DNA of 41,155 nt, from positions 25,399 through 66,553 of the forward strand of contig JANQYI010000032.1 of assembly GCA_030728985.1 (NCBI GenBank), in the 5' to 3' direction. The position numbers were made by a program, and so were the translations under genes. Below are positions 1-41,155 of this stretch, one piece after another. Within the stretch, counting starts at the first letter, position 1; each line of letters opens with the position of its first letter. The DNA comes from Burkholderiaceae bacterium. GTDB lineage: Bacteria; Pseudomonadota; Gammaproteobacteria; Burkholderiales; Burkholderiaceae_B. The notes beneath the pieces are model-generated. The model searched no databases. It was not told the DNA's origin and worked only from the letters and a program-made list of their open reading frames with translations.

Positions 1-682
1 GGATAAAGTGCAAACAGAACACACCAAAATTAAGCCTGAGTAAATCTTTGTGAGTGAGCACTTGCATAGGCCGAGCTGGCTGCAATGGCTTGGGAACAGG
101 CGCAACGACCGGCACCACAAAGCGCGCGACCGCAAGGCAGACTACGCCAAGCAAGGCAATAGTCCAAAACAGACCCGCTAACCCCGTCGAGCCCACAATA
201 AGCGGGGCGAGAACAAGTGATAAAGCAAACGATAAACCAATTGACCCACCGACCATGGCCATCGCGCGGGTCCGCACTTCGGGCCGGGTGGCATCGGCCA
301 ACCAGGCGGTGACCGCAGCGGAAATCGCACCAGACCCCTGAATCGCCCGACCAATCGTTACCCAGAAAATATCATCCGACAAGGCACAGACCACGCTGCC
401 TGCGACAAACAAGCTCAAACCGGCCAAGACGACCGGACGGCGTCCCCAGCGATCCGAGGCCATGCCAAAAGGGATTTGCATAAAAGCCTGCGTCAACCCG
501 TACATGCCCAGAGCGATGCCCACCCAGAGGGGATCATGGCCGCCCTTGAGTCCCTGCGCCGCCACCGCGAACACCGGCAAGAGCAAAAACAACCCTAGCA
601 TCCGCGCAGCGAACAAGCTGGCTAAGGCCACACTGGCACGACGTTCGATGGGGGTTAATGATAAAGGTCTTGGTTCGGACAT
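1..682 (-). CDS. MFS transporter, N-terminal 227 codons (partial at left edge)
   Basis: This gene is open through the left edge of the window; it starts at ATG 682-680 and no stop is met. The translation begins MSEPRPLSLTPIERRAS and continues into regularly spaced hydrophobic segments typical of a major facilitator superfamily transporter. The loop between helices 2 and 3 carries the MFS signature (GMASDRWGRRP, near residues 73-83). The start is supported by the lack of a better upstream codon and by the usual MFS N-terminal length; the ribosome binding site is weak. It is divergent from uvrA across an 85-bp gap. The substrate cannot be told from sequence; a drug or small-metabolite efflux role is only a guess. 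Confidence 0.85.
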   Translation of the reverse strand, partial: MSEPRPLSLTPIERRASVALASLFAARMLGLFLLLPVFAVAAQGLKGGHDPLWVGIALGMYGLTQAFMQIPFGMASDRWGRRPVVLAGLSLFVAGSVVCALSDDIFWVTIGRAIQGSGAISAAVTAWLADATRPEVRTRAMAMVGGSIGLSFALSLVLAPLIVGSTGLAGLFWTIALLGVVCLAVARFVVPVVAPVPKPLQPARPMQVLTHKDLLRLNFGVFCLHFI

Positions 683-767
683 CTAAGGCTTGAATCAGAG
701 TGAAGGGCTATCCAGCGATTGTTGCGCCGGCACGTTATATTAGCAAGTTGGCTTTCAAAAACGTGTC

Positions 768-3680
768 ATGGACGAAATCCGAATCCGGGGTGCCCGCACC
801 CACAATCTCAAAAACGTGTCTCTGGACCTCCCCCGGCACAAGCTCGTGGTCGTCACGGGTTTATCCGGCTCGGGCAAATCGTCGCTCGCCTTTGACACGC
901 TTTACGCCGAAGGGCAACGTCGCTATGTCGAGAGTCTCTCGGCGTACGCCAGACAGTTTTTGCAGTTGATGGATAAACCGGATGTCGACCTGATCGAGGG
1001 TTTGTCCCCTGCGATCTCGATCGAACAAAAAGCGGCGGGTCACAATCCGCGCTCGACGGTTGGAACGATTACCGAAATTCATGACTATTTGCGGCTCTTG
1101 TATGCGCGGGTCGGCACGCCCTATTGCCCCTCGCATGGGTTGCCGCTCGCCGCGCAAAGCGTGAGCCAAATGGTCGATAGCGTGCTGAACTGGCCTGCCG
1201 AACGTAGGCTGGCGATTCTGGCCCCAATCGCACGTACCCGCAAGGGCAGTTTTGAGGATGAGTGTGCCAGTCTGCAGGCACAAGGTTTTGTGCGCGTACG
1301 CGTCGACGGAGAGATGGTCGACCTCGACAGCATGCCCGAGCTCAACAAAAACGAAAAACACGATATCGATGTTGTCATTGATCGCCTGCGTATCAAACCC
1401 GAAAGTAAACAACGGTTAGCCGAGAGTTTTGAGACAGCACTGACACTCGCGCAAGGACGTGTCGTCGCACTTGATATGGACACCAACGAAGAGCACCTGT
1501 TCTCGAGCCGTTACGCGTGTCCGGTGTGCAGCCATAGCCTACCCGAACTCGAACCGCGACTGTTTAGTTTTAACAATCCGGTCGGCGCATGCCCAAGCTG
1601 CGACGGTCTTGGACATATGGGCTTTTTTGATCCGAAACGTGTCGTGGCGTTTCCAGAGCTCAGTCTCGGCTCAGGTGCGATCCGCGGCTGGGACAAGCGC
1701 AATGCCTTTACGTTTTCGATGTTATCGAGCCTGTCAACACACTACGAGTTTGATCTCGACGCGACCTGGGACAGTTTGCCCGAACAAGTTCGTCAAATCG
1801 TGTTGTACGGCTCCGGCACGGTTGAGATTCCTTTTTTCTATCTCAATGAAAACGGTCGTAGCACCGTCAAGCGTCACGCGTTCGAAGGCGTCATTCCCAA
1901 TCTCGAACGTCGCTGGAAAGAAACTGACTCATCGGCCGTACGCGAAGAGCTCGGCAAATATCGCGCTGTTCAAACCTGCCCCGAGTGTTATGGTTCGCGG
2001 CTTCGTGCCGAAGCGCGACATGTCCGCATCGGGGATGAACGCATCGCTCCCCCAACACAGCTGCTCGATACGCCCGAAGGTCGTCACTGGCAAGAGCAAG
2101 GCCTCGCAATTTACGAAGTCGAAGCTCAGCCGCTCTCGACGTGTTTGAAATGGTTTCAAGACCTCAAGCTGACCGGCGCACGTGCGGAAATCGCACAGCG
2201 TATTGTCCGAGAAATCGAAGTACGCCTGAGCTTTCTCAATAACGTCGGCCTGAACTATCTCTCCCTGGATCGCAGCGCCGATACCATCTCCGGGGGCGAA
2301 GCGCAACGTATCCGTTTAGCTAGCCAGATCGGCTCAGGTCTGACCGGCGTCATGTATGTACTGGACGAGCCCTCAATCGGTCTGCATCAGCGCGATAACG
2401 ATCGGCTAATCGCTACGCTGCAGCATCTGCGCGACCTAGGTAATAGTGTCATCGTGGTCGAACACGATGAGGACATGATTCGCCAAGCCGACTGGGTTGT
2501 GGATATGGGTCCAGGTGCAGGTGAGCATGGTGGCCAAATCGTCGCGCAAGGCACGCCTGCCCAGATCGAGCAAAATCCTGCCTCACTCACAGGCCAATAC
2601 ATGACTGGCGCGCAAGAGATTGCGGTGCCCAAACGACGTCCCCTTGAGGAAGAACAAAAATGGCTGGAGCTCACGGGTTGCACGGGTAATAATCTTAAAT
2701 CCGTAGATCTCCGTATTCCCGCTGGAAAGTTTGTGTGTATTTCGGGTGTTTCAGGTTCGGGTAAATCCACACTGATCAACGACACGCTCGCCATCGTGAT
2801 GTCTCGGGCGCTACACCGTGCCCAAGCCGAGCCCGCTCCCTATGTCGGTCTCCAGGGGCAGGAGTATTTCGACAAAATTATCAGCGTCGATCAAAGCCCG
2901 ATCGGTCGCACGCCGCGCAGCAACCCAGCAACCTACACCGGCATGTTCACACCGATTCGCGAGTTGTTTGCCGGTGTGCCCGAGTCACGCACGCGCGGTT
3001 ACGATCCCGGGCGTTTTAGTTTTAACGTCAAGGGCGGTCGCTGCGAAGCCTGCCAGGGCGATGGCGTTGTCAAGGTGGAAATGCATTTCCTGCCGGACAT
3101 GTACGTGCCCTGCGATGTCTGTATGGGCAAACGCTATAACCGTGAAACACTTGAAATCCGCTATCGTGGCCGTAACATCCACGAGGTACTCGAACTCACC
3201 GTCGAACAGGCGCTGACGTATTTCGAAGCCGTCCCTGCCGTGGCGCGTAAATTACAAACCTTGATGGATGTGGGGCTTTCCTATCTGCGCCTGGGACAAA
3301 GCGCCACCACACTCTCGGGCGGCGAGGCGCAGCGCGTCAAGCTTTCTCTTGAGCTGTCAAAACGCAGCACCGGTCAAACGCTCTACATCTTGGATGAACC
3401 TACGACGGGTCTGCATTTCCACGACATCGCGCTGCTCTTGCGTGTCCTGAATCAGTTGGTCGAAACAGGCAATACGGTGGTGGTGATTGAGCACAATCTC
3501 GATGTGATCAAAACCGCCGACTGGGTGATCGATATGGGACCAGAGGGTGGCAATGGGGGTGGATATCTTGTGGCGCAAGGCACGCCCGAAATGATCGCCG
3601 CTACGACTGCGAGCCACACCGGACATTACCTTGGCAACGTGCTGTCCAAGCGGACAAACAGGACAACGCGCCCAGGCTAG
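768..3680 (+). CDS. uvrA: UvrABC excision nuclease subunit A
   Basis: This is the damage-recognition ATPase of nucleotide excision repair, which forms a dimer, loads UvrB onto damaged DNA and then leaves. The 970 residues are slightly longer than the E. coli protein. The first Walker A (GLSGSGKSS, residues 31-39) and the second (GVSGSGKST, about 655-663) are present. Both ABC signature regions (SGGEAQR) occur, as does the zinc-binding pair CPVC/CPSC around residues 250-275. A second zinc module, CEAC...CDVC, lies near 760-785. The ATG start gives the usual [17 protein letters not shown]-terminus. I see no clear LexA-type operator in the 85 bp upstream. Its TAG stop overlaps by 4 bases the stop of the convergent lipoprotein gene. 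Confidence 0.98.
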
Positions 3681-4462
3681 GGCAAACCGAGCAAGCGCAG
3701 CGCCACAGCGGCATTGGCAGGACACAAGCCTGACTCAATAATGGGTAGCGTCGACTGGCACATCTGTGCGTCGGCAAAACGCTCTGCGGGATAGGGGCGT
3801 CCAACATCCTGCTCGCTGGTCGACATTTGCTTGCCATCCCAAAAGCCCCAAGCAACCTTGATCGAGGTGGACTGACGGCATCCACCTTGTGTCTGCGCAT
3901 CACAAACATCAAATAACTTCGTCAACGCTTGGCCCGCTGAGGGATGACCACACACCGCGGCTTGAGTTTGAAGCACGCCCCCACCTTGGACGGTGCCCTG
4001 AGAGGAGACGACGGTCGCAAGCCAGCCTGACGAGCAATATTGATCAAAAGAAACCTTGGGTGCAAGGCTTGCACTGGTGGACAAGAAATAGGACTGCACT
4101 TGACTCGTCACCTCGCGACCTGTTCGAGTGTCCGCGAAACCCATTGCACATTGATCGCGCACCCCCATCGCATTGGCCTGACACACTTGCACCAGCGCCA
4201 ACATCGATTCGCCTGGCCGTGTCTGACCGCTCACCATCGCGGCGCTCGCTGTCTTGGGCGCACTGGGCGCAGCTGTCGGCATCTCGGTTGTACGCGCATC
4301 AAAGTTCGTCGTAGGCGGAGCGACCGGGATCGCCACGGGAGCCATTGGAGCACTAGCGCTTTCTACCGATTTAATCGGTGCCGCTACCTGCTGCGTGCAT
4401 GCAGACAACAGTCCGATGCTCGCTATGCTCACGGCCAACACAAATAAACGGGTGGATTTCAT
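3677..4462 (-). CDS. Cysteine-rich lipoprotein of unknown function
   Basis: The protein has 261 residues. The start chosen is ATG 4462-4460, preceded at a good distance by AGGGAGAG; an in-frame extension to 4531 would run into dgt and lacks a signal. The N-terminus [22 protein letters not shown] is a lipoprotein signal peptide with lipobox LSAC, predicting a lipid-anchored Cys22. After a Pro/Ala-rich linker of about 60 residues, the domain holds eight more cysteines, including [15 protein letters not shown] and a pair near the C-terminus (MC...LC). That number fits disulfides in the periplasm. It is the last gene of aroK-aroB-dgt, 16 bp after dgt. I do not recognise the family and assign no function. 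Confidence 0.8.
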
Positions 4463-4478
4463 GACACTCTCCCTGGTC

Positions 4479-5618
4479 CTAGTCAAACTGATTGCCCATC
4501 CGAAATAACCGGTGGTGCTCTCGAATCGCATAGCGATCCGTCATCCCTGCGATGTAATCGGCAATCGCGCGTGCCTGCGCACGAGCCTCCTCGTGTCGAT
4601 AATCGGGAGGTAACAAACGCGGCTCATGGATGAAAGCATCAAAAAGCTCTCGCACAATTCTTCGCGCCTTGTTTGTCATCCTCATCACCTTGAAGTGACG
4701 ATAGAGGTTTTCAAGTAAAAACTTTTTAAGGGTGTCCGCCTCTGCGCGAAGCGCAGAGGAAAACGCGACCAATGGTCCACAGCGCCGGGCCGCATCCGCA
4801 TCCGCGGGAGCCGCAACGATCAGGTTTGCCTGCGTAGTCAGTGTGACATCCGTAATCAAGGTGTTAATCATGCCTCGGATCGTTTCGGCCACCACACGAC
4901 GCTCATTGAGCGCAGGCCATTTTTCTAAAGTACTGGCGTAGTGACGCGCGAAAATAGGGACGGTCTGTAGCTGCTCGATCGTTAACAAGCCGGAGCGCAG
5001 ACCATCATCGATGTCGTGATTGTTGTAGGCGATCTCATCGGCCAGGTTTGCTAGCTGCGCTTCGAGAGAGGGTTGCGTGCGATCGAGAAAACGCTGACCC
5101 ACATCGCCTAATTGTTTAGCGTGACTCAGCGAGCAATGCTTAAGCACGCCTTCGCGCGTTTCAAAACATAGGTTTAAACCATTGAACGCCGCATAGCGCT
5201 CCTCGAGCGCGTCAATCACGCGCAGACTTTGGAGGTTGTGCTCAAACCCTCCTGCCTCGGGCGCGAATTCGCGCATGCAGGCATTGAGCTCATCCTGACC
5301 TGCATGACCAAAAGGCGTGTGTCCCAAGTCATGGGCCAGCGCGATCGCTTCGGTGAGATCCTCGTTTAAATGTAAACTGCGCGCCAGCACGCGCGCGATC
5401 TGCGCGACTTCCAGGGAGTGTGTCAACCGCGTGCGAAATAAATCGCCCTCGTGATTGATAAAGACCTGTGTTTTGTACTCGAGCCGCCTAAACGCCCCTG
5501 CGTGGACGATTCGGTCACGATCACGCTGAAACTCGCTTCGGTTTGACGGCACAGGCTCCGCGTGCCGACGACCACGGCTATGTTCAGCGTGGGAGGCGTA
5601 GGCGGCGAGTGTCGTCAT
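4479..5618 (-). CDS. dgt: Deoxyguanosinetriphosphate triphosphohydrolase-like HD protein
   Basis: This HD-superfamily metal-dependent phosphohydrolase cleaves dNTPs to the deoxynucleoside and triphosphate, and is thought to limit dNTP pools. At 379 residues it matches the shorter dGTPase-like group rather than the 505-residue E. coli Dgt, so nucleotide preference is uncertain. The metal-binding set is visible: His67 (TRLTHSLEV), His96-Asp97 (AHDLGH) and Asp194 ([15 protein letters not shown]). Arg-rich substrate-contact segments such as [15 protein letters not shown] occur at 39-53. The ATG at 5618 lies 14 bp after the aroB stop with AAGGAAG upstream. It is co-transcribed with aroK-aroB, an arrangement I know from related betaproteobacteria. 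Confidence 0.93.
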
Positions 5619-5632
5619 CGTCGGGCGCTTCC

Positions 5633-6721
5633 TTAGGCGGTGTTGCGCAGAATCACACGCTCAACCAGCTCGGCCGGGGCGCCGCGTCGGATCGCTTCGC
5701 CAATCTTGGGCATCAAGACAAACGTGATTTCACCCGCGCGGGTTTTCTTGTCTCCGAGCATTAACGACATCCATTGCTCGACACCTCCCAAGCGCGGTCC
5801 CACCGTCGGACAACCGATCGCTTCAACCAGCTTGCGCACTCGCTCTACATCGGATCGAGGAAACCCGAGCAACTCCGCGGACAAATCGGCAGCCATAATC
5901 AGGCCTGTACCCACCGCCTCGCCGTGCAGCAATACGCCATAGCCAGAGCCCGCCTCAATGGCATGACCAAAAGTATGACCGAGATTCAAGATTTCTCGCA
6001 GGCCGCTTTCTCGCTCGTCTTGTGACACGACCCAGGCCTTGAACTCACAAGAACGACGAATCGCCGTGGCCAACAACGCCGGCTCGCGTGCGCGAAGACC
6101 TGCCGCGTTTTGCTCACACCATTCAAAAAAAGGCACGTCCAATATCAAACCGTACTTGATGACCTCGGCCAAGCCTGCGGACATTTCTCGGTCAGGCAGT
6201 GTTTTAAGCACATCGGTATCGATCTCAACAGCGATCGGTTGATAAAACGCACCGATCATATTTTTCCCATGCGGATGGTTGACCGCCGTCTTGCCGCCCA
6301 CCGAGGAATCTACCTGAGACAATAACGTCGTGGGGACCTGCACAAAGCGCACGCCACGCATGTAGACCGCGGCGGCAAAACCCGCCATATCACCAATCAC
6401 GCCCCCACCCAAGGCCACTATCACGGTTCGCCGGTCGAGTTGGGCCCCGAGCATCGCGTCAAAAATCAAGTTGAGCGTTTCCCATGTCTTGTGAGCTTCG
6501 CCATCGGGCAAAATGATCGGCACAAGCCGCTTGCCTGTTTGACCAAGCACCTGCATTACCTCGGCGCCCAAAAGTGCGTGAACCACAGGATTTGTCACCA
6601 GAGCAATGGAAGTCGCGTCCGCGGGGATCGCTGCCGCGAGTGTCGCCAAACGTCCAGGCGCGATATGGATGGGATAGTGTCCCCCTGGCGTCGCAACCTG
6701 AACGGTTTCTAAGGTGTGCAT
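5633..6721 (-). CDS. aroB: 3-dehydroquinate synthase
   Basis: This is step 2 of the shikimate pathway: it converts DAHP to 3-dehydroquinate with NAD and a divalent metal in the cytoplasm. The 362 residues match the usual length. Conserved elements are the NAD-binding glycine stretch [13 protein letters not shown] (103-115), the active-site segment [13 protein letters not shown] (136-148), the metal-ligand region GLAEVIKYG, and the metal histidines in [12 protein letters not shown]. The gene starts inside the last codons of aroK (13-base overlap), so the two are probably translationally coupled. The ATG at 6721 gives a normal [18 protein letters not shown] start. Confidence 0.98.
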
Positions 6722-7428
6722 GGCTTGTTCTCTTCTGTGTGGCTGGCGGCAAAGTCGGCGCGCATGCTCGCCGAGGAGTTACCGGGACGACTTTGCGCAC
6801 TGCGGTCGATGACCTTATCGACGCCTCTGAGTTGCTCGACAATATTCGCGACTAGGGCGCTGACGGGGATGGTACCCGTGTCGACCACAACATCCGCGAC
6901 AGCTTCGTAAAGAGGCTCTCGCATTTCTAACAATGACTTGAGGGTCGCTTTGGGGTCAGGCGTCGCGAGCAACGGCCGATTACGATCTCTATTGGTGCGG
7001 CGATATAACTCCTCGACGGTTGCGCGCAAATAAATCACGATGCCGCGACTCTTTAACGCCTGACGGTTTTCCTCAGCCAACACGGCACCTCCACCTGTCG
7101 CCATCACTAAATTGGGCTGAACCGTGCAATCATCGAGCACTTGGCACTCACGTTTACGGAACCCTTGCTCGCCTTCGATCTCAAAGATCACAGGAATCCG
7201 CACACCGCAACGCGACTCAAGCTCATGATCAAGATCAATAAACTCTCTATGCAACACTCGGGCCAGAGCCCGACCAATGGTCGTCTTGCCCGCGCCCATC
7301 ATGCCGACCAGAAAAATCGGGCTGTCATGGGTCAACGGGCCTGCGCTTTGGGGCAGCTCCATCGCATCGGCAGAGGCATTCAAATCACTAGGGGGGGTCG
7401 GCTCGGACGCAAGCGCTTCTTTATTCAT
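6709..7428 (-). CDS. aroK: Shikimate kinase
   Basis: This enzyme phosphorylates shikimate at the 3-OH with ATP (shikimate pathway step 5, cytoplasm). The Walker A is GMMGAGKTT (42-50), the shikimate-binding Asp lies in FIDLDHELE (63-71), and the TGGG loop is at 111-114. With ATG 7428 the protein has 239 residues, longer than the roughly 175 of E. coli AroK because of a 36-residue Ser/Pro-rich N-terminal tail and a C-terminal tail. A longer in-frame reading to 7686 would overlap mrcA and is rejected. A near-consensus promoter ends only 6 bases before this ATG, so the message may be leaderless; otherwise Met23 (7362) may be used. First gene of aroK-aroB-dgt-lipoprotein. Confidence 0.95.
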   Translation of the reverse strand: MNKEALASEPTPPSDLNASADAMELPQSAGPLTHDSPIFLVGMMGAGKTTIGRALARVLHREFIDLDHELESRCGVRIPVIFEIEGEQGFRKRECQVLDDCTVQPNLVMATGGGAVLAEENRQALKSRGIVIYLRATVEELYRRTNRDRNRPLLATPDPKATLKSLLEMREPLYEAVADVVVDTGTIPVSALVANIVEQLRGVDKVIDRSAQSRPGNSSASMRADFAASHTEENKPCTP

Positions 7429-7434
7429 ACCTGC

Positions 7435-7463
7435 ATTATCCCATTGACCGCCCAGAGTCTCAA
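7435..7463 (-). promoter_or_regulatory. Sigma70-type promoter for the aroK operon
   Basis: On the minus strand, -35 TTGAGA (7463-7458) is separated by 17 bp from -10 GATAAT (7440-7435), five of six consensus matches in each. The ATG of aroK starts six bases after the -10, so the predicted start point falls on or next to the initiation codon. Confidence 0.65.
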
Positions 7464-7507
7464 ACTGGCTCGGGCAAACCCTCGTAAAACCTTTAAAATG
7501 AGCGTCA

Positions 7508-9925
7508 ATGAGCAAATATAACCACCCCCTCGACGACGACGACCAGACTCCAGACAAGCCCAAAGGCTCGTTTCTAGTCCGGTTTTTACTTAAGTTCACC
7601 ATCCTGTCCGCTGGGCTGGCGCTGTGTGGCGCCTTGCTGTTAGGGATGGCGCTTGCGCTGGCATGGCCCAATCTGCCGGACCTCAATGCGATGACCGACT
7701 ATCGGCCGCGCGTGCCACTGCGCGTCTTTACTGCCGACAAAGTGCTCATCGGTGAGTTCGGCGAAGAGCGCCGTAATGTCCTACGCTTTAATGAAATCCC
7801 GGATGTCATGAAATCCGCAGTGCTTTCGGCCGAAGACGATCGTTTTTATCAACATGGCGGGATCGACTGGGCGGGCGTCGTTCGCGCCGGTCTGACCAAT
7901 TTGATTTCGATGCAAAAAAGCCAAGGCGCCAGCACGATCACGATGCAGGTCGCGCGCAACTTCTATCTGTCTTCAGAAAAAACTTGGTCACGCAAGTTTT
8001 ATGAGTTGTTGCTCACCTTCAAAATCGAAGCCAGTCTTTCCAAAGATCAGATTCTGGAGCTTTACCTCAATCAGATCTATTTAGGACATCGGGCTTACGG
8101 CTTTGCCGCAGCCTCGCGGGCTTATTTAGGCAAAGAACTATCGGAAATCACTCCCGCCGACGCCGCGCTGTTGGCGGGCATCCCCAAAGCTCCATCGCGC
8201 TTTAACCCCATCGCCAACAAACCTCGCGCCGTCCTGCGCCAGCGCTATGTACTGGGACGCATGCATTCGCTTGGCTATCTGACCGATGCCGAGTACAAGG
8301 CCGCCTTAGCTCAACCCGTCATCATCAAGCCGTCCAAAGGCACCCCCGCGGGAGGTTATGCCGTTCACGGCGAATACGCCGCCGAGCTGGCTCGCCAATT
8401 GATGATCAGCATCTACCCCGACAACGTCTATACGCGCGGCCTCAATGTCTACACCACCATTCACTCCAAAGATCAAAAATGGGCCTACGACTCGCTGCGT
8501 GAGGGTGTGTTGGACTACACCCGCCGCGCGGCCTATCCTGGTCCTGAAGCTCAGTTGACGATACCTGCGGGCCTCGAGGCCGATCCCGCCAAACTCGATG
8601 AGTTCCTCGACGGCGTCTTCGACAAGCACCCTGACCGTACGGACATGCTGACGGGTGTCGTGCTTTCAGTCAAACCCAATGAAATCCGGGTTGCCCGCAG
8701 CTCCACCGAGATCGTGGTGATCAACGATAAAAAAGCGTTAGCGATCATCGCGCGTGCACTCAACCCCAGGGCGCCCGCAGCCCTGCGCATTCAGCGCGGC
8801 TCCGTGGTGTACCTTCACAAAACACCGGCGTATTGGGAAATCCTGAACATGCCCACGGTGCAGGCGGCGTTTGTGGCCATGATTCCACAAGACGGCTCTC
8901 TGCGCGCCATGGTCGGTGGCTTTGACTTTTTTCATGGCAACTTCAACCGGGTCACGCAAGCATGGCGACAGCCTGGCTCCGCGTTCAAGCCGTTCATTTA
9001 TGCCGCCTCGCTCGAACGTGGCCTGACCCCGGGCACCATGATTTCAGATCAACCTTTTGAGCTTAGCGCCGAGCAAACCGGCTCGGGTAAAGCTTGGGCA
9101 CCCAAAAATTATGGTGACGATTACGGAGAAATGATGTCGATGCGCGAGGCGATTGCGCGCTCAAAGAACATGGTCTCCATCCGCATCCTTCAGTCGATTG
9201 GTCCGCAGTATGCGCAAGACTTTATCGCCCGCTTTGGCTTTGACAAAGCGAAACATCCCGCCGTCCTCCCGATGGCTCTGGGGTCTGGTGCGGTCACACC
9301 GATGCAATTGGCTTCGGGCTTTTCCGTGTTTGCCAATGGTGGCTATCGCGTGACGCCATACCTGATCGATCATGTCACCGATGCGAATGGCGAGTTGCTC
9401 ATGCGCGCCAAACCGATCATCGCAGGTGACTCGGCAGCGCGCGCCATCGACGCGCGCACCGCCTATGTGATGGATGACATGTTGCGCGGCGTCGCGACCA
9501 CCGGTACGGCAGCACGCTCCCGACAGGTGCTCAAACGCTCCGATCTCGCCGGCAAGACTGGGACGACCAATGATTCCGTCGATGCCTGGTTTGCGGGCTA
9601 CACCCCTCAGCTCGTTGGAGTCGCTTGGCTAGGCTTCGATCAGCCTAAATCTCTTGGCACGCGAGAAACCGGTGGTGGCGCCTCCTTGCCGGTCTGGTTG
9701 GGTTATATGCAAAACGCCCTCAAAGAATTCCCTGAGCAAAAGCGTGGCCCACCCCCCGATGATTTGATTGTTGAAGGTGGCAACCTCTATTTCAAGGAAT
9801 TTCCCCCTAAAGAATCTGTAAAAAGCCTTGGAGACCCTAAACAAGACTCCCTTGGAGACTTGCTCGACAAACTGGGTGGCAACGAAGGCAATAGCGATAA
9901 CCGCCGCGAGCCCATCTCCAACTAA
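7508..9925 (+). CDS. mrcA: Penicillin-binding protein 1A (bifunctional class A PBP)
   Basis: This peptidoglycan glycosyltransferase/transpeptidase is anchored in the inner membrane and acts in the periplasm. Order of parts: a short cytoplasmic tail, a transmembrane helix at about 22-52, the glycosyltransferase domain with catalytic Glu109 in SAEDDRFYQHGGID and the QGASTITMQ motif, an OB-like insert, and the transpeptidase domain. The latter has Ser491 in SAFK, SKN at 552-554 and KTGT starting at Lys683. The 805 residues fit PBP1A. The start at 7508 gives MSKYNHPLDDDDQ; the upstream sequence is a poor ribosome binding site. It is divergent from aroK with 79 bp between; in Pseudomonas and Neisseria, pilMNOPQ occupy this gap. 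Confidence 0.97.
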   Translation: MSKYNHPLDDDDQTPDKPKGSFLVRFLLKFTILSAGLALCGALLLGMALALAWPNLPDLNAMTDYRPRVPLRVFTADKVLIGEFGEERRNVLRFNEIPDVMKSAVLSAEDDRFYQHGGIDWAGVVRAGLTNLISMQKSQGASTITMQVARNFYLSSEKTWSRKFYELLLTFKIEASLSKDQILELYLNQIYLGHRAYGFAAASRAYLGKELSEITPADAALLAGIPKAPSRFNPIANKPRAVLRQRYVLGRMHSLGYLTDAEYKAALAQPVIIKPSKGTPAGGYAVHGEYAAELARQLMISIYPDNVYTRGLNVYTTIHSKDQKWAYDSLREGVLDYTRRAAYPGPEAQLTIPAGLEADPAKLDEFLDGVFDKHPDRTDMLTGVVLSVKPNEIRVARSSTEIVVINDKKALAIIARALNPRAPAALRIQRGSVVYLHKTPAYWEILNMPTVQAAFVAMIPQDGSLRAMVGGFDFFHGNFNRVTQAWRQPGSAFKPFIYAASLERGLTPGTMISDQPFELSAEQTGSGKAWAPKNYGDDYGEMMSMREAIARSKNMVSIRILQSIGPQYAQDFIARFGFDKAKHPAVLPMALGSGAVTPMQLASGFSVFANGGYRVTPYLIDHVTDANGELLMRAKPIIAGDSAARAIDARTAYVMDDMLRGVATTGTAARSRQVLKRSDLAGKTGTTNDSVDAWFAGYTPQLVGVAWLGFDQPKSLGTRETGGGASLPVWLGYMQNALKEFPEQKRGPPPDDLIVEGGNLYFKEFPPKESVKSLGDPKQDSLGDLLDKLGGNEGNSDNRREPISN

Positions 9926-9941
9926 GTGTTGGCCGTCGGGC

Positions 9942-9960
9942 CGAAGCGGTTAAAGCTTCG
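9942..9960. terminator. Small hairpin between mrcA and cyaY
   Basis: CGAAGC (9942-9947) and GCTTCG (9955-9960) form a perfect 6-bp stem with loop GGTTAAA in the 44-bp gap between two convergent genes. No T-run follows on either strand, so it is only a weak candidate for termination. Confidence 0.3.
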
Positions 9961-9969
9961 TCATGATGA

Positions 9970-10299
9970 TCAGAGTATGACGAAAAGCTTTTGGCCCGTT
10001 TCCTCTGAACAGATTTTGGATAACAGGTCATGCAGGTCGATGCCGCCCCGCGTGTCCTTCCAATGCTGACCATCGAACTTATAATGAAAGCCACCTGATC
10101 GCGCCGCCAACCACATCTCGTGGAGAGGCGCCTGACTATTAATGACGACCTGATGTCCGCTTTCAAAAATTAGGTTGAGTACATTGCCGTTGCGCTTGGT
10201 TTCGACGTCCAGATCCAATTGTTCGAACCAATGGTCTGCCTGAGCCTCTATTGCATCTAGAATGGCGGTTGCCCGTGTATGAAATTCAGTATCGTTCAT
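9970..10299 (-). CDS. cyaY: Frataxin homolog, iron-sulfur cluster assembly regulator
   Basis: CyaY binds iron and the cysteine desulfurase IscS and tunes Fe-S cluster assembly in the cytoplasm. The 109 residues equal the bacterial frataxin size. Seen are the acidic first helix (FHTRATAILDAIEAQADHW), the beta-sheet segment NVLNLIFESGHQVVINSQ, and the signature WLAARSGGFHYKFDG. The start is ATG 10299, with AAGGA upstream; the longer in-frame version to 10317 begins at a TTG and is not supported. It is divergent from lptM with 32 bp between starts, an order (cyaY against the small lipoprotein and a diaminopimelate-pathway gene) also found in other proteobacteria. Confidence 0.95.
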   Translation of the reverse strand: MNDTEFHTRATAILDAIEAQADHWFEQLDLDVETKRNGNVLNLIFESGHQVVINSQAPLHEMWLAARSGGFHYKFDGQHWKDTRGGIDLHDLLSKICSEETGQKLFVIL

Positions 10300-10331
10300 A
10301 ATCCTTGTCCTCAACATTGAGGGAGTGTGCA

Positions 10332-10544
10332 GTGACCCGCAAAATCCATCGTCTTAGTTTTGCTCGCATTGTAGCGATGCTCGCCCTGACAGGTTGGTTG
10401 GCAGGCTGTGGCTTTAAAGGCCCGCTTTATTTGCCGCCACCAAAACCTAAGGCAACGAAACCCGTCTCAGCCGCCGAAACACCTGTCACAACGACTTCGC
10501 CAAGCACCGCAGTTCAAGCCATCCCGGTCCCAGACCCCAAATAG
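10332..10544 (+). CDS. lptM: LptM/YifL-like small lipoprotein
   Basis: This is a 70-residue outer-membrane-type lipoprotein. I chose GTG 10332 because GAGGGAG (10318-10324) sits 7 bases before it. The TTG at 10305 would need a start inside the cyaY control region. The signal peptide ends in the lipobox LAGC, followed at once by GFKGPLYLPPP, the conserved block of LptM (formerly YifL). In E. coli, LptM binds the LptDE translocon and helps its oxidative assembly; that role is inferred here from the motif and position. The rest is Pro/Thr/Ala-rich and probably disordered. It lies upstream of lysA on the same strand. Confidence 0.88.
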   Translation: MTRKIHRLSFARIVAMLALTGWLAGCGFKGPLYLPPPKPKATKPVSAAETPVTTTSPSTAVQAIPVPDPK

Positions 10545-10580
10545 CCCGTCTTGCGATATGCTTTTTGATGCCTTAGCGCG

Positions 10581-10597
10581 ACAATACGCTGTATTGT
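10581..10597. promoter_or_regulatory. Perfect 7-3-7 inverted repeat upstream of lysA
   Basis: ACAATAC-GCT-GTATTGT lies 36 bp after the lptM stop and 43 bp before the lysA start. There is no T-run, so it does not look like a terminator. The symmetry fits a dimeric repressor or LysR-type binding site, but no regulator gene is next to it. Confidence 0.35.
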
Positions 10598-10640
10598 GCT
10601 TGAGCTTGCTTATTAATGATCGAATACCCACAGCCACGAC

Positions 10641-11942
10641 ATGACCGCTTCAAACTCTATGACTAAGACCGCTACACCCGCAGGATCTCCACATTTTCAC
10701 TACCGCAACGGTGAGTTGTTCGCCGAAGGTGTTGCGCTTTCCACCCTTGCCGAGCAGCTGGGCACACCTTTGTATGTGTATTCACGTGCCGCCTTGGCAA
10801 CAGCATGGGCCTCTTATCAAGAGGCGATTGGTACCCACCGTGTCCTAGTCTGTTATGGCATGAAGGCCAATTCAAACCTAGCCGTACTCAAAGAATTTGC
10901 CCGTTTGGGTAGTGGTTTTGATATCGTCTCGGGCGGTGAGCTCGCACGGGTGTTAGCCGCCGGCGCCAACCCCGCTAAGGTCGTATTTTCCGGCGTGGGA
11001 AAGCAAGGCTGGGAGATGCAAGCCGCGCTTGAGGCTGGTGTAAAGTGTTTTAACATCGAGTCTCTACCTGAGCTCAAACTCCTCTCAGAGGTCGCGACCA
11101 GGCTCGGCAAGGTGGCCGCTGTGTCGCTGCGCGTCAATCCTGATGTTGATGCGCAGACACACCCCTATATTTCGACCGGTCTCAAAGAAAACAAATTCGG
11201 TATCGCGATCGAGGAAGCGCCCGCAGCCTATCAACTCGCCATGACCCTGCCAGGCATTCAGGTGGTTGGGGTGGATTGTCACATCGGCTCACAAATCACC
11301 GAAGTCAGCCCTTATCTTGACGCACTCGACAAACTCCTCACGCTGATTGAGCAACTGGTGAGCCAAGGCATTACTCTCAAGCATTTAGACCTTGGTGGTG
11401 GTCTAGGTATTCGCTACGACGATGAGACACCGCTCGCGCCCAAAGTGCTGCTCGACAAGGTATTCGCTGAGCTCCGTGCGCGTGGTTTTGATCACCTTGA
11501 ACTCGTACTCGAGCCTGGTCGCTCGTTAGTCGGAAACGCTGGCGTCCTGTTGACCTCCGTGCAATACCTCAAGCACACCGAAGCACGTAATTTTGCGATT
11601 GTGGATGCGGCGATGAACGACCTGATGCGTCCCGCGCTCTACGAAGCCTGGCACGGCGTTTTGCCGCTCAAGCCGCGCACAAGCGCTCAAACGCTCTATG
11701 ACGTGGTGGGCCCTGTCTGCGAAAGCGCCGATTGGCTCGCCCGTGCGCGTCAACTCGCGCTCGAACAAGGTGATGTGTTGGCGATTGAATCAGCGGGCGC
11801 CTATGGCTTTGTGATGGCAGGTAACTACAACAGTCGACCGCGCCCCGCCGAAGTCATGGTGGATGGCGAACACGTTTATGTTGTCCGCCAACGCGAAACC
11901 TTTGACGACCTGATTCGCGGTGAAAGCTGTCTGCCGGATTGA
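10641..11942 (+). CDS. lysA: Diaminopimelate decarboxylase
   Basis: This PLP enzyme of the alanine racemase-fold III family carries out the last step of lysine synthesis, meso-diaminopimelate to L-lysine plus CO2. The PLP lysine is Lys75 in CYGMKANSN. Further marks are GFDIVSGGEL, the glycine-rich phosphate-binding DLGGGLGI, VDCHIGSQI, EPGRSLVGNAG and the C-terminal ESAGAYGFVMAGNYNSRPRP. The 433 residues are in the normal range. The start could also be the second Met (10659); neither has a strong ribosome binding site. It follows lptM by 96 bp and ends 9 bp from the convergent deacetylase gene. Confidence 0.97.
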   Translation: MTASNSMTKTATPAGSPHFHYRNGELFAEGVALSTLAEQLGTPLYVYSRAALATAWASYQEAIGTHRVLVCYGMKANSNLAVLKEFARLGSGFDIVSGGELARVLAAGANPAKVVFSGVGKQGWEMQAALEAGVKCFNIESLPELKLLSEVATRLGKVAAVSLRVNPDVDAQTHPYISTGLKENKFGIAIEEAPAAYQLAMTLPGIQVVGVDCHIGSQITEVSPYLDALDKLLTLIEQLVSQGITLKHLDLGGGLGIRYDDETPLAPKVLLDKVFAELRARGFDHLELVLEPGRSLVGNAGVLLTSVQYLKHTEARNFAIVDAAMNDLMRPALYEAWHGVLPLKPRTSAQTLYDVVGPVCESADWLARARQLALEQGDVLAIESAGAYGFVMAGNYNSRPRPAEVMVDGEHVYVVRQRETFDDLIRGESCLPD

Positions 11943-11951
11943 GCGACCGAG

Positions 11952-12977
11952 TTAATGTTCTCGCGATAGAAATCCATTAAAAAAACTCACGGTGTTGGTG
12001 GCAAGTGTTTCAAGGTGGTAACCACCCTCTTGCACCACCAGCGTGGGCAAACCCATTGCGGCCACCTGTTTGCCCAGACGATTAAAGCCCTCCGTGGTGA
12101 CCGCTACCTTGGTCTGCGGATCATCCTTGTAAACATCAAAGCCTAAACACAACACCACCGCGTCGGGCTTAAATGCTTCGATCGCCTTGAGTGCTTGGCG
12201 CACATGCTCAAAAAAGACCTCCTCACTTGAGCCATGCGGCATGGGCAGGTTTAGGTTATAGCCCGCGCCTGTGTCTGCGCCTGTTTCGTCCTCAAAGCCT
12301 GCGGTTACCGGATAAAAATTCGTCGGGTCGCCGTGCACGGATACGTACATGACATCTTCACGCTGATAGAAAATCTCCTGCACGCCCTGACCGTGATGCA
12401 CATCAGTATCCAGTATCACCACGCGTTGGTATTTTTCACGTAACAGCTCAGCCGCAATCGCGGCATTATTGAGGTAACAAAATCCTCCTGCCGCGTCTTT
12501 ACGGGTGTGATGACCTGGTGGACGGCATAAAGCATAAGCCTTGTCGTCACCCGACAAGAGCGCTTTAGCGCCGGCAATCGCCGATTGCGCAGCCCAATAC
12601 ACCGTCGTCCACGTGTGCTCGCCAACCGGACAACTCCCATCCGCCAGATACTTGCCTGCTTTAGCCAAAATGCCACGCAAGGCATTGGGTTCACGCACGT
12701 AAACGTTTGAAATCACTTCATCGCCCCAATCTGGCCCGACTTGTTTCCATTCAGCGTGCGCGGTCTGTAAAAAAGTCAGGTAGGCCGCATCGTGCACACG
12801 CAACAGGGGCTCCATGCCATAGTCACCCGGCTCAGTGACGGGGAGGTTTAGCGCGGCAAGCCCCTTTAAAATCCGTTCGGCACGCTCCGGGATCTCCTGA
12901 GGCACACGCATCTTGCCACGTGACAAATAGGTTTGAGGATGGTGCAGTTTTTGTTTGGGGTGAAAAAAGCTCTTCAT
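11952..12977 (-). CDS. Histone-deacetylase-family protein, acetylpolyamine amidohydrolase-like
   Basis: This is a zinc-dependent deacetylase of the arginase/deacetylase fold. The ATG at 12977 has AGGAGA six bases before it; the reported upstream TTG is not needed. In the 341 residues I see the general-base pair His156-His157 (RPPGHHTRK), zinc ligands Asp192 and His194 (LDTDVHHGQG) and Asp281 (LGFDVYKDDP), and the catalytic Tyr320 in QEGGYH. The N-terminal MKSFFHPKQKLHHPQTYLSRGK and the VYKDDP block resemble bacterial acetylpolyamine deacetylases (AphA/APAH group) more than AcuC. The substrate is inferred, not shown. It is the last gene of the resB run, 13 bp after an EamA transporter that could in principle export a related amine. 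Confidence 0.85.
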   Translation of the reverse strand: MKSFFHPKQKLHHPQTYLSRGKMRVPQEIPERAERILKGLAALNLPVTEPGDYGMEPLLRVHDAAYLTFLQTAHAEWKQVGPDWGDEVISNVYVREPNALRGILAKAGKYLADGSCPVGEHTWTTVYWAAQSAIAGAKALLSGDDKAYALCRPPGHHTRKDAAGGFCYLNNAAIAAELLREKYQRVVILDTDVHHGQGVQEIFYQREDVMYVSVHGDPTNFYPVTAGFEDETGADTGAGYNLNLPMPHGSSEEVFFEHVRQALKAIEAFKPDAVVLCLGFDVYKDDPQTKVAVTTEGFNRLGKQVAAMGLPTLVVQEGGYHLETLATNTVSFFNGFLSREH

Positions 12978-12990
12978 CAAATCTCCTGCT

Positions 12991-13929
12991 TCAGCGTGCG
13001 CGCCGAAGTGATCTGGCTTTCAAGGATGAAATCAACATAGGTAACGTCAGTGTCAAGCCCGCCGCGACGATTAGCGCAATCCCCGCAAAAGACTGAAGAT
13101 TAGGCATTTGACCAAAAAAGAGTTCGCCCCACATCACCGCAAGCGCTAACTGGAAATAATTGAGCGGGGCGAGCGTGGACGCGGGTACGCGCTTAAAGGC
13201 CAGGATCAGTAAATACTGTCCCACACCGCCGCATGCACCCATCACAAGCATCTCGAGCATGTCTCTACCGGTTGGCCACACTTGCGGCCACAACACCATC
13301 ATCACCGCCAAGCCCATAAACCAGCATGTGCTCGCCGCATAAACAAACATCTGTTCGCTCTCAACGCGATTGGCAAGTTTGCGGGTCAATAATTGCACGA
13401 TCGCATAGGCACATGCTGAAGTAAACATCAGTGCGCTCCCAATCAAGGAGAGATCCCCCCCCGGATCGACGATCAGCAACATTCCCACCATCCCCACCAA
13501 CACTGTGGCGTATTGTTTCCAGCCCACACGTTCGCCCAACACAAAAGGCGCCAGAATAATGACAATCAGCGGAGCGACAAAATAGATCGCCGTGCCTTCA
13601 GCGAGCGGTAAATATTGCAGCCCGGGAATAAAACAAATCCCCGTAACACCCAGCATCGCACCGCGCAAGATCAACAAAAAACGGGCGTCTTTGCGTGCAT
13701 GAATGGACACGCCTTTAGCCCGCATCACGGCAAAGGCGAGCACAACAATCACGGAATAGCGCGCAAAATTTACCAGCGGTGCCGAGTAGCGATGGACGAG
13801 GTCTTTGGCCAGTGCATCAAGCAAAGAAAAACAGGTCAGGGCACATAAAAAAATGCCGCAACCAATCAACCATTGGCGCTGTAGAGACAGCGCGGTCGGT
13901 TCTGATAAACGCTCGGTTGAAGCTGTCAT
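12991..13929 (-). CDS. EamA/DMT family inner-membrane transporter
   Basis: The protein has 312 residues with about ten hydrophobic helices arranged as two EamA repeats (roughly residues 25-155 and 165-300). The second repeat has the typical end APLNYFQLALAVMWGELFFGQ. I start it at ATG 13929 (MTASTERLSEPTA); a TTG at 13947 is the only upstream alternative. Drug/metabolite transporters of this type export amino acids, nucleosides or small amines, but the substrate cannot be read from sequence. It lies 27 bp after the MFS gene and 13 bp before the deacetylase gene, so the three are probably on one transcript. Confidence 0.88.
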   Translation of the reverse strand: MTASTERLSEPTALSLQRQWLIGCGIFLCALTCFSLLDALAKDLVHRYSAPLVNFARYSVIVVLAFAVMRAKGVSIHARKDARFLLILRGAMLGVTGICFIPGLQYLPLAEGTAIYFVAPLIVIILAPFVLGERVGWKQYATVLVGMVGMLLIVDPGGDLSLIGSALMFTSACAYAIVQLLTRKLANRVESEQMFVYAASTCWFMGLAVMMVLWPQVWPTGRDMLEMLVMGACGGVGQYLLILAFKRVPASTLAPLNYFQLALAVMWGELFFGQMPNLQSFAGIALIVAAGLTLTLPMLISSLKARSLRRAR

Positions 13930-13956
13930 GGTGATCGCAAAAAACAACGCAACGCG

Positions 13957-15162
13957 TCAGGTTGAGCTCGTTGTGGGATGGCGGTAGAGGGGTATCAGCA
14001 ACATCAAGATCAAGAGGCCGAGCACCGCTATCACGCCATAACTTAAACCATAACTGCTCAGCACGCTGGCCAACACACCGAACAAAGGTGGGCCCACCAT
14101 CACGCCCAAAAAGGTAATGCAAAGCGTGCCACCCGTGGCAATACCCGCCTGTCCCTTTGGCGCCTGTCGCGCAATCTCAGCCAGGAACACGCCGTTCCAG
14201 CCAATGGCCGAAGAGCCAAAGATCACCAAAACGGGGAAAAGGAACCAAGGTGAAGACTCAGGCCCGAGCAACGCCGTGCCCACCGCACCAATCACCAACA
14301 GCACCGCGATCACCATCAACATCATGGTCGCACCCAACCAGCGATCAGAGATATAGCCCCACAGCATCCGTCCCGATACACCCGCAGCCTGTGCCACCGT
14401 CAAGGCACCTCCGGCAGCCACTAAGCTCCAGCCCAAGTCTTCATACAAGAATGTCACCAAATAACCCATCAGGGCCATTTGCGCGATCGAGAACATAAAG
14501 GACATGTAAGACAATTTACGCAAGGTGCGATGACTAAAGATCAGCTTAAGGGGCAAGACAAAGCTTGTCGCCATGGAAGCTCTGACCGTGGGGTCGCGAT
14601 CATCATCCAAGCCCTCGCGCAAAGGCTGCACCGCCCAAGCGCAAATGATGCAGGCAATGCCTGCGCAAATAAACGCCCACTGCCAACCAATCAAAATGTT
14701 GAGGGAGGGCACGGTCGCGCCCGCAATCATGCCACCGAGAGGCACGCCCGTCTGTTTGACAGAGAAAACAAAAGATAATTTTTCTGCGGGTGTTGATTTG
14801 ATCAACAAATGCGAGCTCGCCGGTGTGATCGGTCCATAGCCCGCACCAATAAACAACGCGCCCAACGCGATCGTTTCAACAGAGGGGATCGAACAAAGGA
14901 AAAGGCCAATCGCCGCTAAAACCAAGCCCGCCTGGCTCAGGCGAATCGCTCCCCAGCGTTTGACCGCGGCACCGCCCAGAAGGGTAGCCACCATTGCGCC
15001 AAAATAAGCCAGCGCAACGTAGGCACCCAAATAGTTTGTTGAAATTCCGACATCTTTAGCCACGGCCGGTGCAACCACCGGCAAGTTCAACATGGCCATC
15101 GCAACAAGAGACTGTACTGTCAGGGTCGCGAGCAACACGACCCATGGTTTAGCTGGCGTCAA
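13957..15162 (-). CDS. MFS transporter with TTG start overlapping ccsB
   Basis: This major facilitator protein has 401 residues, about twelve hydrophobic segments, and a long hydrophilic middle loop (AVQPLREGLDDDRDP) between the two six-helix halves. The best start is TTG 15162-15160, which overlaps the ccsB stop in the four-base string TTGA, so translation is probably coupled to ccsB. There is no clear ribosome binding site and the next in-frame ATG would remove the first helix. The segment SVKQTGVPLGG near helix 4-5 resembles nitrate/cyanate-type (CynX/NarK-like) MFS proteins only loosely. Substrate unknown. Confidence 0.85.
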   Translation of the reverse strand: MTPAKPWVVLLATLTVQSLVAMAMLNLPVVAPAVAKDVGISTNYLGAYVALAYFGAMVATLLGGAAVKRWGAIRLSQAGLVLAAIGLFLCSIPSVETIALGALFIGAGYGPITPASSHLLIKSTPAEKLSFVFSVKQTGVPLGGMIAGATVPSLNILIGWQWAFICAGIACIICAWAVQPLREGLDDDRDPTVRASMATSFVLPLKLIFSHRTLRKLSYMSFMFSIAQMALMGYLVTFLYEDLGWSLVAAGGALTVAQAAGVSGRMLWGYISDRWLGATMMLMVIAVLLVIGAVGTALLGPESSPWFLFPVLVIFGSSAIGWNGVFLAEIARQAPKGQAGIATGGTLCITFLGVMVGPPLFGVLASVLSSYGLSYGVIAVLGLLILMLLIPLYRHPTTSST

Positions 15163-16490
15163 AGCGCACCATAAGAATGTAAGCCTGAAAGAAACATGTT
15201 AACGCCCAAAAAGGCGAAACAGGTTATCAACAGACCAACAAGTGCCCAGTATGCGGCCATCGTGCCACGCAAGCCTTTCATGAGGCGTAAATGCAACCAT
15301 GCGGCGTAGTTCAGCCAGACGATCAGCGCCCATGTTTCCTTGGGGTCCCACTGCCAGTAAGCACCCCAGGCGTCCGCAGCCCACAAAGCGCCGAGAATCG
15401 TCGCTACGGTAAAAAAGGCAAAGCCGATGGCGATCGCCCGATACATGATGTCATCGAGGACTTCAAAGGAAGGCAAGCGGGCGCCAATCTGCGCGCGAAA
15501 CAACAAAATCGTGCCCACAATCACAGCACCGATGCCGAAATAAATCATCCAGGTCGCGGACAAGCCCTCTGTCCGAAACACCATCGGCTCGGCAGCTAAC
15601 AAGACCCCCAAAATAAACAGCGGGGCAAGTTTGAGCCAGGATTTGGTTTGAGCATGCTGCTTGACCAGGTAGGCAAAACCCACCATGGCCGCAAGCGAAA
15701 ATGTGCCATAACCGATGAAGTTCGCAGGCACATGGATTTTCATCCACCAGCTTTTAAGCGCGGGCACCAAGGGCTGGATTTGATAAGCCTCGCGTGTAAA
15801 GGAATACCACAACAAAAACACAACCGACGAGGACACGATCAACATCACAAAACCACCCAGCGCGCGTGTGCCGTAGCGTCGCTCGTAATACAGGTAAAAG
15901 AGGGAGGTGACGAGCGCGAACAACACAAACACTTCGTACAGATTGCTGACGGGAATGTGGCCCAAATCAGGACCCATTAAATGCCCTTCACGCCAACGCA
16001 CCATCAAGCCCGTCGAGCCGGCAAACACCGCCCCCCACGTCAAGGCCGTTCCAAGCCAAGCAGCGGTCGTGCTGACAAACCCCGCCCAATAGCAAAAGGT
16101 CGCCACAATAAACAGTACGCACATCCAGAGAATCGCAGACTGCGAGGAAAACAGATATTTCAATAGAAACGCTTGCTCAGCGCGCGCCAGATCTCCTTGG
16201 TACAACCAGATTGCAAACAGAGAGGCGACACCTACAGTCAGGAATAAAGTACGCAACGGTCGCCACAGCCAGCCCAGCCACACAAGCGATGGAACCGTGA
16301 AAACCAGGATGGTTTTCTCATACACATCCATCGAATTGTTGTATTGATTGAGTGCAAACGCCGCTCCGAGCGCCAGCACGACAAAAAACAATACATCGGT
16401 CCAGCCAGGTCGGCCGCGCTCAATACGTCCGTCTCCCGACTCTCTCAAGTCATCCCAATCATTTGCAACAGCAGCAACTGGCTCATTCAT
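15159..16490 (-). CDS. ccsB: System II cytochrome c biogenesis protein CcsB (heme handling)
   Basis: This is the inner-membrane partner of ResB in cytochrome c maturation system II; the pair moves heme to the periplasm and joins it to CxxCH motifs. The 443 residues contain many hydrophobic helices. The heme-binding WWD signature WGAYWQWDPKE starts at about residue 375, followed by the TM segment with WLNYAAWLHLR. The GHIPVSNLYEVFVLF stretch and the His-containing segment WMKIHVPANFIGYG supply candidate heme-ligand histidines. It starts 22 bp after resB with a weak ribosome binding site. Confidence 0.95.
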   Translation of the reverse strand: MNEPVAAVANDWDDLRESGDGRIERGRPGWTDVLFFVVLALGAAFALNQYNNSMDVYEKTILVFTVPSLVWLGWLWRPLRTLFLTVGVASLFAIWLYQGDLARAEQAFLLKYLFSSQSAILWMCVLFIVATFCYWAGFVSTTAAWLGTALTWGAVFAGSTGLMVRWREGHLMGPDLGHIPVSNLYEVFVLFALVTSLFYLYYERRYGTRALGGFVMLIVSSSVVFLLWYSFTREAYQIQPLVPALKSWWMKIHVPANFIGYGTFSLAAMVGFAYLVKQHAQTKSWLKLAPLFILGVLLAAEPMVFRTEGLSATWMIYFGIGAVIVGTILLFRAQIGARLPSFEVLDDIMYRAIAIGFAFFTVATILGALWAADAWGAYWQWDPKETWALIVWLNYAAWLHLRLMKGLRGTMAAYWALVGLLITCFAFLGVNMFLSGLHSYGAL

Positions 16491-16512
16491 AGCAATATCT
16501 CAATGGTCAGTG

Positions 16513-18588
16513 TTAGGGCTTACCGGATGGCTCGCCTTGGTTCAGGCGCAATAACGCCTGCTTGAAACGATCAAACTCCCGATTGAAATCGAGAGTCCGC
16601 TTTTGTGAGGTCATGGCCGCCATAACCTTTGCGCCCCCATTCGCCTCGGCAGGGCGAAGCCAAACCCAAATTCGACGATCTCTGACATAAAACATCGTAA
16701 AAATACCGATGATTAAAAGCAGACAGCCTATATATACGGTGATCTTACCTGGAGTACGGCTCACTTGGAAAACACTCGCCTGGACATGCTCAAACGTCTT
16801 GAGCGTCATCATGATCGGCGAAGGATAGAGTGCAAGATCCGACAAGGCCGCGACCGCGAGCCTAGACCATTCCGCGGCGGCCTCCATGTTGCCTGAGGCA
16901 TTGAGTATGGGCGCAAGGCCCGCACGCTCGCGACCAATGTCACGCAACTCGGCAATCGAAGATCCTAGAAGGCGAATGATGACATCCGCCGCACGGCGTT
17001 GCTCAGCCTCTGGAACATTTTTTTCCAAAAAACTTGAAATCGCAACCAAGCCTCCATTAGCAAAGGTATCAAGCGCTCGCTCGGTCGACAATTGAAGTGC
17101 CCTGCGTTCTTCGGGGCCCCCACCGTAATTATTCACAAGCCGTTCAGCCGCCAATTTTCTGGCCGCCGGATCGGCCAAAGCCGCTCTCAAACGGATGAAA
17201 TCGCCCATCGAACTATCGTCATCGACAGGCAAGCGCAAATAACGGAAACCAGCTGCGCCCGCCTCCTGGACACCCGCCAACATGATGCGGGCGCCATCAA
17301 GCTCGACCGGCAGCATGTAGTTATGAAACAACGTCGCTTGACCGCTCGAGTCAATCACGCGGTACTCAACACTCGGGCCGATATTGCGCAAATTTTTATT
17401 CGTTTTACCCGCAGCACTGCCCGTGACGGCGGCGACATGCTCACCAAAAGGCTTTGAAACAGAAGTAGGATCGCCGCCCGACAAGTCCTCGACATTAATC
17501 GGACGCAGCTTAGTCACCTCGACCTTGAGCTCAGCGCCCGCTGATTTCATGGTGACATCATTGGATTGTCCGACACGCGACTTGATCTCAAAAGACTTAT
17601 CACTTGGACCCGCAAGGGGATAGCCCACTAACTCGATCAGACTGCCGCCATCGTCAAAGCTTGACTGATAGACCGTGACGCCCTTGAAGTGCAAAGGCTC
17701 ATTGACCTCGATTGTCGCATCAAAGCTTTTGCCTGTATCGGGGTCGGTGACCGTCACCAAGCTAGCAAAACGACTTGGCATACCCGTCGAGTAATAATCG
17801 ACGATAAATTTTTTCAGTTCGATACTGAAGGGCAAGGGCTGAACCAACGCCCCGTCGTCAACATTGACCACGGCCGAATTGCGCGAACTTCCTTCAGGTA
17901 TCAACACGTTTGCACGAAAACTTGGGTTATTGACGGACAACCGCCCACGCTCAGGCACCTCTGCGATCAGCATATTTTCAACAATCGGTGTCTTGCCCAT
18001 GAGCCACACCTGCATGCGCACCGGCAGCTCACTATCAAGCAAGCCTCCGACGCAAATAATCACGATCGACGCATGCGCAAAAATATAGCCGAGCCGGTTT
18101 CCGCTCCCTCGCTTGGCGGCAAGCAAGACCGCATCACCCTCGTCGCGCTGCTTGACCGCATATCCCTCGCGCTTAAACCACGCTTGCACCGAGGCCGTCG
18201 CCGCAGGAACACCACGCCCAGTGTCCAACTCAACACGGTGATGAAATGATTGCAGACTTGAGGTGCGAATATTCTCACGGAAGGAACGCGCTTCCTTAAG
18301 CATCTTGGGGGAGTTACGAATCAAACATAAGCTTGTCGATGTCACGAGAAAAGCCATCGTGACTAAGAACCACCAGTTGTTATAGATATGCCAAATCGAA
18401 AAGCGATTAAACACATCGAACCAGAAGGGCCCGAACTGGTCAATATAGGTATTCGATGAACGCCCCTGGGGGATAACCGTGCCGATAATGCTCGCCAAGC
18501 AAATAAAAACCAGCAAACTGATCGCAAAGCGCATCGAGCTCAGGAGCTCGAGGAAATTAGCCAGCGGTCTGGATGCGGTCTTTGTCAT
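16513..18588 (-). CDS. resB: System II cytochrome c biogenesis protein ResB/Ccs1
   Basis: This integral membrane protein has a large periplasmic domain and works with CcsB. The N-terminal part has the family start LELLSSMRFAISLLVFICLASIIGTVIPQ and further helices near 75-95 and 165-185. A long periplasmic region (about 190-610) follows, then a last helix, PGKITVYIGCLLLIIGIFTMFYV, and a basic cytoplasmic tail. At 691 residues it is the long betaproteobacterial form; the Ala-rich helical insert around 470-590 is extra relative to Bacillus ResB. It heads the minus-strand run ending with the deacetylase gene and is downstream of the cytochrome c4 terminator, so it likely has its own promoter in 18589-18640, where I find no convincing boxes. 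Confidence 0.95.
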   Translation of the reverse strand: MTKTASRPLANFLELLSSMRFAISLLVFICLASIIGTVIPQGRSSNTYIDQFGPFWFDVFNRFSIWHIYNNWWFLVTMAFLVTSTSLCLIRNSPKMLKEARSFRENIRTSSLQSFHHRVELDTGRGVPAATASVQAWFKREGYAVKQRDEGDAVLLAAKRGSGNRLGYIFAHASIVIICVGGLLDSELPVRMQVWLMGKTPIVENMLIAEVPERGRLSVNNPSFRANVLIPEGSSRNSAVVNVDDGALVQPLPFSIELKKFIVDYYSTGMPSRFASLVTVTDPDTGKSFDATIEVNEPLHFKGVTVYQSSFDDGGSLIELVGYPLAGPSDKSFEIKSRVGQSNDVTMKSAGAELKVEVTKLRPINVEDLSGGDPTSVSKPFGEHVAAVTGSAAGKTNKNLRNIGPSVEYRVIDSSGQATLFHNYMLPVELDGARIMLAGVQEAGAAGFRYLRLPVDDDSSMGDFIRLRAALADPAARKLAAERLVNNYGGGPEERRALQLSTERALDTFANGGLVAISSFLEKNVPEAEQRRAADVIIRLLGSSIAELRDIGRERAGLAPILNASGNMEAAAEWSRLAVAALSDLALYPSPIMMTLKTFEHVQASVFQVSRTPGKITVYIGCLLLIIGIFTMFYVRDRRIWVWLRPAEANGGAKVMAAMTSQKRTLDFNREFDRFKQALLRLNQGEPSGKP

Positions 18589-18640
18589 GATTGCGTGATT
18601 GCCAAGTGTGCGGAGTTACAAAAGCGACAGCCGATATGCG

Positions 18641-18675
18641 AAAAAAAAAGAGAGTCTTTAAGACTCCCCCTTTTT
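18641..18675 (-). terminator. Intrinsic terminator after cytochrome c4 gene
   Basis: Read on the minus strand: GAGTC-TTAAA-GACTC (18666-18652) preceded by a G-run and followed by TCTTTTTTTTT (ending at 18641). The stem is only 5 bp of standard pairs but the T-tract is strong. It lies 54 bp after the c4 stop and 52 bp before resB. Confidence 0.7.
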
Positions 18676-18729
18676 ACTATATTTGAGGCGCTAAATAAGC
18701 TAAAACATTACAACTGTTATTCCGTTTTT

Positions 18730-19443
18730 TTAACGCAAGCCCGCTGCATAGTCAGAGACAGCCTTAATGTCTGCATCAGACATACGATCTGCGATTTGGT
18801 TCATCATCGCCGAATTACCACGGTGACCTGCACGGAACAGCTTGAGCTGGTCTTCGATATAGGAAGGATACTGACCACCGAGACGAGGATATTGGGCCGG
18901 AATGCCCGCACCATTCGGGGAGTGACACCCAGCGCAAGCAGGGACATTACGGTCGGGGATACCACCGCGCCAAATTTTTTGACCACGCTCCACCAGCTTT
19001 TCATTGGTGGCCGTTGCAGGCTGTGCCAAGGTTTGCAAGGACAAGAAATAGGCAAGATTTTGCATGTCCTCAACGGTCAGCGGCGTCGCCAAGGCTTGCA
19101 TCACGGACGGCGCGCCATCAGCACCCTTGCGAAGCGCGGTCTTGGCGCCCGCTTTGACGCGGAACTCAACAAGTTGTTTGTACAAATACTCGTGTGATTG
19201 AGCGGAGAGATTTGGGTTGGCAGGGATCGTACTGTTGCCAGCTGCGCCGTGACACGCTACACAGGCCAGAATGCCGCGCGCCGCGTCACCCTGTTCATAG
19301 AGCTGAGCGCCTTTGGCGGCGTCAGGTTTTGCGGGGCCCTTAACAGGACCGGCGGCCATACTGGTTGATAAGGCAGTTACCCCAAGCAGTAACCCGCTCA
19401 CAAGCACTATCTTGGACACTAACTTGGACAGCACACGCTTCAT
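18730..19443 (-). CDS. Diheme cytochrome c4
   Basis: This periplasmic electron carrier has two class I cytochrome c domains. It delivers electrons to terminal oxidases in related bacteria. I start it at ATG 19443 (GAGG seven bases upstream) rather than the longer reading to 19506. A signal peptide covers residues 1-31 (cleavage after SMAA is likely). Heme sites are CVACH (61-65) and CAGCH (170-174), with candidate axial Met115 (SVMQAL) and a Met in the NSAMMNQIADRMSD segment. The size, 237 residues, fits cytochrome c4. It neighbours the ResB/CcsB maturation genes and is divergent from engB. Confidence 0.95.
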   Translation of the reverse strand: MKRVLSKLVSKIVLVSGLLLGVTALSTSMAAGPVKGPAKPDAAKGAQLYEQGDAARGILACVACHGAAGNSTIPANPNLSAQSHEYLYKQLVEFRVKAGAKTALRKGADGAPSVMQALATPLTVEDMQNLAYFLSLQTLAQPATATNEKLVERGQKIWRGGIPDRNVPACAGCHSPNGAGIPAQYPRLGGQYPSYIEDQLKLFRAGHRGNSAMMNQIADRMSDADIKAVSDYAAGLR

Positions 19444-19497
19444 TGAAGACCTCGACGCTTGTAATCTTTCTATAAAACAACAACTTCTAAACCCAAG

Positions 19498-19503
19498 ATT
19501 ATA
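19498..19503 (-). promoter_or_regulatory. Possible -10 box for cytochrome c4
   Basis: TATAAT on the minus strand in the 84-bp divergent gap between the c4 gene and engB. I find no good -35 at 16-18 bp. A second candidate, TTGGGT-16-TATAGA, lies closer to c4, so the start point is unresolved. Confidence 0.35.
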
Positions 19504-19527
19504 CAATAGCGGTTGAGCTTATTTTTA

Positions 19528-22413
<2,886 letters not shown>

Positions 22414-22445
22414 GTTGTCTCAGTTTGAAGTCTTTTCATTGTTTT

Positions 22446-24488
22446 TTACTTTAGCGCACGTTCCAAGGTCGTGCTAAATCGTGCGGCATCCTGAAAACCC
22501 ACTACCCTCACATCTTTTCTTTCGCGGCCACCTGGACTAAAGAAAATAATGCCGGGCGGACCAAAGAGACGAAATTTTTTCATTAATGCACGATCATCCG
22601 GGTTGTTTGCGGTGACGTCCACTTTTAACAACAGCATCTGACTCATGCGCTGCACCACGCGCGGATCAACAAACGTAAAGGCTTCCATTTCTTTACATGA
22701 AACACACCAGTCCGCATAAAAATCCAGCATCACGGGACGCGTTGACTGCGCAAGCAATTGCTCAAGCTCCGCAACGGTTCTCACAAGTTGAAACTGCGGG
22801 AGTCCCGCGTTTAAAGCGCCCGTCACCTGCTGCGCCGTCGTTGCGTTGTCCACGCTGCTAGACGTGCCGAGTAGTTGCTGTTTGCCTGTTGGGCTCAAAC
22901 CACTTGTCATCGCTCCTTGTGCAATGACGGGCGCAGCCTCAAGGGCACCCACCTTCACGGCGCTTGAGCCTGTCAACGACAGATGATTTAACGGCTGTAA
23001 CAACGAGCGTCCCCCACTCGCGATCCCCAAAATCCAGACCGTACTCAACACAATGAGTAACAAGCCTACCGTTTTACGACATGCGGCTCCTAGCCCTGAC
23101 TCACTTGAAAGCGGTTCGAACGGGCGCAGAAGTACAGCCGCAAACATTGCCAGCACCGACCATCCTAAAATCTGCAACCACGTCGGTAATAACGGCGTCA
23201 CCATCCACCAGGCCGTCGCTAACAGTAATAAACCAAAGAACTGCTTGACGCCTTCCATCCAAGCGCCCGCGCGCGGCATCAGTTTTCCAGCGGAGGCGCC
23301 CATTAACAGCAACGGCACCCCCATCCCCCACGCCATGGCAAATAGCGCCGATCCGCCGAGCAACACATCGCCCGTCTGAGAGATATACAACAAAGCACCG
23401 GCTAAAGGTGCCGCCACACACGGCCCGACAATCAATGCGGACAGCGCGCCCATCAAAATAGCCGCACTCATCTTGCCGCCGAGGATATGCGAATTTTTAG
23501 CCATCAAGCGTGACTGAATGAACGAGGGCATTTGCAACGTATACACATCAAACATGGCGAGTGCCAATAAAGCGAGCAACAGGGCAAATAATCCCAACAC
23601 CCAAGGTGTTTGTAGCCAAGCCGCCAACCCTGCTCCGCTCAAGCCCGCTGCGATACCAAGTGCTGTATAAATCACCGACATTCCAGCCACATAGCCAAAG
23701 GCCAAAACGAATCCTCGCATTTTAGAAACATGCTGCTGCTCACCGACGAGTAATACTGAGAGGATTGGTAACATCGGCAACACGCAAGGCGTCAACGCGA
23801 GTAATAAGCCAAGTAAAAAGAACAGCAAGACAATCTCGACAGCACCTGTTGAAGACAACACATCGGCGAGCCCAACGTCACTACCCCCGAATAAAAGCTC
23901 CGACCACTGACCTTGCTGGAGTCGCTCAAACAAACCCAGCGTATTGGCGGGTGACTGTACGAGGTATCCGATCGTATCTAGACTGGCCTGCATAGGAACG
24001 ACGAAATCCATCGGGGGATAGCAAATACCCGCCTCGGCACATCCTTGTCCCGTGACCGTCAAGACAAAAGATGCTTGCGCAACACCTTTTGGCCAAGCGG
24101 TGATGGGTAGCGTGATTACAGCCTCTTTAAAATACAACTCCATTTTTTTATCAAAGGTCGGATCATGCTTGATCTGTCCAACGGGAAACTTGGCTTCACC
24201 TAACTTCACAATTTCAGTGTCAATCTTGAACGCAAACTGCTCTCGGTACATGTAGTACCCGCTAGCGATCCTAAATTTGAGCTCGATGGTGTCAGGTGAC
24301 GCCATTTGTGCACTGAGCACAAATGCTTTTTCTGGGTCTAGGAAGTCTTGTTGCTGAGCACGCGCGGACGCGCTAAAAACAATCGCCAACAACGCAAAGA
24401 ACATCGCCAGCAAAGCGATAAACCGCCAGTCATGTGCATCGTGATTGGCTAGTGTCTGTCCTCGTTTGTCAACATATTGGACCGTCAT
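22446..24488 (-). CDS. dsbD: Thiol:disulfide interchange protein DsbD
   Basis: DsbD carries electrons from cytoplasmic thioredoxin across the inner membrane to periplasmic partners such as DsbC and cytochrome c maturation reductants. The start is ATG 24488, overlapping the cutA stop as ATGA; a longer TTG version is not needed. Order in 680 residues: signal/anchor at about 22-45, alpha domain with Cys150/Cys156 (GQGCAEAGICYPP), and beta domain of eight helices with Cys235 (LTPCVLPMLP) and Cys357 (GPCVAAP). The gamma thioredoxin domain has Cys595/Cys598 (DWCVSCKEM). All six redox cysteines are present. System II heme attachment needs reduced apocytochromes, which links this gene to the ResB/CcsB block. 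Confidence 0.97.
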   Translation of the reverse strand: MTVQYVDKRGQTLANHDAHDWRFIALLAMFFALLAIVFSASARAQQQDFLDPEKAFVLSAQMASPDTIELKFRIASGYYMYREQFAFKIDTEIVKLGEAKFPVGQIKHDPTFDKKMELYFKEAVITLPITAWPKGVAQASFVLTVTGQGCAEAGICYPPMDFVVPMQASLDTIGYLVQSPANTLGLFERLQQGQWSELLFGGSDVGLADVLSSTGAVEIVLLFFLLGLLLALTPCVLPMLPILSVLLVGEQQHVSKMRGFVLAFGYVAGMSVIYTALGIAAGLSGAGLAAWLQTPWVLGLFALLLALLALAMFDVYTLQMPSFIQSRLMAKNSHILGGKMSAAILMGALSALIVGPCVAAPLAGALLYISQTGDVLLGGSALFAMAWGMGVPLLLMGASAGKLMPRAGAWMEGVKQFFGLLLLATAWWMVTPLLPTWLQILGWSVLAMFAAVLLRPFEPLSSESGLGAACRKTVGLLLIVLSTVWILGIASGGRSLLQPLNHLSLTGSSAVKVGALEAAPVIAQGAMTSGLSPTGKQQLLGTSSSVDNATTAQQVTGALNAGLPQFQLVRTVAELEQLLAQSTRPVMLDFYADWCVSCKEMEAFTFVDPRVVQRMSQMLLLKVDVTANNPDDRALMKKFRLFGPPGIIFFSPGGRERKDVRVVGFQDAARFSTTLERALK

Positions 24489-24820
24489 GTTTGTTTTCCA
24501 TCGGTCAAACTTCTTACCCAATCGAGATAAGGCGCATACCCACCCGTGACGGGTACCACAATAGCCTCAGGTATGTCGTATGGGTGGAGCTCCACTAAAC
24601 GCTCAATCATTGCGTGTTGCTTGTCTTCTGTCGTTTTGATCATCATCGGGATTTCTGTGTCGCCCTCAACTTCTCCCTTCCAGCCATAGATGGAAAGCAT
24701 AGGCGCTCCGATATTGACACACGCCGCGAGCTTTTCTTCGATGAGCAAATGTGCGATGCGTTTTGCGAGCAAAAGGTCTGGCGCATTCGTCATCACCATC
24801 ACTATTTCTTGCTGAGGCAT
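24485..24820 (-). CDS. cutA: CutA1 divalent-ion tolerance family protein
   Basis: CutA1 is a small, very stable trimeric protein of the ferredoxin-like fold. It was linked to copper tolerance in E. coli, but the biochemical role is unsettled. The 111 residues show the family core EEKLAACVNIGAPMLSIYGWKGE (30-52) and the C-terminal block HPYDIPEAIVVPV. In E. coli cutA is also directly upstream of dsbD, and here they overlap by four bases, so the pair is conserved. The ATG at 24820 has GGAT upstream. First gene of its unit, 60 bp from the ribosomal operon terminator. Confidence 0.95.
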   Translation of the reverse strand: MPQQEIVMVMTNAPDLLLAKRIAHLLIEEKLAACVNIGAPMLSIYGWKGEVEGDTEIPMMIKTTEDKQHAMIERLVELHPYDIPEAIVVPVTGGYAPYLDWVRSLTDGKQT

Positions 24821-24880
24821 GTTGATCCATCTCGATTAACGTTAACTATGATTGTATCGATATCCAGATCAAGCAGAGAC

Positions 24881-24913
24881 AAAAAAGCCCCGGACGATCC
24901 GAGGCTTTTTTTG
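24881..24913. terminator. Bidirectional intrinsic terminator after rplQ
   Basis: AAAAAAGCC...GGCTTTTTTT: an 8-bp stem GCCCCGGA/TCCGAGGC with one C-A mismatch and loop CGA, flanked by an A-run and a T-run so that it works on both strands. It lies 59 bp after the rplQ stop and closes the ribosomal cluster. Confidence 0.85.
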
Positions 24914-24972
24914 TCTAAGCACCCACAAGAGCGCCTGATGCTGAAGGTCAACGTCCAGTTTAACGGTTGCGT

Positions 24973-25371
24973 TTATTCGGCAGCGGTTTCTGCACTGATG
25001 GTTTCATCCACCACTGGACGGTCAACCAGTTCCATAAAGGCCATTGGTGCATTATCACCTTGGCGATGGCCCATTTTTAAAACACGGGTATAACCACCAT
25101 TACGGCCTGCATAACGGGGACCAATTTCAGCAAAGAGCTTGAGCACGATTTCACGGTCACGCAAACGCGCAAATGCCAAACGTTTATTTGCCAACGTTGG
25201 GCTTTTACCCATCGTGATTAACGGCTCAACGATACGGCGCAATTCCTTTGCTTTTGGCAAAGTTGTCTTGATTGCTTCGTGAGTCAACAACGCAACTGCC
25301 ATATTGCGAAACATCGCAAGACGATGGCTGCTGGTGCGATTAAGTTTACGTAATCCATTACCGTGACGCAT
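24973..25371 (-). CDS. rplQ: 50S ribosomal protein L17
   Basis: bL17, a large-subunit protein near the tunnel exit. The start is ATG 25371 ([20 protein letters not shown]) with AAGGAAAG upstream; the longer in-frame reading to 25437 runs into a non-coding repeat and is rejected. At 132 residues it has the usual core and a short acidic C-terminal tail ([11 protein letters not shown]). It is the last gene of the alpha operon. It is separated from rpoA by 231 bp, an unusually long gap that holds a hairpin and tandem repeats. Confidence 0.98.
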
Positions 25372-25458
25372 GATACTTTCCTTATTGAATCTATTCAGAG
25401 CAAAATCGCTCAACGTATTCAGCTCTTCGATCAGCAAAAAGATGCTGCGGGCCGATTT

Positions 25459-25557
25459 GAACTACTGCTTATTTCTACTGCTATTCGTTTCTACTACTAT
25501 AAATTTCTAATACTGCTATAAATTTCTACCACTACTGAGCTTCTACCACTACTGAGC
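25459..25557. repeat. Degenerate 16-19 bp tandem repeat array between rpoA and rplQ
   Basis: Read on the plus strand, five full units begin TTCTA: 25473-25488, 25489-25504, 25505-25523, 25524-25540 and 25541-25557. The last two are identical 17-mers (TTCTACCACTACTGAGC) and the others share TTCTA followed by an ACTGCTAT-like core. A further partial unit lies at 25459-25472. All frames are broken by stops, so it is non-coding. In the rpoA-rplQ message it reads as GTAGAA-rich units just after a hairpin. Confidence 0.75.
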
Positions 25558-25563
25558 TCCAAA

Positions 25564-25596
25564 AGGACTCAGAAGGCCTATCGTCTTCTGGGTCCT
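25564..25596 (-). terminator. 12-bp hairpin after rpoA, possible partial terminator
   Basis: AGGACTCAGAAG (25564-25575) pairs with CTTCTGGGTCCT (25585-25596) with one G-T pair and a 9-base loop. On the minus strand it begins 6 bases after the rpoA stop and its stem is followed by only four T (25561-25564). It could attenuate or be cut by RNase III; rplQ lies downstream. Confidence 0.55.
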
Positions 25597-25602
25597 GTCT
25601 AA

Positions 25603-26586
25603 TTATGGACGCTCGAGGCCCATCGGTGGCCAATTTTCCAGCTTCATACCCAGTGTCAAGCCACGTGCGGCAAGCACTTCTTTAATCTCATTGAGTGACT
25701 TACGACCCAAGTTAGGTGTCTTAAGAAGCTCATTTTCTGTACGCTGAATCAAGTCGCCGATATAGTAAATATTTTCAGCCTTCAAGCAGTTAGCAGAACG
25801 CACTGTCAACTCAAGATCATCGACTGGACGCAGCAATACGGGGTCGATCTGTGGCGCACCACGGCTTGGCGCTTCATAAGAATCACCAGCACCTTCGAGC
25901 GCAGCAAACACAGAAATCTGATCCATCAAAATACGTGCAGATTGACGTACCGCTTCTTCTGGACTGATCACACCATTTGTTTCGACATCAAGTACGAGTT
26001 TGTCGAGGTCGGTACGTTGCTCGACGCGTGCGTTCTCCACGGCATAGCTGACTCGACGCACGGGGCTAAACGATGCATCCAATACAATACGGCCAATGGT
26101 GTGTGCACGATCATCGATCAAAGCACGAACATTACCGGGTACATAACCACGGCCCTTTTCGACCTTGATTTGCATCTCGAGCTTACCTGAATCTGTGAGC
26201 GTCGCGATCACTTGTGAAGGATTGACGATTTCAACATCATGGGGCAGCTCGATATCAGAAGCCAACACCAGCCCAGCTCCTTGTTTACGAAGTGTGAGCG
26301 TCACTTCATCACGGCTGTGCAGCTTAAACACGACGCCTTTCAAGTTCAGCAAAATATCAACAATGTCTTCTCGTACGCCTGTGATAGTCGAATACTCATG
26401 CACAACGCCTGTAATCTGAACTTCAGTCGGCGCATAACCAGACATCGAAGACAATAAGATTCTGCGCAGGGCGTTTCCAAGCGTATGGCCGTAGCCGCGC
26501 TCGAAAGGTTCCATGATAATTTTGGCGTGATTTGGACCAATGGGTTCGACTTCGATCGAACGTGGCTTGAGGAAACCTTGTGACAT
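25603..26586 (-). CDS. rpoA: RNA polymerase subunit alpha
   Basis: Alpha dimer formation starts RNA polymerase assembly, and its C-terminal domain contacts UP elements and activators. The 327 residues cover an N-terminal dimer domain (1 to about 235, with [20 protein letters not shown]) and a linker. The C-terminal domain follows (about 250-327, [21 protein letters not shown] and [14 protein letters not shown]). The ATG at 26586 has AAGGA upstream. Unlike the other genes of the alpha operon it is set apart by a 131-bp gap before and a 231-bp gap after, each with a strong hairpin. Confidence 0.99.
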
Positions 26587-26675
26587 TGCGGTGATCCTTT
26601 TTCAATACCCTCGGCTCGTTACACCGATAAGGCTGATGGAGAAGACTGAGAAATACGTCTGACTAAAATACTTAA

Positions 26676-26703
26676 GGCGTATGCAGCAAACGCTGCATAC
26701 GCC
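26676..26703 (-). promoter_or_regulatory. Perfect 12-bp hairpin between rpsD and rpoA
   Basis: GGCGTATGCAGC (26676-26687) and GCTGCATACGCC (26692-26703) are fully complementary around a 4-base loop (AAAC). It starts 14 bases after the rpsD stop; the sequence after it on the minus strand is TTAAGTATTTTAG, not a proper T-run. It may be an mRNA processing or stability signal, or a weak terminator. Confidence 0.55.
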
Positions 26704-26717
26704 ATTAAAACTTTGGA

Positions 26718-27341
26718 TTAGCGTGAATACAATTCCACAACCATCGATTCGTTGATGTCGCGAGCGACGTCAGCGCGATCAGGCACTTGCTTGAACGTAC
26801 CCACCAACTTGGCTGTGTCAACGTCACACCACTGGGGGATGCCATTGCCGGATGCCAAGTCCATTGATTCGCGAATCCGCGCCTGAGACTTTGACTTTTC
26901 ACGGATTGCGATCACGTCACCAGACTTGATCAACATGGAAGGGATGTCTGCCTTACGACCGTTCAGCTCAATCGCACGGTGTGTGACAAGCTGGCGTGCT
27001 TCTGCACGTGTCGAGCCAAAGCCCATGCGGTACACGACGTTATCGAGGCGTGACTCAAGCAACTGGATCAATTGCTCGCCCGTGTTGCCTTTACGACGTT
27101 CGGCTTCAGCGAAATATTTACGGAACTGCTTTTCCATAATGCCATACATACGCTTAAGCTTTTGCTTTTCGCGCAGCTGCAAGCCATAGTCTGAAGTACG
27201 TGCACCCGAGGTGCGACCATGCTGACCTGGCTTTGAGTCAAGCTTACACTTTGACTCAAGCGAGCGACGTGCGCTCTTTAAGAAAAGATCAATACCCTCG
27301 CGACGCGAGAGTTTACATTTGGGACCGGTATAACGTGCCAT
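26718..27341 (-). CDS. rpsD: 30S ribosomal protein S4
   Basis: uS4 is a primary 16S rRNA binder that starts 30S assembly. In E. coli it also represses the alpha operon by binding its leader. The 207 residues start [16 protein letters not shown] and include the S4 RNA-binding domain ([13 protein letters not shown] and following, about 95-155). There is no N-terminal zinc cysteine set; this is the zinc-free form. It lies 11 bp after rpsK and is followed by a 12-bp hairpin before rpoA. Confidence 0.99.
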
Positions 27342-27352
27342 GTGGGTTCCCC

Positions 27353-27754
27353 TTAAATACGACGACGCTTAGGTGGACGGCAACCGTTGTGCGGTACGGG
27401 TGTGATATCGGCAATGCTCGAAATCTTGATCCCCAACGCGTTCAACGCACGCACAGAAGACTCACGACCTGGGCCTGGGCCCTTGATGCGAACTTCAAGT
27501 GTCTTAATGCCGTATTCAATAGCCACTTTTCCAGCTGTTTCTGCGGCAACCTGTGCTGCAAATGGCGTGGATTTACGTGAACCTTTGAAGCCTGCACCAC
27601 CAGACGTTGCCCATGACAAGGCATTGCCCTGGCGGTCCGTAATGGTGATGATCGTATTGTTAAAAGATGCGTGAACGTGCGCAATGCCGTCCGAAACATT
27701 CTTTTTAACTTTCTTGCGTACGCGATTCGCGCCGCCGGCAGAAGCTTTAGCCAT
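27353..27754 (-). CDS. rpsK: 30S ribosomal protein S11
   Basis: uS11 forms part of the platform of the small subunit near the mRNA exit (E site). It is 133 residues with a basic N-terminal tail ([13 protein letters not shown]), the core [17 protein letters not shown], and the conserved C-terminus [11 protein letters not shown]. It lies 13 bp after rpsM and 11 bp before rpsD, in the standard alpha-operon order. Confidence 0.99.
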
Positions 27755-27767
27755 CTTCTAATCCTCT

Positions 27768-28133
27768 TTATTTCTTCAGGCTAGCAGCAGCGCGACGCGG
27801 TCCCTTGCGGGTGCGGGCGTTGGTGCGAGTGCGTTGACCACGTACGGGCAAGCCGCGCTTATGACGCATGCCACGATAGGTTCCCAGATCAATCAATCGC
27901 TTGATCGAGAGCTGAACTTCGCGTCGCAGATCTCCTTCGACCGAGAACACACCTACGTGTTCACGGATACGCTCGAGTTCTGCATCGGTGAGATCCTTGA
28001 CTTTTTTGGACAGGGGCACACCAGCGGCCTCACAAATTTTGCGAGAGCGAGTGCGACCGATACCAAAAATGGCGGTTAAGCCGATCTCGGCGTGCTGATG
28101 TGGCGGAATGTTGATGCCAGCAATACGGGCCAT
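27768..28133 (-). CDS. rpsM: 30S ribosomal protein S13
   Basis: uS13 sits in the head of the small subunit and bridges to L5 in the large subunit and to the P-site tRNA. I start it at ATG 28133 ([20 protein letters not shown]); the in-frame extension to 28187 overlaps rpmJ and is not supported. It is 121 residues with the helix-hairpin motif [15 protein letters not shown] and the basic tail [16 protein letters not shown]. It lies 17 bp after rpmJ, and no separate alpha-operon promoter is evident in that space. Confidence 0.98.
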
Positions 28134-28150
28134 GACTGTTCCTTGATGTA

Positions 28151-28264
28151 TTAACCTTGACGCTGCTTGTGACGCGGGTCGGTGCAAATGACGCGCACCA
28201 CACCGTGACGTTTAATAATCTTGCAGTTGCGGCAAATCCGCTTAACCGATGCCATTACTTTCAT
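28151..28264 (-). CDS. rpmJ: 50S ribosomal protein L36
   Basis: bL36, the smallest large-subunit protein, helps organise 23S rRNA near the stalk base. The 37 residues read [18 protein letters not shown] and onward to HKQRQG. A zinc site is formed by Cys11, Cys14, Cys27 and His32, so this is the zinc-binding (C+) paralog. ATG 28264 is preceded by AGGAG. It is only 114 bases long and easily missed; it fills the gap between infA and rpsM. Confidence 0.97.
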
Positions 28265-28298
28265 GGTTGACTCCTGTTATCTTTCGAGACCCGGCCGC

Positions 28299-28517
28299 TC
28301 ATTTAGAGCGGAATACGATTCTAGCGCGCGTTAAGTCATAGGGCGTGAGCTCCACTGTGACTTTATCGCCCGGCAAAATCCGGATGTAATGCATACGCAT
28401 CTTGCCAGATATATGACCTAAAACTACATGGCCGTTCTCCAACTTGACACGGAATGTTGCGTTGGGGAGATTCTCTAGAATCTCACCTTGCATTTGAATG
28501 ACGTCGTCCTTTGACAT
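28299..28517 (-). CDS. infA: Translation initiation factor IF-1
   Basis: IF-1 is an OB-fold protein that blocks the A site during 30S initiation complex formation. It is 72 residues, the standard length, with [19 protein letters not shown], the RNA-binding segment [16 protein letters not shown] and the tail [11 protein letters not shown]. Its position between secY and rpmJ is normal for betaproteobacteria and differs from E. coli, where infA lies elsewhere. It is 34 bp ahead of rpmJ. Confidence 0.98.
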
Positions 28518-28526
28518 TGCTCTCGC

Positions 28527-29852
28527 TTATCTCATTGGTATATTCGCGCCCTTGAAGTTAGCCTTCTTGAGCAGTGAATCGTACTGGTGAGACATCATGT
28601 AGGCCTGAACCTGTGCCATGAAGTCCATCGTAACTACAACAATAATCAGCAAAGAGGTGCCGCCAAAATAAAACGGTACATTCCAACGCATGACTAAAAA
28701 CTCTGGTACCAAACACACCACAGTGATGTAGAGGGCGCCAGCTAACGTCAACCGCATCAAAATCTTGTCAATAAAGCGAGCGGTTTGCTCACCAGGACGG
28801 ATCCCAGGAACGAACGCACCACTTTTCTTTAAATTATCTGCTGTATCACGACTGTTAAAAACGAGAGCGGTGTAAAAAAAGCAGAAGAAAATAATAGCAG
28901 CTGCGTAAAGCGTAATGTACAAAGGCTGACGTGGCGCGAGCGCTGCAGCTAAATCACCCAGCCATCGCATGCTTTCTGCACTAGAAAACCAACTTGCGAT
29001 TGTGGCGGGAAATAAAATAATCGAAGAAGCAAAGATTGGAGGAATCACCCCGGCCATATTGAGCTTTAAGGGAAGGTGCGAGGTCTGACCGCCATAAACC
29101 TTGTTACCTACCTGGCGCTTAGCGTAATTCACTGTAATCTTTCGTTGACCACGTTCGACCAGCACAACAAAAGCGGTGACTAATACTGCAAGAGAGATAA
29201 TGAAGAATGCTGAAAAGCCAGACATTGCATTTGTACGAACGAGATCAAGAAGACCTGCGAGCGCACTCGGTAATCCTGACACAATACCTGCGAAAATTAG
29301 AATCGAAATCCCGTTACCAATACCGCGCTCTGTAATCTGCTCACCTAACCACATCACAAACATCGTACCTGTGACAAGGGTCACGATAGTTGTCACGCGA
29401 AACATTACGCCAGGCTCAATGACCAAACCTGGTTGAGATTCAAGAGCTACTGAAATGCCAACCGCCTGAATCAACGCCAAAGCAACAGTTCCATAACGGG
29501 TGTACTGCGTAATCTTGCGACGGCCAGCTTCACCATCTTTTTTAATCGCTTCAAGCGAAGGCACCACCACTGACATCAGCTGCATAATGATCGATGCAGA
29601 AATATAAGGCATGATTCCTAAGGCGAAAATTGAGAATCTCTCCAGCGCACCACCAGAAAACATATTAAACAGACCGAGAATTCCGCCCTGATTTTCACGA
29701 AACAAGTCTGCCAAGGCATCAGGGTTGATGCCAGGAACAGGAATATGCGTGCCGAGGCGGAAAACCACCAAGGCGAGCAACAGGAACACGAGACGACGTT
29801 TTAAATCACCGTATCGCGAACCTGACTTTCCTGCTGACTGTGCTGTTACCAT
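28527..29852 (-). CDS. secY: Protein translocase subunit SecY
   Basis: SecY is the channel of the Sec translocon in the inner membrane; with SecE and SecG it passes unfolded proteins driven by SecA. The 441 residues have ten hydrophobic helices, a plug region after helix 1 ([34 protein letters not shown]) and cytoplasmic loops such as [31 protein letters not shown]. The gene lies between rplO (13 bp) and infA (9 bp), the usual end of the spc operon. Confidence 0.99.
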
Positions 29853-29865
29853 TCTCTAATCCGTC

Positions 29866-30306
29866 TTAAGCGATCGAACCACCGGCGGCTTCGATCGAAG
29901 CACGCGCACCCGCTGAAGCACCAATGCCCTTGAGGGAAACTTTACGTGAGAGTTCGCCAGATTTGAAAACCTTAACGTAGCGAACCTGTGTACCAATCAC
30001 GCCAGCTTGCTTGAGAACCTGGACATCCACTTCGTCGACCGGCAAAGACTGCAAATCCGACAAACGTACTTGTGCGTATAAGTGTCCGTCAAGCGTTGAA
30101 AATCCACGCTTTGGGAGACGACGCTGCAAAGGCATTTGACCGCCTTCAAAACCGACTTTGTGAAAACCGCCGGTGCGAGACTTTTGACCTTTGTGGCCAC
30201 GTCCCGCTGTTTTGCCCAAACCGGAACCAATACCACGGCCGACACGGCGCTTAGCATGTGTTGAGCCTTCGGCTGGTTTGAGTGTATTAAGTTGAGTAAT
30301 CGACAT
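29866..30306 (-). CDS. rplO: 50S ribosomal protein L15
   Basis: uL15 is an early assembly protein of the large subunit with a long basic N-terminal extension reaching into 23S rRNA. The 146 residues show the Gly/Arg/Lys-rich start ([26 protein letters not shown]) and the conserved [13 protein letters not shown]. It follows rpmD by 11 bp and precedes secY. Two reading frames inside it on the other strand are shadows. Confidence 0.99.
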
Positions 30307-30317
30307 CGTGATTCCTT

Positions 30318-30503
30318 TCAGACGTCCGAGACCGTCACGAGATAATCAACCTTGTTGATCATTCCGCGAACTTCGGGGGTATCTTTCAGCACTTTGCTGC
30401 TGTTAACACGACGCAATCCAAGGCCACGAACAGTATCGCGGTGGGATTGCTTGGTACCGATGGTCGAACGGACCAGGGTGACTTTGACTTGTTTTTCAGC
30501 CAT
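30318..30503 (-). CDS. rpmD: 50S ribosomal protein L30
   Basis: uL30 is a small protein of the large subunit that contacts 5S rRNA surroundings. It is 61 residues (E. coli 59) with [26 protein letters not shown] and the C-terminal [11 protein letters not shown]. It begins 3 bp after the rpsE stop. A ribosome site for it must lie inside rpsE, so coupling is likely. Confidence 0.98.
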
Positions 30504-30506
30504 GAC

Positions 30507-31025
30507 TTACCCCAAAATCTCTTCGACGGTTTTGCCACGCTTGGCAGCAACTTCCGACGGTGTGAGCGACGCGCGCAAGCCGTTAAGCGTGGCACGAACC
30601 ATGTTGTAAGGATTGCTTGAACCGAGGCTCTTAGCCACGACGTTACGCACACCCATTACATCAAAAATAGCGCGCATTGGGCCGCCGGCAATCACGCCCG
30701 TACCTTCAGCTGCAGGCGAAATCAATACGGTTGACGCGCCATGCTTGCCAACGACCGTGTGATGGAGAGTACCGTTCTTGAGAGCAACCTTGAACAGCTC
30801 GCGACGCGCCTGCTCCATTGCCTTTTGAACTGCTACAGGCACTTCACGCGCCTTACCCTTACCCATACCGACGCGACCATCACCATCACCGACAACTGTC
30901 AGCGCAGCAAAGCTCATGGTACGACCGCCTTTGACGACTTTACTGACGCGGTTAACCGCGATCATTTTTTCGCGAAGGCCGTCATCACGCTCTTCAGGAG
31001 CGTTCTTGCGTTGTTCTTTAGCCAT
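30507..31025 (-). CDS. rpsE: 30S ribosomal protein S5
   Basis: uS5 lines the mRNA entry channel and affects accuracy; known spectinomycin resistance changes map to a loop near its N-terminus. The 172 residues include [33 protein letters not shown], with the spectinomycin-loop residues unchanged as far as I can see, and the domain 2 sequence [17 protein letters not shown]. It lies 15 bp after rplR. Confidence 0.99.
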
Positions 31026-31040
31026 TTGACTCTTCCTCGC

Positions 31041-31406
31041 TTAAAACTTCAGACCGGCTTCACGCGCGGCATCGGCCAAGGCTTTTACACGGCCGTGGTA
31101 ACGGAAACCTGAACGATCGAAAGCGACAAGCTCAATACCAGCAGCTTTTGCTTTCTCTGCGACTCGCTTTCCAATCAGTGTTGCTGCAGCGACGTTGCCG
31201 CCCACGCCTGATTGACCAGCCAGTTGCTGACGCACTTCTGGTTCAACGGTCGAAGCCGATACCAAAACGCGGTCGCCTTCGGGCGAAATAATGTTTGCAT
31301 AGATATGCAGATTCGAGCGGAAAACCTGGAGGCGATTAACTCGCAACTCAGCGATTTTCTTACGCGTCGGAACTGCACGACGCAAACGGGAAATTTTTTT
31401 GTCCAT
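31041..31406 (-). CDS. rplR: 50S ribosomal protein L18
   Basis: uL18 binds 5S rRNA with L5 and anchors it in the central protuberance. It is 121 residues with a basic N-terminus ([25 protein letters not shown]), the [19 protein letters not shown] strand region and the C-terminal [24 protein letters not shown]. It lies between rplF (21 bp) and rpsE. Confidence 0.99.
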
Positions 31407-31427
31407 GATCTTTCCTTGTTTGCGCGA

Positions 31428-31961
31428 TTATTTCTTCTTGGTTTCTTTGATGATGACATGCTCATCCACGTAGCGCACACCCTTGCCCTTGTAAGGCTCT
31501 GGGGGACGATAAGCGCGGATTTCAGCAGCCACTTGTCCAACGACCTGCTTGTCCGAGCCCTTAAGGACGATTTCCGTCTGGGTTGGGCATTCAGCTTTTA
31601 CGCCGGCAGGCATTGGGTGGACAACATCATGAGAAAAACCAAGTTGCAATTTGATCGCGTCACCCTGGACAGCAGCGCGATAACCCACGCCAACCAGAGT
31701 TAACTTACGCTCGAAGCCTTTGCTCACACCAGTAACCATGTTCGCAACAAGTGCGCGCAAAGTACCAGACATTGCTTTGGCTTCACGGGAATCATCTGCC
31801 ACGATGAATGACAGCTTACCGCCATCTTCATTGATGATGACGTTACCAATAAGTGTCTGGCTCAATGTGCCCAAAGGTCCTTTTATGGAAATCTGGTTTG
31901 CAGTGATTGTGGCATCCACACCTTTTGGCAGTTCGACAGGATATTTTGCGATACGTGACAT
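31428..31961 (-). CDS. rplF: 50S ribosomal protein L6
   Basis: uL6 lies near the factor-binding region and the sarcin-ricin loop. It is 177 residues made of two similar domains; visible are [19 protein letters not shown] and the signature [16 protein letters not shown], ending in KETKKK. It lies 11 bp after rpsH. Confidence 0.99.
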
Positions 31962-31972
31962 TCGGTTTCTCC

Positions 31973-32368
31973 TTAGGCCACGTAGCAGAGGACTTCGCCA
32001 CCCACGCCATTGGCGCGCGCTCTGCGATCAGTCATCACGCCACGTGAAGTGGAGACAATAGCGACACCCAGTCCGTTCATCACCTGGGGGATGCTTCCGT
32101 TACCTTTGTAAATACGCAAGCCAGGTCGTGACACGCGCTCGATGCGCTCGATCACTGGACGTCCGGCGTAATACTTAAGTGTGATTTCCAGCTCTGGCTT
32201 TTGAGCCGTGCCTTTGATCGAATAGCTATCAACATAACCTTCATCCTGAAGCACAGCAGCAATAGCCACCTTTAGCTTGGAGGAGGGCATGGTCACCGAT
32301 GTTTTATCAACCTGCTGCGCATTACGAATGCGAGTCAGCATATCGGCGATTGGGTCGCTCATGCTCAT
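31973..32368 (-). CDS. rpsH: 30S ribosomal protein S8
   Basis: uS8 binds the central domain of 16S rRNA. In E. coli it also represses the spc operon by binding mRNA around the rplE start. It is 131 residues starting [16 protein letters not shown]; the first ATG (32368) has AGGAGA about eight bases upstream, so I keep it over the second Met at 32362. The C-terminal signature [26 protein letters not shown] is complete. I did not find an obvious S8-type target fold around rplE by eye. Confidence 0.99.
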
Positions 32369-32379
32369 GTTTTTTTCTC

Positions 32380-32685
32380 CTACCAGCTAGCTTTGGTCAT
32401 GCCGGGAATTTCACCCTTCATTGCCAATTCGCGCAGTTTCATGCGGCCAAGTCCGAACTTGCTGAACACACCACGTGCACGGCCTGTTATTGCACAGCGG
32501 TTACGCTGGCGACTTGGGCTTGCATTTCGGGGAAGTTGCTGAAACTTCAGCCGCGCTTCGTAGCGCTCTTCGTCGGTCTTGGTTGAGTCGTTGATGATCG
32601 CTTTAAGAGCTGCACGCTTGGCAGCGAATTTCTCTGCTGTCATTTTGCGCTTGATATCGCGATTGATCATTGAAAGTTTAGCCAC
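32380..32685 (-). CDS. rpsN: 30S ribosomal protein S14
   Basis: uS14 is part of the small-subunit head. At 101 residues it is the long, zinc-free form; the CxxC pairs of the short form are absent and only one Cys remains in [19 protein letters not shown]. It ends with the standard [18 protein letters not shown]. It lies 11 bp after rplE and 11 bp before rpsH. Confidence 0.99.
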
Positions 32686-32696
32686 GTCTGCGCTCC

Positions 32697-33236
32697 TTAG
32701 TTGCGGAACGGGAAGCTAAAGGCTGTTAACAGCGCCTTGGCTTCTTCGTCGGTCTTAGCGGTCGTAGTGATGCTGATATTCATCCCACGCAACACATCGA
32801 TTTTGTCATATTCAATTTCGGGGAAAATAATCTGCTCTTTCACACCGATGTTGTAATTGCCGCGCCCGTCAAACGCACGTCCCGAAATTCCGCGGAAGTC
32901 ACGGACGCGAGGCAATGCCACGGACACCAGACGATCAAGGAATTCGTACATACGCTGACCACGCAAAGTCACCATACAACCAATTGGGTAGTCTTCGCGG
33001 ATTTTGAAGCCAGCGATCGCCTTTTTGGTCTTTGTAATAACGGGCTTTTGTCCAGCAATTTTTGTCAGATCAGAAACCGCATGATCAATCACTTTTTTGT
33101 CTGCGACGGCCTCAGAAACACCCATATTTAGGGTGACTTTAGTCACGCGAGGAACCTGCATCACGCTCTTGTAACCAAATTGCTCGCTTAATGCAGGAGC
33201 AATCTTATTCAAATAGAGTTCTTGGAAACGAGACAT
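32697..33236 (-). CDS. rplE: 50S ribosomal protein L5
   Basis: uL5 binds 5S rRNA and forms an intersubunit bridge with S13. It is 179 residues with [53 protein letters not shown] and the end [11 protein letters not shown]. It lies 14 bp after rplX. In E. coli the region around its start is the S8 repressor target. Confidence 0.99.
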
Positions 33237-33250
33237 TATTTGATCGCCCC

Positions 33251-33571
33251 TTAAGCTTTCGCGCCAACGGGCTCGCCGCTGGAACGAAACACACGAACTT
33301 TGCGGCCTTCAACTTCTTTTATCCCAACGCGATCACCTTTGCCGGTTGCGGGATTGAACAGCGCAATGTTCGATATATGAATTGGCATGGTCTTTTCGAT
33401 GATGCCACCGGTTGTTCCCTGCATAGGGTTGGGCTTGACGTGTTTTTTCACCATGTTGATGCCCTCGACCAAAACGTGGTCTTCATCAAGCCGAGCCAAC
33501 ACTGTTCCGCGACGTTTTTTGTCACGCCCGGTCAGCACTACAACCTCGTCGCCCTTACGAATTTTGTTCAT
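33251..33571 (-). CDS. rplX: 50S ribosomal protein L24
   Basis: uL24 is an assembly initiator of the large subunit with a KOW motif. It is 106 residues; the KOW part is at the N-terminus ([20 protein letters not shown]), followed by [34 protein letters not shown]. It lies 11 bp after rplN. Confidence 0.99.
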
Positions 33572-33582
33572 TTGCGGCTCCT

Positions 33583-33951
33583 TTACAGCACTTCGGGCGC
33601 CAAGGACACGATCTTCATGAACTTCTCGCCACGCAGTTCGCGGGTGACGGGTCCAAAAATACGTGTGCCAATGGGCTCAAGCTTGGCGTTGAGCAAAACG
33701 GCAGCATTGCCACCGAAACGAATTCGCGAACCGTCTTTACGACGAACGCCATGTGCCGTGCGAACGACAACTGCGTTATAAATTTCGCCTTTTTTTACAC
33801 GCCCGCGTGGGGCAGCATCTTTGACGGTAACCTTGATGACATCACCGATAGCGGCATAGCGTCGCTTGGAACCGCCAAGCACCTTGATGCACATGACTGA
33901 ACGTGCACCAGTGTTATCGGCCACGTCTAGCGTGGTCTGCATTTGGATCAT
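33583..33951 (-). CDS. rplN: 50S ribosomal protein L14
   Basis: uL14 contacts L19 and 16S rRNA at the subunit interface. It is 122 residues starting [20 protein letters not shown], with [24 protein letters not shown]. It is the first gene of the spc-type block. It is cut off from rpsQ by 1.8 kb containing an antisense aldehyde dehydrogenase gene and a terminator. It therefore should have its own promoter; a candidate is at 34035-34064. Confidence 0.99.
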
Positions 33952-34029
33952 GATTTTTCCTGTTCCAACTTAACTAACTTCACTGCTTGCTTTTGCCTGC
34001 AGCTTCATCAATCAGTTTTGGTCCCGTTA

Positions 34030-34045
34030 GGTGCCACATAGCACC
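34030..34045. promoter_or_regulatory. Small hairpin GGTGC/GCACC overlapping the rplN -10
   Basis: GGTGC (34030-34034) and GCACC (34041-34045) flank CACATA, which is the putative rplN -10 box on the other strand. It could be an operator-like symmetry or chance. Confidence 0.25.
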
Positions 34046-34064
34046 CTGGGTTGAAATCTGCTAA
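34035..34064 (-). promoter_or_regulatory. Candidate promoter for rplN (spc block)
   Basis: Minus strand: -35 TTAGCA (34064-34059), 18-bp spacer ending in TGC, -10 TATGTG (34040-34035). The -10 is poor but has an extended TG. It would give a leader of about 75 bases before rplN. Needed because a terminator lies upstream. Confidence 0.35.
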
Positions 34065-34253
34065 TTTTTTCCGTATCTCGTGCTGCGCTTGTGTTGCTGT
34101 ACCGAGATTGCTGTACTTAGCATCGTTTCGCTACACGTTATTCCGGAAAGCTTTGTAGTATATCGCAGTTATTTTTTTTGTGCAAGTAGGTTTCAGTTGT
34201 GTCATATTATCTATCTAGCGCTTTTGCTCCCTTTTTGTTGTATTGGAACCTTT

Positions 34254-35681
34254 ATGTACCCAAAACAGTCTTTATATATCAATGGTGAGTTCATTTCTGG
34301 CGAGGGTCGACAATCACAAGATGTCATTAACCCCGCTACGCAAGAAGTTCTCGGTCAATTGCCTCACGCCTCGCAGGCCGACTTAGATATGGCGCTCCAG
34401 TCAGCTGAAGCAGCATTTGCCAGCTGGAGAAAGTCCTCTCCCATGGATAGATCCGCTATTTTACGTAAGGTTGGTCAGCTTACACGCGACCGAGCCCAAG
34501 AAATTGCTCGAAATATGACTCTTGACCAAGGCAAACCTCTCGCCGAAGCGCTTGGTGAGGTGGTGGGTTGTGCAGATCATTGTGACTGGCATGCTGAGGA
34601 ATGTCGGCGCATTTATGGTCGTGTTGTTTTGCCCCGCAGCCATGATGTCCGTCAACTCGTTCTTAAAGAGCCCATCGGTGTCTGTGTTGCTTTTACGCCT
34701 TGGAATTTCCCTTACAACCAAGCTATTCGCAAAATTTGCGCTGCGATTGGCGCTGGCTGCACCATTATTCTAAAAGGACCTGAGGATTCACCCAGCGCTG
34801 TCATGGCTATTGCTCAAATGTTTCACGACGCAGGTCTACCGCCGGGTGTTTTAAACTTAGTTTGGGGTGAACCTGCCAAAGTATCTGATTATCTTATTCG
34901 TTCACCTATTTCTCGCAAAGTATCTTTTACTGGCTCAGTTCCTGTTGGCAAGCAATTAGCTGCCTTGGCTGGCGCCCACATGAAACGTGTCACGATGGAG
35001 CTCGGCGGACATTCACCCGTCATTGTCTTCGATGATGCCGATATTGATCGGGCTGCAACCATGCTTGCTAAATTTAAGATTCGTAACGCGGGTCAGGTTT
35101 GTGTCTCACCGACGCGTTTTTATGTTCAAAAGAAAGCTTACGATCGGTTTTTGTCCAAATTTTTAGAGGTTCTTAAGAATGTGAAGGTTGGCAATGGTCT
35201 AGATGATGGCGTTGAAATGGGCCCCCTCGCTCATGAGCGTCGCGTACCTGCCATATCCCGTTTTGTTGAAGATGCTCGCAAACGTGGCGCAACCATCGAG
35301 CTAGGGGGTGACGCGATGTCTGGAAAAGGCTTCTTCTTTCCACCTACGGTCATCACAGGTCTGAAAGATGACTCGATGCTGATGACTGAAGAGCCCTTTG
35401 GTCCGATCGCCCCTGTTGTTCCTTTTGACAATATCGATGAGGTCATTGCTCGCGCAAATTGCCTTCCATTTGGGTTGTCGTCCTATATTTTTACCAACTC
35501 CCTTCAAACTGCCACCAAAATTTCTAATGCAGTTGAAGCCGGCATGGTCAATATCAATCATTTCGGTAGTGCACTTCCAGAAACTCCGTTTGGAGGCATT
35601 AAGGATAGTGGCATTGGCAGTGAAGGCGGATCAGAAACGTTTGATGGGTATCTAGTCACTAAGTTTGTTACCCACGTTTAA
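34254..35681 (+). CDS. NAD(P)-dependent aldehyde dehydrogenase, succinate-semialdehyde dehydrogenase-like
   Basis: The protein oxidises an aldehyde to its acid in the cytoplasm; similarity to GabD-type enzymes is my reading and the substrate is unproven. I start it at ATG 34254 ([22 protein letters not shown] upstream), giving 475 residues, the normal family length. Conserved residues are TPWNFP (149-154), Lys174 in LKGPED (canonical enzymes have KPAE or KPSE), FTGS (225-228), catalytic Glu249 (MELGGHSP) and Cys283 (NAGQVCVSP). The C-terminal [15 protein letters not shown] is intact. It lies on the strand opposite to all ribosomal genes, between rpsQ and rplN. Its third codon positions are T-richer than its neighbours, which suggests insertion by transfer. 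Confidence 0.92.
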
Positions 35682-35711
35682 TTCATTTCTTTTGTGCAAC
35701 TTTCGCACACC

Positions 35712-35745
35712 AAAAAAAACGCGACGAATTGATCGTCGCGTTTTT
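35712..35745. terminator. Bidirectional terminator between the aldehyde dehydrogenase gene and rpsQ
   Basis: CGCGACGA (35720-35727) pairs perfectly with TCGTCGCG (35733-35740) around ATTGA, with eight A before and five T after. On the plus strand it ends the dehydrogenase message; on the minus strand it ends the S10 operon 19 bases after the rpsQ stop with a run of eight T. Confidence 0.9.
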
Positions 35746-35764
35746 GTTTTATAACAGGAAATAC

Positions 35765-36043
35765 TTAGATCACGCGTGCTGCCTCGACCAATTTTGTTGC
35801 GGTCCAGGATTTAGAACGCGAAATTGGGCGACCTTCTGCGATTTCGACAGTATCGCCTTCATTAAACTGATTGGTTTCATCATGCGCTTTGTATTTTGCA
35901 GAACGCATGATGATCTTGCCAAGCATTGGATGCTTAACACGACGCTCCACCAACACTACGATAGTTTTATCCATCTTGTTGCTGACGACTTTACCAACCA
36001 ACGTGCGTTGACGCTTAGGTTTTGTAGTTTGAGCTGTGGTCAT
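35765..36043 (-). CDS. rpsQ: 30S ribosomal protein S17
   Basis: uS17 is an early 16S rRNA binder of the small-subunit body. It is 92 residues with an N-terminal extension [30 protein letters not shown] and the core [19 protein letters not shown]. Its start is one base after the rpmC stop, with AAGGCGG inside rpmC. It is the last gene of the S10 block and is followed by the bidirectional terminator. Confidence 0.99.
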
Positions 36044-36044
36044 A

Positions 36045-36236
36045 TTATGATACCGCCTTCTCAGTCATCAATGTACGAACGCGAGCAATATCGCGACGCA
36101 CTTTACTAATCTGAGTGTGGTTGGTGAGCTGCTGAGTCGCCCGCTGCATACGCAGACCAAACTGGGCCTTCAGCAGGCTTTCGAGCTCTTGACCGAGCTC
36201 TTCGGTTGTTTTTGCACGAAGTTCGCTTGCTTTCAT
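36045..36236 (-). CDS. rpmC: 50S ribosomal protein L29
   Basis: uL29 is a two-helix protein near the tunnel exit, at the docking site of SRP and trigger factor with L23. It is 63 residues with [35 protein letters not shown] and the end [15 protein letters not shown]. It lies 9 bp after rplP. Confidence 0.99.
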
Positions 36237-36245
36237 ATCGATTCC

Positions 36246-36662
36246 TTAAGATCCGAGGTGACGCGCGACGAATGTTGTGGAGATAGGAAGCTTGGCAGCT
36301 GCAAGACGAAACGCCTCACGTGCAATCTCTTCACTCACACCTTCCATTTCGTACAACACTTTACCTGGCTGAATTTCAGCAACCCAATACTCTGGATTGC
36401 CTTTACCGTTACCCATCCGAACTTCGGCCGGTTTTTGTGAAATAGGCTTGTCAGGGAAGATACGGATCCAAATACGTCCACCGCGCTTGATGTGGCGGTT
36501 AATCGCACGACGCGCAGATTCGATTTGACGAGCAGTTAAACGACCACGACCTGTGGCCTTTAAACCGAACTCACCAAACGAAACGTCGGCGCCGCGCGTA
36601 GCCAGACCAGTATTACGGCCTTTTTGCTCTTTGCGATATTTCCTGCGTGCTGGTTGCAGCAT
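36246..36662 (-). CDS. rplP: 50S ribosomal protein L16
   Basis: uL16 is a late assembly protein placed near the A-site tRNA and the peptidyl transferase centre. It is 138 residues with [37 protein letters not shown], and the segment [19 protein letters not shown], which bears the conserved Arg that is hydroxylated in E. coli. It lies 2 bp after rpsC. Confidence 0.99.
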
Positions 36663-36664
36663 GC

Positions 36665-37462
36665 TTATTCTCCTTCGGGCGCAGGCGCAGCGGCATCAGC
36701 CTTGCGCGGTGCACGACCACGTCCTGCGGGACGAGCTGCCGGACGACCACCTTCGGGCTTGTCAGCACGTGGGGCACGACGAGGGCGACGCTCTTCTTCG
36801 CGGGGCGCAACGGTTTCAACTGGCATTTCGCCGTTAGGTAACATGTCGCCTTTATAGACCCATACCTTGATGCCAATCACACCATAGGTCGTGTTGGCTT
36901 CAGAAGTACCGTAGTCAATATTTGCACGCAACGTATGAAGTGGAACGCGACCTTCGCGATACCATTCTGTTCGTGCAATCTCGATACCATTCAAGCGGCC
37001 AGCACTCATGATCTTGATGCCAAGGGCACCCAGACGCATTGCATTTTGCATGGCGCGCTTCATCGCACGGCGGAACATGATTCGTTTTTCAAGCTGTTGC
37101 GAGATTGAATCTGCAATCAACTGAGCATCGGTTTCAGGCTTGCGGATCTCTTCGATGTTGACGTGAACAGGCACGCCCATCAAGCGCTGCAAATCAGCCT
37201 TAAGACCTTCGATATCCTCGCCGCGCTTGCCGATGACGACACCCGGACGAGCCGAGTAAATCGTAATACGCGCATTTTTGGCAGGACGCTCGATGACCAC
37301 GCGGCCAACTGAAGCGCTTTTAAGTTTCTTTTTGAGGTACTCGCGAACGCGGATATCAGAAGCAAGCATGCCGCTGAAATCTTTGTCATCTGCGTACCAC
37401 TTTGAGCCCCAATTACGTGTAACCGCAAGGCGGAACCCAATCGGGTGAATTTTCTGACCCAT
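36665..37462 (-). CDS. rpsC: 30S ribosomal protein S3
   Basis: uS3 forms the mRNA entry site with S4 and S5 and has helicase-like action on mRNA. The 265 residues comprise an N-terminal part, a KH type II domain (about 40-110, [14 protein letters not shown]) and a C-terminal domain. An extra tail of about 45 residues rich in Arg, Pro, Ala and Glu (from [17 protein letters not shown] on) follows. E. coli S3 has 233 residues; the long tail is typical of Burkholderiales as I know them. It lies 9 bp after rplV. Confidence 0.99.
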
Positions 37463-37471
37463 CGTGACTCC

Positions 37472-37801
37472 TTAGGCTCCGACCTTCACAGTAATGTGGC
37501 AGGTCTGCTTTTCGATCTGGTTACCGCGCCCTTTGGCTCGTGCGGAAAAGCGCTTCATCGACTCGGCCTTATCCACATAAATCGTGGTGACCTTGAGTTC
37601 GTCGATATCTGCACCGTCATTGTGCTCGGCATTGGCGATTGCTGATTCAACAGCTTTCTTCAATATGCCGGCGGCCTTCTTATTTGTGAAGGTCAGGATG
37701 TTCAATGCCTGAGCAACAGATTTACCGCGGATCAGATCCGCGACAAGTCTTGTTTTCTGGGCAGAGATATGCACCCCACGGATAATGGCTTGAGTTTCCA
37801 T
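37472..37801 (-). CDS. rplV: 50S ribosomal protein L22
   Basis: uL22 has a long beta-hairpin lining the nascent-chain tunnel; changes there give macrolide resistance and it serves as a stall sensor. It is 109 residues with [25 protein letters not shown] and the hairpin tip region [19 protein letters not shown]. It lies 3 bp after rpsS. Confidence 0.99.
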
Positions 37802-37804
37802 GGA

Positions 37805-38080
37805 TTACCTCTTGGCCTTTTTGTCTGCAGCGTGCCCTTTAAAGGTACGAGTCAGCGCAAACTCACCGAGTTTATGACCAACCATATTCTCGTTAATGTA
37901 AACGGGAACGTGTTGGCGACCGTTGTGAACAGCAATCGTCAGACCGATAAAGTCTGGCAAGATCGTTGAACGACGCGACCAAGTTTTGATCGGTTTCTTG
38001 CCCTTTTCGGCGATCGCAACCTCGACCTTTTTGATCAAGTGTGCATCAACGAATGGGCCTTTCTTGACTGAACGTGACAT
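37805..38080 (-). CDS. rpsS: 30S ribosomal protein S19
   Basis: uS19 sits in the head near S13 and contacts the A-site region. It is 91 residues with [43 protein letters not shown] and [16 protein letters not shown]. It lies 11 bp after rplB. Confidence 0.99.
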
Positions 38081-38091
38081 GATTCGCCCTC

Positions 38092-38919
38092 TTATTTACG
38101 CTTGCGGCGCTGGACGATCATATTGTCCGTCCGCTTGTTGCTACGAGTCTTGTAACCCTTAGCTGGGGTACCCCATGGACTACGTGGCTCGCCGCCTTCG
38201 CCGGTACGACCTTCACCACCACCGTGTGGGTGATCAACCGGGTTCATTGCGACACCACGTACCGTGGGACGAATACCGCGCCAACGAACCGCACCGGCTT
38301 TACCAATTTGGCGCAAGCTGTGTTCTTCGTTGCCAACTTCACCGATCGTTGCGCGACATTCGATGTGCACGCGACGAACTTCACCCGAGCGCAGGCGAAC
38401 CTGAGCGTAAGTGCCTTCGCGAGCCAAAAGAACCGCTGATGCACCGGCGGAACGTGCCATTTGGGCACCTTTACCAGGCAGCATTTCGATGCAGTGAATT
38501 GTTGTACCCACCGGGATATTGCGAATAGGTAAAGTATTTCCTGCGCGGATGGGGGCTTCAATACCCGACAACAGCGTAGCACCTACCTCAAGACCACGAG
38601 GAGCAATAATGTAACGACGCTCGCCGTCCGCATAACAAAGCAAAGCAATGTGGGCGGTGCGGTTTGGGTCATATTCCAAGCGCTCAACTTTTGCTGGAAT
38701 ACCGTCTTTATTTCGACGGAAGTCCACAAGTCGGTAGTGCTGTTTATGACCACCACCACGGTGGCGAATTGTGATGTGACCGTTGTTATTACGGCCAGAA
38801 CCACGAATTTTCTTTTCGAGCAACGCAGCGTGCGGTGCGCCTTTGTGCAGCGTAGGTGTGACCACCTTGAGCATGCCACGACGTCCGGGCGAGGTTGGCT
38901 TAACTTTTAAGAGAGCCAT
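38092..38919 (-). CDS. rplB: 50S ribosomal protein L2
   Basis: uL2 is needed for subunit association and the peptidyl transferase centre. It is 275 residues with an OB-like part, an SH3-like part and the conserved [13 protein letters not shown] loop containing the functionally important His. Its ATG follows the rplW stop directly with no gap, and its ribosome site lies inside rplW. Confidence 0.99.
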
Positions 38920-39216
38920 TTAGTTGACCTCCGCCAGGTTGATTTCTTGACCTTCTTTAAGCGAAACATAGGCCTTACGTTCGTTACGACGGCGACCGAC
39001 GAAACGTCCGAAACGTTTTGCTTTACCTTTACGATTTAAAACCTGGACCGCTTCAACCTGCACCTTGAAAAGCAACTCAACAGCGGCTTTGATTTCAGGC
39101 TTGGTGGCGTCAGCAACGACGCGGAAAGCGACCTGATTGTTTTTCTCTGCGACAAACGTAGCTTTTTCAGTCACGATTGGCGCCAAGATGATTTGCATTA
39201 GACGATGATCGTTCAT
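38920..39216 (-). CDS. rplW: 50S ribosomal protein L23
   Basis: uL23 is at the tunnel exit and docks trigger factor and SRP. It is 98 residues with [27 protein letters not shown]-type core [12 protein letters not shown] and the loop [16 protein letters not shown]. It overlaps rplD by four bases (ATGA), so it is translationally coupled. Confidence 0.99.
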
Positions 39217-39833
39217 GCCAGCATCTCCTCGAGTTGAGCGATGGCCGGCTTGGTGATCAGCACTTTTTTATAATGGATCAACGAAAGCGGATCGGCATTG
39301 CGAGGCTCGACAACAGCTACATGCGGCAAGTTGCGTGTCGCGAGGTAAAGGTTTTCATCGACAGAGTCAGTAATGATCAGCACGGACTCCATTCCCAAGC
39401 TCTTGAGCTTTTCAGCCGCCAACTTGGTCTTTGGGGACTCGAGCGTGAACGAATCAACGATTGAGATGCGGTCTTCGCGAGCCAACTGGGAAAGGATCGA
39501 ACGGAGCCCCGCACGATACATTTTCTTGTTCACTTTTTGGCTGAAGTTTTCTTCAGGCGAATTCGGGAATGCACGACCGCCTCCACGCCACAAGGGCGAA
39601 GATGTCATACCAGCACGGGCACGACCTGTACCTTTCTGATTGAATGGCTTTTTCGTCGAGTGACGAACGGCATCGCGACCTTTTTGAGCGCGGTTACCTG
39701 AGCGAGCATTGGCCTGAAAGGCAATGACGATCTGGTGAACAAGTGCCTCGTTGAAGTCACGTCCAAACACTGTGTCAGGCGCAGCAAATGTTGCGGAAGA
39801 CTGACCTTGGTCATTAAGGAGCTTGATATCCAT
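39213..39833 (-). CDS. rplD: 50S ribosomal protein L4
   Basis: uL4 reaches into the tunnel with a long loop. In E. coli it represses its own operon at both transcription and translation by acting on the S10 leader. It is 206 residues with [33 protein letters not shown] and WRGGGRAFP. It lies 3 bp after rplC. It is the obvious candidate ligand for the structured leader found upstream of rplC. Confidence 0.99.
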
Positions 39834-39836
39834 GGA

Positions 39837-40526
39837 TTAGGCTCCCTTTTTAGCAGGTGCTTTGACAGCCGGGCGCACGAGAATGTCTCCACCAGCATAG
39901 CCAGGGACTGCGCCCTTAACCATCAGCAGACCACGCTCAGCGTCAACACGGACGACGTCAAGGTTTTGCACGGTGCGCGTATCGTCACCAAGGTGACCTG
40001 ACATGCGCTTACCGGGAAAAATACGACCAGGATCTTGAGCCTGACCAATCGAACCAGGCACGCGGTGCGAACGGCTGTTACCGTGCGAGGCGCGTTGTGA
40101 TTTGAAATGGTGGCGCTTGATGGTGCCGGCGAAACCTTTACCAATTGTGGTACCGGTGACGTCAACTTGCTGGCCAGCTTCGAAAACGCTCTCAACAGCG
40201 ACCACGCTACCTGGCGTGAATTCGGCTGCGCGAGCAGGATCGAGACGGAATTCTTTGAGGATACTACCGGCCTCTACGCCTGCTTTGGCGTAATGACCTG
40301 TTTGTGGCTTGGCTACACGGGAAGCGCGACGAGCGCCGTAAGCGACTTGAATGGCGGCGTAGCCGTCAGACTCAAGTGACTTTACCTGGGTGACGCGGTT
40401 GTTCGACACGTCCAGTACTGTCACGGGGATGGACTCGCCATCTTCCGTAAAAATACGGGTCATGCCGACCTTGCGGCCCACCAGCCCAAGCCGATGTGCG
40501 GCAGGCGTGGGTGTCGATTTCGACAT
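39837..40526 (-). CDS. rplC: 50S ribosomal protein L3
   Basis: uL3 starts large-subunit assembly and reaches the peptidyl transferase centre. It is 229 residues with [13 protein letters not shown] and the tip region [20 protein letters not shown], whose Gln is the methylation site of PrmB in E. coli. ATG 40526 has GGAG ten bases upstream, partly inside a small hairpin. It is separated from rpsJ by 192 bp with a strong promoter and hairpins, so it begins a second transcription unit. Confidence 0.99.
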
Positions 40527-40605
40527 CGTTTTCTCCGGGGTAAAAACCCGATTCCCGACTTCGATTGGTCGGGGCTGATAAAACCCGATTATTTCGGGTG
40601 CTCAT
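40372..40605 (-). CDS. Possible upstream ORF overlapping the rplC start
   Basis: ATG 40605 in the rplC leader has GGTGAG about six bases upstream and opens a 77-codon frame. Its first part lies within the hairpins ([19 protein letters not shown]) and it continues out of frame across the rplC start. The Arg and Ser codons arise because the CCCGA/TCGGG stems are read in this frame. I see no known family; it may be a leader peptide or chance. Confidence 0.25.
40536..40599 (-). promoter_or_regulatory. Structured leader of rplC with three hairpins and a repeated stem half
   Basis: In order of transcription: hairpin 1, ACCCGA/TCGGGT (40599-40583, loop AATAA) followed by TTTTATC; hairpin 2, CCCGAC/GTCGGG (40573-40554); hairpin 3, CGGGT/ACCCCG (40550-40536, one bulge) touching the ribosome site. 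The element AATCGGGTTTT occurs twice (40590-40580 and 40553-40543), so either copy can pair with the upstream CACCCGA. The layout resembles an attenuator or a ribosomal-protein autoregulation site. Confidence 0.6.
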
Positions 40606-40636
40606 TTTTATCTCACCAAAATTCGGCAAGTCTTGC

Positions 40637-40666
40637 ATTCTAGCACCTATTTATGCTGCATTGCAA
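40637..40666 (-). promoter_or_regulatory. Strong promoter for rplC
   Basis: Minus strand: -35 TTGCAA (40666-40661), 18-bp spacer ending in TGC, -10 TAGAAT (40642-40637). Five of six matches in the -10, four in the -35, plus an extended TG. The start point would be near 40630, giving a leader of about 104 bases. Confidence 0.7.
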
Positions 40667-40718
40667 GCTTGTTGCGCCTGAAATACAGCAGCCATGCGGT
40701 ACTAGATTTTTAATACTT

Positions 40719-41030
40719 TTATTGCAGTGCGATTTCTACGTCAACACCAGCTGGCAAATCTAGGCGCATCAATGCATCAACGGTCTTATCCGTTGGGTCC
40801 ACGATGTCCATCAAGCGCTGATGTGTACGGATTTCAAACTGATCGCGTGACGTTTTGTTCACGTGCGGCGAGCGCAACACGTCATAACGGCGAATGCGGG
40901 TTGGAAGCGGAACAGGGCCTCGCACCACTGCACCAGTGCGTTTAGCGGTATCAACGATCTCAGCAGCCGACTGATCGATGAGTTTGTAGTCAAACGCTTT
41001 CAGACGGATACGGATTTTTTGATTTTTCAT
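40719..41030 (-). CDS. rpsJ: 30S ribosomal protein S10 (NusE)
   Basis: uS10 is a small-subunit head protein that also acts, with NusB, in transcription antitermination and with NusG in coupling transcription to translation. It is 103 residues, the exact usual length, from ATG 41030 ([19 protein letters not shown]). The in-frame extension to 41042 starts with TTG and is not needed. It lies 54 bp after tuf, past a hairpin, and 192 bp before rplC. Confidence 0.99.
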
Positions 41031-41052
41031 GGCGTTTCTCAAAGAGCGAAAT

Positions 41053-41076
41053 GCTGCGAGCTGTTTTGCTCGCAGC
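41053..41076 (-). terminator. Perfect 9-bp hairpin between tuf and rpsJ
   Basis: GCTGCGAGC (41053-41061) and GCTCGCAGC (41068-41076) pair around TGTTTT. It begins 8 bases after the tuf stop. On the minus strand ATTTCGCTCTTTG follows, with no true T-run, so it may be a weak terminator or a processing site. Confidence 0.5.
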
Positions 41077-41084
41077 GAAACAAA

Positions 41085-41155
41085 TTACTTCAGGATTTTG
41101 GCAACGACGCCGGCGCCGACGGTACGGCCACCTTCGCGGATTGCAAAACGCAGGC
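41085..41155 (-). CDS. tuf: Elongation factor Tu, C-terminal 22 residues (partial at right edge)
   Basis: The reading frame ending in TAA at 41087-41085 translates as LRFAIREGGRTVGAGVVAKILK, which matches the C-terminus of EF-Tu domain 3. The gene continues past the right edge. EF-Tu delivers aminoacyl-tRNA to the ribosome. tuf before rpsJ is the standard str/S10 junction of proteobacteria. Confidence 0.97.
   Translation of the reverse strand, partial: LRFAIREGGRTVGAGVVAKILK

Follow-up and report, generated by a model that had tools for sequence, protein, structure and literature searches.

Does the 192-nt gap between rpsJ and rplC in the ribosomal protein cluster studied here contain a regulatory leader and, if so, which protein would it answer to? 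The cluster lies in the window, a stretch of 41,155 nucleotides on contig C32 of genome G000 (assembly of 2.35 Mb), and its rplC is Alcaligenaceae-like, being 97-98% identical to rplC of Sheuella amnicola and of two MAGs. On the minus strand, the gene order is rpsJ (40719-41030), the gap (40527-40718, of the length originally reported), rplC for L3 as the first gene after the leader (39837-40526, from its open reading frame and rplC comparison), rplD for L4 (39213-39833), rplW, rplB, and further ribosomal genes. We assigned these names from sequence and gene order, and we take the second gene, the presumed source of the regulator, to be rplD from its sequence and place. Contigs frequently stop a little upstream of rpsJ (e.g., L117, L119, L122), perhaps, as we guess, because duplicated tuf genes break assemblies.

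A consensus scan found a sigma-70-type promoter-like site with an extended -10 on the minus strand of the gap (TTGCAA, 18 nt, TAGAAT, with TG before the -10; 40637-40666), in keeping with the near-consensus promoter that had been described there; a scan match is not proof of a promoter, and from its position a transcript start would be expected near 40630. The GCTAGAATGCAAGACTTGCC of this site is kept in two relatives (L002, L003) and nearly kept in a third (L004). Sites of such quality number 3 in the 2156-nt region versus 1.4 in shuffles, and a -35/-10 pair scoring at least 9/12 is present in 22 of 50 gaps from the order versus 18% of shuffles, a modest enrichment. An open reading frame with its ATG at 40638 and an inner ATG at 40605 also runs through the leader and overlaps rplC out of frame.

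The predicted leader, about 104 nt long, folds into local hairpins within 40527-40632, and folding, which had been proposed as a check on the locus, gave better energies than shuffles, though modestly so (z -2.2 to -2.4; at z -2.36, 5 of 200 shuffles were as good), and energy alone is therefore not convincing. Along the minus strand, RNA folding gives a first hairpin (CUUGCC...GGUGAG, 40612-40630) where the transcript is predicted to begin; by eye, leaders of Achromobacter (L006, L008 and L014, for example) have a resembling GCUUGCC...GGCAAG. In the window, this 5' hairpin is followed by a lineage-specific upstream hairpin, shared only with L002, L003 and L004 (CACCCGA...TCGGGTTTT, the latter being copy 1 of a repeat; 40578-40605), by the core or middle hairpin (40554-40573), whose 6-bp stem CCCGAC/GUCGGG closes the octaloop CAAUCGAA at 40560-40567 with pair probability of at least 0.99, and by a small hairpin, GGGU-UUUU-ACCC (40538-40549), also lineage-specific, at the place of which L003 has GGGG-UCCAA-CCCC. 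Pairing probabilities are 0.92-1.0 for the copy-1 stem and the middle hairpin taken together, and 0.61-0.67 for the small one. This last hairpin abuts GGAG, the Shine-Dalgarno sequence of rplC (40533-40536), and the original prediction was right to let the last stem touch the ribosome site. At the rplC start codon, UGUCGAAAUCGACA (40512-40525, minus strand) makes a small hairpin whose letters are identical in L002-L004.

The leader had been read as a switch built from a repeat, AATCGGGTTTT, which does occur twice. Each copy was said to pair with the upstream CACCCGA; copy 1 does so in the stem given above, and copy 2 does not (probability of pairing with ACCCGA 0.000, rounded). The proposed mutually exclusive folds could not be upheld, the copy-2 pairing being 8.2 kcal/mol worse (-30.5 versus -38.7 kcal/mol). 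The sister leader L003 has no second AATCGGGTTTT copy, yet keeps a local hairpin at its place, and CCCGA/TCGGG repeats occur in only 3 of 80 named relatives (L002-L004), with the second copy in two of them, and in none of the 90 further genera sampled from the order. A two-state switch of these repeats was rejected for these reasons. More broadly, we consider it very improbable that the leader is either such a switch or a transcription attenuator like HE of E. coli, even though in the window and in L002-L004 the CCCGA/UCGGG hairpin is followed by UUUUAUC, and five U stand after copy 2. Two of the folds had been called terminator-like, but a scan of the minus strand finds no terminator-like site inside the leader; at least four T come right after the core stem in only 7 of 87 leaders of the order; and the alternative fold is negligible and is not preserved in L003. 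Thus, the anatomy first described is largely right and the switch is wrong, and it had been overlooked that conservation lies in the middle hairpin and its CAAUCGAA loop.

This core element consists of six pairs closing an octaloop, CAAUYGNW, beside the rplC ribosome site, and 78 of the 80 named rplC loci have the word CCAATYGNN(G/T) near the rplC start. Covariation was evaluated in an alignment (A2) of 65 distinct sequences, comprising the window and 64 named loci left after removal of duplicates and one truncated sequence; L058 (incomplete), L069 (loop CAAUAGUA) and L075 (start misassigned) are absent from it. Although the A2 sequences were picked by the word above, that word bears on the innermost pair only. 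In this alignment, 99.5% of stem cells are paired, both sides change at five of the six pairs, and the covariation value is 0.589, compared to 0.204 in shuffled alignments (0/500) and at most 0.102 when the partners were slid. RNAalifold recovers the identical 6-bp stem unaided. A wider set of 103 distinct sequences, including gammaproteobacterial and E. coli rows, has 98.4% of cells paired and all six pairs varying on both sides, most of its rows having been selected for at least four inner pairs; its closing pair is U-A in 56 and C-G in 47. When changes were counted by Fitch's method on an rplC protein tree with 78 leaves, about 31 double changes kept a pair and 2 changes broke one, a rough count from a single-gene tree and one reconstruction. 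The search for compensatory changes in relatives, suggested at the outset, has thus turned them up. Two of the features by which ribosomal protein leaders are judged, a conserved RNA structure with covariation and a consistent place upstream of ribosomal protein genes, are present, and the core hairpin is a real RNA element.

Since the stem is an inverted repeat, it might be taken for a DNA operator or a chance palindrome. However, the frequent G-U pairs (28 of 103 sequences at one of the pairs) speak against a DNA operator, several pair types occur per position, and presence is far above that in shuffles; we give this explanation almost no weight. Short hairpins near start codons can also stabilise mRNA, or be an RNase site or a ribosome stand-by site, and the element could be passive in one of these ways, with no ligand at all. 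Ribosomal protein genes may have cis-regulatory RNAs to which no ribosomal protein binds (PMC7247131), but a passive stem would need no nearly invariant octaloop amid changing stem letters, and such a role seems very improbable to us.

To determine how widely the hairpin occurs, we took the rplC upstream region from one genome of every other genus in the order that gave an rplC match, 90 genera in all. Under a strict rule (loop CAAUYGNW and at least four pairs), the hairpin precedes rplC in 84 of 90, and with a relaxed loop in 87 of 90, compared to 2 and 29, respectively, of 2700 shuffles. Among the named loci, 76 of 80 pass the strict rule, with L058, L059 and L075 among the misses. The stems have a bimodal length distribution, with at least six pairs closed at 79 of the 97 CAATYG sites near rplC starts in the order. 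In 81 of 87 leaders, the loop is 25-71 nt upstream of rplC; in the remaining 6, the assigned start seems too early. By eye, the hairpin is present with one mismatch in L121; none precedes rplC in L117 or L125 in the survey of 90 genera, and it is absent from all four genomes examined of the AT-rich family f15 (L125, L334, L335, L336). The hairpin is thus dispensable for the operon. A covariance model, R1, applied to the window's own genome matched only the window leader at E≤1, with 50 of 1038 first-look candidates scored. In 150 genomes of the order, R1 gave E≤1 in 83; many of these matches are weak and the filters are strict, and for this reason presence was taken from the rplC-anchored count. 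Of 69 gammaproteobacterial loci drawn across the class, 10 by the strict rule and 13 by the relaxed rule have the hairpin before rplC, and none has it before rpsJ, where 60 of these loci offered at least 150 nt of upstream sequence. Of 29 loci drawn across the phylum, only L295 has it, and this locus comes from a genome of the window's own order (G049).

The relation of the core to the ribosome site takes different forms among leaders of the order. In 43 of 87 (shuffles, 20 of 4350), the Shine-Dalgarno AGG has a potential pairing partner in a CCU immediately after the core; in another 24, the Shine-Dalgarno sequence falls within a spacer of at most 16 nt after the core stem; and 20 have neither arrangement. 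The predicted pairing of the ribosome site exceeds 0.5 in only 11 of 86 leaders; such weak pairing of the unaided site fits, and does not prove, a translational control that needs a bound protein.

What the computations provide is a conserved RNA structure, its place, its spread, and its likeness to RNAs linked to L4. From these, we think it probable that the leader is a translational operator of an rplC-headed betaproteobacterial ribosomal protein operon and that L4 binds it. The promoter in the rpsJ-rplC gap would give rise to a separate transcript running from rplC, rplD, rplW and rplB onward. The second gene supplies L4 (uL4), which in its free form, when it is not taken up by 23S rRNA, would bind the CAAUYGNW loop. 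Bound L4 could then block ribosome access by occlusion where the Shine-Dalgarno sequence is a few nucleotides from the stem, and in other lineages its binding might stabilise the small CCU/AGG hairpin that covers the Shine-Dalgarno sequence. The covariation, near-universal presence in the order drawn, and two links to L4 give good support to the original prediction that a separate family of ribosomal protein leaders stands at rplC, comparable with the E. coli L4 leader.

The first link is with the S10 leader of E. coli. According to published accounts, L4 represses both transcription and translation of the S10 operon in E. coli, binds its leader, and requires stem D for control (PMC10931766, PMC7186457, PMC10578931). 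That leader contains CCCAU-CAAUCGUA-AUGGG, 46-71 nt before rpsJ, so that the same operon carries, shortly before its first ribosome site, a hairpin with an octaloop that is common to the betaproteobacterial element and is here closed by U-A. R1 scores it at only 8.1 bits (E 1.8), because its stem is short, and the match rests on the exact loop. We take this hairpin to be the upper part of the attenuator hairpin HE. The octaloop, as CAAUCGWA, is found in E. coli, and the window loop CAAUCGAA also has this form. In the order around G258, which we take to be Enterobacterales (rpsJ 93-98% identical to that of E. coli), only 4 of 30 loci have the octaloop, 3 of the 4 with a changed stem. It is absent before rpsJ in the other 26 loci, and L4 control there thus does not depend on it. 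In 29 of the 30, a C(RAUNK)G hairpin is found (shuffles, 48 of 1200), the listed match in L305 being another hairpin, and we take the C(RAUNK)G hairpin to be HD. Stems D and E appear in PMC10578931, and the HD loop of E. coli shares C-RAU with the betaproteobacterial loop. CAAUYG is missing from E. coli 23S rRNA, no exact octaloop hairpin was found in its 23S or 16S rRNA, and the C-RAUNK hairpins in these rRNAs are a few short ones, located elsewhere.

The two leaders also differ. The E. coli leader precedes rpsJ, and its 32-nt rpsJ-rplC gap is without the motif, whereas the betaproteobacterial hairpin precedes rplC. An HD-like C(RAUNK)G hairpin stands before the core in one of 87 leaders and not in the window, and the attenuator hairpin with its U-run, characteristic of E. 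coli, was not found in the window leader, the 7 of 87 counted above being the leaders of the order with a U-run behind the core. Because it has no HD-like hairpin, few U-runs and a different gene behind it, the betaproteobacterial leader is not filed as an S10 leader or attenuator of the E. coli type. It may work like an L4 leader, and its assignment to ribosomal protein leaders in the broad sense is based on its structure and location.

The second link comes from other gammaproteobacteria. In five of the 29 loci drawn across the phylum (L275, L277, L282, L289, L296), a near-copy of E. coli 23S rRNA, nt ∼285-345, lies directly before rplC and its ribosome site, where the betaproteobacterial hairpin also lies (e.g., L275, GUGGAAUGCUCUGGAAAGGGCAGCCAUAGCGGGUGAUAGCCCCGUACAC). 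Local alignment of these to nt 281-350 scores 25-38 (40/51 to 52/62 identical), compared to at most 13 in 69 other gammaproteobacterial leaders, the class draw, none of which has such a leader. The archaeal LSU model of Rfam matches L289 at 1304-1362 (E 4e-6, 31.7 bits, below the gathering score), and L275, L277, L282 and L296 have no Rfam LSU match up to E 10. Among 145 genomes from the order to which G305 belongs, 10 show the pattern (f157, 5/5; f159, 4/4; f208, 1/5; L354-L363); it also matches by chance in L207, L295 and L159. Nucleotides 295-343 of 23S rRNA are, we presume, the L4-binding fragment, and on that assumption the place upstream of rplC looks like an L4-type operator there. Hence, the leader of families f157 and f159 is seemingly an operator that mimics rRNA, of which we found no report by title or abstract; it is a near-copy of 23S, in contrast to the small betaproteobacterial hairpin.

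A ligand other than L4 was also considered for the same kind of operator. The L3 region of 23S rRNA is domain VI, and L24 binds domain I nearby. With the hairpin preceding rplC in nearly every genus of the order fetched, the ligand might be L3 (the first gene), L24 (the next operon) or a complex of L4, and with several ribosomal protein genes downstream it is unreadable from gene order (PMC7247131). However, the E. coli leader with the identical octaloop is, in the papers cited above, controlled by L4, and the 23S segment copied before rplC, near nt 285-345, lies in domain I and not in the L3 region. We therefore regard another ligand as unlikely, and retain L4 as the probable one.

Searches with Rfam 15 covariance models gave no match at E≤1 in window positions 38000-41155, none on leaders L196, L115, L216 and L312, and only a sub-threshold bxd_2 at the E. 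coli locus. In Eckert and Weinberg (2020), Table 1 contains no such leader and the main text names neither Betaproteobacteria nor Burkholderiales, and we found no report of an rplC-leader motif in the literature by title or abstract, although a prior description may exist. Table 1 of that study does contain a predicted L4 leader of Archaeoglobi, upstream of rplC-rplD-rplW-rplB and with L4 as its proposed ligand, as here; it is archaeal, and the likeness is one of gene context and proposed ligand.

A tentative history, somewhat short of an even chance in our estimation, is that the beta/gammaproteobacterial ancestor already carried the CAAUYGNA hairpin before rplC as a minimal L4 operator. Betaproteobacteria and some gammaproteobacterial families would have kept it; the line leading to E. 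coli would have moved or rebuilt it in the S10 leader, upstream of rpsJ; and other gammaproteobacterial families would have exchanged it for a direct copy of the L4 site of 23S rRNA. If so, L4 control of this operon would be old and general and would not have arisen late in a single gammaproteobacterial branch. In PMC10931766, the E. coli-like mechanism is said to have arisen rather late, and a 20-nt operator with an E. coli-type loop in nearly every betaproteobacterial genus examined would change that picture. It would also account for the balancing of a major ribosomal operon in a large group of bacteria, and would offer for comparison several RNA solutions for one protein: the octaloop, the C-RAUNK-G pentaloop and the 23S copy.

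Betaproteobacterial 23S rRNA was compared at the centre of the same segment. It reads CCAUAG in three of five sequences (G143 and G049, GGCCAUAGCGGG; G007, GGCCAUAGAGGG), and G138 and G031 differ. Two rare betaproteobacterial leader loops, CCAUAGCA (L196) and CCAUUGCA (L126), resemble the betaproteobacterial 23S CCAUAGCG, and the common CAAUYGNA does so less; the likeness is short and suggestive only.

Some leaders carry further structure around the core. In Comamonadaceae-type gaps (L044, L046, L049, L054, L061, L068), the core was seen by eye to be enclosed by a second stem, CUUUCAC...GUGARAG, which has an A-rich bulge on one side and would make for a longer leader structure in that group, and in Corticimicrobacter populi (L026, 1932-2000), tandem small hairpins (GGGUACAACCC, GGGUCCAACCCC) lie between the core hairpin and the ribosome site.
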